Shown one piece after another: positions 1 to 64,000 of a stretch of DNA of 64,000 bases. Every line of letters begins with the position of its first letter. Position 1 is the stretch's first letter. A program made the translations under genes and the position numbers. This stretch comes from Halobaculum marinum (GTDB lineage: Archaea > Halobacteriota > Halobacteria > Halobacteriales > Haloferacaceae), in NCBI RefSeq assembly GCF_029338555.1, contig NZ_CP119989.1, positions 1,612,001 to 1,676,000 of the forward strand, read 5' to 3'. The notes beneath the pieces were generated by a model, which ran no database searches, was not told the DNA's origin, and saw only the letters and a program-made list of their open reading frames with translations.

Positions 1-132
1 CTCGTCGGCGTGGTTCACGAAGTGGAGCAGGAAGAAGTGGAACGCCAGCACCACCACGAGGAACCCGGCGGTGATGCGCTGCCACAGCCAGCGGCGCCCG
101 CCCGACTCGAACGAGGAGTAGCGCTCGGCCAT
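1..132 (-). CDS. sdhD: Succinate dehydrogenase membrane subunit SdhD (N-terminal part, cut by window start)
   Basis: This is the first 44 codons of the second small membrane-anchor subunit of succinate dehydrogenase (complex II), which passes electrons from succinate to the quinone pool. The start reads MAERYSSFESGGRRW, followed by the beginning of a hydrophobic helix containing AFHFLLHFVNH, where His residues of this kind can serve in heme binding. The ATG lies one base after the TGA of sdhC (TGAGATG), so the two are translationally coupled. The rest of the gene, and probably sdhB and sdhA as in other haloarchaea, would lie to the left of the window. Identity rests on gene position and helix pattern rather than on long motifs. 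Confidence 0.8.
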   Translation of the reverse strand, partial: MAERYSSFESGGRRWLWQRITAGFLVVVLAFHFFLLHFVNHADE

Positions 133-133
133 C

Positions 134-559
134 TCAGAACACCCCCGCGAGGAACGTCGGCACCGACGCGACGACGATGGCGCCCGTCAGGATGAGCGAC
201 GCGTAGAAGCTCTTGTCTTGGCTGTCCAGTCCGATCCCGAGGTCGACCAACAGCAGGCGGCAGCCGTTCAGGATGTGGAACACGGCCACCGCGAGCAGTC
301 CGACCTCCAGGATGCGGACGACGAGCAGGCTCTCCAGCGTGACGATGACGGTCGTGTACACGTCGTTGTTCGCCGCGATGGTCGCCTGCGACTGTCCGGC
401 GGCGGAGATGGCGGTACTCAGCACCGCGATGTGGGTGAAGAGGTAGCCCACGAGCACCCAGCCCGTGAACTTGTGGAACACCCAGGCCCACATCCCCGCC
501 GAGAACTCCCGCCACCGGCCGAAGTCCTCGACGAGGCCCCTGTCATACGACTGGCTCAT
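134..559 (-). CDS. sdhC: Succinate dehydrogenase cytochrome b556 subunit SdhC
   Basis: A 141-residue membrane protein and the first gene of the sdh operon. It carries three hydrophobic helices, beginning near [19 protein letters not shown], near [21 protein letters not shown] and near [14 protein letters not shown]. The histidines in FTHIAV and VFHILNG are the expected type of heme b ligand in this family. Together with SdhD it anchors the succinate dehydrogenase catalytic subunits to the membrane and forms the quinone site. The start chosen is MSQSYDRGL. An in-frame extension 18 codons upstream would run through the promoter TATA element, so I rejected it. Confidence 0.87.
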
Positions 560-586
560 ACGTACTGTCGCTCCGGCCCACGGTGG

Positions 587-597
587 TATAGTAGTTA
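587..597 (-). promoter_or_regulatory. TATA box of the sdh operon
   Basis: On the minus strand this reads TAACTACTATA, centred about 30 bases before the sdhC ATG. That spacing predicts transcription starting at or next to the ATG, which gives the leaderless mRNA common in haloarchaea. Confidence 0.5.
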
Positions 598-736
598 CGT
601 GACGCACTCGCACGGAGGCACGTCCCGACCCGACCGATCCGACAGGACTCGGCGGGGCCGGCGCAGCGAATCCGAGGGCGACTGAACGGCGTTGCGCGCG
701 TGTAGGGCGCCGCGGGGGCGCAATCGCCGAGCCCCG

Positions 737-1759
737 TCACACCACGCTGGTGTTCGGACTCTGCTCCATCTCCACGACGCGCCGGGTCCGCTGGCCCAAC
801 TCCACGAGGTGACACAGCGGGTTCCCCGGGTAGACGACCGGGTTCTCCAGCACACCGACGAGGAGGCCGGTGAACGGCGCCTCGATGGTGACGTTGTCGT
901 CTTTGAACGGGTTCGTGATGGTGCAGACGGTGTCGCCCTCGTGGACGAGCGACCCGCGCTCGAAGTGCATGTCGACCATGCCGCCGGCGTCGGCGCGCAG
1001 CCACGTCTTCTCGCGCTCCTCGGTGATCACGGTCCGCCACCCCGGCCACCGCACCGACTCCGTCGGGAGCATCCCGTACTCGGCGAACACCGAGCGGACG
1101 CCGGTGAGCGCTTCGTCGATGAGCGCCCGCTGGAAGCGGTGGGCCTCGCCCATCTCGACGGTGATGGTGGGGGTGTCGTCGACGGACGCCTCGGTGCGGA
1201 GCATCCCCGAGGAACCCTCGCTGTCGATGATGACGTTCGTCCCGTACGCGCGGGCGAGGCGCCCCACGTCCGCGTCGGCCATGTCGGCGCGGACGTGGAT
1301 CATGTTGGTGCGGCCTCGCGTAGAGGTGTGGAAGTCGAGGCCGAAGTCGCACGGTTCGATGAAGTTCGTGTAGATGCGGGCGGCCATCCGCTTGGCGCTG
1401 GTCGAGTCGGCAGCCCCCGGGAACGACCGGTTGAGGTCGCGGTCGTACACCGGGAGGTAGCGTTGTTGGGCGAGAAAGCCCGGGACGTTCAATACGGGGA
1501 GACAGATCAGCGTGCCCGCTAGCGACGAGAGGTCCCACTCGTGGGCCACCTCCCGGACGACCTCGATTCCGTTGAGTTCGTCGCCGTGGGCGGCCGCCGA
1601 GAGGAACGCCGTCGGGCCGGGGCGCGCCCCGTTGATGATCGTTACGGGGATGCGCACGGGGTCCCCCAGATACGTCTCCGACACCACGAACCGAATGTTC
1701 TGCCGCTCGCCGGGGCCGACTCGCCCACCGTTGTAGGTGAATGACCCGTCGTCGCTCAT
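737..1759 (-). CDS. Succinylglutamate desuccinylase/aspartoacylase (AstE/AspA)-family zinc hydrolase
   Basis: A 340-residue metallohydrolase of the M14-like AstE/aspartoacylase family, which cleaves N-acyl groups from amino acids. The zinc site is visible: AAAHGDELNG supplies His and Glu, and LDFHTSTRG supplies the third His. The C-terminal part, with VHEGDTVCTI and EAPFTGLLVGV, looks like the biotinyl-lipoyl-type beta domain that follows the catalytic domain in this group. It is divergent from the RimK-RimB fusion gene across a 189-bp spacer. Such hydrolases recur beside RimK-like ligases, which suggests it trims or recycles the ligase product, but the substrate is unknown. The start MSDDGSF is preferred because the longer reading frame crosses the TATA box. 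Confidence 0.85.
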   Translation of the reverse strand: MSDDGSFTYNGGRVGPGERQNIRFVVSETYLGDPVRIPVTIINGARPGPTAFLSAAAHGDELNGIEVVREVAHEWDLSSLAGTLICLPVLNVPGFLAQQRYLPVYDRDLNRSFPGAADSTSAKRMAARIYTNFIEPCDFGLDFHTSTRGRTNMIHVRADMADADVGRLARAYGTNVIIDSEGSSGMLRTEASVDDTPTITVEMGEAHRFQRALIDEALTGVRSVFAEYGMLPTESVRWPGWRTVITEEREKTWLRADAGGMVDMHFERGSLVHEGDTVCTITNPFKDDNVTIEAPFTGLLVGVLENPVVYPGNPLCHLVELGQRTRRVVEMEQSPNTSVV

Positions 1760-1783
1760 GCTCGCCGGTGTGCGACGGAGGGG

Positions 1784-1790
1784 TATAAAG
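1784..1790 (-). promoter_or_regulatory. TATA box of the AstE-like gene
   Basis: The minus strand reads CTTTATACC, with its centre about 28 bases before the ATG at 1759. This fits a leaderless transcript and supports the short start. Confidence 0.55.
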
Positions 1791-1948
1791 GACAGCACAG
1801 GGACGCCGACACGGCACGCCCGCGTCGCGTCGGGCGGTTCTCGTCGATGGTCGCAGTCGCCCGCGTTCGGCGGTGAGGGCCGTGTCCGCGGCTGTCACGG
1901 CTTCGCCGGACCGGGACACATTTCCCTTCCCCGCCGAGTGACCGATCC

Positions 1949-3307
1949 ATGACCGAGGATCCAGTCCGCGTGGGGGTGCTCTCGCTCCACACGAGCAAGG
2001 AGTCGAAAGCGATCTGCAACGCCATCGAGGCGTTGGGCCACGAACCCGTCTGGCTGCGCCGAGAGAACGCCGCCGTCAGCATCGAGGACGGCGAAGTCAC
2101 CATCGAGCCGGAGGTAGACGTGATCGCCAATCGGATGCTGCTGTCGAACATCGAACAGCCAGCGGAGGGACTCGGCCTCGCGCACACGTTCGGCCGAGCG
2201 CGACCGATCCTCAACGACCCCTCGGCCGTGCTGACGGCGATGCACAAGTTCGCCTCCGCCGTCGCCCTCGCGGAAGCGGGCGTCCGCGTCCCCGACGCAC
2301 TGCTGGCGCTGTCGAACGACCGCCTCAACGACGGTCGCGCCCGCTTCGGCGAGGAGGGCGTGTACAAGACGGCGATCGGCACCCACGGCGGCGGGACGTG
2401 GAAGGTCGACCTGACAGAGCCGGTGAACCCGCAGGTCGGGAACCGCCAGGCGTTCCTGCAGGACCTCATCGACCGCGACGACGCGCGCCACCACGACACC
2501 CGCGTGTACGTCGTCGGCGGCGAGGTCGTCGGCGCGATGAACCGCTACGCCCCCGAGGACGACTGGCGGACGAACGTCGCGCTCGGCGGCGACGTGGAGG
2601 ACGCGTCCGACTCCCTCGACGACGAGGCGCGCGAGATGGCGCTGGCGGCCGCCGAGACGATCGGTCTCGACTACGCCGGCGTCGACCTCGTGCAGGGGTA
2701 CGACGGCTGGTATGTCCTCGAAGTCAATCCCACGGCGGGGTTCAAAGGCCTGTTCAAGGCCAGTGGCCGCTCGCCCGCGCCACACATCGCCCGCCTCGCC
2801 ATCGAGCGCGTCGGCGGCAGCGTCGACGACGACCTGGTGACGGAGCTGTCGGCGGTGCTCGACGACTCCACGCCCGCGTGCATGCCGGCAGAGCGCCGGA
2901 TCAACGACGGACAGGTCCCGATCATCGGCTACATCGAGGAGGTCAACGTCGCGGGGACGCAGGGGGCGACCCAGGCGTACGCCAAGTCCGACACGGGCGC
3001 GACGCGCTCGTCCATCGACACGAAGCTGGCCGCCGAAATCGGCGCTGGCCCGATCAAGAGCATGACGCGCGTGAAGTCCGGCTCGATGAAGTCCGGGAAG
3101 GCCCGACCGGTCGTCGACCTCGTGGTCGGGATCGGCGGCGAACAGCACACTGTCACCGCGAGCGTCGAGGACCGCTCGCACATGGAGTACCCCGTCCTGC
3201 TGGGCCGGGACATCCTCCAGCACTACCGCGTCGACGTCCAGCGCCGCGCCGACGAAGGCGCTGACCCGGACCTCGACGAAGAGGAGGAGGAGGGCGTCGA
3301 GGAGTAA
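1949..3307 (+). CDS. RimK-family ATP-grasp ligase fused to a RimB-like retropepsin domain
   Basis: A 452-residue two-domain protein. Residues 1-290 are a RimK-type ATP-grasp amino-acid ligase: an N-terminal domain starting VRVGVLSLHTSKES, the VYKTAIGTHGGGTWK nucleotide loop, and the metal-binding end YVLEVNPTAGFKGLF. RimK enzymes add glutamate through ATP-driven peptide bond formation. Residues about 320-435 match the RimB group (once called ATP-dependent zinc protease), which is a retropepsin-like fold with the active-site-like motif KSDTGATRSS. In Pseudomonas RimB acts against RimK-type modification, so here maker and breaker sit in one chain. The last 20 residues are almost all acidic. The target, whether protein tail or free peptide, cannot be read from sequence. 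Confidence 0.88.
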   Translation: MTEDPVRVGVLSLHTSKESKAICNAIEALGHEPVWLRRENAAVSIEDGEVTIEPEVDVIANRMLLSNIEQPAEGLGLAHTFGRARPILNDPSAVLTAMHKFASAVALAEAGVRVPDALLALSNDRLNDGRARFGEEGVYKTAIGTHGGGTWKVDLTEPVNPQVGNRQAFLQDLIDRDDARHHDTRVYVVGGEVVGAMNRYAPEDDWRTNVALGGDVEDASDSLDDEAREMALAAAETIGLDYAGVDLVQGYDGWYVLEVNPTAGFKGLFKASGRSPAPHIARLAIERVGGSVDDDLVTELSAVLDDSTPACMPAERRINDGQVPIIGYIEEVNVAGTQGATQAYAKSDTGATRSSIDTKLAAEIGAGPIKSMTRVKSGSMKSGKARPVVDLVVGIGGEQHTVTASVEDRSHMEYPVLLGRDILQHYRVDVQRRADEGADPDLDEEEEEGVEE

Positions 3308-3378
3308 CGCCCGTCAGCCACTCACACGGCCGTCGACAGGCCGGACCGCTTTTCCGTCTCGCGTGAGCAGTCATCAGT

Positions 3379-3573
3379 ATGGGCTTCGGGAGCTACGACG
3401 AATCCGAGCAGGAGCGTCAGCAGAACGACGGCGGCGACGCGGGCGACGGCTCGACCGTCGACGCACACGAGAACGACCACGACGGCAAGGCGAGCTTCGA
3501 GGCCGGCGCGTCCACCGACGACCTCGTCTCGCAGTTGCAGCACATGAAAGGCGACGACGACGACGACGAGTAG
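3379..3573 (+). CDS. Small acidic protein, DUF5786 family
   Basis: A 64-residue haloarchaeal protein of unknown function beginning MGFGSYDESEQE and ending in a run of acidic residues (KGDDDDDE). The middle, FEAGASTDDLVSQLQHMK, is the only segment that could form a short amphipathic helix; the rest is Asp, Gly and Gln-rich and probably disordered. The MGFGSYDESEQ opening is the hallmark by which I place it in DUF5786. It stands alone between the RimK fusion and the archaellin gene with its own short spacers, so no operon partner suggests a role. Confidence 0.75.
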   Translation: MGFGSYDESEQERQQNDGGDAGDGSTVDAHENDHDGKASFEAGASTDDLVSQLQHMKGDDDDDE

Positions 3574-3663
3574 CGCCCGGTTCTCAGACACGCCCGACGG
3601 TACCCCCGGCGTGTCACCCGATTTTCACTCCATTCTATCCGATCTGATAGCCGGCGGCTAAGG

Positions 3664-3670
3664 TATATTA
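3664..3670 (+). promoter_or_regulatory. TATA box of the archaellin gene
   Basis: TATATTA lies 66-72 bases upstream of the archaellin ATG in an otherwise GC-rich spacer. Transcription would start near 3695, leaving a leader of about 40 bases. That leader contains a purine-rich GGTGGGAG stretch at 3717-3724 which may act as the ribosome site. Confidence 0.5.
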
Positions 3671-3735
3671 CTCCGCTTGCCGGCGGTCGATGTACGCCCG
3701 GTCCTCGAAGCGAACGGGTGGGAGCAACACAACCG

Positions 3736-4350
3736 ATGTTCGAATTTATCACGGACGAGGAAGAGCGCGGGCAGGTAGGAATCGGGACACTCATCGTGTT
3801 CATCGCGATGGTGCTCGTGGCGGCGATCGCCGCGGGCGTCCTGATCAACACCGCCGGCTTCCTCCAGAGCAAGTCGCAGGAGACGGGTCAACAATCGAGT
3901 AAGCAGGTCAGTAACCGCCTGCAGGAGGTCGCGACGGTCGGGAACGTCACGACCAACGGCGAGATCGACATCGTCAACGTGACCGTGACGCAGGCGCCCG
4001 GCGCCGGCGAGATCGACATTCACAACGCCACGGTGACGTGGATCGGTCCGACTGGTACCTACCAACTCCAGTCGACGACGCAGAACTTCAGCGACAACGG
4101 CGCCCTCACGGACGGGGACAAGCTGTACTCCTACGAGTCGGTGAAGAACGCCGCAGGTAGCGAGAACGTCCTGAACGACGCCGACGACCGCTTGAACCTC
4201 GTGTTCGACGTGAGCGGTCCGACGAACGGTGATGTACTTAACGAGGGCGACGAGGTCACGATCAAGATCAACACGATGTCCGGCGCGACCACGAGCATCC
4301 GCTTCACGGTGCCCGAGTCGCTCGGCCAGAAGGAAGCCGTCGAACTGTAA
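3736..4350 (+). CDS. Archaellin (archaeal flagellin)
   Basis: A 204-residue type IV pilin-like filament protein. The class III signal peptide [12 protein letters not shown] is followed by [23 protein letters not shown]. The prepilin/archaellin peptidase would cut after Arg-Gly, leaving a mature N-terminus beginning QVGIG, and the hydrophobic stretch forms the filament core. The outer part carries four N-glycosylation sequons (two NVT, one NAT, one NFS), as expected for AglB-modified haloarchaeal archaellins. The start is set by the signal peptide; six codons upstream are leader. No arl motor or export gene is nearby, so this is a detached filament gene. A pyrimidine-rich tract (about 4355-4380) after the stop may end transcription. 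Confidence 0.9.
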
Positions 4351-4418
4351 GCCGGTCCCCCCTTCTCTCTGTCTTCTCACCGCCACCAGCGGCGGCGCGG
4401 TCCCGCGACGGCGTGAGA

Positions 4419-5078
4419 CTACTCGTCGCCGACGACCTCGTCGACGCTGGCGGCGATGTCCTCTTTCGCGCGCCACAGGTACAGTGACGCGTAGCTCCGG
4501 TACGGCGCCCACCGCTCGGCCTCGTCGACCATCTCCGCGCGACTCATCTCCCTGCCGAACAGTTCCTCCATCCCCTTCCTGATCCCCAGGTCGCCGACCG
4601 GGAACACGTCGGGACGCGCGAGCGTGAACAGCAGTTGCATGTTCGCGGTCCACTCGCCGACGCCGGTGATGTCGGTCAGCGCGGCGCGCACCTCGTCGTC
4701 GGTCATCGACTCGAAACTGCCGCGCTCCCAGCCGTGTTCGGCGAACGCCTCGGCGACGTTGCGCACGTACCGGGTCTTCTGCCGGGAGAGGCCGGCGTCT
4801 TTCAACACCTGCTCGTCGGCGGCGAGCACGCCCTCGGGCGTCACCTCGACGGCGTCGAACAGCCGCTCGCGTGTCGCCGCCGCCGACGCCATCGACACCT
4901 GCTGTCGAAGGATCGAGACGACGAGGCGCTCGAACGGGTCTGCCGCCGGTTCGATTGTCAGCGGGCCGTGGCGGTGGATCACGGGGCCGAGACGGTCGTC
5001 GTCACGGAGCGCAGCGAGCGCCTCCCGGTCGGCGGGGTCGAGCGCGTCGAACGCGTCGGCGTCGGAGTCGACTGGCAT
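4419..5078 (-). CDS. DNA-3-methyladenine glycosylase II (AlkA-type, HhH-GPD)
   Basis: A 219-residue base-excision repair glycosylase. The helix-hairpin-helix and Gly/Pro loop ITGVGEWTANM is followed by the conserved catalytic Asp in FPVGDLGIRKG, which is the arrangement in AlkA, Nth and MutY relatives. The pattern FERLVVSILRQQVS is the usual AlkA-group substrate-pocket helix. No Fe-S cysteine loop is present at the C-terminus, which argues against endonuclease III and for an alkylpurine glycosylase. The start is MPVDSDADAF; a much longer open frame upstream is only antisense of the next gene. The gene is divergent from the fatty-acid oxidation fusion gene across 141 bp. Confidence 0.88.
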   Translation of the reverse strand: MPVDSDADAFDALDPADREALAALRDDDRLGPVIHRHGPLTIEPAADPFERLVVSILRQQVSMASAAATRERLFDAVEVTPEGVLAADEQVLKDAGLSRQKTRYVRNVAEAFAEHGWERGSFESMTDDEVRAALTDITGVGEWTANMQLLFTLARPDVFPVGDLGIRKGMEELFGREMSRAEMVDEAERWAPYRSYASLYLWRAKEDIAASVDEVVGDE

Positions 5079-5219
5079 ACTCCACCGTGGACGCGGCGGC
5101 GAGAAACGGCTTTCGGGGGATTCGACGACGACCTGCAACGGGAACTCCGGGAAACGGGCGACGTGTTGGCGTCGGGACGGAGGGAAACGTTGAATCGGGG
5201 GCGTTCCGACGCGACGAAC

Positions 5220-7190
5220 ATGGACGTTGATGACGTAGAGACGATCGCGGTTCTCGGTGCGGGGAACATGGGCCACGGTATCGCGGAGGTCGCCGCCCTC
5301 GCCGGGTTCGAGGTGCACATGCGGGATATCAACGAGGAGTTCGTCCAGAAGGGGTACGACCAGATCGAGTGGTCGCTGGGCAAACTCGCCGAGAAAGACC
5401 AGATCTCCGAGGCGGACGCCGACGCCGCGCTCGAACGAGTGTCGGCGGTCGTCCCCGTCGAGGACGCCGTCGCCGACGCGGACCTCATCATCGAGGCGGT
5501 GCCCGAGAAGATGGACATCAAGAAGGACGTGTACGCCGAGGTCGAGGCGCACGCGCCCGACGAGGCCGTGTTCGCCTCGAACACGTCGAGCCTCTCGATC
5601 ACGGAGCTGTCTGAGGTCACCGAGCGCGAGGCGCGCTTCTGCGGGATGCACTTCTTCAACCCGCCGGTGCGGATGCAGCTCGTCGAGGTCATCTCGGGTG
5701 CCCACACCGACGAGGAGACGCTCTCGCTCGTCGAGGACGTCGCCGAGCGCATGGGCAAGACGCCGGTGCGCGTCCGCAAGGACTCGCCGGGCTTCATCGT
5801 CAACCGCGTGCTCGTCCCGCTGATGAACGAGGCGGCGTGGCTCGTCCACGAGGGTGAGGCGACCATCGAGGAGGTCGACTCCACGACGAAGTACGATCTC
5901 GGTCTCCCGATGGGGAGCTTCGAGTTGGCCGACCAGGTCGGTATCGACGTGGGCGTCCACGTGCTGGAGTACATGCACGAGGTGCTCGGCGACGCCTACG
6001 AGCCGTGTCCCCTCCTCACCGAGAAGGTGGAGAACGAGGACCTCGGGAAGAAGACCGGCGCGGGCTTCTACGACTACGAGGACGGCGGCGCCGACGTGCC
6101 CTCGGACGCCATCTCCGAGGACGTGAAGCACGCGCTGCTGGCGGTGATGGCCAACGAGGTCGCCGGTCTCATCGGCAACGACGTCGCCGACGCCGGCGAC
6201 ATCGACCAGGCGGTGAAGCTGGGCGCCGGCTTCCCCGACGGCCCCGCGAAGATGGCCGACTCGGTGGGCCTCGACACGCTGCTGGAGACGCTCGACGAGC
6301 GCGCCGAGGCCACCGAGGCCGAGCGCTACGAGGCGGTCGGCTACCTCCGTGACCTCGTCGACGACGGCGAGGGCTTCTACGGCGGCGGCGACGAGGACGA
6401 CGGACACGACTTCGAGACGATCCGCATCGAGCGCGACGGCAAGGTGGGCCACATCGTGCTCGACCGCCCGCACCGCATGAACACCATCTCCGGCGAGATG
6501 CTCGACGACCTGAGCGTCGCCATCGACGAACTCGACGCCGACGACGACGTGCGCGCCGTGCTCGTCACCGGCGAGGGCGACCGCGCGTTCTCCGCCGGCG
6601 CCGACGTGCAGAGCATGGCCGCCGGCGGTGGCGACCCGCTCCACTCCGTCGAGCTGTCGCGCAAGGGCCAGTCCACGTTCGGCAAGTTCGAGTCGGCCGA
6701 CGTGCCGGTCGTCGCCGGTATCGACGGCTACTGCCTCGGCGGCGGCATGGAGTTCGCCACCTGCGCGGACATGCGGATCGCCTCCGAGCGCTCCGAACTC
6801 GGGCAGCCCGAGCACAACCTCGGCCTCCTGCCGGGGTGGGGCGGCACCCAGCGCCTGCGCCACATCGTCGGCGAGGGGCGTGCCAAGGAGATCATCTTCA
6901 CCGCCGACCGCTACGAGGCCGAGGAGATGGCCGACTACGGCTTCCTCAACGAGGTCGTCGAGAACGACGAACTGGCCGACCGCGCGATGGAGTTGGCGAA
7001 GGACCTGGCCGCCGGTCCGCCGGTCGCCCAGCGCTACACGAAGCGCGCGATGCTCGCCGGGCGCGACGACACCGACGCCGGGCTGGAGATCGAAGCGCAG
7101 GCGTTCGGCCAGCTGATGAACACCGACGACCTCATGGAGGGCGTGATGGCGTTCATGTCCAACGAGGAGCCGGAGTTCGAAGGGAAGTAA
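5220..7190 (+). CDS. 3-hydroxyacyl-CoA dehydrogenase / enoyl-CoA hydratase fusion
   Basis: A 656-residue bifunctional beta-oxidation protein. Residues 1-190 hold the NAD-binding fold with VLGAGNMGHGIAE and the active-site region NTSSLSI and CGMHFFNPP. Residues 190-385 are two 3-hydroxyacyl-CoA dehydrogenase C-terminal repeats (VNRVLVPLMNE, then a second copy after KHALLAVMANE). Residues 395-656 are an enoyl-CoA hydratase/crotonase domain with oxyanion segments DRAFSAGADV and GYCLGGGMEFA and the acidic PEHNLGLLPGWGG. The order (dehydrogenase first, hydratase last) is the reverse of bacterial FadB and is common in archaea. It would convert enoyl-CoA to 3-ketoacyl-CoA in two steps. No thiolase or acyl-CoA dehydrogenase lies next to it. 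Confidence 0.93.
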   Translation: MDVDDVETIAVLGAGNMGHGIAEVAALAGFEVHMRDINEEFVQKGYDQIEWSLGKLAEKDQISEADADAALERVSAVVPVEDAVADADLIIEAVPEKMDIKKDVYAEVEAHAPDEAVFASNTSSLSITELSEVTEREARFCGMHFFNPPVRMQLVEVISGAHTDEETLSLVEDVAERMGKTPVRVRKDSPGFIVNRVLVPLMNEAAWLVHEGEATIEEVDSTTKYDLGLPMGSFELADQVGIDVGVHVLEYMHEVLGDAYEPCPLLTEKVENEDLGKKTGAGFYDYEDGGADVPSDAISEDVKHALLAVMANEVAGLIGNDVADAGDIDQAVKLGAGFPDGPAKMADSVGLDTLLETLDERAEATEAERYEAVGYLRDLVDDGEGFYGGGDEDDGHDFETIRIERDGKVGHIVLDRPHRMNTISGEMLDDLSVAIDELDADDDVRAVLVTGEGDRAFSAGADVQSMAAGGGDPLHSVELSRKGQSTFGKFESADVPVVAGIDGYCLGGGMEFATCADMRIASERSELGQPEHNLGLLPGWGGTQRLRHIVGEGRAKEIIFTADRYEAEEMADYGFLNEVVENDELADRAMELAKDLAAGPPVAQRYTKRAMLAGRDDTDAGLEIEAQAFGQLMNTDDLMEGVMAFMSNEEPEFEGK

Positions 7191-7432
7191 GCGAGACGAG
7201 CGAGACCGAGTGAGCGGTGCGAACGAAGTCTCGAACCGACGGCGGCGAGGTGTGCGCGGCCGAGCGCAGCGAGGCCGGGCGGCCCGAGCCGCCCAGCAAC
7301 TCGCAGTGTCTGAGCAAGGCGACCGAGCGTCTCGGACAGACAGCGGGTGAAACCCGCGACCGGACGTTCGCACTCACGAGACCTCGGGGCTCGTGAACGG
7401 CGAGGGCCAGTCGTCGCCGGCGATCGCGACGA

Positions 7433-8050
7433 CTACGGGAGCTTGAACGCCCGGATCGTGTCGCGCTTCGTCGGCTCTTTCACGACCTGCACCCCGCCCA
7501 ACGCCGAGAACACGTCTTTCCAGTTGCGGTGGTACAGCGGGAACTCGTCGTTGACGTAGCTCACCTCCGCGCCGTCGCGACCGCGCTTGGCGCCGTTGCC
7601 CTCGTTCTCGACGGTGACGAGGAGGGTGGAGCAGACGCGGACGAGTTCCTCGAACACCCAGGTGTCGTCGGGGTGGACGTGCTGGAGCGTCTCGACGGAG
7701 TAGACCGCGTCGAACGCGTCGTCGTCGAACTCCGGGACCACGTCCTCGATGGCGCCGACGTGGAACGTCCCGGAGTCCGCGAGCGCGGGGAACTCCTCGT
7801 CCATCACCGCGAACGACTCCTCGTTGATGTCGACGCCAGCGAGGTGGTCGAACCCGTTGCGTCGGAGGTGTTCGAGGTGGCGCCCCGAGCCACAGCCGAC
7901 CTCCAGCACGCGCGCGTCGCTACTGGTGTAGAACTCGATGGCCGACAGGAGCGCGTCGCTGGTGTCGTCCGGTCCCTTGTGGGCGTAGTAGCGCGGGGAG
8001 AACTCCCCCTCGCGCTGGGCCCAGTCGTCGCGAACCTCGTCGGGATCCAT
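7433..8050 (-). CDS. Class I SAM-dependent methyltransferase
   Basis: A 205-residue Rossmann-fold methyltransferase. Motif I, ARVLEVGCGSGRHLEHL, binds the methionine part of S-adenosylmethionine. LAGVDINEESF supplies the acidic residue for the ribose, and FDAVYSVETLQHVHPDD is motif IV. The substrate is not evident. It ends with a basic segment (KEPTKRDTIRAFKLP). The gene stands alone, convergent with the beta-oxidation gene. The 242-bp spacer between them contains short GAGCGAG-type direct repeats but no convincing gene. Confidence 0.83.
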   Translation of the reverse strand: MDPDEVRDDWAQREGEFSPRYYAHKGPDDTSDALLSAIEFYTSSDARVLEVGCGSGRHLEHLRRNGFDHLAGVDINEESFAVMDEEFPALADSGTFHVGAIEDVVPEFDDDAFDAVYSVETLQHVHPDDTWVFEELVRVCSTLLVTVENEGNGAKRGRDGAEVSYVNDEFPLYHRNWKDVFSALGGVQVVKEPTKRDTIRAFKLP

Positions 8051-8127
8051 GTCGGGTACGTCGAGACGCGACGGTTTACCTCCGCCGGAGTCGCGGCGCC
8101 AGCGCCGGCGGTCGTGGCCGGCTCGTG

Positions 8128-8574
8128 TTACCGCAGTTCGACGGTCAGCGACTCCTCAGCAGCGGCGTCGGCGCGGCGGTATCGCGGCGTGTCCCCCTCG
8201 CGGTCGACGACGAACACGTTCAGCGAGACGACCAACCGACCGACCTCGGGCAGCGTCGCGCGCACCACGGGCCCGGTCGCGGTGACGACGAGGTACGGCG
8301 GTGCGGCGACGGGCCGGGCGGGGAGGCTGGCCCCGAGCGCGGCCGCGGCCGTCGTAAGTAGCCCCGGGAGTCGCTCGTGGACGCCGGCGGTCGACAGCGC
8401 GTCCCGGAGCGGCGACACCACCGCGTCGCGGTCGGTCGTCCCCTCCGAAGCGCCGTCCTCCCACCGAGCGGCGACCGCGTCGGCGCAGGCGTCGACGGCG
8501 TCGAGCAGCGGTGCGTGCTCCGTCACCAGTCGCTCGCGGACGGTCGCCGACTGGTCGGTGGTGTCCTCGCGCAC
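8128..8574 (-). CDS. Conserved haloarchaeal protein of unknown function
   Basis: A 148-residue protein. I chose a GTG start that gives VREDTTDQSATVRERLV, because the frame upstream of it overlaps the promoter and leader of bolA on the other strand. The N-terminal half is helical and Ala-rich. The second half (PPYLVVTATGPVVRATLPEVGRL followed by SLNVFVVDREG) looks like a small alpha/beta domain. No catalytic motif or membrane segment is visible. It is divergent from bolA with a 145-bp spacer, which is the only contextual hint. The start position is uncertain. Confidence 0.6.
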   Translation of the reverse strand: MREDTTDQSATVRERLVTEHAPLLDAVDACADAVAARWEDGASEGTTDRDAVVSPLRDALSTAGVHERLPGLLTTAAAALGASLPARPVAAPPYLVVTATGPVVRATLPEVGRLVVSLNVFVVDREGDTPRYRRADAAAEESLTVELR

Positions 8575-8719
8575 AGGGCACGGTCCGTGCGCCCGGTCGT
8601 AAGCGCGTCGGGTGGGGTGGCCGCGCGCCGTGGGTCGGGAGTCGAGCATCGCGTGCCGTGAGTCTACCGTGGGGTGGGGCATCGACCGCTTTTTGCCCGA
8701 CGCGCGCCCACGTCGGGGT

Positions 8720-8989
8720 ATGAGCATGACCGCCGCCGACGTCGAGGCCGCCATCGAGGCGGGTATCGAAGACTGCGAGGCGACCGTCACGACGCCGCGG
8801 GCGCCCGACCCAGACCACGAGGACGCCCACTTCGCCGCCGTCGTCGTCTCGCCGGCGTTCGAGGGGAAGTCGCTCGTCCAGCAGCACCAACTCGTGTACG
8901 ACGCCGTCGGCGACGCGATGACCCAGGAGGTCCACGCGCTCGAGATAAAGACGTACACGCCAGAGGAGTACGACGAGTACGCGGCGTAG
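8720..8989 (+). CDS. BolA-family protein
   Basis: An 89-residue BolA-like protein with the class II KH-like fold. It shows AIEDC-type N-terminal helix residues (IEAGIEDCEATVT), the HFAAVVVSPAFEGKSLVQQHQLVYDAVG core that contains the typical F-G-K-S-L-V-xxH pattern, and HALEIKTYTPEEY at the end. BolA proteins pair with monothiol glutaredoxins and take part in iron-sulfur and iron handling; the partner is not in this window. An internal ATG two codons downstream could also be used. Confidence 0.88.
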   Translation: MSMTAADVEAAIEAGIEDCEATVTTPRAPDPDHEDAHFAAVVVSPAFEGKSLVQQHQLVYDAVGDAMTQEVHALEIKTYTPEEYDEYAA

Positions 8990-9007
8990 GTCGCTGCCTA
9001 GCCCTCG

Positions 9008-9829
9008 TTACTCGGCTTCGACGCCGAGGATCTGAACTGCGTCGCCGACACGAAGAGATGCGCCGACGCTCGCCTCGGGGACGACGGTGTTCGTCATCAG
9101 CCGGAAGTAGTGGTCGAAGCGCCCGCCGCCGCTCCACGCGGGCATCGTCTCTTGCCGCTTCTCGACGAACCGAGTGCGGAACTCGGGGTACTCGGCGCCC
9201 GTGTCGGGGTCGCGAGCCGGCACAGCACACCGCTGGCAGGGGTTGACGCCGAGCAAGTCGGCGTCGCCGACGCGGAACCGGACGCGCTCGCCCGGGTCGG
9301 CGACGAGGCGGTCCTCGAAGAACGCCTCGTCGCTGGCGAGTTCGACGTTCGGGCGGAGTCGTCGGCGCACCGAGTCGACAGTGAGGTCCTCGTACCACGA
9401 CGCCACCTCCCGGAGCGTCCCGGTCGCGAGCACGGTCGGTCCGGCGAGTTCGGTGTCGTCGGGGTAGCCGCCCGCGCGGTCGCTGACGATGCGGACCTCG
9501 TAGCCGAGGAACTCGCCGACCCAGTCCGCGAGCGCCTCGCCCTCCTCGTCGAGGTGGAACGTGTTGGGAGCGGGCGCCTCGTCGTCGTGGGGAGCCGTGA
9601 GCGCGACGGTCCGGTCGTCGAGGTCGAAGTCGGCGCGGACGCGGTGAATCTGCCGCTCGTTCTTCCCGTTCACGTAGTCGCCGTCGGCGTCGAGCAGCGC
9701 GAGCTGGCGGTCGGGCGCGAGTCCGCCGCCGGGGGCGAGCGTGGCGGCGTCCACGTCGACGCCGTCGAGCGCCTTCACGGGGTACACGCGGACGCGGTCG
9801 AGCGTCGTCGCGAGCGCGTCGTCGGTCAT
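9008..9829 (-). CDS. MOSC domain-containing protein (YcbX/MOSC-N type)
   Basis: A 273-residue protein with an N-terminal MOSC_N beta-barrel (VRVYPVKALDGVDVD, then LAPDRQLALLDADGDYVNGK) and a C-terminal MOSC domain. The latter holds the conserved cysteine region VNPCQRCAVPARDPDTG, as in molybdenum-cofactor sulfurase C-terminal domains and mARC/YcbX enzymes, where Cys coordinates molybdenum. It probably reduces N-hydroxylated compounds or handles the sulfurated cofactor. No ferredoxin domain is fused. The ATG giving MTDDALATTLDRV is preferred over one 15 codons upstream, because conservation begins at RVRVYPVK. Confidence 0.85.
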   Translation of the reverse strand: MTDDALATTLDRVRVYPVKALDGVDVDAATLAPGGGLAPDRQLALLDADGDYVNGKNERQIHRVRADFDLDDRTVALTAPHDDEAPAPNTFHLDEEGEALADWVGEFLGYEVRIVSDRAGGYPDDTELAGPTVLATGTLREVASWYEDLTVDSVRRRLRPNVELASDEAFFEDRLVADPGERVRFRVGDADLLGVNPCQRCAVPARDPDTGAEYPEFRTRFVEKRQETMPAWSGGGRFDHYFRLMTNTVVPEASVGASLRVGDAVQILGVEAE

Positions 9830-9958
9830 GTCGGTGACCGGGGGCGGCGCGAACCTAAACCGGTCGGTCGACACCCGGTGCGACGGCGGCGCCGCTGGCG
9901 GCGTACGGTAGACGGCGCGAGAACGGGGACCGTCGGTCGCCGGGCGACCGGGGCGGGG

Positions 9959-10717
9959 TTACTCCTCGTCGGTGTCGTCTGCGTCGTCGGTCGGCTCGTC
10001 GGACACGAGGTCGAGTTCCTCGACCAACTCGGCAATCTCGTCGGCGGTGAACGCCGTGTAGCCGGACTCCGACACCGTCGCGAGCGACACGTCGTCGTGG
10101 GTGAGCTCCTCGTTCGCGTCGAACAGCGCGCGTAGCGCGAGGCCGATGCCGTCGTCGAGGGTCAGCTCCTCGCTCCACTCGTCTTCGAGCAGTTCCTGAA
10201 TCTGCTGACGGGAGCCGCCGATTGCGGTCGCCTTCCACTCGTGGGGCGTCCCCGAGGGGTCGGCGCCGAACAGGCGCGGCTGTCCGTTCTCGAACCCGCC
10301 GATGAGGAGCGCGGCGCCGTACGGCCGGGTGCCACCGCGCTGGGTGTTCTCCTGGATGTGGTCAGTGATGTACTTCGTCAGCGTCTCGACGCCGACCGGC
10401 TCGCGGTAGCGCAGGCGGTTGCCCTGCGCCATCCGGCGGGCGTAGTCGATGAGCTGGCGGGCGTCGGCGACGTGGCCGGCGCTGGCAGTGCCAACGTGGT
10501 CGTCGAGTTTGTGGAGCTTCTCGATGGACTCCGACTCCATGAGGCTGGAGGACGCCTGCGCCTGCGCCGCGAGCACGACGCCGTCTGTCGTGCGGACGCC
10601 GACGGAGGGCGCGCCGCGCGAGACGGCCTCGCGCGCGTACTCGACCTGGTAGATGCGGCCGTCCGGCGAGAACAGCGAGGTCCCGCGGTCGTACGCCTGC
10701 TGGTCGTTCCCCCTCAT
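9959..10717 (-). CDS. psmC: Proteasome alpha subunit (PsmA2/PsmC type)
   Basis: A 252-residue alpha subunit of the 20S proteasome, forming the outer gating rings. The alpha signature YDRGTSLFSPDGRIYQVEYA is at the N-terminus, and the body has the usual RPYGAALLIGG strand. Its neighbour is a DUF1508 protein, as at the Haloferax locus for the second alpha subunit (there called PsmC or alpha2), so I read this as the alternative rather than the major alpha gene. The C-terminal tail is strongly acidic (about 12 Asp/Glu residues in the last 20). A dyad 79 bases upstream resembles the one at the proteasome beta gene in this window. Confidence 0.9.
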   Translation of the reverse strand: MRGNDQQAYDRGTSLFSPDGRIYQVEYAREAVSRGAPSVGVRTTDGVVLAAQAQASSSLMESESIEKLHKLDDHVGTASAGHVADARQLIDYARRMAQGNRLRYREPVGVETLTKYITDHIQENTQRGGTRPYGAALLIGGFENGQPRLFGADPSGTPHEWKATAIGGSRQQIQELLEDEWSEELTLDDGIGLALRALFDANEELTHDDVSLATVSESGYTAFTADEIAELVEELDLVSDEPTDDADDTDEE

Positions 10718-10783
10718 CGGTCACCACCGACGTGAATCGTCGTCGCGAGTGCGGTCATCGCTCCACGGTATGGGGCCACGTCG

Positions 10784-10792
10784 GAAAAAGCC
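10784..10792 (-). promoter_or_regulatory. TATA-like element of the proteasome alpha gene
   Basis: The minus strand reads GGCTTTTTC directly downstream of the CTAAA-N6-TTTAG dyad. Transcription would begin near 10760, leaving a leader of about 44 bases. It is a weak match and is placed mainly by analogy with the proteasome beta promoter. Confidence 0.35.
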
Positions 10793-10795
10793 TCC

Positions 10796-10811
10796 CTAAA
10801 CGGAGCTTTAG
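10796..10811. promoter_or_regulatory. Dyad CTAAA-N6-TTTAG upstream of proteasome alpha, candidate operator
   Basis: CTAAACGGAGCTTTAG is an inverted repeat with 5-bp arms and a 6-bp spacer. It lies just upstream of the TATA-like element, where an activator or repressor could touch the TBP/TFB site. The same arms and spacing occur at 27101-27116 before the proteasome beta gene. The arms are AT-rich in a GC-rich genome, which makes a chance pair less likely. Confidence 0.45.
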
Positions 10812-10865
10812 CGAGCGCGGAGAACCGGCCGAGGGGACGCCCCCGCCGGCGCCGCGCCGGCCCCG

Positions 10866-11057
10866 CTACTCCTCGACGTCGACGACGGGGGCCTCGCGCG
10901 CGTTCGTCTTCACGCTCTCGATGCCCTCCTCGGCCTTCTGTTTGCTCGCGTACCCCTCGCCCGAGTCGGCGATGATGTTCCCGTTTCGGTGGACGAGTCG
11001 CCAGCGCCACTCGTCGGCGTGGTCGCGGTACACCTCGAACGTCGCTTTGCTCGACAT
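10866..11057 (-). CDS. DUF1508/YegP-like small protein (HVO_2922 type)
   Basis: A 63-residue single-domain protein with the DUF1508 pattern FEVYRDHADEWRWRLVHRNGNIIADSGEGYASKQ, a compact alpha/beta fold known from bacterial YegP. The family forms dimers and has no assigned reaction. It lies directly upstream of the alternative proteasome alpha gene with the same orientation, an arrangement also known in Haloferax, but a 148-bp spacer with its own dyad separates them. The tail VVDVEE ends the protein. Confidence 0.85.
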   Translation of the reverse strand: MSSKATFEVYRDHADEWRWRLVHRNGNIIADSGEGYASKQKAEEGIESVKTNAREAPVVDVEE

Positions 11058-11080
11058 ACCGTCTCTACTCGCGCCGGGCG

Positions 11081-11476
11081 CTAATCGCTACCGGCTGTCG
11101 GCTCCGACTCGTCGGCGTCCCACGAGTCGAGCGGCTCGCCGCCGAGGACGAAGTCCGCGCCAGGGTGTTCGGTGAACACGACGTACACCGTCTGCTCGGG
11201 GATGCCGAACCGCTCGCCCAGGGCCGCGGTGAACCGCCGGGCCAACTCGTGCCGCTGGTCGACGGTGCGTCCGGCCCGAACGTCCGCGTTCACGAACGCG
11301 ACCGGTTCCCCGTCGCCGGCGCGACCGATCCGCGGGTCGGTCTGGGCGACGACGACGCCGACGTGGTCGGTCCCGGTGTCCATCACCTCCCCGTACGTCT
11401 CGGCGACCCACGGCGCGAACGCGTCGCGGTCGGCGGCGTCGACCGGAACCGACAGGTCGAATCGGATATGTGGCAC
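11081..11476 (-). CDS. Tautomerase/MIF-superfamily protein
   Basis: A 131-residue protein beginning MPHIRFDLSV, so that removal of Met exposes the N-terminal proline that serves as catalytic base in the tautomerase/MIF superfamily. The later VGVVVAQTDPRIG and FVNADVRAGRTVDQRHELARRFTAALGERFGIPEQTVYVVFTE segments match the second beta-alpha-beta unit of the fold. It probably acts on an enol/keto substrate, as phenylpyruvate or 4-oxalocrotonate tautomerases do. The last 25 residues are acidic and probably disordered. It lies 24 bp upstream of the DUF1508 gene in the same orientation and may be co-transcribed with it. Confidence 0.8.
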   Translation of the reverse strand: MPHIRFDLSVPVDAADRDAFAPWVAETYGEVMDTGTDHVGVVVAQTDPRIGRAGDGEPVAFVNADVRAGRTVDQRHELARRFTAALGERFGIPEQTVYVVFTEHPGADFVLGGEPLDSWDADESEPTAGSD

Positions 11477-11513
11477 GTGGTGACGCAGAACGCGCCACGA
11501 GATAAGTTCCGGG

Positions 11514-12503
11514 TCACGTCGACCGCCGAGCGACGACCGTCCCGTCCGAATCGCGCAGCGTCACCGTCTCGCCGTCGTTGTTGAGTGTGGGTCGACTCCG
11601 CCCCCAGTACAGGTCCGTGTCGGTGTCGTCGCCGCCGCCGACGTGGAGCGTGAGCGTCGCGTCGGCGGCGAGCACCGTTCCCTCGGGGAACTCGTAGGCG
11701 AACCCGGCGGCGTCGGTCAGCGTCCACCCCGATAGGTCGACCGCGGCGTCCCCGCGGTTGTGGAGCGTGACCGTCTCGCCGTTCAGGTTCTCGCCGTCGT
11801 CTCCGGCGGCGTCCGCCGTGATGTCGGCGATTACTACGCCCGACCCGTCGGGGGTGGCCGTGGCGCTTGCTTCCTGAGTCGTCTCGCCGTCCCCCGGGGG
11901 AGCGGCGGTGCCGTCGCGGCACGACCACAGGCCGCGGTCGGCGGCCATCGCGCGTTCTTCCGCCGCGTAGAACGAGTCCCCGCGCTCGAACGACGAGTCG
12001 TACACGCGAGCCAAGCCACGGTCGACGAGCGCGTAGTTGACCGACCCGCCGTCGTGGTGGACGTACACGAGTAGGCGGTCGAAGTACCCCCGACGCGGTT
12101 CGTTCGCGTCGAACGCGATTACGACTTCTTCGCCGAGCAGGCGGTTCTCGACGTAGGTGCTGGCGCGCGCGCCGTACTCGTCGAGACACGCACGCCCCGT
12201 CTCGGTGTCGGGGACGCCCTCGAACTCCCCAGGCGTGTTCTCGCCGTACACCTCGGGGGTGTCGACGCCGAGGAGGCGGGCGGTGTCGGTCGTCCCGTTC
12301 GCGTACTCGATGCGGACGGTGTCGCCGTCGACCACCTCGACGACGGTCACGCGGACGCCGTCCTCGGGGACCGACGCCGTCTGGGGGGCACCCCCGGATC
12401 CGGGTGGGGCGGTCGGGGAGGTGTCGCCGACGGGTCCCGCGAGACAGCCCGCGAGGACGACGAGGAGACAGGAGGCGAGGACGAGTCGGCCGTGGCGGCC
12501 CAT
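11514..12503 (-). CDS. Secreted thermonuclease-like lipoprotein with lamin-tail domain
   Basis: A 329-residue exported protein. The N-terminus has a signal peptide with lipobox LAGC (Cys20), so it should be lipid-anchored outside the cell. Residues about 50-195 are a staphylococcal-nuclease (SNase) domain: [25 protein letters not shown], and [14 protein letters not shown], supplying Asp, Arg and Glu-type active-site residues. Residues about 222-325 form a lamin-tail domain ([34 protein letters not shown], a beta sandwich). The combination suggests extracellular DNA degradation held near the cell envelope. It is divergent from the chemotaxis transducer. Confidence 0.87.
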
Positions 12504-12710
12504 ACCGCGACATCACGACCCAATCCGAAAGCCGTTCGGGAGCCGGCGGGCCGCTGGTGGCCACGACTGTTGCGACGCGTGCGACCGTCGAGCGACGGCC
12601 AGTCCGATCCGGGCGACTCAGGCGCGCTCGTGGGGACGTTGACACGTCCTGGTATCAGATCTGAGCATCGAGCACGTAGGGTTATCTGTGGCACTCAAAA
12701 CCAGCTACAC

Positions 12711-15164
12711 ATGACTGCCGACGCCGACGCCCGAGACGACGGGTCGGGCGGAGTCGACGACGGGCCCAGTGGTTGGACCGCGAGACTCGTTCCCGACGCG
12801 CTTCGAGCGACCTACCTGCGGAAGTTTGCGGTGTTGACACTGGCGACGTTAGTCGTCGTCGCCGGTGCGGGCGTGGTCTTACAAGGAGAGGTCGCGGCCG
12901 AACTGCGCGCACAGAAGCACGCCGAGTTGCAGACGAACGCCCAACTGGAGGCGAGCGATATCTCCGGGTGGTTGGCGTCCCAGCGTCAGACGACCCGCCT
13001 CCTCGCTGACGCGACGGCCCCGTACGTCGGGAGCGACGACATCGAATCGTACCTCGGGGGACAGATACTGACGCTCCCGGACACGACGCGAGCCATCCAC
13101 TACGCCAACGCGAACACTGGTGAGGTGATCGAGAGCACCAGTCCGAGTCGCGTCGGCACCACCTACAGCCACACCGCTCTCGTGTTCAACACGGACGACG
13201 ACGTGGTGATGGGTGTGCCGTACGAGCGCGACGGCGAGCAGTTGATCGGCTTCGCCAGCCTCGTGCCGGGCACTGAGCGGGCCGTGATCGTGACCGTCGA
13301 CGCCGCGTCGGTCGCCGAGGGGTTCCACTCCTCCGTCGAGGGCGGCGAGACGCAGGTGGTGGAGGTCGACAGCGGCACCGTCGTCTTCTCGTCGGTCGCC
13401 GACCAGGTGTTCACGCAGTACGACGGCAACCAGACCATGGTGGCCAGTTGGGAGACGGAGAACGGCACCCACGAGACGAACGCGACCGTCCTCGGCTACG
13501 CGCCGGTTGAGGGCACCGACTGGGTCGTCGTCGAGTCGGCGCCGCAGGCGAACGCCTACGCGCTCGCCCAGACCGTCCAGACGCAGTTCCTGATCCTCGT
13601 CGGGCTCGCGCTCGCCGGGTTCGTCGTCATCGGCGGGACCATCGGCCGGTCGACCGGGCGGACACTCCGCTCGCTCGCGCAGCAGGCTGACGCGCTCGCC
13701 GCCGGGCGCCTCGACGGCGAGGCCGACGCGGGAGACACCGACCGGATCGACGAGGTCGGGCGGATGCAACAGAACTTCGCCGCCGTCTCCGACTACGTCC
13801 GCGACGCCGCCGACCAGGCCGACGCCGTCGCATCCCGGGAGTTCGACGCGCCCGCGATGGAGCGTGACGTGCCGGGGCGCCTCGGCGAGTCGCTCGCGTC
13901 GATGGCGACGGACCTGGAGTCGCTGCTCGCGGAGATGGCCGCGACCAACGAGGCGCTGCGCTCGGCCGCCGAGTCGTACGGCGACGGGATGGACCGCGCC
14001 GCCGACGGCGACCTCTCCGTCCGGTTGGACGACGACGTGGACAACGAGGCGATGGCGCGGGTCGCCCGCCGGTTCAACGAGATGCTGGCGGAGTTGGCAG
14101 CGACGATCGGGCAGGTCGAGTCGGTCGCCGGATCTGTCGCTCGCGCAAGCGAGGAGGCGGACGTCGGCGTCTCTCGGGCGGAGCGCGCCGCCAGCGAGGT
14201 GGCCGACTCCGTCGCGGAGATCTCCGTCGGCGCCGGCGAGCAGTCGTCGCACATCGACCGACTCACCGGCGAGATGGGGAACCTCTCGGCGGCGGTCGAG
14301 GAGGTCGCGAGCACCGCCGACGACGTGGCCCAGCGGTCCGCCGCGGCCGCCGAGCGCGGGGAGCACGGCGCCGATCTCGCCAGCGCCGCAGTCGAGGAGA
14401 TGGACGCCATCGAGTCGACGACCGCCCAGACGGCCGACGCCGTCCGTGACCTCGACGACGACGTGGGCGAGATCGGCGAGATCGTCGACCTGATCGACGG
14501 GATCGCAGAGCAGACCAACACGCTCGCGCTGAACGCGAGTATCGAGGCGGCCCGCGCGGGTGCCGAGGGCGAGGGCTTCGCCGTGGTCGCCGAGGAGGTG
14601 AAGAGCCTCGCAACCGAGACGCGCGAGGCGACGACCCGCATCGCCGCGCTGGTGGAGGAGGTGCAGGCGTCGACGGCGGGGGCGGTGTCGGACATCGAGG
14701 AGACGAGCGAGCGCGTCGAGGAGGGCGCCACGACAATCGAGGCCGGTCTCGACGCGCTCGGCGACGTCGTCGAGGCGGTCGAGCGGTCCAACGAGGGCGT
14801 GCAGACCATCTCCACGGCGGCGGACGAGCAGGCGGCCACCGCCGAGGAAGTCGTCGCGATGGCCGACGAGGTGGCGACGGTGAGCGAGGAGACCGCCGCC
14901 GAGGCGCAGTCGGTGTCGACCGCCGCCGACGACCAGGCGGCGTCGCTGGATCAGGTGTCGAGCGAACTCGACCGGCTGTCGACGCGGGCGGCGGAGTTGG
15001 ACCGCCTCACCGACGAGTTCACCACCGCAGTCGACGCGGAGGAAGCCGCGACCGGCTCGACCGGTTCGGTCGACTCGGTCGACTCGGTCGACGCGAGCGC
15101 GACAGCCGATGGGAACGATTCGGGAGCACAGACGGCACAGACCGACGGCGGCGACCCGCGCTGA
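12711..15164 (+). CDS. Methyl-accepting chemotaxis transducer (Htr), membrane type
   Basis: An 817-residue transducer. Residues 39-57 are the first membrane helix and 293-311 the second. The segment between is an extracellular dCache-like sensor domain ([14 protein letters not shown] at its start). HAMP follows from about 313 (a second HAMP-like stretch near 430-480), then the long coiled-coil signalling domain. The conserved CheA/CheW-contact tip [35 protein letters not shown] lies at about 600-635, with Glu/Ala-rich methylation helices on each side. The tail is disordered and contains three copies of a 9-bp repeat coding SVD (15066-15092). The ligand is unknown. An upstream in-frame start was rejected as it crosses the shared promoter. 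Confidence 0.92.
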
Positions 15165-15185
15165 CCGGCGGTCGCCCCGCCGAGG

Positions 15186-15731
15186 TCAGCGGGTCCGCTC
15201 GTAGGTGACGAAGTCGAACTCCGCGTGGGACTCGCGGGCGCGTTCGCGCCAGGCGGCGGCGTCGAACTCCGGAAAACTGGTGTCCCCGTCGTACGACTCG
15301 TGGATCTCTGTCAGCACCAGTCGGTCGGCCAGTGGGAGGAACTGCTCGTAGACGGCGCCACCGCCGGCGACGTACACCGTGTCGACGCCGCGCTCGGCAG
15401 CCGCGTCTCTCGCCGCGCGGAGCGCCGCCTCGACGGAGTCGGCGACGACGACGTCCTCGGGCAGATCCGGCTCCGACCGCGAGAGGACGATGTTCGCGCG
15501 GCCAGGGAGCGGGCCGCCGATATCGGCCGCGATGGACTCGTACGTCTTCCGGCCCATGATCACCGGGTGGCCCGTCGTCGTCTCCTTGAAGTGCCGCAGG
15601 TCGGCGGGGAAGTGCCACGGCATCCCGCCGTCGGCGCCGATGACGCCGTTCGCAGCGACCGCGGCGACGAGCGCGACACGAATCTCGTCGCTCGCCCCCG
15701 GCGCCGCGGCGGCGTCGCTGTCCTCGCCCAT
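15186..15731 (-). CDS. folA: Dihydrofolate reductase
   Basis: A 181-residue enzyme reducing dihydrofolate to tetrahydrofolate with NADPH. Visible motifs are VAAVAANGVIGADGGMPWHFPADLRHF (the substrate-side Trp and the acidic residue in the first helix), the GRKTYES cofactor site and VYVAGGGAVYEQFL, the Gly-Gly turn. The ATG overlaps the thyA stop as TGATG, so the gene is translated behind thyA. A GTG one codon upstream would also be possible. Pairing with thyA makes sense because thymidylate synthase generates the dihydrofolate that this enzyme recycles. Confidence 0.95.
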   Translation of the reverse strand: MGEDSDAAAAPGASDEIRVALVAAVAANGVIGADGGMPWHFPADLRHFKETTTGHPVIMGRKTYESIAADIGGPLPGRANIVLSRSEPDLPEDVVVADSVEAALRAARDAAAERGVDTVYVAGGGAVYEQFLPLADRLVLTEIHESYDGDTSFPEFDAAAWRERARESHAEFDFVTYERTR

Positions 15732-16738
15732 CACTCCGCGACCGCGAACTCGATCCCCGGGGCGGGGTCGTAGTCGAGCAGTTCGATGTCCTCGAACGTC
15801 AACTCGTCCAAGGGTTTGTCCGCGACGCGGAGTTCGGGTCGCTCGCGCGGGTCGCGCCCGAGTTGGCGGAGCAACCCGGGGACGTGGTCCTTGCGCTCGT
15901 CGCCGTCGGCCTCCGCGGGCGCGCTCTCCTCGACCCAGTCAGCGAGTCGCTCGTAGTCCTCGCGCGACTCGGCGTCCGCGAGCCCGTCGGCGAGCATCGA
16001 GCGGGTGTCGGCGTCGCCGTACCAGTCGCCGCGCTCGCCGGTGCCGCAGTACACGTGCGCGTCGACGACGCTGTGGGCGAACGTCCCCGGCTCGAAGCCG
16101 GTGCGCTGGGCGACCGCCGTGAGGAGGATGGAGTAGGCCGCGATGTTGAACGGGATGCCGAGTGCGAGGTCGCCCGAGCGCTGCGTGAGGTGGAGGTTGA
16201 GGCGGTCGCCCTGCACGTTGAACACGAACGTGTAGTGGCACGGCGGGAGCGTCGAGACGGTGGCGTTGGCGGGGTGCCACGCGTTCACGACGATACGCCG
16301 GGAGTTCGGATTCTCGCGCAGGGTGTCGAGGACGTACGCGATCTGATCGAACGTGCGTTCGTCGTCGTTCAGCCAACGGTGGCTGTTGTCGGGCCAGGTC
16401 TCTCCCTCCAGGCCCTCCTCGGGGACGGGGTAGCGCCGCCAGAAGCGGCCGTAGGCGGTGTCGAGGCGGCCCTCATCGTCGGCCCACGCGTCCCAGATGC
16501 CGGTCTGCTCGCGCAGGTCGCGGATGTGCTCCTCGCCCGAGAGGTACCACAGCAACTCGTAGATGAGCGAGTTCCAGCGGAACCCCGAGAGGTCCTTCGT
16601 GGTGAGGAGCGGGAAGCCGTCCGCGAGGTCGGCCTCGTAGTGCGCGGAGAACGCCGACAGCGTGTCGACGCCGGTCCGGTTCGGCTTGTACGTGCCGTCC
16701 CGGATCACGTCCTCCACGGTGGAGAGGTACTGCTGCAT
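15731..16738 (-). CDS. thyA: Thymidylate synthase (ThyA)
   Basis: A 335-residue enzyme making dTMP from dUMP with methylene-tetrahydrofolate. The catalytic cysteine is in LPPCHYTFVF, the folate-dUMP region is LTQRSGDLALGIPFNIAAYS, and the start region RTGVDTLSAF is typical. It is longer than the usual 260-290 residues: about 50 residues (CGTGERGDWYG to DERKDHVPG) are inserted between DAHVY and LLRQLGRDP, where most ThyA proteins have a short loop. The insert is acidic and probably surface exposed. The start MQQYLSTVEDVI is where homology begins. First gene of a thyA-folA operon. Confidence 0.94.
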   Translation of the reverse strand: MQQYLSTVEDVIRDGTYKPNRTGVDTLSAFSAHYEADLADGFPLLTTKDLSGFRWNSLIYELLWYLSGEEHIRDLREQTGIWDAWADDEGRLDTAYGRFWRRYPVPEEGLEGETWPDNSHRWLNDDERTFDQIAYVLDTLRENPNSRRIVVNAWHPANATVSTLPPCHYTFVFNVQGDRLNLHLTQRSGDLALGIPFNIAAYSILLTAVAQRTGFEPGTFAHSVVDAHVYCGTGERGDWYGDADTRSMLADGLADAESREDYERLADWVEESAPAEADGDERKDHVPGLLRQLGRDPRERPELRVADKPLDELTFEDIELLDYDPAPGIEFAVAE

Positions 16739-16820
16739 GGTCGCGTCGTTCGGCCCGGGGGTGAAAACCGTATTGGGAACTGGTCGTCCGCGACCGCAGG
16801 GTCGCCGTCGCGGACCGGGG

Positions 16821-17354
16821 TCACAAGTCGCAGTCGAAGCACCAGAACGCCTCACACAGCCGCTCGTGGCGCTCCTCGTCGACCCCGGGGACGGCGGCGA
16901 GCTCCGCCATGTCGCAGTACGGTCGGTTGCGCTGGATACGCGCGAACAGCTCCTCGTCGAACCCCCGAAGCGCAGTCACGCGGGTTGGCGGCACGACGTT
17001 GATCTCGGTCCACAACTCCTCCCACGCCGGGTCTCCCGCGAACACCTCGTCGGCGCGCAGCGCTCGCTCGTGGGCCTCCTCGACGCCGCACCCGGCGGCG
17101 CGAAAGCGGATCTCGTTCAGTTCGTGGTGGAGGATGTACCGCTCGTACGGCCGGAGGTACTCGGTGATCCACACCTCGTTCGGAGGGACGCCCTCGCGTC
17201 GAGCGGCGGGCGGTGCGATCTGCTCGCCGTCGTACTCGACGTTGTAGAAGGCGTTGTACCGGGCCATTCGCTCGTGCGGCTTGTACACGATGTCCCAGCC
17301 GCGGGCTTCCATCTCCTCGCGGGGGTCGATCGCGTCCGGGTCGTACTCCGCCAT
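16821..17354 (-). CDS. Conserved haloarchaeal protein with C-terminal helix-hairpin-helix-like end
   Basis: A 177-residue protein I cannot assign. The middle holds a His-rich segment YILHHELNEIRFRAAGCGVEEAHERAL, which could bind metal. The C-terminal third, LRGFDEELFARIQRNRPYCDMAELAAVPGVDEERHERLCEAF, has two repeats of the hairpin-type pattern seen in helix-hairpin-helix DNA-binding units, and ends with CFDCDL, a possible metal-binding Cys pair. No membrane segment is present. It stands alone, upstream of thyA in the same direction with an 82-bp gap and divergent from the metallo-hydrolase that follows. Confidence 0.6.
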   Translation of the reverse strand: MAEYDPDAIDPREEMEARGWDIVYKPHERMARYNAFYNVEYDGEQIAPPAARREGVPPNEVWITEYLRPYERYILHHELNEIRFRAAGCGVEEAHERALRADEVFAGDPAWEELWTEINVVPPTRVTALRGFDEELFARIQRNRPYCDMAELAAVPGVDEERHERLCEAFWCFDCDL

Positions 17355-17461
17355 ACGCGGCTGTTGGGGCGGGCGATTGCTATCGGTTTCGCCGCGCCGG
17401 ACCCACCAACCCCCACGCCGCGACGGGAACCCCCAAGACCCGTCGTCGCCAACGTCTGACC

Positions 17462-18085
17462 ATGATCCACAACCTCGCCGCGGGCGTGCAGGCGTTCACG
17501 AGCAACGCGTTCCTCGTCTCCGGCCCCGCGAGCGCCGACAGCCCCGCCGCGAGCGACGACGGCGACCACGGCCGTCGCGTCCTCGTCGACACTGGGTCGA
17601 ACTTCGACATTCTGCCGCTCGTCCGGGAGCGCGTCGACGACCTCGACGCCGTCGTCCTCACCCACACGCACCACGACCACGTCGGCAACGTCGAGGCCGT
17701 CTGCGACGCGTTCGGCGTGGAGACGTGGGGGTTCGACACGAGTCAGCCGAACGTCGACAACGCCATCGCCGACGAGGCGACCGTCGAGATGGGGCTCGGG
17801 AGCTACGAAGCACTCCACACGCCCGGGCACAAGGACGACCACCTCTGTCTGTACGACGAGGACGCGAGCGTCCTGTTCGCCGGCGACTTGATCTTCCAGA
17901 ACGGCGGCTTCGGGCGGACGGATCTGGAGGAAGGCGACCGCGCGGCGCTGATCCGGAGCATCGACCGCGTCCGCGAGCGCGTCGGCGGCTCCCTGGCCGA
18001 GATGCACGTCGGGCACGGGCCCAGCGTGCTCGACGCGCCGTTCGACCACGTCGAGTTGGCGGCGCAGGCGGCGCGGATGGGGTAG
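17462..18085 (+). CDS. Metallo-beta-lactamase-fold hydrolase (glyoxalase II-like)
   Basis: A 207-residue metallo-hydrolase. The metal signature is THTHHDHVGNV; further ligands are in LHTPGHKDDHL (His), LFAGDLIFQNGGFGRTDL (Asp) and HVGHGPSVLD (His). The overall pattern is that of compact glyoxalase II-like hydrolases acting on thioesters or lactones. A 15-residue disordered loop after LVSGPAS is typical of halophile insertion. It is convergent with the DUF5827 gene only 4 bases away. The substrate is unknown. Confidence 0.85.
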   Translation: MIHNLAAGVQAFTSNAFLVSGPASADSPAASDDGDHGRRVLVDTGSNFDILPLVRERVDDLDAVVLTHTHHDHVGNVEAVCDAFGVETWGFDTSQPNVDNAIADEATVEMGLGSYEALHTPGHKDDHLCLYDEDASVLFAGDLIFQNGGFGRTDLEEGDRAALIRSIDRVRERVGGSLAEMHVGHGPSVLDAPFDHVELAAQAARMG

Positions 18086-18089
18086 GCGG

Positions 18090-18395
18090 TTACTCGTCGG
18101 CGTCGTCGGCGTTGCTCGACAGGTCGCCGTCGCGCTCCACCCCGTAGTACCCCGGCTCGTCGTCCGTGCGCGGTTCGGCGACGACGAGGTCCTCGGCGTT
18201 GGTCATCACCCACGGGATCGCCCAGTCGAGGAGGATCTCTTCGGTCCCCTCGTCGATCTCGGCGTCCGGCTCCAGTCCCTGGAGCAGGCGCGCGATCTCG
18301 TAGACGGTGTACATCTGGTCCGGCTCGAACAGCTCCTCGGGCGTGTAGAAGTCGCAGGGGTACAGCGCGGAGAACTCGTCCTTCTCGATCGGCAT
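18090..18395 (-). CDS. DUF5827-family protein
   Basis: A 101-residue haloarchaeal protein starting MPIEKDEFSALYPCDFYTPEELFEPDQMYTVYEIARLLQGLEPDAEID. Alternating charged and aromatic residues suggest a small soluble alpha-helical protein. The tail (about 25 residues) is acidic and Asn/Asp-rich. Function is unknown. The ATG chosen is the first after a short spacer; a TTG two codons upstream is unlikely. Confidence 0.75.
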   Translation of the reverse strand: MPIEKDEFSALYPCDFYTPEELFEPDQMYTVYEIARLLQGLEPDAEIDEGTEEILLDWAIPWVMTNAEDLVVAEPRTDDEPGYYGVERDGDLSSNADDADE

Positions 18396-18468
18396 ACCCA
18401 ACGTAACAGTGTCGCGGCGCTAAAGCCCGGCGGCTCGCGGTCGTCGTTGGGTCCGCCCGTGGAGGCGC

Positions 18469-18930
18469 TTACGTCGGGAGGTCCGCCTCGGTGCCGCACT
18501 CGGGGCACTCGAACGCCATCCCTTCCTCGGCGGGGATCGCGGCGAGCGCCTCGTGGCCGCACTCGCGGCACTCGACGGGGACGCGGACCTCGGTCGAGTC
18601 GGCGGGTGCGCCGAGCGCGAGCGCCTCCACCGGTTCGTCGCCGTCGTTGCTCCCGGTCTGGTACTCGCCGGGCGCGAACCGGATCGCCTCGCCCTCGTCG
18701 ACCACGACCGTGTCGTCGGGCGTCTCGAACGTCGCCGTCCCCGAGAGGATCACGAACAGCTCCTCTTGGTCGAGGTGGGTGTGCATCCCCCCGGAGAACC
18801 CCTCGCCCGGCTCCAACTGGTAGTGGTTGATCGCGAGGTCTTCGGCCCCGAGCGCTCCCGTCAGTCTCCGCACCGACACTCCGTTCCCGAAGCCACTCTC
18901 CTCGACCGCGTCGATGTCGACGTGTTCCAT
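18469..18930 (-). CDS. Cupin-domain protein with C-terminal zinc ribbon
   Basis: A 153-residue protein. Residues about 30-110 are a single cupin barrel; its metal motif is GGMHTHLDQEELFVILSGTATF (two His, Glu) with the second motif FAPGEYQTGSNDG lacking an obvious His. Residues 118-150 hold two C-x2-C pairs (VECRECGHEA and FECPECGTEA) forming a zinc ribbon. The combination suggests a small-molecule binding or metal-sensing role rather than a defined enzyme. It is read alone, between DUF5827 and a second metallo-hydrolase, all on the minus strand. Confidence 0.82.
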   Translation of the reverse strand: MEHVDIDAVEESGFGNGVSVRRLTGALGAEDLAINHYQLEPGEGFSGGMHTHLDQEELFVILSGTATFETPDDTVVVDEGEAIRFAPGEYQTGSNDGDEPVEALALGAPADSTEVRVPVECRECGHEALAAIPAEEGMAFECPECGTEADLPT

Positions 18931-19004
18931 CGAGTGCACCGTCGGACGGCTCCGGCATGAATCGTACGCCGTCGGCAGTCGACGGCGACGCGCACCGCTG
19001 CGGG

Positions 19005-19700
19005 TCAGTCGAGGTACTGCGCCGCGAGCGAGTCGTACACGGCGGCGATGTCGTCGGCGGTCGCCGCGACACTGCCGCCGTGGAAGCAGTGGACGGTCTC
19101 TACGTTCAACTCCGCGAGCCGAGCCACCGAACGCGTCGCCTCGGCCTCGTCGGGCGTGAAGTGTTCGGCGAAGCCGACGAGCTCGCCGTCCTCGACGCGC
19201 AGCGCGTCACCCGCGAGTAACAGGCCGACATCGGGAAGGTGGAACGCGAGGTGCCCCGGCGCGTGGCCGGGCGTGAACACCGCGCGCATCGGGCCGGCGT
19301 CGGTCCGGAACGTCACGCCGTCTTGGAGCTCCACGTCCACCGGGACCGCGGGGTAGCGCCCGTCGTCGGGGTCGCTCTTGATGGGGAACTCGCGCCCGTC
19401 GACGAACGGCGCCGCCGCCTCGTGCGCGTACACGACGGGGTCGTCGCCCGCGTCGACGACCGCCGAGAGCGACCCGGCGTGGTCGCCGTCGTGGTGGGTC
19501 AAGACGACCCCGTGAACGTCTGCGATGTCGAGGCCGTGGGCGGCGAGCGCGTCCGCGATTTGCCCCTCCTGCCCCGGGATGCCGGTGTCGACGAGGAGGA
19601 GTCCCTTCGGCGTCTCGACCGCCGTCGGGCGGATGACTACGTCCCCGTCCGGTCGCTCGATGGTGAGGTCAAGCGCGTACACACCGTCTGCGAGGTCCAT
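19005..19700 (-). CDS. Metallo-beta-lactamase-fold hydrolase
   Basis: A 231-residue member of the metallo-beta-lactamase superfamily. The zinc motif is LTHHDGDHAGSL (H-H-x-D-x-D-H). FTPGHAPGHLAFHL gives the third His, LLLAGDALRVEDGEL the bridging Asp and VHCFHGGSV the last His, so the dinuclear site looks complete. The short length and FTPGHAPGH element fit the broad glyoxalase/quinolone-signal-like group rather than an RNase. Substrate unknown. It is followed 74 bp downstream by the cupin gene in the same direction. Confidence 0.85.
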   Translation of the reverse strand: MDLADGVYALDLTIERPDGDVVIRPTAVETPKGLLLVDTGIPGQEGQIADALAAHGLDIADVHGVVLTHHDGDHAGSLSAVVDAGDDPVVYAHEAAAPFVDGREFPIKSDPDDGRYPAVPVDVELQDGVTFRTDAGPMRAVFTPGHAPGHLAFHLPDVGLLLAGDALRVEDGELVGFAEHFTPDEAEATRSVARLAELNVETVHCFHGGSVAATADDIAAVYDSLAAQYLD

Positions 19701-19802
19701 GTCCAGTCGCTCGGTCGCCGCCGCCGTAAGTCCGAGTGTAGCGCCACGCGAGGCTCCGTGGACGGCCCCTCACGCCGGCGCCGTCGCTCGGCGGGGAGCG
19801 TC

Positions 19803-19841
19803 GAAAGAAACGCGAGAGTCGCTCGGACCCCTCCGGGTCCG
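19803..19841 (-). terminator. Hairpin with downstream T-rich tract after the superoxide dismutase gene
   Basis: CGGACCC at 19824-19830 and GGGTCCG at 19835-19841 form a perfect 7-bp stem with a 4-base loop, 17-34 bases past the sod stop. On the minus strand a T-rich run (TTTCTTTC) follows about 12 bases later. Archaeal termination relies mainly on T tracts, so the hairpin may aid mRNA 3' stability. Confidence 0.4.
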
Positions 19842-19857
19842 TTCGTCGTCGTCCGAC

Positions 19858-20457
19858 TTACTCGAAGAGCTCGACGGCCTGCTCGTAGCGGGCGCTGGGC
19901 TCGTTCCAGTCGACGACCTCGAAGAACGCGGAGACGAAGTCGCCGCGGGCCGGGCCGTAGTCGTAGTAGTACGAGTGCTCCCACACGTCGAGCGCGAGGA
20001 TCGGGTGACCGCCCCAGATCGCACCCTGGTCGTGCTTGTCGACGACCACGTTGCGGAGCTGGTTGCTGAAGGTGTCGTAGACGAGGAGTGCCCAGCCGGA
20101 CGCGTTGCCGGCGGCGGCCTCGAACTCGCCCTTCCACGCCTCGTAGGAACCGAAGTCCTCGGCGATGCGGTCCGCGAGCGCGCCAGACGGCTCGTCGCCG
20201 CCCTCGGGGCTCATGTTCTGCCAGAACAGGTCGTGCAGGATGTGACCCGACGAGTTGTGCGTGACGTTGCGGATGGCGCCCGCAGACGAGCCGAAGTCGC
20301 CGCTCTCGCGGTTCTCGGCGAGGGTCTCCTCGGCGGAGTTCCAGCCGTTGACGTAGCCCTGGTGGTGGGTGTCGTGATGCCACGTCAGCACCTGTTCGCT
20401 GATGTGCGGTTCGAGGGCGTCGTAGTCGTACGGCAGCGGATCGAGTTCGTAGCTCAT
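19858..20457 (-). CDS. sod: Superoxide dismutase (Mn/Fe family)
   Basis: A 199-residue enzyme that converts superoxide to oxygen and hydrogen peroxide. Ligands are visible: His in EPHISEQVLTWHHDTHH, His in THNSSGHILHDLFW, and Asp and His in ALDVWEHSYYYDYGP. The YEQAVELFE end is usual for haloarchaeal SOD, and these are typically manganese enzymes. The gene has a strong Shine-Dalgarno site and promoter, unlike many leaderless neighbours, suggesting high expression. Start is the ATG giving MSYELDPLPYDYDALEPH. No export signal is seen. Confidence 0.96.
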   Translation of the reverse strand: MSYELDPLPYDYDALEPHISEQVLTWHHDTHHQGYVNGWNSAEETLAENRESGDFGSSAGAIRNVTHNSSGHILHDLFWQNMSPEGGDEPSGALADRIAEDFGSYEAWKGEFEAAAGNASGWALLVYDTFSNQLRNVVVDKHDQGAIWGGHPILALDVWEHSYYYDYGPARGDFVSAFFEVVDWNEPSARYEQAVELFE

Positions 20458-20466
20458 GATTGAAGT

Positions 20467-20471
20467 CCTCC
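20467..20471 (-). promoter_or_regulatory. Shine-Dalgarno site of sod
   Basis: GGAGG on the minus strand, 9 bases before the ATG. It is a full match to the anti-SD sequence, which is unusual among haloarchaeal genes that are mostly leaderless, and it fixes the start codon. Confidence 0.7.
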
Positions 20472-20496
20472 GGACGATACATCGGCTCGATAGCTG

Positions 20497-20503
20497 TTAA
20501 AGA
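20497..20503 (-). promoter_or_regulatory. TATA box of sod
   Basis: The minus strand reads TCTTTAACA at this point, about 40 bases before the ATG. Transcription would begin near 20475 and give a leader of about 18 bases that just holds the Shine-Dalgarno site. Confidence 0.5.
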
Positions 20504-20713
20504 TTGAGAAGGTGACTGGTAGCACTTGTCAGGACCGTTTCGGTCCGCGGTCGGGCGCAGTCTGGCGATCTGGTGAGATCGACGACACCGACGATTCCAG
20601 GTACGTTCACGTCAGGTTCGTGTTCGTGTGCCCGGGCCGACACCAGTCGAGAACTCGCGGCCCTGTTCGCCGGAACCGACGGAGGAACGACCCCCCGTCG
20701 AGTACGGGAGTAC

Positions 20714-21871
20714 GTGCGCGAGTGGCGCGGCGTCGGACTGGTCGCTGGATGGCAGGTGTCGGCGAGCGTCTGTTTCTACGCGGTGTTCGCGGCGACGGCG
20801 TTCCTCCGGGCGGAGTTCGTGTTGACGCGGTTCCAGACCGGACTCGCCGTGACGGCGGTGATCGGCGGCTACACGCTCGCACTGTTCGCCGCGGGCGCCA
20901 TCGTCGACGCCTACGGCGAGCGCCGCCCGATGATCGGCGGCCTCGTGGCGATGGGTGTCGGCTGTGTCGCCGTCGCGTTCGCCCCGTCGTACCCGCTGGT
21001 GCTCGGGTCGCTGTTCCTCGTCGGCGTCGCCTACGCGACCGCGATGCCGGCGACCAACCGCTCGGTGTTGGTCGTCGCTCCCGAGGGCGCCCGCAACCTC
21101 GCGATGAACGTGAAACAGGTCGGCGTCACCGTCGGATCTGGACTGTCCGCGGGCATCGTCACGGCCGCGGGCACCGGCGGCGACTGGGCCGCGGGCTTCC
21201 TCGTCGCTGCCGGCGTGGCCGCGCTCGTCGCGGTCGCGTTCGCCGGTGGGTACGACGGTCGCCCGGGGTCTGGGAACCTCGCCTTCCCGGACGTGCGCGG
21301 TCTGTTGTCGGGCGCCGGCTACCGCGGCCTGCTGGTCGCGGGGTTCTTCCTCGGCGCGGCGGTGTTCACCACGACCGGCTACGTCGTCCTCCACATGACC
21401 GACTCGGTACTGGCGTCCGCGGCGGTCGCCGGCGGCACGCTCGCCGCGATCCAAGTGACGGGGAGCCTCGGGCGCCTCGGCGGCGGCGCCATCGCCGACC
21501 GCCTCCCGATTCCCGCGGCGACCGCCAACGCCCGCGTCCTCCTCGTCCAATCGGTCGTCACCGCCGTGGGCTTCGTCGTCGTCACGCTCGTCGGCACGCC
21601 GCTCGTCGCCGCCGCCGCGTTCACGCTGCTCGGCTTCTTCGTGCTCGGCTTCCCCGGGATGTACTACGGCTGTCTCACCGCGCTCGTCGACGACGACGAG
21701 GTGGGCGCCGCCACCGCGGGCGGCCAGACGGCGATCAACCTGGGGGGTCTGCTCGCGCCACCGGCGTTCGGCTACCTCGCCGACACCGCGGGCTACGCGC
21801 TCGGCTGGTACGGCCTCGCGGGGTGTGCGGCACTGGCGGCGGTCGCGCTGGTGCCACTGGTGCGGGAGTAG
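20714..21871 (+). CDS. Major facilitator superfamily (MFS) transporter
   Basis: A 385-residue membrane protein with about 12 hydrophobic helices, starting VREWRGVGLVAGWQVSASVCFYAVFAAT. The loop AIVDAYGERRPMIGG between helices 2 and 3 is the MFS motif A-like region, and SLGRLGGGAIADRLPIP is its second-half counterpart. The substrate is unknown; the pattern resembles efflux or sugar/organic-acid members. I prefer the GTG at 20714 because the 47 codons upstream encode a polar, Thr/Ser/Arg-rich sequence; a GTG at 20573 in frame would give 432 residues. It is divergent from sod, and the spacer shows no clear TATA box near 20714. Confidence 0.8.
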   Translation: MREWRGVGLVAGWQVSASVCFYAVFAATAFLRAEFVLTRFQTGLAVTAVIGGYTLALFAAGAIVDAYGERRPMIGGLVAMGVGCVAVAFAPSYPLVLGSLFLVGVAYATAMPATNRSVLVVAPEGARNLAMNVKQVGVTVGSGLSAGIVTAAGTGGDWAAGFLVAAGVAALVAVAFAGGYDGRPGSGNLAFPDVRGLLSGAGYRGLLVAGFFLGAAVFTTTGYVVLHMTDSVLASAAVAGGTLAAIQVTGSLGRLGGGAIADRLPIPAATANARVLLVQSVVTAVGFVVVTLVGTPLVAAAAFTLLGFFVLGFPGMYYGCLTALVDDDEVGAATAGGQTAINLGGLLAPPAFGYLADTAGYALGWYGLAGCAALAAVALVPLVRE

Positions 21872-21893
21872 CCCCGCCGCTTCGCAGCCGTCG

Positions 21894-22517
21894 TCACTCG
21901 GCGCCGACGATCGCACCCGGTTCGTACGCCGCGTGTTGGCGGGTGTACTCCATCGTCGTCGCCACCGACTCCGCGACCTCGGCGCCGGCCTCGCGTTCCA
22001 CGAGGTGGAGCGCCAGGTCGATGCCGGAGGTGACGCCGCCGGCGGAGAGCACGTCGCCGTCGTCGACGACGCGCTCCTCGCGCACCTCCGCGGCCGTCTC
22101 GCGGAGGTCGTCGAGCGCGGAGGCGTGCGTGACGGCGGGGCGCCCGTCGAACACGCCCGCCTTGGCGAGCAGCATCCCACCCGTACACACGGAGGCGACC
22201 GTGGCGCCGGCGTCGTGGTGGGCGGCGACGGCGTCGGGGACGGCACCGCGCTCGTACTCGGCCCACGCGCCGACGCTGCTGCGGTCGTTCCAGCCGCCGC
22301 CGGGGATGACGAGCAGGTCCAAGTTACCCGGCTCGGGGACCGGCCCCTCGGCTTCGACGCGGAGACCGTGGCTCGCCGTCACGGTTCCCGCACCGTCGAG
22401 TGCGACGAGCCGCGTGTGGAAGTCTGCGCCCTTTGCCTCGGCGGTGCGGAACACCTCGAACGGACCGATCGCGTCCAACTCGTCGAACCCCTCGTACAGC
22501 ACTACGGCGATGTTCAT
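21894..22517 (-). CDS. DJ-1/PfpI-family protein
   Basis: A 207-residue class I glutamine amidotransferase-like protein of the DJ-1/PfpI superfamily. MNIAVVLYEGFDELDAIGPFEVF is the typical N-terminal strand-helix. The nucleophile elbow is VASVCTGGMLLAKAG, with its reactive Cys. LSAGGVTSGIDLALHLVER contains the G-x-T-S-G-I segment of the isonitrile hydratase/transcriptional subgroup (AraC-like relatives without the DNA-binding domain). It may be an isonitrile hydratase-like enzyme or stress protein. Convergent with the MFS gene. Confidence 0.88.
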   Translation of the reverse strand: MNIAVVLYEGFDELDAIGPFEVFRTAEAKGADFHTRLVALDGAGTVTASHGLRVEAEGPVPEPGNLDLLVIPGGGWNDRSSVGAWAEYERGAVPDAVAAHHDAGATVASVCTGGMLLAKAGVFDGRPAVTHASALDDLRETAAEVREERVVDDGDVLSAGGVTSGIDLALHLVEREAGAEVAESVATTMEYTRQHAAYEPGAIVGAE

Positions 22518-22612
22518 GCCGGTCGTTCGGAGGCCGGGGGGATAGCCGTACCGAGGGCGAGGGTGGCGGATTCGGGGACAAGACCCATCACGCACCCGTC
22601 GCTGGCGACGGT

Positions 22613-22753
22613 ATGGGCCACTGTCCTCACTGCGAGACCGAACTTCGCGAACTGGTCGAGAGCGACACCGACGCTCGCTACGCCGGCGGCGTGACCGTGT
22701 GGGAGTGTGCCGCCTGCGGAGCGGTCCTCGGGACGAGCGGCGTCGGCGTGTGA
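22613..22753 (+). CDS. Short zinc-ribbon protein
   Basis: A 46-residue protein, MGHCPHCETEL followed by WECAACGAVLG, with two C-x2-C pairs spaced for a zinc ribbon. Such short haloarchaeal zinc proteins are widespread and mostly uncharacterised; known examples affect growth or signalling. Its stop codon lies inside the first copy of a 46-bp tandem duplication, so the present 3' flank is new. Confidence 0.75.
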   Translation: MGHCPHCETELRELVESDTDARYAGGVTVWECAACGAVLGTSGVGV

Positions 22754-22840
22754 ACGCGAGGCGCCGGTGGTCGTCTCCAGGCGATCAGTCGGCGTGTGAA
22801 CGCGAGGCGCCGGTGGTCGTCTCCAGGCGATCAGTCGGCG
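22742..22840. repeat. Perfect 46-bp tandem duplication plus 7-bp remnant
   Basis: Copy 1 is 22742-22787, copy 2 is 22788-22833, and 22834-22840 repeats the first seven bases. The unit carries the TGA of the zinc-ribbon gene at one end and, on the other strand, the TGA of the photolyase gene at the other. The event therefore duplicated the entire convergent spacer, leaving both proteins intact. Perfect identity implies a recent or actively slipping event. Confidence 0.95.
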
Positions 22841-24273
22841 CTCGCTTCTTCCTCCTCCTCACCGCGGGCGCGCTTGAACATCGAGAGCGCCCGTTCCCGC
22901 ATCTCCGAGTGGTCGACGATGGGGTCGGGATACTGCGGCGCGAGTTGTCGCCGGCGCCCGACCGACAGTTCGTGCCACGAGTGGACGTTGTCGGGCGAGA
23001 CGCTCGCGAGTTCGGGCACGTACTCCGTGACGTACTCCGCGTCGGGGTCGTAGCGTTCTCCCTGCGTCATCGGGTTGAAGATGCGGAAGTACGGCTGCGC
23101 GTCCGTCCCCGTCGAGGCGGCCCACTGCCACCCACCGTTGTCGTTGGCGGTGTCGTGGTCCGCGAGGTGCTCTTTGAAGTGCTCGTAGCCGTGGCGCCAG
23201 TCGAGCAGGAGGTCCTTCGTGAGGAACGAGGCGACGATCATCCGGACGCGGTTGTGCATGTACGCCTCCTCCTTCAGCTGGCGCATCCCGGCGTCGACGA
23301 TGGGGTACCCCGTCTCGCCGTCCTTCCACGCCTGCAGGTCCGCCATCGCCTCGTCGTCGTCGCGCCACTCGATGGGACGTTCGTACTCCTTGTAGTTCCG
23401 GCTCACCACCTCGGGGTTCGCCCACAGCACCTGCGTGTAGAACTCCCGCCACGCCAACTGCGACTGGAACTCCTCGACCGCCTCGACCGCGTCGTCGTCG
23501 CCGTCGGCGTCCGCCTCGGCCTTCGCAGTCGCCGTCGCCTCGTACACCTCGCGGACGCCGATGGTCCCCCACTTGAGGTCGGTCGAGAGTCGCGAGGTGG
23601 CGTGCTTCGCGGGGAAGTCGCGGTCCTCGTCGTACCGGTAGATGGCGTCCTCGCAGAAGGTGGCGAGTCGTTCGCGGGCGGCCGCCGTCCCCGCCTCCTG
23701 CACGTCCGCCTCGGGGTCGGCGAAGCCCAGTTCCGCTATCGTCGGGAGGTCGTCGCCGGTCACGTCCACGAGGGCATCCGCGGCGGGCGCGTCGAACGGG
23801 TCGTGTTTGTCGCGGTCGCGCCACTTCTTCCAGAAGTAGGTGTAGACGGCGTACGGGTCGCCCTGGTTGGTCGTGATCGTCCCGGGTTCGTGGTGGACGG
23901 CGTCGTGGCGCGTCTCGCGGGCGACGCCGGCGTCGTCGAGCGCCATGCGGACGCGGGCGTCGCGTTCACGGGCGAGGCCGGAGTAGTCCTCGTTCCAGAA
24001 CACGGCGTCGGCGTCGTGCTCGTCGGCGAGTCGCGGGAGTTCCGCGGCCGGGTCGCCGCGGGCGACGACCAGGTCCGACCCGCGCTCGCGGTAGGCCTCG
24101 CGGAGGGCGGCGAGCGCGTCGAGCATGAACCGGACGCGGGGGTCCGCCCCGTGCGCCAGCACGTCGTCGTCGAAGACGAACACCGGCACGACCGTGTCGC
24201 CGTCGGCCGCCGCCGCCGCGAGTCCGCGGTTGTCGGCGACTCGCAGGTCCCGTCGGTGCCAGAACAGTCGCAT
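22831..24273 (-). CDS. phr: Deoxyribodipyrimidine photolyase
   Basis: A 480-residue flavoprotein that repairs cyclobutane pyrimidine dimers using blue light, protecting halophiles under strong sunlight. The N-terminal photolyase domain begins MRLFWHRRDLRVADN. The FAD-binding region carries WREFYTQVLW, ETGYPIVDAGMRQL and the conserved TANDNGGWQWAASTGTDAQPYFRIFNP. DNDNG-type sequence (TANDNGGW) is characteristic of class I CPD photolyases. Antenna type (folate or 8-HDF) cannot be told here. The ATG at MRLFWHRR is chosen; a 25-residue extension has no conserved features and enters the promoter. Confidence 0.95.
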   Translation of the reverse strand: MRLFWHRRDLRVADNRGLAAAAADGDTVVPVFVFDDDVLAHGADPRVRFMLDALAALREAYRERGSDLVVARGDPAAELPRLADEHDADAVFWNEDYSGLARERDARVRMALDDAGVARETRHDAVHHEPGTITTNQGDPYAVYTYFWKKWRDRDKHDPFDAPAADALVDVTGDDLPTIAELGFADPEADVQEAGTAAARERLATFCEDAIYRYDEDRDFPAKHATSRLSTDLKWGTIGVREVYEATATAKAEADADGDDDAVEAVEEFQSQLAWREFYTQVLWANPEVVSRNYKEYERPIEWRDDDEAMADLQAWKDGETGYPIVDAGMRQLKEEAYMHNRVRMIVASFLTKDLLLDWRHGYEHFKEHLADHDTANDNGGWQWAASTGTDAQPYFRIFNPMTQGERYDPDAEYVTEYVPELASVSPDNVHSWHELSVGRRRQLAPQYPDPIVDHSEMRERALSMFKRARGEEEEEASAD

Positions 24274-24365
24274 GGAACCCATCAAGGGCGGCGCGGTAGT
24301 AACGCTACTGGCACCTGCGGGTGCGGACGATTGGCGGGGGAGACGCACCGCCTGCCGGGGTAGCT

Positions 24366-24371
24366 TCTTAC
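24366..24371 (+). promoter_or_regulatory. TATA box of the LLM oxidoreductase gene
   Basis: CTTCTTACG sits 27 bases before the ATG at 24395, predicting a leaderless transcript. A minus-strand TATA-like element GTTACTACC, about 30 bases before the photolyase start, would serve the divergent gene in the same spacer. Confidence 0.45.
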
Positions 24372-24394
24372 GCTCCGGTCGGCTTCGGGGAGGT

Positions 24395-25393
24395 ATGACA
24401 CACCGCGACGTCTCCCTGCCCGTCGCCGCCCAACCGTCGCTCGACGGCCTCGTCTCGCTGACGGACCGAGCCGAGTCGCTCGGCTACGACCGCGCGTGGC
24501 TCCCCGAGACGTGGGGGCGCGACGCCGTGACGACGCTCGCGCTCGCCGCCGAGCGAACCGAGTCGATCGGACTCGGCACGTCGATACTCAACGTCTACTC
24601 GCGCTCGCCCGCCCTCCTCGGCCAGACTGCCGCCACTCTGCAGGAGGCCAGCGACGGCCGGTTCCGACTCGGCCTCGGGCCGTCCGGGCCCGCCGTGATC
24701 GAGAACTGGCACGGCGTCGACTTCGGCAACCCGCTCAAGCGCACTCGCGAGACGGTCGAGGTGACCAAGCAGGTGCTGTCGGGCGAGCCAGTCAGCTACG
24801 ACGGGAGCCTGTTCGACCTCGACGGATTCCGACTCCGACAGGGGCCGCCCGAGACGCCCGTCCCAGTCGACGCCGCGGGGATGGGCCCCAAGGCGGTGGA
24901 ACTGTGTGGACGGTTCGCCGACGGCTGGCACGCGCTCATGCTCACGCCAGACGGCCTGCGCGACCGCCTCGACGCCTTCCGTCGCGGCGCCGAGTTGGGC
25001 GAGCGCGACCCCGCCGACCAGCGGGTGACGCTGTCGCTCACCTGCTGTGCGCTCGCCGACGCCGACCGGGCGTGGGAGTTGGCCCGCCAGCACGTCGTGT
25101 TCTACGTCGCCGCGATGGGGGACTACTACCGGAACGCCCTCGCCGCGCAGGGGCACGGCGACACCGCGGACACGATCCGGGAGCGGTGGCACGACGGCGA
25201 CCGCGAGGGCGCGATGGCCGCCCTCGACGACGACCTGCTCGACGACCTCGCGGCCGCGGGGTCGCCGCCGGCGGCCAGAGAGACGGTCGAGCGGTTCGAG
25301 GCGGTCGAGGGAGTCGACGCCGTGGCGGTGTCGTTCCCGCGCGCCGCCGAGGGCGACGAGATTCGCGAGACGATGGAGGCACTGGCGCCGTGA
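24395..25393 (+). CDS. LLM-class (bacterial luciferase-like) F420-dependent oxidoreductase, TIGR04024-like
   Basis: A 332-residue TIM-barrel oxidoreductase of the luciferase-like monooxygenase superfamily. LGYDRAWLPETWGRDAVTTLALAAERTESIGLGTSILNVYSRSP is the typical beginning: a Trp-x-x-E strand and Gly-rich cofactor loop as used for F420 binding. The pattern VPVDAAGMGPKAVELCGRFADGWHAL is the later cofactor part. Haloarchaea have many of these F420 enzymes without known substrate. The TGA at the end overlaps the GTG start of the following regulator by three bases, so the pair are probably one transcript. Confidence 0.85.
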   Translation: MTHRDVSLPVAAQPSLDGLVSLTDRAESLGYDRAWLPETWGRDAVTTLALAAERTESIGLGTSILNVYSRSPALLGQTAATLQEASDGRFRLGLGPSGPAVIENWHGVDFGNPLKRTRETVEVTKQVLSGEPVSYDGSLFDLDGFRLRQGPPETPVPVDAAGMGPKAVELCGRFADGWHALMLTPDGLRDRLDAFRRGAELGERDPADQRVTLSLTCCALADADRAWELARQHVVFYVAAMGDYYRNALAAQGHGDTADTIRERWHDGDREGAMAALDDDLLDDLAAAGSPPAARETVERFEAVEGVDAVAVSFPRAAEGDEIRETMEALAP

Positions 25394-26424
25394 GTGATGG
25401 GCAGGACGCTGGGGTGGGAGCGGGCGAGTCGACCGAGACCTCGGTCGCGCCCGACGACGCGTTCGCCGCGCTCGGCGACGAGACCCGCCTGCGAACCGTC
25501 CGCGAACTCGCCGCCGCCGACCAACCGCTCGGATTCACCGACCTGTTCGAGCGCGTCGTCGACGACCCGTCGAAGCCGTCAGCCGGGTTCGCCTACCACC
25601 TCCGAAAACTGAACGGGCGCTACGTCGACACCGACGACGAGGGGCGGTACCGCCTGACGTTCGCGGGTCGACAGGCCGCCCGCGCGCTCGCGGCGGGCGT
25701 TTACACCGAGCGCGTCGACCGCGAACCGGAGGGGGTCGCCGGCGACTGTCCGGTCTGTGTGGCGAGTTCGCTGGAGGCGCAGATCGCAGACAACCACGTC
25801 GCCGTCACCTGCGTCGACTGCGGAACCGAACTGCTCGCGCTCCCGTTCCCTCCGAGCGGCGTCCGCGGTCGCGACACCGACGAGGTCCTCGACGCCTTCG
25901 ACGCGTACCACCGCGCCCGGTTGCGCCAACTGGCAGACGGCGTCTGTCCGGACTGCGCCGGGCGCGCCGTCGGTCGGATCGCGTTCGTCGAACCGACCGC
26001 GCTTCCCGGCGTCGCTGAGGGAGAGTCGCGCCCGGTGGTCGCGGGTGCCTGCGAGGAGTGCGACTTCTCGATTCGGGTGCCGGTGTCGGTCGCCCTCGCG
26101 GACCACCCGACCGTCGTCGCCTTCCTCGCCGACCACGGGGTCGACGCCCGCGAGCGTCCCCTCTGGAACCTCGGCCCGGAGTGGAGCGAGGCCGTGCTGT
26201 CGACCGACCCGCCCGCGGTCCGCGTGTCGGTCGCACTCGACGGCGAGGTGGTGCGTCTCCTCGTCGGCAATGGCCCGACCGTCGTCGACGCCGAACGAAC
26301 GACGACCGGGACGGAGGAGGGGGGCGAGCACGAGAAGAACGAGAAGAGCGAGAGAAGCGAGAAGAGCGAGAGAAGCGAGAAGCGCGACGACGATCAGGAG
26401 GCGACGGCGGCGGGGTCGTCGTAG
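25390..26424 (+). CDS. ArsR-like winged-helix regulator with two zinc-ribbon modules
   Basis: A 344-residue protein. Residues about 20-95 are a winged helix of the haloarchaeal ArsR type (FAALGDETRLRTVREL, then FAYHLRKLNGRYV). It is followed by two C-x2-C/C-x2-C zinc-ribbon-like modules: CPVC...CVDC near 118-145 and CPDC...CEEC near 182-225. A C-terminal beta-rich domain ends at about 310. The last 30 residues are low complexity and made mostly of a repeated SERSEK unit. The 3' end overlaps the opposite-strand proteasome beta gene. GTG start is set by the coupling with the oxidoreductase gene. Target genes unknown. Confidence 0.8.
   Translation: MSDGQDAGVGAGESTETSVAPDDAFAALGDETRLRTVRELAAADQPLGFTDLFERVVDDPSKPSAGFAYHLRKLNGRYVDTDDEGRYRLTFAGRQAARALAAGVYTERVDREPEGVAGDCPVCVASSLEAQIADNHVAVTCVDCGTELLALPFPPSGVRGRDTDEVLDAFDAYHRARLRQLADGVCPDCAGRAVGRIAFVEPTALPGVAEGESRPVVAGACEECDFSIRVPVSVALADHPTVVAFLADHGVDARERPLWNLGPEWSEAVLSTDPPAVRVSVALDGEVVRLLVGNGPTVVDAERTTTGTEEGGEHEKNEKSERSEKSERSEKRDDDQEATAAGSS
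26346..26381 (+). repeat. Two perfect 18-bp tandem repeats in the regulator's 3' end
   Basis: The unit GAGCGAGAGAAGCGAGAA occurs twice (26346-26363 and 26364-26381), with a degenerate copy just before it. It codes for SERSEK and gives the regulator a charged tail. The repeats end 13 bases before the proteasome beta stop codon on the other strand. Confidence 0.85.
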
Positions 26425-27065
26425 ACGCGGTCGTCGACGCCGTCGGGGGTGAGCGTCACCAACTGGAGTCCGTTCCCGGAGGCGGTGTCGCGCTCGCTCG
26501 CGGCGGCGACTGCGCGGGCCGCGAGTCGTTCCGCGTCGGCGACAGCCATCCCGGGTTCGTAGCCTGCTTCGAGTGTCCCGTAGGCGAACGGGCCGCCGGA
26601 GCCGTCGGCGGCGAACGGCTGTTCGAGGATAGACCCCCCGGCGTCGAACGTGAACAGGCGGGCGCCGTCGCCGTCGACGCCACCGAGGAGGTGCTGGACG
26701 CCGTACGGCTGTTGGCGCATCGCGGCGGCCGCGTAGCCCGCGAGCGCGGTCGTCGACATCCGCTGACCGCGGCGGAGTTCGTACAGCCGTCGCTCGGTGT
26801 CGAGGTCGGCGACGAGCGCCTGCGCGCCAGATACGGAACCGGTGAACGCCAGCGCCGCAGTCTCGCCGAGCGGGTGGACCTTCTGGGCGTCCTTGCTCGA
26901 CACCATCCGTCCGAGACTCGCGCGACGGTCCGACGCGAGCACCACCGCGTCGCCGTCGGCACGCGTGCTCCCGGCAGGTGGATCGCTAGTGAAGCTGTCA
27001 GTTCTCGCGACGATACCGACGATGGTCGTGCCGAGCGACGCCTCGCCCGGGGTACTGTCGTCCAT
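26394..27065 (-). CDS. psmB: Proteasome beta subunit
   Basis: A 223-residue catalytic beta subunit of the 20S proteasome. A 12-residue propeptide MDDSTPGEASLG is followed by TTIVGIVA, so Thr13 becomes the N-terminal nucleophile after cleavage at Gly-Thr. The later ASDRRASLG carries the conserved Asp and SSKDAQKVHPL the conserved Lys. Between the first and second strands there is an insertion of about 16 residues (TDSFTSDPPAGSTRADGD) compared with common archaeal beta subunits. The propeptide is much shorter than the one of about 49 residues known in Haloferax PsmB, though a longer start upstream is open. Its 3' end overlaps the winged-helix gene by 31 bases. Confidence 0.88.
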   Translation of the reverse strand: MDDSTPGEASLGTTIVGIVARTDSFTSDPPAGSTRADGDAVVLASDRRASLGRMVSSKDAQKVHPLGETAALAFTGSVSGAQALVADLDTERRLYELRRGQRMSTTALAGYAAAAMRQQPYGVQHLLGGVDGDGARLFTFDAGGSILEQPFAADGSGGPFAYGTLEAGYEPGMAVADAERLAARAVAAASERDTASGNGLQLVTLTPDGVDDRVYDDPAAVAS

Positions 27066-27090
27066 ACACGCACCAGCGCCCCACCGGAGA

Positions 27091-27098
27091 TAAGTATC
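27091..27098 (-). promoter_or_regulatory. TATA box of the proteasome beta gene
   Basis: The minus strand reads GATACTTA, centred about 29 bases before the ATG at 27065. This implies a leaderless mRNA and supports the short-propeptide start. Confidence 0.5.
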
Positions 27099-27100
27099 AG

Positions 27101-27116
27101 CTAAAATATCTTTTAG
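27101..27116. promoter_or_regulatory. Dyad CTAAA-N6-TTTAG upstream of proteasome beta, candidate operator
   Basis: CTAAAATATCTTTTAG has 5-bp arms with a 6-bp spacer; counting one more base each side the perfect arms are GCTAAAA/TTTTAGC around TATC. It sits immediately upstream of the TATA box, overlapping the BRE position. The same arm-and-spacer pattern lies before the proteasome alpha gene at 10796-10811. Confidence 0.5.
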
Positions 27117-27166
27117 CGGCGGGGCGGAATCGGGGCGGAATCGGGGCGGTCGCTCGGGTGGGAGGG

Positions 27167-27841
27167 TCACAGCGCGTCGATGTCGTCACGGCGCCCGTCG
27201 AGGACGGCGAACCGCTCGCCGCGGCGGCGTTCGAGCAGGTGGAGGAGACGCTCGGCCCAGTCGAGTTTCCGCGCCTTCATCCCGTCCACGTCGGGGTCGT
27301 CGAAGTCCCACCCGGGGAACACGAGGTTGGCGGCGCCGCAGGCGTCCGCGAGGAAGGCCGCGCGGTCGCCGTCGGTGAAGCCGCCGTAGTTCGCCACCGC
27401 GTCGACGGGCGCCGCCTGCGTGGTGACGAGCGTGTGGGCGGCGTCGTAGCGGGGGAGCCACTCGTCGACGAGGTCGCCGTTGTCGCCGTGAGCGTGGGCG
27501 ACGACGACGGCGCCGCGGTCGGTGCGGGCGAGGCCAGTTCCGGGGTTCTTGTCGAGGTCCGTCACCATCGCGTCCACCGCGACCCCGAGGTCGTCCAGAC
27601 GGTCAGTCGCCGTGGAGGCGGCGAAGACGCGATCAGCGTCGCGGGCCAACGCTGCGTCGGCTTCGAGCGACGGTCCCGCGCCGGCGACGGCGACGGTGTC
27701 GCCCGCGCAGTCGAGGCGGTCGAGGTCGAACGGTGTCGCGTACGCAGCGGCGCGGTCGCGCACGGTCTCGTCGGCAGTTCGGTCGAAGCCGAAGTCGGCG
27801 AGGATCGCCTCGTAGATCGGCTCCCAGTCGTCGAAGTCCAT
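27167..27841 (-). CDS. mptE: 6-hydroxymethyl-7,8-dihydropterin pyrophosphokinase MptE (DUF115)
   Basis: A 224-residue enzyme of the archaeal MptE type, which uses ATP to pyrophosphorylate 6-hydroxymethyl-dihydropterin on the route to folate or methanopterin-type pterins. It is unrelated to bacterial FolK. The DUF115 pattern is visible: VAVAGAGPSLEADAALA (the Gly-Pro-Ser-Leu loop), MVTDLDKNPG, and VVVAHAHGDNGDLVDEWLPRY. The product is the substrate of dihydropteroate synthase, whose relative is encoded just upstream. Start MDFDDWEPIYEAILADFGF is the usual N-terminus; the three upstream codons are not needed. Confidence 0.92.
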   Translation of the reverse strand: MDFDDWEPIYEAILADFGFDRTADETVRDRAAAYATPFDLDRLDCAGDTVAVAGAGPSLEADAALARDADRVFAASTATDRLDDLGVAVDAMVTDLDKNPGTGLARTDRGAVVVAHAHGDNGDLVDEWLPRYDAAHTLVTTQAAPVDAVANYGGFTDGDRAAFLADACGAANLVFPGWDFDDPDVDGMKARKLDWAERLLHLLERRRGERFAVLDGRRDDIDAL

Positions 27842-27967
27842 AGTCGTCACTCCCTGTGTGGGGACTCAGTAATACGGGATCGGGCCGGAAGCGCACCAGA
27901 GTACCCCTACCCACGGCGCCCTTCCGGCTTCCAGACGGTGGTTGCGACGGATCGGGTATAAGTTTTC

Positions 27968-29113
27968 TCACTCTGTCGGACGGTCGACCGACGCCAGGGC
28001 GGCGTCCAAGGCCTCGGTGACGCCGTTCGCGGCGTCTGCGCTCGTGGCGAGCGCGCGCGGCGTGCCGACGAGGAGCGCCGCCGCCTCCCGGTCCCCGACG
28101 ACGAGGACGGCGCCGGACTCGGCGGCCGCCGCGCGGAGTGCGCCCACCTCCTCCGGGTCGAGGCCGTCGAACTCGAACACGCGGGTGACGGCCTCGTCGG
28201 CGACGGTCGGGTCGCCGCCGAGACGGTCGATGTGGCGACGGGCGTCGCCGGGCGTCGTCACGTCCAGTTCTTCGACGCTCACCTCGTTCGTCCGGCGGGT
28301 GCGCTCGCGGGCGAACTCCTTGCCGATGAGCGCCGCGTCGCGCGTCTCGCGAACGTCGTGGGTGCGGACGATGTGGGCGCCGCGCTCGACGGCCATCGAG
28401 GTGGCCGCCAGCGACACCGGGAGCGCCGCTTCGGTGTCGCGGTCGGCGACGCTCCGGAGGAAGTTCTTGCGGTTGATCGACACGAGGATGGGGCGCCCGT
28501 AGCCGCGGAACTCGCGGAGACGGTGGAACGTCTCGCGGTCGTGTTCCAGCGTTTTCGCCTCGGACCAACCGCCGAAGGCCGGGTCGACGATGGTCTTGTC
28601 GGTGAATCCGTTGAGCGACAGCGCCTCGTAGATGTCGTCCACCTCCTCGACGGCGCCCGGGCGTTCCAGATCCGGCGGCGACGCCATCTTCGCGACCGCC
28701 GCGTCGTACTCCTCGCACACGCGGGGCATCTCGGGGTCGGCGAACCCGCAGATGTCGTTCACCATGTCGAACCCCCGGCTGAGCGCCGCGTCGGCGACCT
28801 CGTGATAGCGCGTCTCGATGGAGAACACGGCGTCGCCGGAGACGCTCTCGATGGTCTCGACGGCGGTGTCGAGGCGCTCCAACTCCTGCTCGGCGGTGAG
28901 CACGTCGAACTTCTTGTTCGCGGACTCGAGGCCGACGTCGACGATGTCGGCACCCTCGCCGATCAGTTCCTCGTCGACGTACTGGGCGGCCTCGCCGGGG
29001 TCGTCGTACACGCTCGGGTCGTAGGGCGACTCCTCGGAGACGTTCAACACGCCCATGATCCGGGGCGGGTGATCGTCGCCGATCTGGAGACCGGCGGCGT
29101 CGACAGTTCGCAT
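27968..29113 (-). CDS. folP: Dihydropteroate synthase-like protein
   Basis: A 381-residue protein of the dihydropteroate synthase family, a TIM barrel joining the pterin pyrophosphate to 4-aminobenzoate or a related amine. IMGVLNVSEESP is the first strand, SIETRYHEVADAALSRGFDMVNDICGF the middle barrel and RTHDVRETRDA the terminal signature. The loop that is normally G-G-E-S-T-R-P-G reads GLESANKKFD, so part of the usual substrate loop is altered. The last 110 residues form an extra alpha/beta domain not present in bacterial FolP. It is upstream of mptE in the same orientation, with 126 bp between. Start MRTVDAAGLQIG is used. Confidence 0.82.
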   Translation of the reverse strand: MRTVDAAGLQIGDDHPPRIMGVLNVSEESPYDPSVYDDPGEAAQYVDEELIGEGADIVDVGLESANKKFDVLTAEQELERLDTAVETIESVSGDAVFSIETRYHEVADAALSRGFDMVNDICGFADPEMPRVCEEYDAAVAKMASPPDLERPGAVEEVDDIYEALSLNGFTDKTIVDPAFGGWSEAKTLEHDRETFHRLREFRGYGRPILVSINRKNFLRSVADRDTEAALPVSLAATSMAVERGAHIVRTHDVRETRDAALIGKEFARERTRRTNEVSVEELDVTTPGDARRHIDRLGGDPTVADEAVTRVFEFDGLDPEEVGALRAAAAESGAVLVVGDREAAALLVGTPRALATSADAANGVTEALDAALASVDRPTE

Positions 29114-29281
29114 GGACACGTCCACGGGTGGCGACTGTTTCGGTGTTGTGGTCGCGGCGCCGTCGGCCGATCACCCGGGAGCACCGACGGAGGCACTCCA
29201 GCGAGCGCGTCAGCTTCGGGGGACGCGCCGCGCTCCCGGGGAACGCGCCGCTTATGCCGCGCGCGCGGTAAGGGCCGCCAA

Positions 29282-29875
29282 ATGGGTAAGGTGAGCATCG
29301 GCCTGCGCGGCTGGCGCTTCGACGAGGACGACCTCTTCACCGAGGCCGGCGGGTGGAAGCCGTTGGAGGAGATTCCGAAGGACCCCCGCCACCGCCTCGT
29401 CCGCCTGCAGGTCGTGATGAACAAGCCGTGCGACGCCTGCTACCTCGTCCACGGCGACGAGGAGATTCAGCGGTGCCGCCCGGCGAGCATCGTGTACGGC
29501 GAACCGCTCGACGAGGTGCTGCTGTGTGACGAGCACGAGGCGGACTTCCTGTTCTGGTTCCGCGAGCGCGGCGGTGCCAGCATCGCGGGCGAAGAGACGT
29601 TCCGCGACGCCTTCCACGAGTGGTTCGACGACGGCGGGCGTGCCCCCGACGGCTACGGCGGCATGGAGCACGTCGAGGAGGCGCCCGAGGACCTGCCCGA
29701 CCTGCGCGACCCCGAGGATCTGTACGAGGGCGAGGACCTGCTCGTCGACGAACGCCCCGACTTCGAGGAGGACGCGGCCGAGGACGATGCGGCCGACGCA
29801 GACGACGCCGACGACGAGGGCGAGGACGACCTCTCCGTCGACGACCTCGACCTCGACCGGGAGTACCCGACATGA
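29282..29875 (+). CDS. Haloarchaeal Cys-containing protein of unknown function
   Basis: A 197-residue protein starting MGKVSIGLRGWRFDEDDLFTEAGGWKPLEEIPKDPRHRLVRLQVV. Four cysteines (CDACYLV, QRCRP, LLCDEHE) lie within residues 48-90 and could bind zinc. FLFWFRERGG follows. The C-terminal 75 residues are extremely acidic and probably disordered. Its stop overlaps the trmJ start as ATGA, which suggests co-expression with a tRNA methyltransferase and a possible tRNA-related role. I do not recognise a fold, and no catalytic motif stands out. Confidence 0.7.
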   Translation: MGKVSIGLRGWRFDEDDLFTEAGGWKPLEEIPKDPRHRLVRLQVVMNKPCDACYLVHGDEEIQRCRPASIVYGEPLDEVLLCDEHEADFLFWFRERGGASIAGEETFRDAFHEWFDDGGRAPDGYGGMEHVEEAPEDLPDLRDPEDLYEGEDLLVDERPDFEEDAAEDDAADADDADDEGEDDLSVDDLDLDREYPT

Positions 29876-30684
29876 GCGGCGCGGGCGACGCGGCCGACGG
29901 CGCATCCGGCGGCCACGCGGACCGCGAGTTCGTCGTCGTCGTCGTCGAACCGGAGACGCCAGGCAACATCGGCACCATCGCCCGGGCGATGAAGAACTTC
30001 GGACTGACGGACCTGAAACTGGTCGACCCGCCGGAGTTCGGGCGCGACAGCGAGGCGTACGGCTTCGCCGGCCACGCCCGCGAGGACGTGCTCCCCAACG
30101 CCGAGGAGGTGACGCTGGCGGAAGTCGTCGAGAACTACCACACCGTCGGTACCACGGCCATCACCGGCGAGGACGCGCGTCGCCACGTCCGCTTCCCGTT
30201 CAAGACCCCCACCGAGTTGCGCGAGTCGCTCGCGACCGTCGACACCGACACGGCACTGGTGTTCGGGCGTGAGGGAACCGGGCTGAACAACGAGGAGTTG
30301 GAGCAACTCGACGAGTTGATCTCGATCCCCGCCAACCCCGACTACCCGGTGATGAACCTCGGGCAGGCGGCGACGGTGACGCTGTACGAGTTGCGGTCGC
30401 TGTTCCTCGACGAGTACCAGCTCCCGGACGTGGAACACGAGCGCGCACCCGAGAGTGAGATCGAGCGCTTCTACGAGCAGTTCTCGGCGTTCCTCGGGCA
30501 CGCGGAGTCGCGCGACCACAAGCGCACGCGTAGCGAGCGGCTGATCCGCCGCCTCGTCGGGCGCGCCCACCCGACCAGCAAGGAGATGACGACGCTGACG
30601 GGCGTGTTCCGGCGGGCGACCGACCTCATCGAGCGCACCGACGCCGACCACAGCGCCCGCGAACGCGCCGACGGCGAACGGTAG
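29872..30684 (+). CDS. trmJ: tRNA 2'-O-methyltransferase TrmJ (SPOUT family)
   Basis: A 270-residue SPOUT methyltransferase that 2'-O-methylates nucleotide 32 of tRNA. The core begins FVVVVVEPETPGNIGTIARAMKNFG, with the R of GTIARAMKNF as the catalytic type residue. The AdoMet-binding trefoil knot is DTALVFGREGTGLNNEEL followed by SIPANPDYPVMNLGQAATVTLYEL. The C-terminal 80 residues are helical, as in other TrmJ proteins, and mediate tRNA recognition. A 15-residue Gly/Ala/Asp-rich N-terminal extension is specific to the halophile. Translationally coupled to the preceding gene. Confidence 0.93.
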   Translation: MSGAGDAADGASGGHADREFVVVVVEPETPGNIGTIARAMKNFGLTDLKLVDPPEFGRDSEAYGFAGHAREDVLPNAEEVTLAEVVENYHTVGTTAITGEDARRHVRFPFKTPTELRESLATVDTDTALVFGREGTGLNNEELEQLDELISIPANPDYPVMNLGQAATVTLYELRSLFLDEYQLPDVEHERAPESEIERFYEQFSAFLGHAESRDHKRTRSERLIRRLVGRAHPTSKEMTTLTGVFRRATDLIERTDADHSARERADGER

Positions 30685-30729
30685 CCGCCGCCGCGACGAC
30701 CGCGCCCCGGTTGGGCAGTTGCCGCCGAC

Positions 30730-31212
30730 TCACTCCTGATCGTCCGACTCGTCGTCTGCGGCCACCGGGTCGGGGTCCCGACGGAGGTACATCACGTTCC
30801 CGATCATCGAGAACACCTCCTCGTCGTCCTGGTTGAACGTCCGCGTCCGCGCCCGGATCAGCCCGCGCTCTGGACGCTCCGGCACCTTCTCCAGCACCTC
30901 GTTCTCGATGCGGAGCGTGTCGCCGGGGCGGACCGGGACGCGCCAACGCAGGTCGTCGACCCCCTTCGCGCCCACGGTCGCCGCCTCGGCGAGGTGGCCG
31001 TCGACGAGCATGCGCATCGTCATCGCCGCGGTGTGCCACCCAGACGCGATCACGCCGCCGTACGGGGACTCGTGCTCGGCGCGCTCGGGGTCGACGTGGA
31101 ACCACTGCGGGTCGTACTGCTCGGCGAAGCGGAGCACCTCCTCGCGAGAGACCGCGTACTCGCCGTACGTCTCGACGTTCCCCACCGTGACATCCTCGTA
31201 GAACTGGGGCAT
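30730..31212 (-). CDS. MaoC-family (R-hydratase) dehydratase
   Basis: A 160-residue single hot-dog-fold protein of the MaoC family. The hydratase motif is visible: RFAEQYDPQWFHVDPERAEHESPYGGVIASGWHTAAM, with the Asp and His of the catalytic dyad. In PHA or fatty-acid metabolism it would hydrate enoyl-CoA to (R)-3-hydroxyacyl-CoA; no PHA gene lies nearby. Start MPQFYEDVTVGNVETYG follows the typical family beginning; the nine upstream codons are excluded. Convergent with trmJ. Confidence 0.88.
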   Translation of the reverse strand: MPQFYEDVTVGNVETYGEYAVSREEVLRFAEQYDPQWFHVDPERAEHESPYGGVIASGWHTAAMTMRMLVDGHLAEAATVGAKGVDDLRWRVPVRPGDTLRIENEVLEKVPERPERGLIRARTRTFNQDDEEVFSMIGNVMYLRRDPDPVAADDESDDQE

Positions 31213-31570
31213 TGGACCCCGGTCCACCGGCGAGCACATGAAACCCGGTGTGGGTCGCCGTCGAGTAGGCCACGATTACCGCCGTCCTGGCGGCTGACTG
31301 ACCGATGAACTCACGTGAACGGTCGACGTATATATGTCGGTCACACGCTAGGCGTCGAACGCCCCTACCCGGGTGTGCCGACGCACGATTTCGGCTGTGC
31401 GAACGGACGCCTGATCTCGGCCGCGACGCGGGGGAGTCGGCTCTGGGGGATCGGGTCCGACGACCTCCCCCGCCATCACGGTCATTAGTTGCCTACCGAG
31501 CGACCGCCTCGTCGGAAGTCGTGGGTCGGATCCGGACGCGTTTTGGGGCCGCACGGAGAATCCCGCGGTA
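31213..31570. other. 358-bp divergent spacer with an isolated TATA dyad
   Basis: No protein or tRNA gene is evident. It holds a strong AT-rich element CGACGTATATATGTCG at 31324-31339 (CGAC/GTCG arms around TATATA). This lies about 110 bases from the maoC-like start and about 230 from gltX, too far for a leaderless start of either. It also contains a short palindrome GGACC-CC-GGTCC at 31214-31225 next to the maoC-like ATG. A small RNA or a long leader is possible. Confidence 0.5.
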
Positions 31571-33343
31571 ATGGACGACGACCTCAGGGAGCGCGTGCGC
31601 GCCGAGGCGGAGAAGCACGCCCTCTACAACGCCCTGAAGCACGGCTCCGACCCGGATGTGGGCGCCATCATGGGCCCGCTGATGGGCGAGAACCCCGAGT
31701 TCCGACAGCACGGCGACGAGATTCCGGGTGTCGTCGCCCCCGTCGCCGCAGAGGTGAGCGGGCTCGACGACGACGAGCGTCGCGAGCGCCTGTTCGAACT
31801 CGACCCCGAACTCGTCGAGGAGTTGGAGGCCGAAGACGAGGAGGACGACCAGGTGCTGCCGGACCTCCCGAACGCCGACGAGTACGACGAGATCCGGATG
31901 CGCCTCGCGCCGAACCCGAACGGCCCGTGGCACCTCGGCTCCGCCCGGATGCCCGCCGTCATCGGGACGTACAAGGAACTGTACGACGGGTGGATGCTCT
32001 GCCGGTTCGACGACACCGACCCCGAGACGAAGCGACCGGACCTGGACGCCTACGACGAGATTATCGACGCCATCGGCTACCTCGGCTTCGAACCCGACGA
32101 GGTGCTGAAGGCGAGCGACCGCGTGGAGACGTACTACGACCACGCGCGCGACCTCATCGAGAAGGGCGGCGCCTACACCTGCTCGTGCCCCGCCGAGCAC
32201 TTCCGCAGCCTCAAGGCCGACGCCGAGCCGTGTGAGCACCGCGACAAGTCCGTCGAGACGGTGCGCGAGGAGTTCGAGGCGATGGTCGACGGCGACTACT
32301 CCGACGGCGAGATGGTGCTCCGCGTGAAGACCGACATTGAGCACAAGAACCCCGCGCTGCGCGACTTCGTCGCGTTCCGGATGGTCGACACCCCGCACCC
32401 GCGCGAGGAGGCCGCGGAGTACCGCGCGTGGCCGATGCTCGACTTCCAGTCGGGTATCGACGACCACCTCACGAATGTCACCCACATCATCCGCGGCATC
32501 GACCTCCAGGACTCCGCCAAGCGCCAGCGGTTCGTGTACGACTACTTCGGCTGGGAGTACCCCGAGGTCGTCCACTGGGGCCACGTCCAGATCGACGCCT
32601 ACGACGTGCCGATGTCCACCTCCACGATCAAAGAGAAGGTCGACGCCGGCGAGTTGACCGGGTGGGACGACCCGCGCGCGCCGACGCTCGCGTCGGTCAA
32701 GCGCCGCGGGATTCGCGGCGAGGCCATCGTCGACGCGATGGTCGATCTGGGCGTGTCGACGAGCAACGTCGACCTCGCGATGTCGAGCATCTACGCCAAC
32801 AACCGCGACCTGATCGACGACGACACCGACCGCCGGTTCCTCGTGCGCGACGCCGCCGACTCCGACGCCGAGGGGCGCGACCGCCTGCCGACCGGGCCGG
32901 TCGCGGAGTTCGCGCTCGGGGGCGACGTGCCAGAGGAGGGCAACCCGCCGCTGCACCCCAACCACGAGGAGCGCGGCGACCGCGACGTGCCCGCGAGCGA
33001 GGGCGTCCTGCTGGAGGCGGACGACGCGCCCGCCGACGGCGAGCGCGTCTGGTTGAAGGGGTACGGGTGTCTCCGCCGCGAGGGTGACACGCTCGCGTGG
33101 GTCGGCACCGACATCGACCTCGTGCGCGAGGAGAACGTCCCGGTGGTCCACTGGGTCGGCGCCGGCGACGACGAGCACGTCCGCGTCCGTCTCCGCACGA
33201 TGGACGGCGACGTGGTCGGCTACGCCGAACCGGGGTACGCCGACTACGACGTCGACGACCTCGTCCAGTTCGAGCGCGTCGGCTTCGCCCGCTTCGACGG
33301 CGAGGCCGACGACGAACTCGTCGCGTTCTACGCGCACCCGTAG
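31571..33343 (+). CDS. gltX: Glutamate-tRNA ligase
   Basis: A 590-residue class I synthetase (archaeal GluRS, GlnRS-like). The HIGH motif is PNPNGPWHLGSAR with HLGS at 121-124. The second signature is MSTSTI near 348, standing for the KMSKS position in the archaeal type. The N-terminal 100 residues form the archaeal extension, acidic at its end. The C-terminal 190 residues are the beta-barrel anticodon-binding region. Archaeal GluRS is often non-discriminating, charging tRNA-Gln with Glu for later amidation by GatDE; the sequence alone does not show that here. Confidence 0.96.
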   Translation: MDDDLRERVRAEAEKHALYNALKHGSDPDVGAIMGPLMGENPEFRQHGDEIPGVVAPVAAEVSGLDDDERRERLFELDPELVEELEAEDEEDDQVLPDLPNADEYDEIRMRLAPNPNGPWHLGSARMPAVIGTYKELYDGWMLCRFDDTDPETKRPDLDAYDEIIDAIGYLGFEPDEVLKASDRVETYYDHARDLIEKGGAYTCSCPAEHFRSLKADAEPCEHRDKSVETVREEFEAMVDGDYSDGEMVLRVKTDIEHKNPALRDFVAFRMVDTPHPREEAAEYRAWPMLDFQSGIDDHLTNVTHIIRGIDLQDSAKRQRFVYDYFGWEYPEVVHWGHVQIDAYDVPMSTSTIKEKVDAGELTGWDDPRAPTLASVKRRGIRGEAIVDAMVDLGVSTSNVDLAMSSIYANNRDLIDDDTDRRFLVRDAADSDAEGRDRLPTGPVAEFALGGDVPEEGNPPLHPNHEERGDRDVPASEGVLLEADDAPADGERVWLKGYGCLRREGDTLAWVGTDIDLVREENVPVVHWVGAGDDEHVRVRLRTMDGDVVGYAEPGYADYDVDDLVQFERVGFARFDGEADDELVAFYAHP

Positions 33344-33453
33344 TCCCCGCGACTACCCACCGTTCGCTGCTTCGTTCCGCCCGCACGCCCACTCTCCCAG
33401 CGTCGGCTACCGCCAACGGTAGGTACTTACCACGGGGTACGTGATCGATCGCC

Positions 33454-34923
33454 ATGGTTGACGGGATCACGGACGGCGAGGTGGCGCACAACTACGTCGG
33501 CGGCGAGTGGCGCGAGACGACCGGCGACGAGTCCGGCGCGGTCGTGAACCCCGCGACGGGCGAACAGATCGGGTCGGTCGGCTTCTCGTCGGCCGCCGAC
33601 GAGGACGAGGCGGTCGCGCTGGCCAACGAGGCGTTCGAGTCGTGGTCGACGACCGCCGTCGAGGAGCGCATCCAGCCGCTGTTCCGACTGAAGGCGCTGC
33701 TGGAGGAGCACCAGGAGTCGCTCGCGGAGGTGCTCGTCACCGAACACGGGAAGACGAAGGCGGAGGCGATGGGCGAGATCAGACGCGGCATCGAGAACGT
33801 CGAGGTTGCCTGCGGCATCCCGACGATGATGCAGGCGGGGCACCTCCCGCACGCCGCGCCGGGTATCGACGAGACGGCGGTTCGCCAGCCGCTCGGCACC
33901 GTCGTCGCGGTGACGCCGTTCAACTTCCCCGCGATGATCCCGCTGTGGTTCCTCCCGTACGCCGTCGCCACCGGCAACACGTTCGTCCTGAAGCCGAGCG
34001 AGCGCGACCCGTTCACCGCCGACCGGATCGCCGCGCTCGTCGACGAGGCGGGCTTCCCGGACGGCGTCGTCAACGTCGTCCACGGCGGTCCAGACACGGT
34101 GAACCGACTGATCACCCACGACGGCATCGAGGCGGTGTCGTTCGTCGGGTCGACGCCCATCGCGAAGCACGTGTACGAGACCGCCGCGGGCGCGGGCAAG
34201 CGCGTGCAGGCGCAGGGCGGCGCGAAGAACCACGTCGTCGTGAGCGCCAACGCGGACCTGCAGTTCGCCGCCGAGCAGACGTGTTCCTCGGCGTTCGCCA
34301 ACGCCGGCCAGCGCTGTCTCGCGAACCCCGTCGCGGTGGTGGAGGACGCGGTGTACGACGAGTTCGCGGAGCTGCTGGTGGCGGAAGCAGAGGCGATGGA
34401 GGTCGGCCCCGGGCTCGACGAGCAGACTGACATGGGGCCGCTCGTGTCGGGGCCGCACCGCGACACGGTGCTGGAGTACGTCGAAGCGGGCGTCGAGGAG
34501 GGCGCCGAGGTGCTGCTCGACGGGCGCGAGCGCGACGTGCCCGAGTCGGGCTACCACCTCGGGCCGACCGTGTTCGGCGACGTCGACCCCGACGCGACGG
34601 TCGCCCGCGAGGAGATATTCGGCCCGGTACTCGCGCTGATCCGCGCGGAGGACTTCGACGACGCCGTGTCGCTGGTGAACCGCTCGCAGTTCGGCAACGC
34701 GGCGTCGCTGTTCACCCGGGACGGCGGCGAGGCGCGGCAGTTCCGGCTGGAGGTGGACGCGGGGAACGTCGGCGTCAACGTCGGCACCGCGGCGGCGATG
34801 GCGTTCTTCCACTTCGGTGGCGACAAGGACTCATTCTTCGGCGACCTGCACGCACAGGGCGACGACGCCGTGCGGTTCTACACCGACGAGACGGTGTACA
34901 TCGAGCGCTGGCCAGACGTGTGA
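33454..34923 (+). CDS. CoA-acylating methylmalonate-semialdehyde dehydrogenase
   Basis: A 489-residue aldehyde dehydrogenase of the MmsA/IolA type, which oxidises methylmalonate (or malonate) semialdehyde to acyl-CoA in valine and pyrimidine or inositol breakdown. It shows NAD and active-site features: VTPFNFPAMIPLWFLPYA, FVGSTPIAKHVYE, QGGAKNHVVV, and the catalytic Cys region SSAFANAGQRCLANPV. The FNFP pattern and R residues in GQRCLAN are characteristic of the CoA-dependent group that lacks the usual Glu. End VYIERWPDV is typical. It stands alone with its own promoter (GTACTTACC, about 25 bases upstream of the ATG). Confidence 0.9.
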   Translation: MVDGITDGEVAHNYVGGEWRETTGDESGAVVNPATGEQIGSVGFSSAADEDEAVALANEAFESWSTTAVEERIQPLFRLKALLEEHQESLAEVLVTEHGKTKAEAMGEIRRGIENVEVACGIPTMMQAGHLPHAAPGIDETAVRQPLGTVVAVTPFNFPAMIPLWFLPYAVATGNTFVLKPSERDPFTADRIAALVDEAGFPDGVVNVVHGGPDTVNRLITHDGIEAVSFVGSTPIAKHVYETAAGAGKRVQAQGGAKNHVVVSANADLQFAAEQTCSSAFANAGQRCLANPVAVVEDAVYDEFAELLVAEAEAMEVGPGLDEQTDMGPLVSGPHRDTVLEYVEAGVEEGAEVLLDGRERDVPESGYHLGPTVFGDVDPDATVAREEIFGPVLALIRAEDFDDAVSLVNRSQFGNAASLFTRDGGEARQFRLEVDAGNVGVNVGTAAAMAFFHFGGDKDSFFGDLHAQGDDAVRFYTDETVYIERWPDV

Positions 34924-35029
34924 GCGGCGCCGAGTCGACGGCACGAGAGTCGCGAGGTGGGCGGTTTCCCCGCGACAGAGCCACGGAAGCGGGGAACGCT
35001 TTAGGTCGGTGCGTCTCCCGGGGTCTGGT

Positions 35030-36565
35030 ATGACTAACATCGAGGAATCCGAGGACGGTCCGGCGGCCGCCGACCAGTGGCCGGGGGACCTGGATCCGGC
35101 GTTCCTCGACCGCCTCACGGACGGCTTCTACGCGGTCGACGAGGAGTGGCGGTTCGTCTACCTCAACGAGCGGGCGACGGAGTTGTTCGTGCAGACGGCA
35201 GACCTCGACGACGAGGATGTCGGTCTGCTGGGGCGGGAATTGTGGACGCTGCTGCCCGAGGCCGTCGGCACGCCGTTCCACAGACGACTTATCGAGGCGA
35301 TGGAGACCGGCGACCCCCTCGAAGTCGAGGAGTACTACGAACCGAGCGACACGTGGTTCCAGATACGCGCGTACCCGGGCGCGGACGGCCTGACGGCGAC
35401 CGTCCGCGACGTGACCGAGGAGCACCGCAAGGAAGAGACGTTACGCGCCCGCGAGGAGTCGCTGCGACGCATCACCGAGGCCGTCTCGGATCCGGATCTG
35501 TCGTTCGAGGAGCGCGTCGACACGCTGTTGGCGGTCGGCCAGGACGTCCTCGGGACGGCGTACGGCACCCTCTCGCGGATCCGCGACGACGAGTACGTGT
35601 TCGAGGTGGTGCGTGCTCCGGACGACTCGTTCACCGTCGGCGACACCGTCGACCTCTCGGCGACGAACTGCGAGCGCGTCGTGGTGTCCGAGGAGTCGCT
35701 GGCGCTCAAGGACATCCCCACCGAAGATCCGGAGTTGGCGAGGCGAGACGGCTTCGCTAAGCACGGCATCAGCTGTTACGTCGGCGCCCCGGTGGTCGTC
35801 GACGGCGAGGTGTACGGGACGTTCTGCTTCTACGATACGGCCTCGCGGAGCGAGGCGTTCGCCGACTGGCAGGTCACGCTGATCGACCTGATGGCAGAGT
35901 GGGTGTCGTCGGCGCTAGAGCGGCAGATGGTCGAGGAGGACCTCCGGCGACAGAACGACCGCTTGGAGGAGTTCGCCGCCATCGTGAGCCACGACCTGCG
36001 CAACCCGCTGGCGGTCGCGAAGGGCCAGGCGGAGATGGCCACCGAGGAGTGCGACAGCGAGCACCTCGAGAAGGCGGTGCGCGCCCACGAGCGCATGGAC
36101 CGCATCATCTCGGACGTGCTGACGATGGCCCGCAGCGGCCGGGTCGTCCAAGAGCCCGAAGCGGTCGACCTCGCCGACGTGGCACGGGAGGCGTGGGAGA
36201 CCGCCGAGACAGCTGACGCGACGCTCGAGACGGCAGCCCTGCCCACCGTCCGCGCCGACGAGAGTCGGCTCGTCCAGCTCTTCGAGAACCTCTTTCGCAA
36301 CGCCGTCGACCACGGCGGCGACGCGGTGACCGTCTCGGTGACGGCGACCCCCGGCGGCTTCGCGGTCGACGACGACGGCCCCGGGATCCCGGAGGCCGAC
36401 CGGGAGGTGGTGTTCGATCACGGGCACACCAGTCGTGACGACGGCACGGGGTTCGGCCTGAGCATCGTCCGCGAGATCGCCGCCGCACACGGCTGGACGG
36501 TGTCGGTCGACGAGTCGCCCAGCGGTGGAGCCCGGTTCGCGTTCACAGACGTGGCGTCGGCCTGA
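35030..36565 (+). CDS. PAS-GAF sensor histidine kinase
   Basis: A 511-residue soluble sensor kinase. Residues about 20-125 are a PAS domain (DGFYAVDEEWRFVYLNERATELF). Residues 145-300 are a GAF domain (LSFEERVDTLLAVGQDVLGTAYG through ISCYVGAPVVVDGEVYGTFCFYD). The HisKA dimerisation helix carries the phospho-acceptor in VSHDLRNPLAVAKG at His321, and the ATPase has FENLFRNAVDHGGD, DDDGPGIP near 448 and GTGFGLSIVREIA near 470. No membrane helix is present. No response regulator is adjacent, as is common for haloarchaeal orphan kinases. Signal unknown. Confidence 0.9.
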   Translation: MTNIEESEDGPAAADQWPGDLDPAFLDRLTDGFYAVDEEWRFVYLNERATELFVQTADLDDEDVGLLGRELWTLLPEAVGTPFHRRLIEAMETGDPLEVEEYYEPSDTWFQIRAYPGADGLTATVRDVTEEHRKEETLRAREESLRRITEAVSDPDLSFEERVDTLLAVGQDVLGTAYGTLSRIRDDEYVFEVVRAPDDSFTVGDTVDLSATNCERVVVSEESLALKDIPTEDPELARRDGFAKHGISCYVGAPVVVDGEVYGTFCFYDTASRSEAFADWQVTLIDLMAEWVSSALERQMVEEDLRRQNDRLEEFAAIVSHDLRNPLAVAKGQAEMATEECDSEHLEKAVRAHERMDRIISDVLTMARSGRVVQEPEAVDLADVAREAWETAETADATLETAALPTVRADESRLVQLFENLFRNAVDHGGDAVTVSVTATPGGFAVDDDGPGIPEADREVVFDHGHTSRDDGTGFGLSIVREIAAAHGWTVSVDESPSGGARFAFTDVASA

Positions 36566-36671
36566 CGGGAGTCGGAGCGGCTGCCACCGATCCCTGTCGA
36601 CCCCGGAGCCCCTGTGTCGGTCGTTCACACGGTCGTGACGCGCTCACACGCCCACCGACCCTTTCGTGACG

Positions 36672-36679
36672 TTTAAGTA
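36672..36679 (+). promoter_or_regulatory. TATA box of the tRNA-Ser/rps13 operon
   Basis: TTTAAGTA is close to the haloarchaeal consensus (TTTAWA-like). It lies about 100 bases upstream of tRNA-Ser; transcription would begin near 36703 and run through the tRNA into the ribosomal genes. Confidence 0.55.
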
Positions 36680-36774
36680 CGGCCTCCGAGTTACACCGAA
36701 CGCAGACACTGTAGGGGCATCGGGTCCCGAGTCCGGAGCCGAGTTGGCTGCGAGGCGACGATACAGCACACGGT

Positions 36775-36858
36775 GTTGCGGTAGCCAAGCCTGGCCCAAG
36801 GCGCTGGGTTGCTAACTCAGTGGCGCAAGCCTCCGGGGTTCGAATCCCCGCCGCAACG
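36775..36858 (+). tRNA. tRNA-Ser (GCU anticodon)
   Basis: The acceptor stem pairs GTTGCGG with CCGCAAC, followed by discriminator G. The anticodon loop reads TTGCTAA (anticodon GCU, reading AGC and AGU). A long variable arm marks a class II tRNA, as for serine. GGTTCGAATCC is the T arm. It ends 18 bases before the rps13 start, so the tRNA is cut from the same transcript as the ribosomal genes. No intron. CCA is not encoded. Confidence 0.96.
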
Positions 36859-36876
36859 CTGACCACACACCAAGAC

Positions 36877-37407
36877 ATGAGTGCAGAAGAACCAGAGAAC
36901 GCGCCCGACGCGGAGGAGGAGGACGACGACCTCCAGTACTTCGTCCGAATCGGTCAGACCGACCTTGACGGGACGAAGACCGTCGAGCGCAGCCTCAGTG
37001 ACATGAACGGCATCGGCCAGCGCACGGCGCGCCTGGTGGCCGAGGCCGCCGACGTGGATCGAACTGCCACGTTCGGTCGCCTCGATCAGGACGACATCGA
37101 CAGCGTCGTCGACGTCGTCGAGAACTTCTCGGAGCACGTGCCCGAGTGGATGGTCAACCGGCAGAAGGACTTCTTCACCGGCGAGACCGCCCACATCGTT
37201 GGCTCGGACCTCAACGAGAAGCGCCGCCACGACATCAACCGGATGAAGATGATTGACTCCTACAAGGGCATCCGCCACAAGCGGGGCCAGAAGGTTCGCG
37301 GACAGCGGACCAAGTCCACGGGTCGTACCGAGGGCACCATCGGGGTCAACGTCGAGGAGATCCGCGAAGAGCAGGCTGAGGAAGAAGCCGCGGGTGACGA
37401 CGAATGA
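36877..37407 (+). CDS. rps13: 30S ribosomal protein S13
   Basis: A 176-residue uS13 protein, which contacts the 30S head and the P-site region. Typical pattern: LQYFVRIGQTDLDGTKTVERSLSDMNGIGQRTARLVAE and the basic RHKRGQKVRGQRTKSTGR end of the core. Archaeal S13 carries a longer C-terminal tail, here acidic. The start MSAEEPENAPD is used; a frame starting inside tRNA-Ser is not real. First protein gene in the block, overlapping rps4 by ATGA. Confidence 0.97.
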   Translation: MSAEEPENAPDAEEEDDDLQYFVRIGQTDLDGTKTVERSLSDMNGIGQRTARLVAEAADVDRTATFGRLDQDDIDSVVDVVENFSEHVPEWMVNRQKDFFTGETAHIVGSDLNEKRRHDINRMKMIDSYKGIRHKRGQKVRGQRTKSTGRTEGTIGVNVEEIREEQAEEEAAGDDE

Positions 37408-37928
37408 GCACCGGAACCTCCACCAAGCGCTACGAGACGCCGAACCACCCGTACCAGGGCGAGCGCATCGACGAGGAGTCGGACCTGCTCTCCCGCTACG
37501 GCCTGAAGAACAAAGAGGAGCTGTGGCGCGCACAGTCGGAGCTGCGTCGCTACCGCCGCGAGGCGCGACGCCTCATCGGCGACGCGCAGGGCGACGTCGA
37601 CGCCGCCAACGAGGCCGGCGCCGACTTCGTCGCGCGGCTCCAGCGCCTCGGCATCCTCGCCGACAGCGAGTCGATCACAGACGTCCTGTCGCTCGACGTG
37701 ACGGACGTGCTCGAACGGCGACTCCAGACGGTCGCCTACCGCAAGGGCGTCGGCAACTCGCCGAAGCAGGCGCGGCAGTTCATCCTCCACGGCCACGTGG
37801 TCGTCGGGGACGCCCGCGTCACCCGCCCCTCGTACAAGGTCGAGACGGTCGAGGAGGACCTCGTCGACTTCGACGAGATCAGCCCGCTCGCCGACGAACT
37901 CCACCCGGAACGCGCGGAGGGTCAGTAA
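37404..37928 (+). CDS. rps4: 30S ribosomal protein S4
   Basis: A 174-residue uS4 protein, a primary 16S rRNA-binding protein that starts assembly of the 30S subunit. The S4 RNA-binding domain is LERRLQTVAYRKGVGNSPKQARQFILHGHVVVGDARVTRPSYKV. The beginning TKRYETPNHPYQGERIDEESDLLSRYGLKNKEELWRAQSELRRYRREARRL is the archaeal form, lacking the bacterial zinc cysteines. The start overlaps the rps13 stop as ATGA and its stop abuts the rps11 ATG. Confidence 0.97.
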   Translation: MSTGTSTKRYETPNHPYQGERIDEESDLLSRYGLKNKEELWRAQSELRRYRREARRLIGDAQGDVDAANEAGADFVARLQRLGILADSESITDVLSLDVTDVLERRLQTVAYRKGVGNSPKQARQFILHGHVVVGDARVTRPSYKVETVEEDLVDFDEISPLADELHPERAEGQ

Positions 37929-38327
37929 ATGAGTGAAGCAGAGAATCAGGGCGAGGGCCGCTGGGCCATCGCCAACGTGTTCGCGTCGTTCAACAACACC
38001 CTCATCACGGTCACCGACATCACGGGGGCCGAGACGCTGTACAAGTCCTCGGGCGGCGCCGTGGTGAAGCAGAACCGCGACGAGGCGTCGCCGTACGCGG
38101 CCATGCAGATGGCCGAGGGCGTCGCCGAGCAGCTCAAGGCGCAGGGTATCGAGGGCGTCCACGTCCGCATCCGCGGTCCCGGTGGCAACGCCCAGAAGTC
38201 CCCCGGGCCGGGCGCGCAGCCGACCATCCGCGCGCTCGCCCGTGCCGGGATCGAGATCGGTCGCATCGAAGACGTGACCCCGATCCCGCACGACGGGACG
38301 CGAGCGCCCAAGAAGAACCGACTGTAA
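37929..38327 (+). CDS. rps11: 30S ribosomal protein S11
   Basis: A 132-residue uS11 protein lining the mRNA exit channel of the 30S platform. The signature [47 protein letters not shown] and the [29 protein letters not shown] end match the family. The last residues [11 protein letters not shown] are usual for archaea. ATG follows rps4 directly with no spacer (TAAATG), and rpoD begins three bases after its stop. Confidence 0.97.
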
Positions 38328-38330
38328 TCC

Positions 38331-39080
38331 ATGGCAGACGACTTCGACGTCGAGGTAGTCACCCGAGACGACCGGTCTGCACGCCTGCTCGTCCGCGGGG
38401 TCACCCCCGCGGTCGCGAACGGCCTGCGCCGGACGATGCTGTCGGAAGTGCCGACGTTCTCGATCGACACTGTTCGGTTCGTCGAGAACTCGTCGGTGAT
38501 GTTCGACGAGATGGTCGGGCTCCGGCTGGGGCTCGTCCCGCTGACGACGCCGCTGGACGACTACGAGGTGGGCGACACCGTCACCCTCGCGCTCGACGTC
38601 GAGGGGCCGGCGACCGCGTACTCGGGCGACATCGAGACGTCCGACGAGCTGGTCCAGCCCGCCGACGAGAACGTTCCCATCATCGAGCTGAAGGAGGGAC
38701 AGCGCCTGGAGTTCGAGGCCGACGCGGTGCTCGACTCGGGCAAGGAACACGCCAAGCACCAAGGTGGCGTGGCCGTCGGCTACCGCCACCTGCAGCGCGT
38801 GGAGGTCGTCGGCGACGCCGACGAGTTCGACGAGGAGGAGCCGAACATCCTCCGCGGCGTCATCGAGACCGAGGACGGCGAGCTCGTCAACACCGACGAG
38901 TTCGGCGCCGACCTCACGAACCGGTACCCGGGCAAGGAGCTCGAGGTCACCGACGTGCCGAACGCGTTCGTGTTCCACATCGAATCCGACGGCTCGCTGC
39001 CCGTGGACGAACTCACCCTCCGTGCGGTCCAGTCGCTTCGCGACCGCGCGGACGAATTAGCTGAGAAGGTCGCAGTTTAA
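38331..39080 (+). CDS. rpoD: DNA-directed RNA polymerase subunit D
   Basis: A 249-residue subunit D, related to bacterial alpha and eukaryotic Rpb3, which dimerises with subunit L to begin polymerase assembly. [41 protein letters not shown] is the conserved assembly region. The chain contains no cysteine at all, so it lacks the 4Fe-4S cluster site present in domain 3 of some archaeal D subunits (for example Sulfolobus). Domain 2 holds the usual [14 protein letters not shown] segment. It ends at AELAEKVAV-like residues shortly before tRNA-Leu. Confidence 0.97.
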
Positions 39081-39190
39081 GCAGACCAATGAATCCGTCC
39101 CACACCCCCCGAACGTCCGCCCCCACGGCGCTTCCGACCGGCCAGCGGAATCGCTGCCACCGTGTCACACGGACGGGGCCGACCGAAGGG

Positions 39191-39197
39191 GTTATCC
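39191..39197 (+). promoter_or_regulatory. TATA-like element before tRNA-Leu
   Basis: GTTATCC, centred about 30 bases before the tRNA 5' end, could give a second start that produces tRNA-Leu and the rpl18e-rps2 genes independently of the upstream promoter. Confidence 0.4.
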
Positions 39198-39224
39198 GGT
39201 GGGACGGCAAACGACGGGACGCGA

Positions 39225-39309
39225 GCAGGGGTAGCCCAGTCTGGCCAACGGCGCAGCGTTCAGGGCGCTGTCCTTTAGGGGTTCGCAGGTTCAAATCCTG
39301 CCCCCTGCA
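39225..39309 (+). tRNA. tRNA-Leu (CAG anticodon)
   Basis: The acceptor stem is GCAGGGG/CCCCTGC with discriminator A. The anticodon stem is CAGCG/CGCTG around TTCAGGG, so the anticodon is CAG (reads CUG, the favoured Leu codon in this GC-rich genome). The long variable arm TCCTTTAGGGG marks class II, and GGTTCAAATCC is the T arm. It leads the rpl18e operon, an arrangement known from Haloarcula. No intron. CCA is not encoded. Confidence 0.96.
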
Positions 39310-39375
39310 TTCCCGTTCTCTCACTTCGAGTCGGTCCACGACCGACCCGACAACTCCCACTCAGGAGGTACCCGT

Positions 39376-39732
39376 ATGAGTAGTAGCAAGACTAATCCGA
39401 GACTTCAGAACCTCATCGCCGAACTGAAGTCGGTCGCGCGGTCGTCCGATGCCAACGTCTGGCAGGACGTCGCCGACCGGCTCGAAAAGCCGCGGCGCAC
39501 GCACGCGGAGGTCAACCTCGGCCGCATCGAGCGGTACGCAAACGAGGACGAGACCGTCGTCGTGCCGGGCAAGGTGCTCGGCTCGGGCGTGCTCCGTAAG
39601 GACGTGACCGTCGCCGCCGTCGACTTCTCCGGAACCGCCGAGACGAAGATCGAACAGGCTGGCGAGGCCGTCCGGCTGGAAGAAGCGCTGTCGAACAACC
39701 CCGAAGGGACCGACGTCCGGGTGATCCGATGA
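39376..39732 (+). CDS. rpl18e: 50S ribosomal protein L18e
   Basis: A 118-residue archaeal/eukaryotic-specific eL18 protein of the large subunit. It reads [69 protein letters not shown], the family core, and ends [11 protein letters not shown]. Its ATG is preceded by GGAGGT at 39363-39368, a Shine-Dalgarno site. The stop overlaps the rpl13 start by four bases (ATGA). Confidence 0.97.
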
Positions 39733-40196
39733 GTCTCGCAGAGTTCGAGGCCGACGTGGTCGTCGACGGACGCGACGCCATCATGGGTCGCGTCGCGTCG
39801 CAGGTCGCACAGCGCGCGCTCGACGGCGAGCGCGTCGCGATCGTCAACGCCGAGCGCGCCGTGATCACGGGTAACACCGAGTTCACGATGGAGAAGTTCC
39901 GTACGCGCGCCAACCTCGGCTCCGACTCGGGACCGTACTACCCGAAGCGGCCGGACCGCATCTTCAAGCGGTCCGTCCGCGGGATGCTGCCGTACAAGAC
40001 CACGAAGGGTCGCGAGGCGTTCGAGAACGTCCGCGTGTACGTCGGCAACCCGTTCGAGTCCGAGACCGTCTCGCCCGACGAGGACGCTCCCGAACCGGAG
40101 GTCCTCGAGGGCACCTCGCTCGACCGACTGTCGAACATCAAGTTCACCACCCTCGGCGACATCGCCGAGGACCTGGGGGCCAACGTCACATGGTAA
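39729..40196 (+). CDS. rpl13: 50S ribosomal protein L13
   Basis: A 155-residue uL13 protein. The conserved beginning [39 protein letters not shown] is followed by [37 protein letters not shown], the rRNA-binding part. It lies near the 23S rRNA domain II in the assembled subunit. An acidic insertion ([14 protein letters not shown]) precedes the C-terminus. Overlaps rps9 by seven bases at the 3' end. Confidence 0.97.
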
Positions 40197-40588
40197 CGAA
40201 CACGTCCGGAAAGAAGAAGACCGCAGTCGCCCGTGCGACCGTCACCGACGGCGAAGGGCGCGTGCGTATCGACTCCCAGCCCGTCGAGCTGGTCGAACCG
40301 GAGATGGCCCGCCTGAAGATGCTGGAGCCGTTCCGCGTCGCCGGCGAGGACCTCCGCTCGGAGGTCGACGTCGACGTCAGCGTCAACGGCGGCGGCTTCG
40401 CTGGCCAGGCGGACGCAGTCCGCACCGCCATCGCTCGCGGCCTCGTGCAGCACCGCAACGACGCCGAACTCCGCGACGCGTTCATGGAGTTCGACCGCTC
40501 CCTGCTGGTCAACGACTCCCGGCAGAGTGAACCCAAGAAGTGGGGCGGGCCCGGCGCGCGTGCTCGCTACCAGAAGTCGTACCGCTGA
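40190..40588 (+). CDS. rps9: 30S ribosomal protein S9
   Basis: A 132-residue uS9 protein. The [44 protein letters not shown] start, [22 protein letters not shown] core and the [17 protein letters not shown] end are the family signature; the terminal KSYR tail reaches the P-site tRNA. The ATG lies inside the last codons of rpl13, a short overlap typical of this operon. It is followed by rpoN 12 bases later. Confidence 0.97.
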
Positions 40589-40600
40589 GGTGGTCCACCC

Positions 40601-40795
40601 ATGATGATCCCTGTCCGGTGTTTCACGTGCGGAAACGTCATCGGTGAACACTGGGAGGAGTTCAAAGCCCGCGCCCGCGAGGGCGAGGAGGACCCCGCAG
40701 AGGTCCTCGACGAGTTGGGCGTCAACCGCCACTGCTGCCGGCGGATGATGGTGAGCCACACCGACCTGGTCGACGTCGTCTCCCCCTACCAATGA
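40601..40795 (+). CDS. rpoN: DNA-directed RNA polymerase subunit N
   Basis: A 64-residue zinc-binding polymerase subunit equivalent to eukaryotic Rpb10. The zinc ligands are CFTCGNV near the start and CCRRM near the end (C-x2-C and CC). It helps hold subunits D and L to the large subunits. Two Met codons begin the frame ([12 protein letters not shown]), and the second is the usual start in other archaea; either may be used. Overlaps rpoK by four bases. Confidence 0.96.
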
Positions 40796-40974
40796 GCGGG
40801 AACCTACAGTACAACCGGTATGAGAAGGCCCGCATCCTGGGCGCGCGAGCACTGCAGTTGGCGTACGGTGCGCCGGTGCTCGTCGACAGCGACCAGTCCG
40901 AGCCGATCCTCATCGCGGCCGAGGAGTACGACGCCGGCGTGTTGCCGTTCACCGTCCGGCGGGAGGGCAAGTAG
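40792..40974 (+). CDS. rpoK: DNA-directed RNA polymerase subunit K
   Basis: A 60-residue subunit corresponding to eukaryotic Rpb6 and bacterial omega. The typical core is [23 protein letters not shown] and the end FTVRREGK. It clamps the largest subunit. The stop codon directly abuts the enolase ATG, so polymerase, ribosome and glycolysis genes share this transcript. Confidence 0.96.
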
Positions 40975-42186
40975 ATGACACGCATCGAGTCCGTGTCGCT
41001 TCGTCGCGTCCTCGACTCGCGGGGCAACCCGACGGTCGAGGCCGACGTACTCACCGAGTCGGGCGGCTTCGGCCGCGCGGCGGCGCCCTCCGGGGCGTCC
41101 ACCGGCGAGTACGAGGCGATCGAGCTGCCGCCCAAAGAGGCGATCGCGAAGGCCCGCGAGCACGCGGTGCCGCGCCTCGTCGGCTCGGTCCACGCGGGCA
41201 ACCAGCGCGACGTCGACGCGGCGCTGCACGCCGCCGACGGCACCGAGGACTTCTCGGAGATCGGCGCCAACAGCGCCGTCGCCATCTCGATGGCGGCGTC
41301 GAAGGCCGGCGCCGACGTGCTGGGCGCACCGCTGTTCCAGCACCTCGGCGGCACCTTCCGCGACGCGGACCGCACGTTCCCGGTTCCGCTGGGGAACGTC
41401 GTGGGTGGCGGCGAGCACGCCGCCGACGCGACGCACATCCAGGAGTTCCTCTCGGCGCCCGTGGGCGCCCCCTCGGTGGCGGAGGCCGTCTTCGCCAACG
41501 CGGAGGTGCACGCGGCAGTCGCCGACATCCTCGCCGACCGCGGCATCCCCGCCGCGAAGGGCGACGAGGGCGCGTGGGCGCCCGCCGTCGACGACAGCGA
41601 GGCGTTCGACATCGTCGAGGAGGCGACCGAGCGCGTCGCCGAGGCGGTCGGCTTCGAGATCAAGTTCGGTCTCGACGTGGCCGCCTCGGAGCTGTACGAC
41701 GCCGACGCCGGCGTCTACCGCTACGGCGACGACGAGCGGACGCCCGACGAGCAGGTCGACTACATGGCCGAGTTGGTCGACGAGTACGACCTCGCGTACG
41801 TCGAGGACCCGCTCGACGAGGACGACTACGACGGCTTCGCCGAGTTGACCGAACGGGTCGGCGACCGCACGCTGATCTGCGGCGACGACCTGTTCGTCAC
41901 CAACGTCGAGCGCCTCTCGCGAGGCATCGACGAGGGCGCGGCCAACAGCATCCTGATCAAGCCGAACCAGATCGGGACGCTGTCGGACGCGTTCGACGCC
42001 GTGGAACTGGCCCAGCGCAACGGGCTGGACGCGGTCGTCTCCCACCGCTCGGGCGAGACCGAGGACACGACCATCGCACACCTCGCCGTGGCGACCGACG
42101 CCTCGTTCATCAAGACGGGGACGGTCGGCGGCGAGCGCACCGCAAAGCTGAACGAACTCATCCGCATCGCGGAGGAGGCAGTATGA
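40975..42186 (+). CDS. eno: Enolase (phosphopyruvate hydratase)
   Basis: A 403-residue enzyme interconverting 2-phosphoglycerate and phosphoenolpyruvate. It shows [35 protein letters not shown], the Mg ligands in [13 protein letters not shown] and [11 protein letters not shown], and the catalytic Lys in [12 protein letters not shown] with [20 protein letters not shown]. All key regions are intact. Its place between rpoK and rps2 is the usual one in haloarchaea. The end IRIAEEAV overlaps the rps2 start by four bases. Confidence 0.97.
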
Positions 42187-42965
42187 GCGAAAGCGAGAAC
42201 GACACCGAAGAGGCGGCCGACGCCGAGGAGGAGGTCGAAGAGACCGCCGCGGCCGAGGAGTCGCCCGACGAGACAGAAGAACAGCCGACGGAGACCGAGG
42301 AGGTGGCCGACGAGGCCGCCGACGCCGAGGAGGAGGAGGCGGACGCAGGTCCGCGCTTCGACGACGACGTGATGCCGGACGAGGAGGCCGACCTCCTCAT
42401 CCCCGTCGAAGACTACCTCTCTGCCGGCGTCCACATCGGGACCCAGCAGAAGACGAAGGACATGGAGCGGTTCATCCACCGCGTCCGCGACGACGGTCTG
42501 TACGTGCTCGACGTGAGCCAGACGGACGGTCGGATCCGGACGGCGGCGTCGTTCCTGGCGAACTACGACCCCGAGCAGGTGCTCGTCACCTCCTCGCGCC
42601 AGTACGGTCGCTTCCCCGCCGAGAAGTTCGCCGACGCCATCGGCGCGCGCGCCCGCACCGGGCGCTTCATCCCGGGGACGCTGACGAACCCCGAGTACGC
42701 CGGCTACATCGAGCCGGACGTCGTGGTCGTCACCGACCCCATCGGCGACGCACAGGCGGTGAAGGAGGCCATCACGGTCGGCATCCCCGTCATCGCGATG
42801 TGTGACTCGAACAACCAGGTGAGCAACGTCGACCTCGTCATCCCGACGAACAACAAGGGTCGCCGTGCCCTGTCGGTCGTCTACTGGCTGCTCGCCAACG
42901 AGACGCTCGACCGCCGCGGCGCCGAACCCGGCTACGCCCTCGAGGACTTCGAGGCCGAGCTGTAA
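42183..42965 (+). CDS. rps2: 30S ribosomal protein S2
   Basis: A 260-residue uS2 protein of the small-subunit body and platform. The first 58 residues are an acidic, disordered extension (repeats of [13 protein letters not shown]), as in other haloarchaea. The core begins [48 protein letters not shown] and holds [30 protein letters not shown]. The last gene of the ribosomal/polymerase block. A T-rich stretch CTCCTTTGTCTTC after the stop may end the transcript. Confidence 0.96.
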
Positions 42966-43129
42966 GCCGGCGGCTGACCTTCGATCACTCCTTTGTCTTC
43001 ACACGCGCCAGCGGCTGCGCCGGGTCTGACCCCACGCCGGCGCTGTGGCTGGTGGCATCACGGCCGGTCGCACCGCTCGCGACGGCGGCGACGACTCCCT
43101 CCCCAGGGTTCGTGTCGGTCGGTGACTCG

Positions 43130-43477
43130 TCAGCGCGAGAGCATGGCCTCGGCCTCGTCGATGGAGGCGGCCCGGCGGTCGGCCCCGCCGACGGCCGATC
43201 CCTCGCCGACGCGCACGACGGCGTCGGCGCCGGCCATCCGGAGGAACGTCTCCCACTCGCCGAGCGCCGCGAGGGCGCTCCCGCGAGCGTCGAACTCGCG
43301 GACGTCGACGATGACGTCGAAGTGGGAGTCACACTGCTCGGCGACGTGGCGGGCGCGCGCCATACAGCGCACGACGTCCGGCACGCCGAACTCGCCGACG
43401 AGTTCGACCCGGAGCAGCGTCCCGTCGGGACTGCGGTCCACGCTCGGCGCTGGATCCGGTGATGTCGTCGAACTCAT
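43130..43477 (-). CDS. STAS-like protein of unknown role
   Basis: A 115-residue protein whose central part, RVELVGEFGVPDVVRCMARARHVAEQCDSHFDVIVDVREFDARGSALAALGEWETFLRMAGADAVVRVGEG, has the alternating strand-helix layout of STAS/SpoIIAA-like domains used in anti-sigma factor and signalling relays. No conserved Ser phosphosite is clearly recognisable. It stands alone, convergent with rps2, with a TATA element just upstream. Identification is by pattern only; the alternative is a lone haloarchaeal protein of unknown fold. Confidence 0.6.
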   Translation of the reverse strand: MSSTTSPDPAPSVDRSPDGTLLRVELVGEFGVPDVVRCMARARHVAEQCDSHFDVIVDVREFDARGSALAALGEWETFLRMAGADAVVRVGEGSAVGGADRRAASIDEAEAMLSR

Positions 43478-43500
43478 GCTACACCGTATCACTGCGACCA

Positions 43501-43508
43501 GTATAATT
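43501..43508 (-). promoter_or_regulatory. TATA box of the STAS-like gene
   Basis: The minus strand reads AATTATAC, centred about 27 bases before the ATG at 43477; a leaderless transcript is expected. Confidence 0.55.
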
Positions 43509-43698
43509 CCACCCCCCTGGATATCAGATAAGATACTATACTGCGGGGTGAGAGCCGCGAGCCCGGCCGGCTACGACGCGGTCGTCACGACGGTGCGTCC
43601 TCTTTCCCCGCCGGCCGGCCTCGCGGTGGACTCGTGATGCGGGCGTCGGCGCGCGAACACGCGCACCGCCCCGGCATCACGTGGATGAACGCGAAATC

Positions 43699-43720
43699 GA
43701 CCGGAATAAAACTACCGGTC
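43699..43720. promoter_or_regulatory. Dyad GACCGG-N10-CCGGTC around an AT-rich core, before mevalonate kinase
   Basis: GACCGGAATAAAACTACCGGTC has perfect 6-bp arms and a spacer that itself looks like a TATA element (AATAAAACTA). It lies about 70 bases upstream of the mvk start. A regulator bound here would cover the TBP site, and the arms would be an obvious operator. Confidence 0.45.
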
Positions 43721-43788
43721 ATCCCGCTCGGCGCGTCCGTCACGAGGAGTCGGAAAGGCTGTTAGGGGCGCGGTGGTCCCATCCGAGT

Positions 43789-44805
43789 ATGACCACCAGT
43801 AGCGCGCCGGGGAAGGTGTACCTCTTCGGCGAGCACGCGGTCGTCTACGGCGAACCGGCGGTTCCCTGCGCGGTGGAGCGCCGCGCCCGGGTGACCGTCG
43901 AACCGCGCGAGGACGGACGCGTTCGCGTCGACGCGGCGGACCTCTCGCTCGACGGCTTCACCGTGACGTGGGGCGGGAGCATCGACGACAGACCTGACGT
44001 GGACGTGCCCGCACCGCTGCTCGAAGCGGCCATGGAGTACATCGAGGCCGCCGTGGACCAGGCACGCGAGGCCGCAGAGGCACCCGACGCCGGCTTCGAC
44101 ATCACCGTCCAGTCCGACATCCCGCTGGGCGCGGGGCTGGGCTCGTCGGCGGCGGTCGTAGTCGCCGGCATCGACGCGGCAACCCGCGCGCTGGGCACCG
44201 AACTCGACCCGGAGGAGGTCGCTCGTCGCGCCTACGAGGCGGAGTTCGAGGTCCAAGACGGGCAGGCGTCGCGCGCGGACACGTTCTGCTCGGCGATGGG
44301 TGGCGCCGTCAGGGTCGAGGGCGACGACACCCGCACCATCGACGCGCCGCCGCTCCCGTTCGTCGTCGGCTACGACGGCGGCGCCGGCGACACCGGCCAA
44401 CTCGTCGCGGGCGTGCGCGCCCTCCGCGAGGAACACGAGTTCGCCGCCGACACGGTCGAGACGGTCGGTGACCTGACCCGCGAGGGCGAGCGCCTCCTCG
44501 CAGCCGCCGACCCCAACGAGGAGCCGTCCGAGGACCTGTTGGACGACCTCGGCGAGCTGATGAACTTCAACCACGGTCTGCTGGAGGCACTGGGCGTGTC
44601 CTCCGGCTCCCTGGACGCGATGGTGTGGGCCGCCCGCGAGGCGGGCGCGCACGGGGCGAAGCTCACCGGCGCCGGCGGCGGCGGCTGTACGGTCGCACTT
44701 GACCCGACCGACGAGACGGAGTTCGCACTCGGCTACACCGCCGAGTGCGAGCAGGCGTTCCGCGCGGAGTTGGCGACCGAGGGCGTGCGCGTGGAGGAGC
44801 CGTAG
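43789..44805 (+). CDS. mvk: Mevalonate kinase
   Basis: A 338-residue GHMP kinase that phosphorylates mevalonate in the archaeal lipid isoprenoid pathway. Motif 1 is SAPGKVYLFGEHAVVYGEPAV, motif 2 SDIPLGAGLGSSAAVVVAG (the phosphate loop), and motif 3 HGAKLTGAGGGGCTVAL. It ends EQAFRAELATEGVRVEEP. Its stop directly abuts the ipk ATG (TAGATG), so both enzymes of this branch are made from one mRNA. Archaea then use decarboxylation plus isopentenyl phosphate kinase instead of the classical route. The start MTTSSAPGKVYLFGEH is the one with the expected N-terminus. Confidence 0.96.
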   Translation: MTTSSAPGKVYLFGEHAVVYGEPAVPCAVERRARVTVEPREDGRVRVDAADLSLDGFTVTWGGSIDDRPDVDVPAPLLEAAMEYIEAAVDQAREAAEAPDAGFDITVQSDIPLGAGLGSSAAVVVAGIDAATRALGTELDPEEVARRAYEAEFEVQDGQASRADTFCSAMGGAVRVEGDDTRTIDAPPLPFVVGYDGGAGDTGQLVAGVRALREEHEFAADTVETVGDLTREGERLLAAADPNEEPSEDLLDDLGELMNFNHGLLEALGVSSGSLDAMVWAAREAGAHGAKLTGAGGGGCTVALDPTDETEFALGYTAECEQAFRAELATEGVRVEEP

Positions 44806-45540
44806 ATGACGACCGTACTCAAACTCGGCGGCTCGGTGATCACCGAGAAGGACCGCCCGGAGACGCTCGACGGGGAGACGCTCGCGGCGCTGGCGGCGGC
44901 GGTCGCGGCGGCCGACGTCGACGACCTCGTGATCGTCCACGGCGGCGGGTCGTTCGGCCACCACCACGCCGCAGAACACGGTGTGAGCACGACCGAAGGC
45001 ATCCACGACGTGCGCGGCGTGATGGACGTCCACGGCGCGATGACGACGCTCAACCGCTTCGTGCTCTCGCGACTCCACGCCGAGGACGTGCCCGCGGTGC
45101 CGGTCCACCCGTTCTCTACGGCGAAACGGGACGCCGACGGCGAGTTGACGCTGATGACCGAACAGGTTGCCACGATGGTCGACGAGGGGTTCGTCCCCGT
45201 CCTCCACGGCGACGGCGTCGTCCACGCGGGCGAGGGGGTCACCGTCCTCTCGGGCGACGAGTTGGTGACGGAACTGGCGACCGCGCTCGACGCCGACCGC
45301 GTCGGCCTCTGCTCGACGGTGCCGGGCGTGCTCGACGACGACGACGCGGTGATCCCCCACATCGACGACTTCGACGCCGTCGCCGACGTGCTCGGCGTCA
45401 GCGACGCGACCGACGTGACTGGCGGTATGGCCGCCAAGGTGCGGGAACTGCTGGCGCTGGGTTCGCCGGCGTACGTGTTCGGCCCCGAGGCGGTCGCGGG
45501 CTTCCTCGCCGGCGACGACGTGGGCACGCGGATCGGGTAG
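44806..45540 (+). CDS. ipk: Isopentenyl phosphate kinase
   Basis: A 244-residue amino-acid-kinase-fold enzyme that makes isopentenyl diphosphate from isopentenyl phosphate, the hallmark step of the archaeal alternative mevalonate pathway. TVLKLGGSVITEKDRPETL is the start with its Lys, LVIVHGGGSFGHHHAAEHG carries the catalytic His pair, and VLSGDELVTELA plus DVTGGMAAKVREL close the active site. No other archaeal kinase of this fold has the HGGGSFGH pattern. Coupled to mvk with no gap. Confidence 0.95.
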   Translation: MTTVLKLGGSVITEKDRPETLDGETLAALAAAVAAADVDDLVIVHGGGSFGHHHAAEHGVSTTEGIHDVRGVMDVHGAMTTLNRFVLSRLHAEDVPAVPVHPFSTAKRDADGELTLMTEQVATMVDEGFVPVLHGDGVVHAGEGVTVLSGDELVTELATALDADRVGLCSTVPGVLDDDDAVIPHIDDFDAVADVLGVSDATDVTGGMAAKVRELLALGSPAYVFGPEAVAGFLAGDDVGTRIG

Positions 45541-45549
45541 GCCGGCCGA

Positions 45550-46503
45550 TCAGTCGAATCGCCGGCGCAGCGCCGCCCGAATCGGCTCACGCTGGACGAG
45601 CACGAACGCCACGAGGACACACGCGAACCCCTGTATCGTCCGCCCGGCGAGTGTCTCCCCGAGCACGAGGAAGCCAAACAGCGCCGCAAACGGCGGGATG
45701 GCGTACTCCAACAGTCCCGCGCGGATCGGGCCGAGGCGGTCGAGCAGGCGGAAGTACAGCAGGAAGCCGCCTGCGCCGGGGACCACCGCGAGGTACAGCA
45801 ACCACGCGATGCCCGCTCGGGAGGGGTCGATAGCGAGCGGATTCTGTCCGAGGGCGCCGGCGGCGACGTGGAGCAGGAGGGCGCCGACCGCGGCCATCCA
45901 CGCTTGGAGCGCGAGCGGGCCGAGCGTCGCGTCGTCCTCTCGCGTCGTGACCGCGCCGGCGACCCACGCGACGGCGGAGCCGAACACGAACAGCGTCCCG
46001 AGCGCGGCGCCGGAACCGACCGATTCGGCGGAGGTCGACCCACCGTCGAGGAGTGCGACCAGTGCGCGGACCCGCTCCGGGTCCGGGTCGGCGATGAGCA
46101 CCAGCCCACCGAACCCGACCAGGAGCCCCACCGCGCCGACGGCGTCGATTCGGTCGTCGGGGCGGAGCCCGCGAGCGGCGACGGGCGTGAGCACGGGGAT
46201 CAGACCGAGGAGCGTGGCGGCGACGGCGCTGGAGACGTACTGCTGGCCGGTGAACAACAGCGCGTGGTGGAGACCGATGGAGAACGCCCCGCCCGCGAGG
46301 ATGGGCGCGAGGTCGCCCACCCCCGCCGGTCGGAGTCGGCGACCGGACGCGACCGCGACGACGAGGAGCGTCGCCGCGGCGACGTCGAATCGGAGCGCCG
46401 CCAACAGGACGGGTGGAAAGTCGGCGAGCGCCGCTTTGGTCGCGACGAACGCGGTCCCCCACAGCGCCGCGAGCGCGAGGAACCCGCCGGCGTCGCGGTT
46501 CAC
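45550..46503 (-). CDS. DMT-superfamily (EamA) transporter
   Basis: A 317-residue integral membrane protein with about ten hydrophobic helices and two EamA halves (FLALAALWGTAFVATKAALADFPPVLLAALRF first; LQAWMAAVGALLLHVAAGALGQNPL through SRAGIAWLLYLAVVPGAGGFLLYFRLLDRLGPIRAGLLEYAIPPFAALFGFLVLGETL second). The GETL end of helix 9-10 is typical for DMT exporters of metabolites and amino acids. The substrate is unknown. It is convergent with ipk, with a 9-bp gap. Confidence 0.87.
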   Translation of the reverse strand: MNRDAGGFLALAALWGTAFVATKAALADFPPVLLAALRFDVAAATLLVVAVASGRRLRPAGVGDLAPILAGGAFSIGLHHALLFTGQQYVSSAVAATLLGLIPVLTPVAARGLRPDDRIDAVGAVGLLVGFGGLVLIADPDPERVRALVALLDGGSTSAESVGSGAALGTLFVFGSAVAWVAGAVTTREDDATLGPLALQAWMAAVGALLLHVAAGALGQNPLAIDPSRAGIAWLLYLAVVPGAGGFLLYFRLLDRLGPIRAGLLEYAIPPFAALFGFLVLGETLAGRTIQGFACVLVAFVLVQREPIRAALRRRFD

Positions 46504-46546
46504 GCGCCGCTCCAGAGGGGCGCCGGTCGGGCCGCCCCGTCACCGC

Positions 46547-47371
46547 TCACAGTTCGAACCGGAGGCCGTCGCGAGCGACGCGCACGTCGCCGTCGAAGTG
46601 GCGCCGCACCGACTCGATCATCGCCTCGTGCTCGCCTTCGGTGTGTGGGTACAGGTGCGTGAGGTACACCCGGTCGACGTCGACGCCCGCGAGGGCCTCC
46701 CCTAACTGCGTCGGCGTCGGGTGGTTGTCCACGTCCACCTCGTCGGGGAACGAGCAGTCGTGGGCGAGCACGCGGGCGCCGTCGGCGAAGTTCGCCAGCC
46801 CTGCGAACGCCTCGGAGTCGCCCGAGAACACGAAGTCGCCGCCGGTGGCGTCGTCCTCGCTGTCGCCGCCGTCGGTGCCCTCCGCGAGGTCGCCGTCGTC
46901 GTCTGCCCCACGGTCGGCGAACCGGTAGGCGAGACACGGCTTCGAGTGGCGCGTCTCGTATGCCTCCACGTCGAGGCCGGCCACCGAGAACGTCGTCTCG
47001 GGGTGGACCTCGCGGACGCTCACGTCGACGCGACCGTCGAGGTACTCGAACTCCCCGACCGACAGCAGGTCGTCGATCAGCGCCTTCGTCCCGGCGGGGC
47101 CGACGACGGTGAGCCGTTCTTCCCCCGCGAGCCACCGCGCCTTCAACAGCGGGAGGAGGTCGGCGACGTGGTCGAGGTGGTGGTGCGTGAGCAGGACCGT
47201 CGAGACGGCCTCGTAGCCGGGGTCGGTCTGGGAGAGGCGGTGGAGGATCCCCGCGCCGCAGTCGACCAGCAGGGGGCGTCGGTCGCCCGGGGCGGCCTCG
47301 ACGAGCAGGCCGGTCTGGACGCGGTCGGCGACGGGCATCGCCGACCCGGTTCCGAGGAACGTGACGCGCAT
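46547..47371 (-). CDS. RNase Z-family metallo-beta-lactamase hydrolase
   Basis: A 274-residue member of the RNase Z/ElaC group. MRVTFLGTGSAMPVADRVQTGLLVE is the family beginning, followed by the metal motif VLLTHHHLDHVADLLPLL, then YETRHSKPCLAYRF, FSGDSEAF and VYLTHLYPH. RNase Z proteins cut tRNA 3' trailers, and haloarchaea carry several paralogues including some with exonuclease activity. The canonical long arm used for tRNA docking is not clearly present; instead there is an acidic insertion (GADDDGDLAEGTDGGDSEDDATGG). A role in RNA 3' trimming is plausible but unproven. Divergent from the Lhr helicase. Confidence 0.85.
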   Translation of the reverse strand: MRVTFLGTGSAMPVADRVQTGLLVEAAPGDRRPLLVDCGAGILHRLSQTDPGYEAVSTVLLTHHHLDHVADLLPLLKARWLAGEERLTVVGPAGTKALIDDLLSVGEFEYLDGRVDVSVREVHPETTFSVAGLDVEAYETRHSKPCLAYRFADRGADDDGDLAEGTDGGDSEDDATGGDFVFSGDSEAFAGLANFADGARVLAHDCSFPDEVDVDNHPTPTQLGEALAGVDVDRVYLTHLYPHTEGEHEAMIESVRRHFDGDVRVARDGLRFEL

Positions 47372-47502
47372 ACTCGGTGGTCCGTGTCGCGCCGGGAAGC
47401 GGTTGCGGTTCCGGCCCTCCACTCGCGACCGCCGCCCGTCCCCGTGGCCGGCGGGGTCTGACCCCCACAACCCACTTACCCGCGCGGCCCCTCGCGATCC
47501 CA

Positions 47503-50355
47503 ATGACCGAGGGTCGGGACCTGCTCGCGGCGACGGACGCCGAGTACGACTTCGACCCCGCGACCGTCGACATCGCCGACGCCGACGTGCTCGACCGCCT
47601 CGAACCCAGCGTGCGCGAGTGGTGGGTCGAGGAGTTCGGCGCGTTCGTCGGCGGCAACGGCGGCTTCTTCACGCCACCGCAGCGCGAAGCGATCCCGCTC
47701 ATCGACGAAGGGGAGAACGCGCTCGTCTGTTCGCCGACGGGGTCGGGGAAGACCCTCTCGGCGTTCACCGCGATCCTCAACGACCTGTTCCGCCGCGAGC
47801 GCGAACAGGCGGAGGGCCTCGACAACGCCGTCTATTGTCTGTACGTCTCCCCGCTGAAGTCGCTCGCCAACGACATCACCCGCAACCTCGCGGAGCCGAT
47901 CGCTGGCATCTCGGAGAACCTCGCCGACCGGGGGCACGAGACGGCTGTGCGGCAGGCGATCCGCCACGGCGACACGCCCGACAGCGAGCGCCGGAAGATG
48001 CTGGAGGAGACGCCGCACGTCCTCAACACGACGCCGGAGACGCTCGCGATCCTGCTCAACTCCCCGAAGTTCAAGGAGAAACTCCGCTCCGTCGAGTACG
48101 TCGTCGTCGACGAGATCCACTCGCTGGCGGAGAACAAGCGCGGCACCCACCTGGCGGTGTCGCTGGAGCGGCTCGAACGCATGTGCGAGTCGTCGCCGAC
48201 GCGGATCGGCTGTTCGGCGACCGTCGAGCCGCTCACGACGATGGCCGAGTTCCTCGTCGGCGGCGAGCCGCGGAGCGGCTCGGGATCGGCGAGCGGGGAG
48301 CGAAGCGACCCGCGAGACGGCGAGTACGACTCCGAGGCTGGCGCCGGCGACTGGGAGCCGCGCGAGTACGAGATAGTCGACACCCGCTTCGTCCGCGAGT
48401 TCGACCTCCGGCTGGAGTGCCCGACGGACGACCTGATCGACACGCCACGGGACGTGGTGAACGAGCGCTTCTACGACCGCCTCCACGAGTTGATCGACGG
48501 CCACGAGAACACGCTCGTGTTCACGAACACCCGGTCGGGCGCCGAGCGGGTGCTGACGAACCTCCGCGAGCGCTTCGGCTACGACGACACCGACTCCGGC
48601 TGTCACCACGGGTCGATGTCGAAGGAGCACCGCGAGGCGATCGAAGAGCAACTGAAGTCGGGCGACGTGGACGTGGTGACGACCTCGACCTCGCTGGAAC
48701 TGGGCATCGACATGCCCCACATCGACCTCGTCGTGCAGGTCGGGTCGCCGAAGTCGGTCGCCTCACTCCTCCAGCGCGTCGGCCGTGCGGGCCACCAACT
48801 CGGCCAGACCGTCGAGGGGCGGGTGATCGCGCTCGACCGCGACGAGTTAGTGGAGTGTGCGGTGATGCTCCAGAAGGCCGAAGAGGGGTTCGTCGACCGC
48901 GTGTTCGTCCCCGAGAACGCCCAGGACGTCGCCGCCCAACAGGTGTACGGGATGGCGATCAACTCGGTGAAGCGGGAGGCCGACGTACTCGACACGCTCC
49001 GGTCTGCGTACCCGTACCGGAACTACACCGACGCCGACTGGGAACAGCTCATGCGCTATCTCACGGCCGGCTACGAGGGGATGGAGGAGAAGAACGTGTA
49101 CGCGAAGGTGTGGCGCGACACGAACGACGCCCCCGACGGCGAGTTCCACTACGAGGAGTTCGACGTCGGCGAACCGCTGATCGGCAAGCGCGGGCGGATG
49201 GCGCGCGTCATCTACATGACGAACCTCGGCACCATCCCCGACTCGTTCACCATCGACGTGTTCGTGCGCGGCAGCGACGAGTGGGTCGGCCAACTCGACG
49301 AGGAGTACCTGGACACGCTGGAGAAGGGCGACGTGTTCCAGTTGGGCGGCGCCACCTACCAGTTCAGCTACCGCCGCGGGTCGAAGGTGTACGTCGACCC
49401 CTCGAGCGACCGCCCCACCGTCCCCTCGTGGTTCTCCGAGCGCCTCCCGCTTAGCTACGATCTGGGCCGGGAGATACTCGACTTCCAGGGCGAGGTGCTC
49501 GACCGACTGTCGAGCGGCGGCCCCGCGACCGCGCGGCGGTGGCTCCGCGGCCTCCCGCTCGACGAGAACTCCGTGCGCGCTATCACGCGGATGTTCGACG
49601 AACAGCGGCGCTACCTCGGGTCCGAGGGCGTCTCCACCCACGACCGACTCGTCGTCGAGCAGGTGCTCGACCGCGCGGAGTACCGCCGGCACTACCACGT
49701 CCACAGCAACTACGGCCGGGAGTTCAACGACGGCCTGTCGCGGCTGGTCGCGTACCGCTGCTCGCGGCGGGCGAACACGAACGTCCAGGTTGCGGTCGCC
49801 GACAACGGCTTCACCGTCTCGATGCCGCTGAACCGGAAGGTGGACGTAGCGGACGTGCTCGCCGACATCGACCCCGACGACGTGTACCCGGACCTGCGGG
49901 CGGCGCTCCAGGGGACCGACCTGTTGAAGCGCTACTTCCGGATCAACGCGACGCGGTCGCTGATGATCCTCAAGCGCTACAAGGGGTACGAGAAGTCCGC
50001 CGCCCAACAGCAGGTGTCCTCGGAGATGCTCATCTCCTTCGCCGAGGGCCTCGACTCCTTCGCCGTGTTGGAGGAGACGTACCGCGAGATCGTGGAGGAC
50101 AAACTGAACGTCGCCGGACTCCGCGAGGTGCTCGCGGCGGTGCAGGCGGGCGACCTCGCGGTGGTCGAACACGAGGTGGACACGCCGTCGCCACGGGCGT
50201 TCGGCTTGGCGACGCTGATGGCCAGCGACGTGGTGCTCGCCGAGGACGAGGACGCCGTGCTCGCGGAGTTCCACGCCCGCGTGATGGAGGCGGTCGGCGA
50301 CGACGCCAGTCGTGGTGTGCTCGCGGACGCGACGGACCCGACCGGAGCCGAGTAA
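47503..50355 (+). CDS. Lhr-type ATP-dependent helicase
   Basis: A 950-residue superfamily 2 helicase of the large-helicase-related (Lhr) family, which acts on DNA/RNA duplexes in repair or RNA handling. Walker A is SPTGSGKT (77-84), the DEIH box is VVVDEIHSLAENKRGTHL, and the sixth helicase motif is QRVGRAGHQLGQ. A winged-helix and Lhr-core region follows, ending with the helical DUF-like end. A 35-residue low-complexity loop (SGSGSASGERSDPRDG) interrupts the first helicase domain near 260-290, and it is probably a halophile insertion. Length fits Lhr-core proteins. It is transcribed divergently from an RNase Z-like gene. Confidence 0.92.
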   Translation: MTEGRDLLAATDAEYDFDPATVDIADADVLDRLEPSVREWWVEEFGAFVGGNGGFFTPPQREAIPLIDEGENALVCSPTGSGKTLSAFTAILNDLFRREREQAEGLDNAVYCLYVSPLKSLANDITRNLAEPIAGISENLADRGHETAVRQAIRHGDTPDSERRKMLEETPHVLNTTPETLAILLNSPKFKEKLRSVEYVVVDEIHSLAENKRGTHLAVSLERLERMCESSPTRIGCSATVEPLTTMAEFLVGGEPRSGSGSASGERSDPRDGEYDSEAGAGDWEPREYEIVDTRFVREFDLRLECPTDDLIDTPRDVVNERFYDRLHELIDGHENTLVFTNTRSGAERVLTNLRERFGYDDTDSGCHHGSMSKEHREAIEEQLKSGDVDVVTTSTSLELGIDMPHIDLVVQVGSPKSVASLLQRVGRAGHQLGQTVEGRVIALDRDELVECAVMLQKAEEGFVDRVFVPENAQDVAAQQVYGMAINSVKREADVLDTLRSAYPYRNYTDADWEQLMRYLTAGYEGMEEKNVYAKVWRDTNDAPDGEFHYEEFDVGEPLIGKRGRMARVIYMTNLGTIPDSFTIDVFVRGSDEWVGQLDEEYLDTLEKGDVFQLGGATYQFSYRRGSKVYVDPSSDRPTVPSWFSERLPLSYDLGREILDFQGEVLDRLSSGGPATARRWLRGLPLDENSVRAITRMFDEQRRYLGSEGVSTHDRLVVEQVLDRAEYRRHYHVHSNYGREFNDGLSRLVAYRCSRRANTNVQVAVADNGFTVSMPLNRKVDVADVLADIDPDDVYPDLRAALQGTDLLKRYFRINATRSLMILKRYKGYEKSAAQQQVSSEMLISFAEGLDSFAVLEETYREIVEDKLNVAGLREVLAAVQAGDLAVVEHEVDTPSPRAFGLATLMASDVVLAEDEDAVLAEFHARVMEAVGDDASRGVLADATDPTGAE

Positions 50356-50415
50356 CCAGCCGCCCCGACGGCGACGACCCCACAGAGTTTACCCCCGGCA
50401 CCCGTAGGCGAGTGC

Positions 50416-50874
50416 ATGGAGTCGCTCAACCCCCGCGTCCGCCTCGCGTGGCTGCTGGGGGCGTTCGTCCCGGGCGCGATCATCGTGGGCGTCGGCGTCG
50501 TCGCCGTCCGGATCGGCGCGCCGGTGCCGCTCGCCGCCGCGGTCGGCGTCGCGACGCTCGTCGTGGCGCTCGGACTGGTCGCCGCCGTCTACCGCTACCG
50601 CGTCTGGCGCTTCGAGGTGCGCGACGACTCGCTGTACATCGTCCGCGGCGTCTTCACCCGCGTCGACACCTCCGTCCCGTACGTCAGGGTCCAACACGTC
50701 GACACTCGCCGCGGGCCCCTGGAGCGCACGCTCGGACTGGCGTCGGTCGTCGTGTACACCGCAGGGTCGCGCGGCGCCGACATCACGATCCCCGGCCTCA
50801 CCCCCACGCGGGCCGGTGAACTGCGCGAGCGACTGCGCGAACTCGCGACGGAGTCGGAGTTCGACGCGGTCTGA
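50416..50874 (+). CDS. PH-domain membrane protein (YdbS-like)
   Basis: A 152-residue protein with two membrane helices at the start (WLLGAFVPGAIIVGVGVVAVRIG and VPLAAAVGVATLVVALGLVAAVY) followed by a bacterial PH (bPH2) domain with the pattern FEVRDDSLYIVRGVFTRVDTSVPYVRVQHVDTRRGPLERTLGLASVVVYTAGSRGADITIPGL. The stop overlaps the start of the next gene by one base (TGATG), which makes a pair like YdbS/YdbT of Bacillus. It is probably a small partner of the larger PH protein in the membrane. Confidence 0.85.
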   Translation: MESLNPRVRLAWLLGAFVPGAIIVGVGVVAVRIGAPVPLAAAVGVATLVVALGLVAAVYRYRVWRFEVRDDSLYIVRGVFTRVDTSVPYVRVQHVDTRRGPLERTLGLASVVVYTAGSRGADITIPGLTPTRAGELRERLRELATESEFDAV

Positions 50875-52769
50875 TGGTCCGTCTCCACCCGCTGTCGGCG
50901 GCCGTGAGCGCCCTCCGCTCGGGGGGCCAACTCGCCGTGTTCGCGCTGTTCGCGAGCACGGCGTTCGGCGGGATGAGCGGCGGGTTCGACCCGGCGGCGC
51001 TCGCGCTCGCCCCCGTCGCCTTCCTCGTCGGCGCCGGGGTGGCGGGCATCCGCTGGTACCGCTTCGAGTACGAGGTGCTCCCGGAGCACCTGGTGGTGCG
51101 TTCGGGTGTCCTCTCGCGACAGGAGCGTGAGATCCCGCTCCACCGCATCCAGAACGTCGACGTGCGCCGCAGCGTCCTCCAGCGGGCGCTCGGACTGGCG
51201 ACGGTGCGTGTGGAGACGGCTGGCGGCGGCGCGACCGAGGCGACGTTGGACGCCGTCGCCGTCGACACCGCAGAACGACTGCGCGAAGACCTCGGCGCCA
51301 GCGGCCGGGCCGCACGCGCGGCCCGACAGGCTGGCGAGGCACCCGGCGAGGGCGCGACCGAGCGCGGCGACGTGACCAGCGGCCGAGCGGTCTCCACCGA
51401 GGACCGCGAGACGCTGTACGAACTCACCGGCCGGCGCTTCGCGACGCTGTGTGCGGTGTCGTTCCGGCCCGGCGCAGTGCTCGCGCCGTTCGTCGGTGCG
51501 AGCATCTTCGACGACGTGATCGTCGACGGCGTCCGACTGCTCGTGCGCGCCGGCATCGTTGACGTGGACGTGGGCCCGGCGGACGTGCCCTCACTCGGGA
51601 TGGCCGACCTGCTGTACCTCGGTACCCTCGCCGTCGGGTCGTTCCTGCTCGTCGTGTGGGTGGTGAGCGCCGTGTTGACGTTCGTGCGCTACTACGGCTT
51701 CCGGCTGGAACGCGTCGGCGACGAGTTGCGCTACGAGCGTGGCCTGCTCGGTCGCTACAGCGGCACCGTCCCGCTGTCGAAGGTGCAGACGGTCACCGTG
51801 TCCGAGAACGTCGCGATGCGCCGTCTCGGCTACGCGAGCCTCACCGTCGACACCGCCGGTTCCTCCCCCGGGTCGAACGGTGACGACGGCGGTGCCGAGA
51901 CGGCTGTGCCGCTCGACACCCGCGAGCGAGTCGTCGCGCTCGCGGACGACCTCCGGGCGACGCTGGAGGGCGACGCCACGACGTGGACGACGGAGGCGGA
52001 CCTCGACGACGCGTTCGGCGATACGGTCGTCGAGCGACCGCCCCGGCGCGCACGGCGTCGCTACGTCGCTCGCTACGCGCTGACGGCGCTGGCGGTCACC
52101 GCGGTCGCCGTCGGCGTCGACCGCTTCGCGTTCGGCCTCCCGTCGTACCTCCCGTACCTCCCGCTCGTGGGCGTCCTCCTCGCCCCGCTCGCGGGGCACC
52201 TGACGTGGGCGAACCGCGGCTACGCGACCGTCGACGACGGCTTCGTCACCCGGACGGGGGTGCTCCGCCGTCACACCCGACTGGTGCCGTACTTCCGGCT
52301 CCAGACGGTGTTCGTCTCGCGCACGCCGTTCCAGCGCCGGCGGGACCTCGCGTCGGTCGTCGGCGACTCGGCGTCGTCCTCCCGACTGATGGGCGGCGAC
52401 GCTACCGCCCACGACATCGACGCCGCCGAGGCGGACGCGCTCCGCGAGGAGTTGCTCGACCGACTCCGGTCGAATCTGTCCACCCGGCGGCGTCGCGCGG
52501 CCCTGCGCCGCGGGCGGATAGCCGCTGAGCGGGCGGCGACCCATGCGGCCGCCGGCACAGACGACACCACCGACACCACCGACACCACCGACACCACCGA
52601 GGAGTCGACCGCGGGGAACGGACAGGCAGCGGACGAGCGCACCGGCGACCGGACGTTCGAGTGGGCCGACCCCGTCGTGACGGAGTCCAACGGCTCCGCG
52701 GCGGGTGAGCGTCGAGACGGAGACGACGGCGACGACGCCGAGGGGCGCGGTGGGGCGTCGGACAGCTAA
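50874..52769 (+). CDS. Multi-PH-domain membrane protein (YdbT-like)
   Basis: A 631-residue membrane protein with repeated PH (bPH2) units and several hydrophobic helices. Each unit shows the same pattern: VLSRQERE(I)PLHRIQNVDVRRSVLQRALGLATVRVETAGG at about 80-115, LLGRYSGTVPLSKVQTVTVSENVAMRRLGYASLTVDTAG near 290-330, and VLRRHTRLVPYFRLQTVFVSRTPFQRRRDLASVVG near 460-495. The tail is acidic and disordered, and includes four perfect 9-bp repeats (52563-52598) coding Asp-Thr-Thr. YdbS/YdbT proteins affect resistance to some toxins in Bacillus; the halophile role is unknown. Confidence 0.83.
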   Translation: MVRLHPLSAAVSALRSGGQLAVFALFASTAFGGMSGGFDPAALALAPVAFLVGAGVAGIRWYRFEYEVLPEHLVVRSGVLSRQEREIPLHRIQNVDVRRSVLQRALGLATVRVETAGGGATEATLDAVAVDTAERLREDLGASGRAARAARQAGEAPGEGATERGDVTSGRAVSTEDRETLYELTGRRFATLCAVSFRPGAVLAPFVGASIFDDVIVDGVRLLVRAGIVDVDVGPADVPSLGMADLLYLGTLAVGSFLLVVWVVSAVLTFVRYYGFRLERVGDELRYERGLLGRYSGTVPLSKVQTVTVSENVAMRRLGYASLTVDTAGSSPGSNGDDGGAETAVPLDTRERVVALADDLRATLEGDATTWTTEADLDDAFGDTVVERPPRRARRRYVARYALTALAVTAVAVGVDRFAFGLPSYLPYLPLVGVLLAPLAGHLTWANRGYATVDDGFVTRTGVLRRHTRLVPYFRLQTVFVSRTPFQRRRDLASVVGDSASSSRLMGGDATAHDIDAAEADALREELLDRLRSNLSTRRRRAALRRGRIAAERAATHAAAGTDDTTDTTDTTDTTEESTAGNGQAADERTGDRTFEWADPVVTESNGSAAGERRDGDDGDDAEGRGGASDS

Positions 52770-52770
52770 C

Positions 52771-53994
52771 TCACACGAGGAGCGTGCTCAGCGCGTCGGG
52801 GACGACCAACACCCGGCTCCCGGGTTCGATCGCCTCCTCGGGTGAGTCGGCGGCGTGCATGAGGCAGTCCTCGACGACCTCGGGGTGCTCGCTGTTCGTG
52901 ATCCACACCTCGTGATCGCGAAGCGCCCGTGCGAGGACGAACGCCCGCTGGGCGCCCGGTTCGTACCCCTCGCGCATCTCTTCGAACACGGCGTCGGCGG
53001 ACGCGCCCGACGACAGGCGGTCGTAGAAGCGCTTCTCGCCTCTCCCCTCCCCGGCGCCCTCGGGGAGTCGCGCCGGGAGCACGACCCGTCCGCCCGCACG
53101 CACGGGGTTGTTCGCGCCGAGGAGGACGTACGTGGCCGCGCGACTCGTCTGGTAGAGGTTCGCGTCTTTCGGCGCCGCGACACCGCCGAGCACCGCGTCG
53201 TACTCCCCGGTCACCGTCACCGACAGCGCCTCGCGCGCCGTCTCGGCGAGGTCACGGACCACGGCGCGCGGGTCGCCGGCGGCGGCGCCGAGGATGCCCG
53301 CTGGCCCGTGGGTGACGTTGACGCAGAAGTCCGGTCCCGCGAGGTCGCCGGCGCGGTCGATGAACTCCCGGAACGGGTTGTCGTCGATGCGGCCCAGTCT
53401 GACGCCCGGCTCTGCGAGGAGGTCGGGGCCGTGCGTGTGGCGGATCACCGGCTCTGCGCCCGCGCCGATGACGACGGTCTTCGCGCCGCCGGAGAACCCG
53501 GCGTACTGGTGCGGTTCGACCATGCCAGTCGCGAGGACGGTGTCTGCGTCGGCGACCGAGGGGTTCACGCGGATGGAGACGCCGTCGACCGTCCCCACCT
53601 CGACGGTCGCGTCGGGGTCGTGGTTCCGTGCGAGGTCGGCGAACTCGCCGAGGCCGGCTTCGATCTCGTCGTCGGTCATCGGGCGGTGCAAGCCCAGACC
53701 GAGGACGATGGTGATCCGGTCGCGTTCGACGGGGAGTCGCTCGACCATCGCGGCCACGAGCGCCTCGTCGGGGGTGGCGCGCGTCACGTCCGTGACGACG
53801 AGACACACGTCGTCGCCAGCGTCGACGATCTCGTCGATCGGGGGGCCGTGCGGGTCGTCGAGGGCTGCCTCGGCGGCCGCGCGCGGGTCGACCGGTTCGC
53901 CGCCCGCCGGGACGGCCACGTCGACCTCGCAGTCCGGCAGGGACACCGTCAGGGTTCCCGCGCCGAACGGGAGGTCGTACTCGTCGTCGCTCAT
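52771..53994 (-). CDS. larA: LarA-type nickel-pincer lactate racemase
   Basis: A 407-residue LarA homologue, which racemises 2-hydroxyacids using a nickel-pincer nucleotide covalently held by Lys. All key residues are present at the expected spacing: Arg72 in VTDVTRATP, His103 in LGLHRPM, His162 and Lys172 in PHQYAGFSGGAK, and His188 in IRHTHGP. These match the enzyme from Lactobacillus by distances (H-10-K-16-H). The cofactor-making genes larB, larC and larE are not in this window. The substrate may be lactate or another 2-hydroxyacid. Start MSDDEYDLPFGAGTL is used; a longer frame is not supported. Confidence 0.9.
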   Translation of the reverse strand: MSDDEYDLPFGAGTLTVSLPDCEVDVAVPAGGEPVDPRAAAEAALDDPHGPPIDEIVDAGDDVCLVVTDVTRATPDEALVAAMVERLPVERDRITIVLGLGLHRPMTDDEIEAGLGEFADLARNHDPDATVEVGTVDGVSIRVNPSVADADTVLATGMVEPHQYAGFSGGAKTVVIGAGAEPVIRHTHGPDLLAEPGVRLGRIDDNPFREFIDRAGDLAGPDFCVNVTHGPAGILGAAAGDPRAVVRDLAETAREALSVTVTGEYDAVLGGVAAPKDANLYQTSRAATYVLLGANNPVRAGGRVVLPARLPEGAGEGRGEKRFYDRLSSGASADAVFEEMREGYEPGAQRAFVLARALRDHEVWITNSEHPEVVEDCLMHAADSPEEAIEPGSRVLVVPDALSTLLV

Positions 53995-54059
53995 GTGACG
54001 CAGGTGGCCGGCAGCGAGCAAAAAGCTCCGGTCGGGCGCGGGCGCTTCGGGTGCCCCGG

Positions 54060-56858
54060 TCAGCGCCGCGCCCACTCGAGCATCCGCGCGTAGAACGGCT
54101 CCGAGGCGAGTGCGTCGGCGTCGCCGACCAGACACAGCGCCTTCTTCGCCCGCGTCAACGCGACGTTGACGCGGCGGGTGTCCTCGAAGATGGGCGAGGA
54201 GAGGTCGCCCGTCGCGACGAACGAGACGACGATCACCTCTTTGCTCGACCCCTGGAAGCGGTCGACCGTGTCGACGGTCACGTCCGTCCGGCGGCCGATC
54301 TCGGCGACCTGCGCGCGGAACGGCGCGATCACCCCGATGTCGTCGGGGTCGACGCCAGCGGCGACGTACGCGTCGACCACCTCGGCCACGCGGTCGGCCT
54401 CGACCGGGTTCGCGTTGCCCTCCCGCCGCCCGTCGGGGTCCACGAAGCACACGCCGTCGCCCAACTCGGGCGGCAGGTCCGCGGTGTCGACGCCCAGATC
54501 CGCGAGCGTCTGGCCCGCCACCTCGGGGGTCGCGGGGCGGAGCTTCCCGTCGTAGAACTCCCGCGAGGAGAACGCCTGGATACGCTGGCTCATGCGGTAC
54601 TGCCGGTCGAGCATCACGCCCGCGTCGGGGTGGTCCTCGATGAGCCGCTGGAACAGCGACTCCTGCAGGCGGTTTTCGGCGCGCACGACCGGCGGGAGCT
54701 GTTCGTGGTCGCCGACGAGGACGAACCGGTCGGCGAGGTTCACCGCCGCGAGGGTGCCCGGTTCGGTGAGCTGTGACGCCTCGTCGACGACGGCGACGTC
54801 GAACTCCTGCTCGCGCATCGTCCGCGAGCCACACGAGGAGGTCGTCGCGGCGACGACCGGCGCGGTGTTCAGTGTCGCCGCGCGGTCGTTCGGCTCGCCA
54901 CGCGTCACGAGGCGGAGGTCCTGCATGTCGCCGCGAACGCCCGTTTCCGTCCCGACCCGGAGCACTCCGGCGGCCTCGCCGCCTCCGTCTCGTCGCGCCT
55001 TCGGCGCGACGCTGTCCTCGATTCCCTGCTCGCGGAGCGCTTCGAGCGCGTTGTCGACGGCGCGGTTCGTGAACGCCGACAGCAGGACGCGGTTCCCGCG
55101 GTCGACGAGTTCCTGCACGATGCGGGCGATGGTGTACGTCTTGCCCGTCCCGGGCGGCCCGTGGACGAGCGCGAAGTCCTCAGCGTTCACCGCGCGGTTC
55201 ACCGCCGCGTTCTGCGCGTCGTTGTTGTCGATGAACGCCTCGGTGCCGTCCGCGAACGCCGGGTCGCGCCGCCCGAACAGCACGTCCTTGCGCTCGGGGT
55301 CGCCCTTCAGCACGAAGTCGTGGACGGCGGTGTGCATCCGCGACACCGATAGCTCGGAGGGGTACACGTCGAGGCGCCGGAGTTCGACCGGCTCGTCCGT
55401 CTCGACGACGACCTCGTCGCCCAGCTTCTGGATGCGCCCGAGTTCCGCGTGCCCCGACGCCGGGTCGCCGTCGGAGGCGAGCGCCACGTCGCCCTCACGG
55501 AGCTTCGAGACGGCGTCGGACTCCTTGCGCGCGGTGAGTCGCCACCGGCCGTCGCCGATCGGTTCCTGGGAGACGGGCGTGAGGTCGATCAGCGCGCGGT
55601 CGTCCGCGGCGCGCTCGCCGGCGGTCTGCTCCCACAGCTTCCGGTACTCGGCGTGCGTCTCGCGGCGCTCCTCCTCCAGCGCGCGGTACGTCTCCTCGAA
55701 GTACGTCCGTTCCTCCTCGGGGAGCGCCTGTCCGATCTGCCCGGCCTTCGACTCCTGATCGAGGCGACCCGACACGACCATGCAGGTGTCCTGCTCGAAG
55801 CAGTACTCGCACTTGGCGTCAGCCTCGTACCCGGTCGGCACCGACATGTCGTACTCGGTGGCCGCAATCTCGTTGCGCTGGCGGACGACGAAGTCGAGGA
55901 ACCCCTTCCCCACGGAGAACTCCTTCGCGGGCGAGAGGTCGCCCGACTCCTCCCCGCGGTCCAGCGCCGTGTTCTTCGTGTACAGGAGCGTCCCGGTGTC
56001 GACTTCGACGCCGCGCTCGCGCAAGAGGAGCGCGTAGCAGGCCGCCTGCACCTTGTCCTGGAACCGGGGTTCGCGCTTGAGGTTCTTCCCGGTCTTCAGT
56101 TCGACCGGCTGGCCGCGCCGGAGCGCGTCGGCGCGCCCCTTCACGCCGAAGGTCGGCGAGATGAGCGTGTACTCCGAGCGCCACTCCGTCTCGTCGGGGC
56201 CGCCGTCCCAGTCGGCGGCGTCGTCGCCAGCGTCGTCCCAGTCGCCGAGTGTGGTGGTGCCGGCGTCGGAGCCGGTGGCCCCGTCGTCGTCGGCAGCCGA
56301 CAGACGGCCCTGGCTCAGCCACCCCTCGATGGCGGCGGCGTTGCGGCGCACCTCGTCGGCCACCTCGTCGCGCTCCATCCCGAGGAGGCCGAGTTCGAGG
56401 CCGGCCTCCGCGACGCGGTCGTCGATGGAGTCCTCCAGGTCGACGCCGCGCAGGAGGTCGCCGAACACCTCGTGGACGACCGTCCCCTTGACGACGGGGT
56501 AGTTGAGCGGGATGCCCGAGAGCTTGTTCAGGTAGTACATCCGCGGGCACTGCACCCACGAGCGGATGTCGGTCACGTCGACGAGGAAGTCGGGTTCGAG
56601 GACGACGTACGAGTCTTGGGAGGTGGTGTACCCCTCGCGGTCGCCGTAGTCGTCGCGCTCGGCGTCGGTGACGAGCAGTTCCATCCCCTCCTCGGCGTGT
56701 TCGGCGGTGTGGGTCCACTTCCCCCAGAGGGTGACGGTGACGGGGTCGCCCGCTCCCCTGTCGGGCCGCACAGTCAACTCGGCGAGGTCGCGCTCGCCGT
56801 AGCGCGTGCTCACCTGCCGGACCTCGCCGACGTCGAGGAGGGGACCGCGAACGTTCAC
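54060..56858 (-). CDS. Dna2-type nuclease-helicase (Fe-S Cas4-like nuclease plus UPF1-like helicase)
   Basis: A 932-residue protein of the Dna2 family. An N-terminal OB-like/start region is followed by a RecB/Cas4-type nuclease domain framed by four cysteines, C104 in WVQCPRMYYLNK, C350 and C353 in KCEYCFEQ, and C359 in DTCMV, which fits a 4Fe-4S cluster. The superfamily 1 helicase follows: GPPGTGKT (567-574), VAVVDEASQLTEPG, RFVLVGDHEQLPPVV and the terminal VNVALTRAKKALCLVGD. Dna2 cleans DNA flaps and resects broken ends. A 30-residue acidic loop (AADDDGATGSDAG) sits in the nuclease. The GTG start (VNVRGPLLDV) is inferred from the divergent promoter. Confidence 0.88.
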   Translation of the reverse strand: MNVRGPLLDVGEVRQVSTRYGERDLAELTVRPDRGAGDPVTVTLWGKWTHTAEHAEEGMELLVTDAERDDYGDREGYTTSQDSYVVLEPDFLVDVTDIRSWVQCPRMYYLNKLSGIPLNYPVVKGTVVHEVFGDLLRGVDLEDSIDDRVAEAGLELGLLGMERDEVADEVRRNAAAIEGWLSQGRLSAADDDGATGSDAGTTTLGDWDDAGDDAADWDGGPDETEWRSEYTLISPTFGVKGRADALRRGQPVELKTGKNLKREPRFQDKVQAACYALLLRERGVEVDTGTLLYTKNTALDRGEESGDLSPAKEFSVGKGFLDFVVRQRNEIAATEYDMSVPTGYEADAKCEYCFEQDTCMVVSGRLDQESKAGQIGQALPEEERTYFEETYRALEEERRETHAEYRKLWEQTAGERAADDRALIDLTPVSQEPIGDGRWRLTARKESDAVSKLREGDVALASDGDPASGHAELGRIQKLGDEVVVETDEPVELRRLDVYPSELSVSRMHTAVHDFVLKGDPERKDVLFGRRDPAFADGTEAFIDNNDAQNAAVNRAVNAEDFALVHGPPGTGKTYTIARIVQELVDRGNRVLLSAFTNRAVDNALEALREQGIEDSVAPKARRDGGGEAAGVLRVGTETGVRGDMQDLRLVTRGEPNDRAATLNTAPVVAATTSSCGSRTMREQEFDVAVVDEASQLTEPGTLAAVNLADRFVLVGDHEQLPPVVRAENRLQESLFQRLIEDHPDAGVMLDRQYRMSQRIQAFSSREFYDGKLRPATPEVAGQTLADLGVDTADLPPELGDGVCFVDPDGRREGNANPVEADRVAEVVDAYVAAGVDPDDIGVIAPFRAQVAEIGRRTDVTVDTVDRFQGSSKEVIVVSFVATGDLSSPIFEDTRRVNVALTRAKKALCLVGDADALASEPFYARMLEWARR

Positions 56859-56952
56859 TGTCCGAGATGGGCGATTGCTCAGGAAAAACGGTGTCGGTGT
56901 GACGACCTCACATGCGGCGAGCTTTATCCGCCGGGGGAACCCATCGCCACCC

Positions 56953-57651
56953 ATGGAGTATCTCGCGGTCGCGGTTCCGTGGCGCGACCTGGCGGCCGAC
57001 ACCGACGGCACCCTCGCCGGGAAACACCGCGTGCTCACGCGGGTCGTCGCGCCCGCGATGCGCGAAGCGACCGACGAGGGTGCCGTCGACCGCTGGTTCC
57101 ACTCCTTCTGGGACGCCGCGGGGCGCTACGAGGTGCCGACGCTCCGGGTAGTGTGTGCGACCCACGGGCCGCCGGCGGTCGCCGGCGCCGACGTGGCCGA
57201 CGCGCTGGAGGCTCGCGGCCTCGACGCGCTCGACTACGACATTGACGTGGCGTACGACGCCGACCGCCTGCGGGGCTACTGGGGCGACCACCTCGACCTG
57301 TGGACGGCGGCGAAGTCGCGACTGTCGACGCTGGCGGTCGCGGCGGTCGAAGGTGGCCTCGGGGAGTCGTACGCCTTCCACCGGACGGTGAACCGCCCGG
57401 GACACGTGTGGGCGAACATGCTCGGCTGTTCGTACCTCACGGAGGCGGGCGTGTACACGGCGCTCGCCCGGGGGTATCTCCGGATGCTCAACCTCGGCGA
57501 GGGGCCGCAGTCGCAGTCGGTTCGCGAGGCGATGGCCGCGCTCGACGAAGCCGCCGCCCACCTGCCGGACCCGATGCGCGAACTCGACAGCGAGGAGTTG
57601 GCCGCGGTCAACGCCAGCGGGACGCGCACGCCCCACCGCGACGACGCTTAG
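56953..57651 (+). CDS. Uncharacterised protein, possible thiopeptide-type fold
   Basis: A 232-residue protein of unknown function starting MEYLAVAVPWRDLAADTDGTLAGKHRVLTRVVAPAMREATDEGAVDRWFHSFWDAAGRYEVPTLRVVCATHG. I see a possible layout match to the thiopeptide-type/lantibiotic dehydratase C-terminal domain: a WFHSFWD...PTLRVV segment, then a Y-x-R-E-x2-R-Y-G-G-like part (YDADRLRGYWGDHLDLW), then FHRTVNRPGHVWANMLGCSYLTEAG. It is 94 bp from the dna2-type gene and divergent. I treat the fold idea as a hypothesis only. Its end overlaps the next gene's stop by three bases. Confidence 0.55.
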   Translation: MEYLAVAVPWRDLAADTDGTLAGKHRVLTRVVAPAMREATDEGAVDRWFHSFWDAAGRYEVPTLRVVCATHGPPAVAGADVADALEARGLDALDYDIDVAYDADRLRGYWGDHLDLWTAAKSRLSTLAVAAVEGGLGESYAFHRTVNRPGHVWANMLGCSYLTEAGVYTALARGYLRMLNLGEGPQSQSVREAMAALDEAAAHLPDPMRELDSEELAAVNASGTRTPHRDDA

Positions 57652-58466
57652 GGGTCGGAGACGTTCGCCAGCGCGCGGTCGACCCACTCGGGGCGCGGGA
57701 CGGTCGTCGACGAGACGTTCGACACCGCGAATTCGACGGTGACCCACCGTGGCTCGTCGAACTCGGTCGTCCGGTAGCGGACGGTCGCGTGCTCGACCAC
57801 GCCGTCGTCGGTCACGAGCACCCGGACGGTGACGTTCGAGCGCAGCGGGACGCTCGGCCGTCCCGCGTCCGTCTCGGTCAGGAGGTGGCGTCGGCTCCCG
57901 TTCTGGGTCACCGTGCCCGCGTACTGGAGCTTGTAGGGGCCGAGAACCCCGCGGATCTCGGCGGCGCCTGTCGGGTCGAACGCCCGCTGGCGGGGCACGT
58001 CGGTGTCGTGGACGACCGTGACCGCCCGCTCGCCCGCAGACCGTCGGACGGAGACGGTGTCGTTGCGCCACAGCGCGCGGTCGAACGAGGCGCCGTCGGC
58101 CAGGCTGTACGGAGTCACCTCGGCGGTGGACACGAGGAACTGCTCCGGATCGGCCGCGTACGACCGGGCGGTCGTGTCGAGGACGACGGTGCCGTTCGTC
58201 GCCGTGCGTGTGCGCGACAGCGTCACGGTGACCGAGCGGTCGTCGAGAGCGTCGTCGTGGGCCGCCACCAGTGAACGGAGGTCGACATCCGACTCCGTCA
58301 CGCCCGGCGGCAGCGTCGGCTCCGCGGGTGTCGGTGAGGCGGTCGGCGTGTCGTCGAGCGCGGGGTTCACCGTCTGCGCGTTCGGGCCACCGGTGTCGGC
58401 CACGCCGCCACAGCCAGCGAGGAGGAGACACACGCAGACGAGGACGACGGTGCGTGGAGGGCGCAT
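57648..58466 (-). CDS. Haloarchaeal lipoprotein (DUF7537-like)
   Basis: A 272-residue secreted lipoprotein with signal peptide and lipobox LLAGC (Cys19). The first part after it is Thr/Pro-rich, disordered linker. A beta-rich domain follows: LVAAHDDALDDRSVTVTLSRTRTATNGTVVLD through RRHLLTETDAGRPSVPLRSNVTVRVLVTDDGVVEHATVRYRTTEFDEPRWVTVEFAVSNVSSTTVPRPEWVDRALANVS. The pattern resembles LppX/LolA-like domains in haloarchaeal lipoproteins (often called DUF7537). It would sit on the outside of the membrane, function unknown. Convergent with the preceding gene, overlapping by three bases. Confidence 0.75.
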   Translation of the reverse strand: MRPPRTVVLVCVCLLLAGCGGVADTGGPNAQTVNPALDDTPTASPTPAEPTLPPGVTESDVDLRSLVAAHDDALDDRSVTVTLSRTRTATNGTVVLDTTARSYAADPEQFLVSTAEVTPYSLADGASFDRALWRNDTVSVRRSAGERAVTVVHDTDVPRQRAFDPTGAAEIRGVLGPYKLQYAGTVTQNGSRRHLLTETDAGRPSVPLRSNVTVRVLVTDDGVVEHATVRYRTTEFDEPRWVTVEFAVSNVSSTTVPRPEWVDRALANVSDP

Positions 58467-58536
58467 CGGAGGCGAGTACTGGACGAGGAAGTGTAAGCGC
58501 TCGGGTACGTTACGGCCACAATGTGCGCCGGCGGCG

Positions 58537-58992
58537 CTACTCGCCGTCTGCCGCCTCGAACGTCACCTTCGTCAGGTTCCGGTCGAGGTAGCACACGTCG
58601 TGCGGCGGGTCGCCGTGGACCTCTGCGATGCGGTACTCCTCGTCGAAGTCGGCACCGAGCGGTTCACACAGTTCGTGACTCGGACAGTCGACGTGCGGAC
58701 ACGGCCCCGCCAGCGACGCTGTCGACCCGGCGTACGCACCCCGAGAGGGGACGTTCGCGGTGATGACGGCGGGTTCGACCTCGACGGCGCGCACGCTCCC
58801 CTCGGCGTGGACCGCACAGTCGAGTGCTTGTGTGTTGTCGCGGACGCCGGTGACGCGGTATCGGCGGCCCTCGGTGAGGTTGAGGCACTGCCCGCGGTAC
58901 GGACAGCCCTCACAGGCGCTCGCGGCGCCCTGGTAGACGAACTCGGTTCCCTCCTCCGCGAGCACGGTGCCGACGAGCGTGACAGTGGACAT
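58537..58992 (-). CDS. UPF0179-family cysteine-rich protein
   Basis: A 151-residue archaeal protein with nine cysteines: CEGCPYRGQCLNL, LDCAVH, CPHVDCPSHELCEPLG and DVCYLD. The spacing suggests two metal or Fe-S sites. Family members occur widely in archaea without known function. Start is the ATG giving MSTVTLVGTVLAEEGTEFVYQG; the frame upstream is longer but not conserved. Confidence 0.85.
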   Translation of the reverse strand: MSTVTLVGTVLAEEGTEFVYQGAASACEGCPYRGQCLNLTEGRRYRVTGVRDNTQALDCAVHAEGSVRAVEVEPAVITANVPSRGAYAGSTASLAGPCPHVDCPSHELCEPLGADFDEEYRIAEVHGDPPHDVCYLDRNLTKVTFEAADGE

Positions 58993-59042
58993 ACCCGCGG
59001 CTACCCACGCACCGATGATAACCCCGTCGCCGACCGCCCCGC

Positions 59043-59480
59043 TCAGGCGTCGTCGACGAGCGCGTCCAGTTCGTCGAGGTACGTCTCGCGGGGCACCTGG
59101 TAGGCGCCGCGGTAGTCGACCTCGCCGGCGGCGAACCGTTCGGTCACGTCGCGAACCCCGTCGACGGCGTCGTCGCGGGCGTCGAACGTGCGCGACTCGA
59201 CCTCCACGTCCGGTTCCAAGAACAGGGTGACGTGCCACTCGTCGGTCTGGTACTGGCCCGCGCCGGGGCGCGCCCGCCGCGACCCGTTCGTGAGGTAGAC
59301 GGTCGGGAGACACGGCGCCGGGAAGCGGTCGGCGTCGAACACGTCCGGCCGGTACACGACGATAGCACGTCCGTCGGTCTCCTCGGTCCACACGCGCCAG
59401 CCGTCGCCGAGCGTCGCCGCGTCGATAGCGTTGCCGTCGGCGTCGGTCCCCGCGTCCGCACCCCCGCGTTCGTCGGTCAT
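59043..59480 (-). CDS. DUF5820-family protein
   Basis: A 145-residue haloarchaeal protein of unknown function. The core, GWRVWTEETDGRAIVVYRPDVFDADRFPAPCLPTVYLTNGSRRARPGAGQYQTDEWHVTLFLEPDVEVE, contains RARPGAGQYQTDEWHVTLFLEPDV, a recognisable family motif. The C-terminal half is helical (DGVRDVTERFAAGEVDYRGAYQVPRETYLDELDALVDDA). The N-terminal 20 residues are acidic linker. The start MTDERGGAD is used because the longer frame enters the spacer before prkA. Confidence 0.72.
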   Translation of the reverse strand: MTDERGGADAGTDADGNAIDAATLGDGWRVWTEETDGRAIVVYRPDVFDADRFPAPCLPTVYLTNGSRRARPGAGQYQTDEWHVTLFLEPDVEVESRTFDARDDAVDGVRDVTERFAAGEVDYRGAYQVPRETYLDELDALVDDA

Positions 59481-59634
59481 ACCGCTGGATAGCGCCCCCG
59501 CGTGCTTAGGCGACACGCTCCCTCGCCCCGACGGAGGATATCCACCGCCTAGGGCCCCGAAAGGCGGTGTTGTCGTCAGATTGGCTGAGGCTACCGGCGC
59601 CGAGAACCGGTGGATGTCGCCGACACGCTTATGT

Positions 59635-59644
59635 GTGTTAACAC
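59635..59644. promoter_or_regulatory. Perfect palindrome GTGTTAACAC upstream of prkA
   Basis: A 10-bp perfect palindrome with a TTAA core in the spacer between the DUF5820 gene and prkA, about 240 bases before prkA. It could be an operator or a TATA-type element for either direction. Confidence 0.35.
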
Positions 59645-59755
59645 CTACCACAACATCATAGTCTCGGTCCGACCACGGGACGGAGGCAGCGACCCCCACC
59701 GATCGCCCTCACGACGAGTTCTGTAGGAGACGACGCCCACGACGGTCCACGAGTG

Positions 59756-59780
59756 GTCGTGTGGTATGCTAAGACACGAC
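59756..59780. promoter_or_regulatory. Dyad GTCGTGT-N11-ACACGAC around a TATA-like core, prkA promoter region
   Basis: Perfect 7-bp arms flank GGTATGCTAAG, whose TATGCTAAG could be the prkA TATA box. A protein bound here would block or aid polymerase. The layout resembles the dyad-over-core before mevalonate kinase. Confidence 0.4.
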
Positions 59781-59886
59781 GGTCCGGCGGCGACCGGCCG
59801 GGTCATCTGACGGGGCGGGCGTCGGAGCACCCACCGGGAGCCACGGGCGGGACCGTCGCGGTCGTCCCCGCACACGTGGCCCAGAC

Positions 59887-62001
59887 ATGAGTGACCAGAC
59901 CGAAAACGCGGATCATACCGCACCAGGGGAGGTGGCGAGCACGCACACGCTCGAGGAGCTCAGTGAGCAGTACAGGCGGTCGGTCCCCGGGGACCTCCGC
60001 GAGGCGAAGTCCTTCGAGTGGTACCTCGACGAACTGGTGGCCGACCCGCGCGTCGCGCGCAACGCCCACCAGCGCGTGGCCGACATGTTCGACCACTACG
60101 GCACGCGCTACGACGAAGACGCCGGCGTCGTCGAGTACCTGCTCGCCTCCGAGGACCCGTTACACGACGGCGAGAACACCTTCTACGGGCGGGAGGTGCA
60201 CGAGTCCATCCACGAGTTCGTGAACAAGGTGAAGTCCGGGGCGCGGGGCCTCGGTCCCGAGAAGCGCATCAAACTGCTGCTCGGGCCGGTCGGCTCCGGG
60301 AAGAGCCACTTCGACTGGCTCGTGCGGCGGTACTTCGAGGACTACACCCGCAGCGACGCCGGCCGGATGTACACGTTCCGCTGGACGGACCTGTGCTCCG
60401 TAATCGAGGACCAGGACCCCGCCGACGACACGGTTCGCTCGGCGATGAACCAGGACCCGCTCGTCCTCCTCCCGCAAGAACAGCGCGACGAGGTGATCGC
60501 GGCGATGAACGAGGCGCTCGACGCGCCGTACACCATCCGCAACGAGCAGAGCCTCGACCCGGCGTCCGGGTTCTACATGGACGAACTGCTCGCCCACTAC
60601 GAGGACGACCTCCAGCAGGTGCTGGAGAACCACGTCGAGGTCGTCCGGCTCGTCGCCGACGAGAACCAGCGCCGCTGCATCGAGACGTTCGAGCCGAAAG
60701 ACAAGAAGAACCAAGACGAGACGGAGCTGACGGGCGACGTCAACTACTCGAAGCTCGCGGTGTACGGCGAGAACGACCCCCGCGCGTTCGACTACGCCGG
60801 CGCGTTCTGTAACGCCAACCGCGGCATCTTCTCCGGTGAGGAACTGCTCAAACTCCAGCGGGAGTTCCTATACGACTTCCTCCACGCGAGCCAAGAGCAG
60901 ACGATCAAGCCGCGCAACAACCCGCGAATCGACATCGACCAGGTGATCGTCGGCCGGACGAACATGCCCGAGTACCGGGACAAGAAGGGCGACGAGAAGA
61001 TGGAGGCGTTCAACGACCGCACGAAGCGGATCGACTACCCGTACGTCCTCGAGTACGAGCAGGAGTCGGAGATCTACCGGAAGATGCTCCGCAACGCCGA
61101 CGTGCCCGACATCCACATCGAACCCCACGCCATGGAGATGGCGGGGCTGTTCGGCGTGCTCACCAGACTGGAGGAGCCGACCGACGAGTCCGTCTCGCTC
61201 ATCCAGAAGGCGAAGGCGTACAACGGCGAGATCGACGAGACCGACGAGATCGACGAGCGCAAACTCCGCGAGAACGGCGACCAGGTCGCCGACATCGCCG
61301 AGGGGATGGAGGGGGTCTCGGCCCGCTTCATCGGCGACGAGATCGCAGAGGCGATCATGGACTCGCGTCACCGCGGGCGCGGGTACCTCTCGCCGCTGGC
61401 GGTGTTCAAGCACTTCGAGGGCAACCTCGAGAACCACGGGTCGATCCCCGAGGAGAAACTCGACACCTACCACCGTTACCTCGAACTGGTGCGCGAGGAG
61501 TACCGCGAGCGCGCCATCGAAGACGTGCGCCACGCGCTGGCGTACGACCTCGACGAGATCCGCCGGCAGGGCGAGAAGTACATGGACCACGTGATGGCGT
61601 ACATCGACGACACGACCGTCGAAGACGACCTCACGGGCCGCGAGCAGGAGCCAGACGAGACGTTCCTGCGCTCGGTCGAGGAGAAGTTGGAGGTGCCCGG
61701 CGACCGCAAGGACGACTTCCGCCAGGAGGTCGCCAACTGGGTGAGTCGCCGCGCCCGCGAGGGGTCGAGCTTCGACCCGCAGAACAACGACCGCCTGCGC
61801 CGCGCCTTAGAGCGCAAGCTCTGGGAGGACAAGAAGCACAACATCAACTTCTCGGCGTTGGTGTCGGCGGGCGAACTCGACGACGACGAGCGCTCGGCGT
61901 GGGTGGACGCCCTCCGCGAACAGGGCTACTCCGAGGACGGCGCCCGCGAGGTGCTGGAGTTCGCGGGCGCGGAGGTCGCCAAGAGCGAGCTCGAGGACTG
62001 A
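59887..62001 (+). CDS. prkA: PrkA-family serine protein kinase (first of two)
   Basis: A 704-residue protein of the PrkA family, an AAA-type ATPase linked to a kinase-like end, used in bacterial stress and sporulation signalling. Walker A is GPVGSGKS (133-140). The region LKLQREFLYDFLHASQEQTIKPRNNPRIDIDQVIVGRTNMPEYRDKKGDEKMEAFNDRTKRIDYPYVLEYEQESEIYRKML is highly conserved PrkA sequence with the sensor Arg. The C-terminal half holds the SRHRGRGYLSPLAVFKHFEGNL and IEDVRHALAYD blocks. The stop and the next ATG are one base apart (TGAGATG), so both kinases are co-translated. Confidence 0.93.
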   Translation: MSDQTENADHTAPGEVASTHTLEELSEQYRRSVPGDLREAKSFEWYLDELVADPRVARNAHQRVADMFDHYGTRYDEDAGVVEYLLASEDPLHDGENTFYGREVHESIHEFVNKVKSGARGLGPEKRIKLLLGPVGSGKSHFDWLVRRYFEDYTRSDAGRMYTFRWTDLCSVIEDQDPADDTVRSAMNQDPLVLLPQEQRDEVIAAMNEALDAPYTIRNEQSLDPASGFYMDELLAHYEDDLQQVLENHVEVVRLVADENQRRCIETFEPKDKKNQDETELTGDVNYSKLAVYGENDPRAFDYAGAFCNANRGIFSGEELLKLQREFLYDFLHASQEQTIKPRNNPRIDIDQVIVGRTNMPEYRDKKGDEKMEAFNDRTKRIDYPYVLEYEQESEIYRKMLRNADVPDIHIEPHAMEMAGLFGVLTRLEEPTDESVSLIQKAKAYNGEIDETDEIDERKLRENGDQVADIAEGMEGVSARFIGDEIAEAIMDSRHRGRGYLSPLAVFKHFEGNLENHGSIPEEKLDTYHRYLELVREEYRERAIEDVRHALAYDLDEIRRQGEKYMDHVMAYIDDTTVEDDLTGREQEPDETFLRSVEEKLEVPGDRKDDFRQEVANWVSRRAREGSSFDPQNNDRLRRALERKLWEDKKHNINFSALVSAGELDDDERSAWVDALREQGYSEDGAREVLEFAGAEVAKSELED

Positions 62002-62002
62002 G

Positions 62003-64000
62003 ATGGTCGACTACCTCGCGCGCGCCGACGAGGCGCTCGACGGCGCCTACGACCCGCCCCGCTCGCTGGCGGAGTTCGTCGACCTCGCGTTCGAACGGCC
62101 GGGCGTCACCAGCCACGCCGCCAAGTACCTCCTGTCTGCCGTCGAGTCGATGGGCACCCGCACGGTGGTCGAGGAGGCCGTCGAGCGCGAGCGCTACCGC
62201 TTCTTCGACGACCCCGCTAACGACGGCGAGCACGCAGTGCTCGGCAACACGGGCGTGCTCAACGCGTTCGTCGACGACCTCCGCACCGTCGCCGCCGGGC
62301 GCGGCAAAGAAGAGAAGATCCACTGGTTCGACGGCCCGACCGCCACGGGCAAGTCCGAGTTGAAGCGGTGTCTGATCAACGGCCTCCGCGCGTACTCGAA
62401 GACGGAGGCCGGGCGTCGCTACACCGTCGAGTGGAACATCGCCGCCCGCGAGGACGAGCGGAGCCTCAGCTACGCCACCGACGACGACGCCGACGACGAC
62501 TGGTACGAGTCGCCGGTGCAGTCGAACCCGCTGGCGGTGTTTCCCGGCGAGGTGCGCGACGAGTTGGTCGCCGCACTCAACGAGACGCACGACGAGCACA
62601 TCCCCGTCCGCGCGGAGTCGGGACTCGACCCGTTCAGCCGCGAGGCGTTCGACATCCTCGAAGAGCGCTACCGTCGCGCGGGCCGGCGCGACCTGTTCTC
62701 GGCGACGACCGACCGACGCCACCTCCGGGTGAAGAACTACGTCGTCGACGTGGGCGCCGGTATCGGCGTCCTCCACGCCGAAGACGACGGGAGTCCCAAA
62801 GAGCGCCTCGTCGGCTCGTGGATGCCAGGGATGCTCCGCGAGTTGAACTCCCGGGGGCGCAAGGACCCCCGCGCGTTCAGTTACGACGGCGTGCTCTCGC
62901 AGGGGAACGGCCTCGTCACCGTCGTCGAGGACGCCAGCCAGCACGCGGATCTGCTGCGGAAGCTGCTGAACGTCCCCGACGAAAAGCGCGTGAAGTTGGA
63001 CAAAGGGATCGGGATGGACCTGGACACGCAACTGGTCGTCATCTCGAATCCGGATCTGGACGCCGAGTTGGAGCAGTTCGCCGACCGGAACGACCGCGAC
63101 CCACTGAAGGCGCTCAAGCGCCGCCTCGACCGCCACGAGTTCCGGTACCTCACCAGCGTCTCGCTGGAGACGGAGCTGATCCACCGCGAGTTGACCGACG
63201 AGACGACCGTCTGGGCCGACCTCGTCGACGCGCCAGACCCGGAGACGGCACACGAACAGCTCCGCGAGCGGATGGCACAGCCGCTGTCGGTCCGGATGCG
63301 CGACGACCGCGGGCGCACCCGGGACCGCGAACTCGCACCCCACGCGCTGGAGGCGGCGGCGACGTACGCCGTCGTCAGCCGCCTCGACGCCGAAGACCTC
63401 CCGAACTCCATCGGGCTGGTCGACAAGGCGCTGCTGTTCGACAGCGGCGTCATCAGGGACGGCGAGGAGCGCGTCGCCGCCGACGCGTTCGACTTCGACG
63501 GCGAGGACGGGCGCCACGGCATCCCCGTCACCTACACGCGCGACACCATCGCCGACCTGCTCCACGAGGAGACCGACCGGGTCCACCCCGAGTTGCCCGT
63601 CGAGGACGTGCTCACGCCCGAGGACGTGCTCCACGCGATGGCCGAGGGGCTTGCGACGGCGCCGGTGTTCTCGCGGGCCGAAATCGCCGAGTACGAGAGC
63701 CGGCTGGCGACGGTGAAAGCCCACGTGTTCGAGTTGCAGGAGGCGGACGTGCTCGACGCCGTCCTCGCGGACAAGGGCGTCGCCGAGGAGACCGTCGAGG
63801 AGTACGTCGAACACGTGTTCGCGTGGGACGGCGACGAGCAGGTCGCGACCGACCACGGCGCGGTCGACCCCGACCCACTCCTGATGAAGGTGTTCGAGAC
63901 GGAGCACCTCGGTCGCTTCGACGACGACGACTACGAGGGCAACGAGCCCGCCGAGGCCGTGACGACGTTCCGCCGGGAGACGGTGATCACGGCGCTGAAC
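62003..64000 (+). CDS. PrkA-like kinase, second gene (cut by window end)
   Basis: 666 codons remain open to the window end. It starts MVDYLARADEALDGAYDPPRSLAEFVDLAF. Walker A is GPTATGKS (111-118), followed by SELKRCLINGLRAYSK. Later blocks, WMPGMLRELNSRGRKDPRAFSYDGVLSQGNGLVTVVEDASQHADLLRKLLNVPDEKRVKLDKGIGMDLDTQLVVISNPDLDAELEQF, match the PrkA-type AAA second half, with VVISNPD near the sensor 1 position. It lies directly behind the first PrkA gene, and in haloarchaea such a pair is followed by YeaH/UPF0229 and SpoVR genes, which would be beyond this window. The last visible codons are RRETVITALN. Confidence 0.85.
   Translation, partial: MVDYLARADEALDGAYDPPRSLAEFVDLAFERPGVTSHAAKYLLSAVESMGTRTVVEEAVERERYRFFDDPANDGEHAVLGNTGVLNAFVDDLRTVAAGRGKEEKIHWFDGPTATGKSELKRCLINGLRAYSKTEAGRRYTVEWNIAAREDERSLSYATDDDADDDWYESPVQSNPLAVFPGEVRDELVAALNETHDEHIPVRAESGLDPFSREAFDILEERYRRAGRRDLFSATTDRRHLRVKNYVVDVGAGIGVLHAEDDGSPKERLVGSWMPGMLRELNSRGRKDPRAFSYDGVLSQGNGLVTVVEDASQHADLLRKLLNVPDEKRVKLDKGIGMDLDTQLVVISNPDLDAELEQFADRNDRDPLKALKRRLDRHEFRYLTSVSLETELIHRELTDETTVWADLVDAPDPETAHEQLRERMAQPLSVRMRDDRGRTRDRELAPHALEAAATYAVVSRLDAEDLPNSIGLVDKALLFDSGVIRDGEERVAADAFDFDGEDGRHGIPVTYTRDTIADLLHEETDRVHPELPVEDVLTPEDVLHAMAEGLATAPVFSRAEIAEYESRLATVKAHVFELQEADVLDAVLADKGVAEETVEEYVEHVFAWDGDEQVATDHGAVDPDPLLMKVFETEHLGRFDDDDYEGNEPAEAVTTFRRETVITALN

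Follow-up and report, generated by a model that had tools for sequence, protein, structure and literature searches.

A second proteasome beta subunit of Halobaculum marinum shares a rare operator with the alternative alpha subunit

The window, i.e. the complete stretch of 64,000 nucleotides of Halobaculum marinum that was analysed (contig NZ_CP119989.1, positions 1,612,001 to 1,676,000), contains the genes for an alternative alpha subunit (alpha2) and a second beta subunit (beta2) of the proteasome. The relevant features are given below in window coordinates.

9959..10717, minus strand: psmA2, alternative proteasome alpha subunit (alpha2; profile match, tree)
10714..10758, minus strand: short upstream ORF of 14 codons plus stop, its TGA overlapping the alpha2 ATG (sequence)
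10796..10811, no strand: operator CTAAA-N6-TTTAG upstream of alpha2, -94..-79 from the alpha2 ATG
24395..25393, plus strand: luciferase-like monooxygenase gene immediately 5' of that for DUF7347-DUF7351; third member of the cassette
25390..26424, plus strand: DUF7347-DUF7351 protein, candidate regulator, convergent with beta2 (profile matches)
26394..27065, minus strand: psmB2, gene of the second proteasome beta subunit (beta2), catalytic residues intact (ORF, profile match, alignment)
26949..27002, minus strand: S1-S2 loop insert TDSFTSDPPAGSTRADGD, as quoted in the first-pass annotation (alignment)
27030..27065, minus strand: 12-residue propeptide MDDSTPGEASLG (translation, alignment)
27090..27095, minus strand: TATA-like element ACTTAT of beta2, -30..-25 from the ATG (read from the sequence)
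27101..27116, no strand: operator CTAAA-N6-TTTAG upstream of beta2, -51..-36 from the ATG
27167..27850, minus strand: MptE-like gene upstream of beta2, used as synteny marker (profile match)

The translated psmB2 reading frame (26394-27065, minus strand) comprises 223 amino acids and belongs to the proteasome subunit family (PF00227, 127.6 bits versus a gathering cut-off of 22.4). The alignment documents the conservation of Thr1 after Gly-1, Asp17 and Lys33, the residues that define catalytic archaeal proteasome beta subunits, and also of two motifs, ERDxxSG and the GS/TG around Ser129. The TIGR03634 score of 181.8 bits does not reach the equivalog cut-off of 224, which is indicative of a divergent paralogue. 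Four PF00227 proteins of the genome exceed the cut-off, namely alpha1, alpha2, the main beta and beta2. The latter exhibits 48% identity with its own main beta and 81% with the beta2 of Halobaculum litoreum DT92. Ten pairs from five Halobaculum genomes gave dN/dS values of 0.02-0.21 for the beta2 core, computed with the insert omitted, thus indicating purifying selection. Position 45, which presumably contributes to the shape of the S1 pocket, is Phe in all 13 beta2 rows of the alignment and Ile in the own main beta; an S1 pocket altered by Phe45 would change the cleavage preference.

The ATG start of psmB2 is supported by the TATA-like element and the operator upstream, both read by eye. A GTG start at position 27170 was discarded, because the conserved upstream block resembles promoter DNA. 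Locus L035 has an in-frame stop within the operator block upstream of beta2, which excludes in-frame translation from further upstream in this locus.

A previous inspection of the letters of this DNA (the first-pass annotation) had drawn attention to two features of beta2, namely a propeptide of only 12 residues ahead of the catalytic Thr, which it set against about 49 in Haloferax PsmB, and a 16-residue insert between the first two strands. The former is borne out by the translation: the N-terminus consists of MDDSTPGEASLG followed by TTIVGIV, with 12 residues before the Thr of the GTTxVG processing site. The latter is present, but its size differs, since the quoted insert TDSFTSDPPAGSTRADGD has 18 letters and corresponds to a net gain of 17 residues compared to relatives that lack it. 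In the main beta encoded by this genome (L003) the propeptide measures 46 residues and the insert is missing, so that the objection raised in advance, a main beta with the same insert and propeptide length, does not apply. That the two features together mark a distinct proteasome type is, however, not supported by their distribution across the beta2 clade. The propeptide measures 8-12 amino acids in three of the six genera of the clade (Halobaculum, g7, g20) and 22-52 in g6, g18 and g23, where the lengths in relatives depend on the start codons that we chose. Archaeal propeptides have no known function according to a published analysis (PMC8665760).

The insert occupies the S1-S2 turn in all five Halobaculum beta2 proteins, with net lengths of 17, 26, 30, 35 and 35 residues. 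It is hypervariable within the genus, with little sequence in common, and is absent from all nine beta2 proteins of five other genera, eight of which were aligned. Acidic residues prevail in the Halobaculum inserts (4-12 Asp/Glu vs 1-3 Lys/Arg). Tandem repeats in the insert region, a 21-base repeat in L008 and a weak 9-base repeat in L009, suggest slippage at these two loci; no tandem repeat was found in the window copy. Both displayed alignments to solved structures start at chain residue 10, which places the insert just ahead of it, at the S1-S2 turn. We take this turn from the known fold to be the strand end distal to Thr1, facing the outer wall, so that a surface location on the beta ring, as proposed in the first-pass annotation, is plausible. 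A structure model of beta2 from a two-row alignment had a pLDDT of 38. The most likely interpretation is that the insert, probably the least important feature of beta2, forms a flexible loop that is tolerated at the ring's outer wall and has no conserved function. It was rejected as the key feature, because among the beta2 proteins read it occurs only in Halobaculum and is unconserved.

The palindrome CTAAA-N6-TTTAG has exactly two exact matches in the 3.5-Mb genome, one at alpha2 and one at beta2, and the reversed control pattern has none. With one mismatch allowed, the window contains two sites, compared to 0.04 expected from shuffles. A broad regulon in this genome was rejected, given two exact sites and four further one-mismatch sites versus 13 for the control; with only two exact sites, the regulon looks tiny. 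At both genes the palindrome stands just 5' of a TATA-like element. The alpha2 operator is located at -53..-38 relative to the ATG of the short upstream ORF, which is nearly equal to the geometry at beta2 (-51..-36 from the ATG), and the beta2 transcript is probably leaderless. An operator precedes both alpha2 and beta2, which is the sequence hallmark expected of an alpha2-beta2 regulon.

The DNA block 5' of beta2, including the palindrome followed by the TATA-like element, is conserved across beta2 loci. Wherever the DNA upstream of beta2 could be read, in 13 loci, the palindrome is present, 12 times exactly and once with a single mismatch. This count excludes L042 of genome G161, whose beta2 upstream DNA is cut by the contig end; contig C438 of the same genome carries an exact palindrome close to its end, and this site may represent the missing promoter of the L042 beta2. 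The best sites at the loci of the standard subunits have three to five mismatches, both for alpha1 (16 loci scored, one gene twice) and for the main beta (10 loci scored).

A short ORF of 11-18 codons, whose stop overlaps or abuts the alpha2 ATG, was observed in 30 of 33 alpha2 loci and in none of 19 alpha1 loci, the latter being an unfair control because the ATGC start of alpha1 cannot overlap TGA. It is possibly a leaderless, translationally coupled leader peptide.

The beta2 proteins form a clade of 14 rows on one side of a branch with a support of 100/99 and a bootstrap that had not settled. The clade spans six genera, is separate from the main beta and has a stem length of 0.65, in a tree that contains long branches and leaves out 4 of 50 beta loci. 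In a quick tree, the alpha2 of the window falls into one clade with 31 further alpha2 sequences from the family (SH-aLRT 92). A second beta was detected at E<=1e-40 in 14 of 170 family genomes, a threshold that misses more distant second betas such as those of G044 and G158. Small fourth PF00227 proteins of six genomes (G054, G049, G061, G164, G044, G120), with E-values of 1e-12 to 1e-21, were rejected as beta2 and represent distant homologues instead.

All 11 Halobaculum genomes harbor alpha2 but only five have beta2, which documents that alpha2 is independent of beta2. The distance between the two genes is 8-16 kb in 10 of the 14 beta2 genomes (16 kb in the window) and 121-126 kb in G005 and G006; they are far apart in G159 and on separate contigs in G161. 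Reading each sequence, we found the alpha2 operator with zero or one mismatch in all 14 genomes of the beta2 clade. In a scripted set of 37 alpha2 genes the operator was present in 10 of 10 with beta2 and in 6 of 27 without it. Fisher's test, which ignores relatedness, gives p 2e-5 for this association, and phylogenetically independent pairs gave four supported pairs with a median p of 0.25, which is not significant. The six operator-bearing alpha2 genes without beta2 (zero or one mismatch) derive from five Halobaculum strains and G079 (g18), all from genera in which other species hold beta2. The 21 genomes that lack both comprise Halobaculum G002, G158 and G160 of g23, and 18 genomes from genera in which no member of the beta2 clade was found; outside of Halobaculum and g18, the alpha2 operator was seen in none of the 20 beta2-less genomes examined. 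Genus g23 reflects both states, as beta2 and the operator are both present in G159 and G161 and both missing in G158 and G160.

Exact palindromes occur somewhere in 55 of 167 family genomes, and these sites elsewhere show that, family-wide, the pattern is not restricted to proteasome genes. Within the 14 beta2 genomes, 18 of the 20 exact palindromes are located at alpha2 or beta2. All five g21 loci read (L169-L172, L177) carry an exact palindrome 28-34 nt 3' of a reductase-like ORF. This position led us to reject it as a promoter site of that gene, and the recurrent palindrome is perhaps terminator-like or a separate element. In G087 a thermosome-like ORF has an exact palindrome (L162, 1501-1516) ending 64 nt ahead of it; both this ORF and the reductase-like one were named by eye.

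Convergent to beta2 lies the gene of the DUF7347-DUF7351 protein (344 amino acids), which contains CxxC pairs and has a weak match to an ArsR-type HTH (19.6 bits, below the cut-off of 55). A relative adjoins beta2 in all 14 loci, including four without an mptE match, and another one adjoins the beta-alpha operon of G044. At E<=1e-55 the protein is found in 14 of 167 family genomes, namely in 13 of the 14 beta2-clade genomes and in G044, and in none of the remaining 152. G082 has only a C-terminal remnant beside beta2 (L041, about 2050-3570), which is apparently truncated. Five of the six beta2-less Halobaculum strains and G079 have kept the alpha2 operator with no DUF7347-DUF7351 match at this threshold, so the binder may be another protein. 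Judged by its genomic distribution and neighbourhood, the DUF7347-DUF7351 protein is nevertheless the likeliest candidate for the regulator of the operator, an assignment that is less certain than the joint control itself.

The surrounding synteny is indicative of a cassette. In the window, the monooxygenase, DUF7347-DUF7351 and beta2 genes stand between photolyase and mptE, and in the beta2-less genome G003, where this three-gene cassette was not found, the aligned ends of photolyase and mptE are 4 nt apart and thus represent an empty site. The compared regions are L192, about 10304-12448 (G003), and 22831-27850 of the window. This empty site is the one informative region of six, the other five having no mptE or photolyase matches.

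Additional alpha and beta genes are also organized in operons. In G044 the end of a beta gene overlaps the beginning of an alpha gene, and the beta gene is preceded, at a distance of 40 nt, by an exact operator; this alpha-beta pair sits on very long branches and its position in the tree is unsure. G173 and G231, which belong to another family, and G158 contain operons in which additional alpha and beta genes overlap at their ends, the contig of G158 starting inside the alpha gene. We saw no CTAAA-N6-TTTAG operator in the stretches of these three operons that were read; their betas are placed outside the beta2 clade, and their alphas fall with alpha1 in a quick tree. The alternative alpha-beta operons at L149, L150, L151 and L152 apparently have a separate origin. 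Natrialba magadii is reported to have separate alpha and beta genes besides one alpha-beta operon (PMC3403918). The operons of other haloarchaea and the operator shared in H. marinum imply that alternative alpha and beta genes have been linked repeatedly. The rare operator that psmA2 and psmB2 have in common suggests that the cell can switch on a different kind of proteasome.

The explanation that we favor, and regard as fairly probable, is that beta2 is a catalytically active, fast-evolving second beta subunit that is co-expressed with alpha2 under one DNA-binding regulator. CTAAA-N6-TTTAG would be bound by this regulator, which would switch psmA2 and psmB2 together, and their products would assemble into alternative 20S particles, in which alpha2 forms the outer rings and the inner rings contain beta2. 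Beta2 may equally join rings with the main beta or alpha1, and we know of no subunit-specific ring positions for beta2-type subunits. The likeliest use of such an alpha2-beta2 particle would be under stress or in stationary phase, because the alpha2 protein of Haloferax volcanii increases in stationary phase (PMC6267482; PMC2910475) and H. volcanii cells with alpha2-beta particles only show a better hypochlorite tolerance (PMC6267482). For the earlier suggestion that beta2 may assemble with the alternative alpha subunit in a distinct proteasome type there is thus support at the level of gene regulation, from evidence that was not available to the first-pass annotation, namely the shared operator and the alpha-beta operons of other haloarchaea; the propeptide and the insert are not supported as its marks.

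The operator might instead belong to another, broader regulator, e.g. of the stress response, with alpha2 and beta2 in a common programme and the DUF7347-DUF7351 protein employed otherwise. This scenario is a serious contender, if more doubtful than probable: it would account for the alpha2 operators of five Halobaculum strains and G079 that have no DUF7347-DUF7351 match at E<=1e-55 and perhaps for the site before the thermosome-like ORF of G087, which is possibly a chance occurrence, but just two exact sites in this genome and a DUF7347-DUF7351 orthologue that follows the distribution of beta2 argue against it. Rather unlikely is the scenario that beta2 is co-regulated with alpha2 but acts as a general substitute, mixing with the main beta and with either alpha in a continuum of particles. 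The 20S types of H. volcanii, i.e. alpha1-beta, alpha2-beta and mixed, show that its single beta combines with alpha1, alpha2 or both (PMC6267482), a 2026 review reports that archaea produce alternate particles from subunit mixtures (PMC13022661), and alpha2 occurs without beta2 in six Halobaculum strains and 21 examined genomes of other genera. A pairing of the two subunits is, however, favored by the separate alternative alpha-beta operons elsewhere, and the strong divergence of beta2, in terms of both its identity to the main beta and its stem length, also argues against a general substitute.

Two further proposals are concerned with beta2 itself. The S1-S2 insert could serve as a docking loop on the outer wall of the ring, where it would recruit a cofactor or substrate, in agreement with its presence in all five Halobaculum beta2 proteins and its excess of acidic residues. 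We regard this function as improbable, since sequence and length of the insert vary within the genus, none of the nine beta2 proteins of other genera has it and the tandem repeats in L008 and L009 point to slippage there. That beta2 is a decaying or unexpressed copy is very improbable: its patchy occurrence in 14 of 170 family genomes and 5 of 11 Halobaculum strains is what such a copy might show, but the intact catalytic residues, the low dN/dS and the conservation of the operator and the TATA-like element contradict it.

Building on the favored explanation, i.e. joint control of alpha2 and beta2 by one regulator, we tentatively propose, with somewhat less than even confidence, a scenario for the Haloferacaceae. 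A mobile or repeatedly lost module of regulator and beta2, partly accompanied by the monooxygenase, would carry a private operator that wires beta2 to the control of the resident alpha2 and thus provides an inducible alternative proteasome, on which other lineages would have converged via operons. Alternative alpha and beta genes came to be linked by more than one route. In a regulon of two genes, with the operator defined and a candidate for the regulator, the timing, the subunits and the cleavage specificity of the alternative particle become directly testable. Our search of the open-licence literature retrieved no report of an alpha2-beta2 regulatory link, of such an operator, of DUF7347/DUF7351 or of Halobaculum proteasomes.

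Compared with known systems, beta2 belongs to the same family as the archaeal 20S beta subunit (PF00227, TIGR03634; PDB 3h4p_a, 1pma_B) and shares its Thr1 with Gly at -1, Asp17, Lys33 and ERDxxSG; it differs in the TIGR03634 score below the cut-off, the short propeptide, the S1-S2 insert and Phe45. The alpha2 of the window is the counterpart of H. volcanii alpha2/PsmA2, which is part of growth-phase-dependent proteasome subtypes. H. volcanii has one beta, whereas the alpha2 of the window has its operator in common with a second one. The vertebrate immunoproteasome exchanges inducible catalytic beta variants. The likeness of beta2 to it is an analogy only, as the regulation is not homologous; if the proposed module exists, it would be an archaeal counterpart to immunoproteasome switching. 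The HSR1 site of the euryarchaeal heat-shock regulators, CTAAC-N5-GTTAG, differs from CTAAA-N6-TTTAG. Phr/HSR1 control a small regulon of proteostasis genes (PMC10653856) and in this resemble the alpha2-beta2 pair, a likeness that is drawn from the regulon description. The effect of alternative archaeal core particles on proteolysis or fitness is mostly unknown according to a review (PMC13022661). The closest parallel at the gene level is the pairing of an extra alpha with an extra beta in the operons of Natrialba magadii (Nmag_0515-0514), G173 and G231, established by sequence comparison for G173 and G231 and by description for N. magadii. In these operons alpha and beta are adjacent, whereas in H. 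marinum they are 16 kb apart and joined by the operator.
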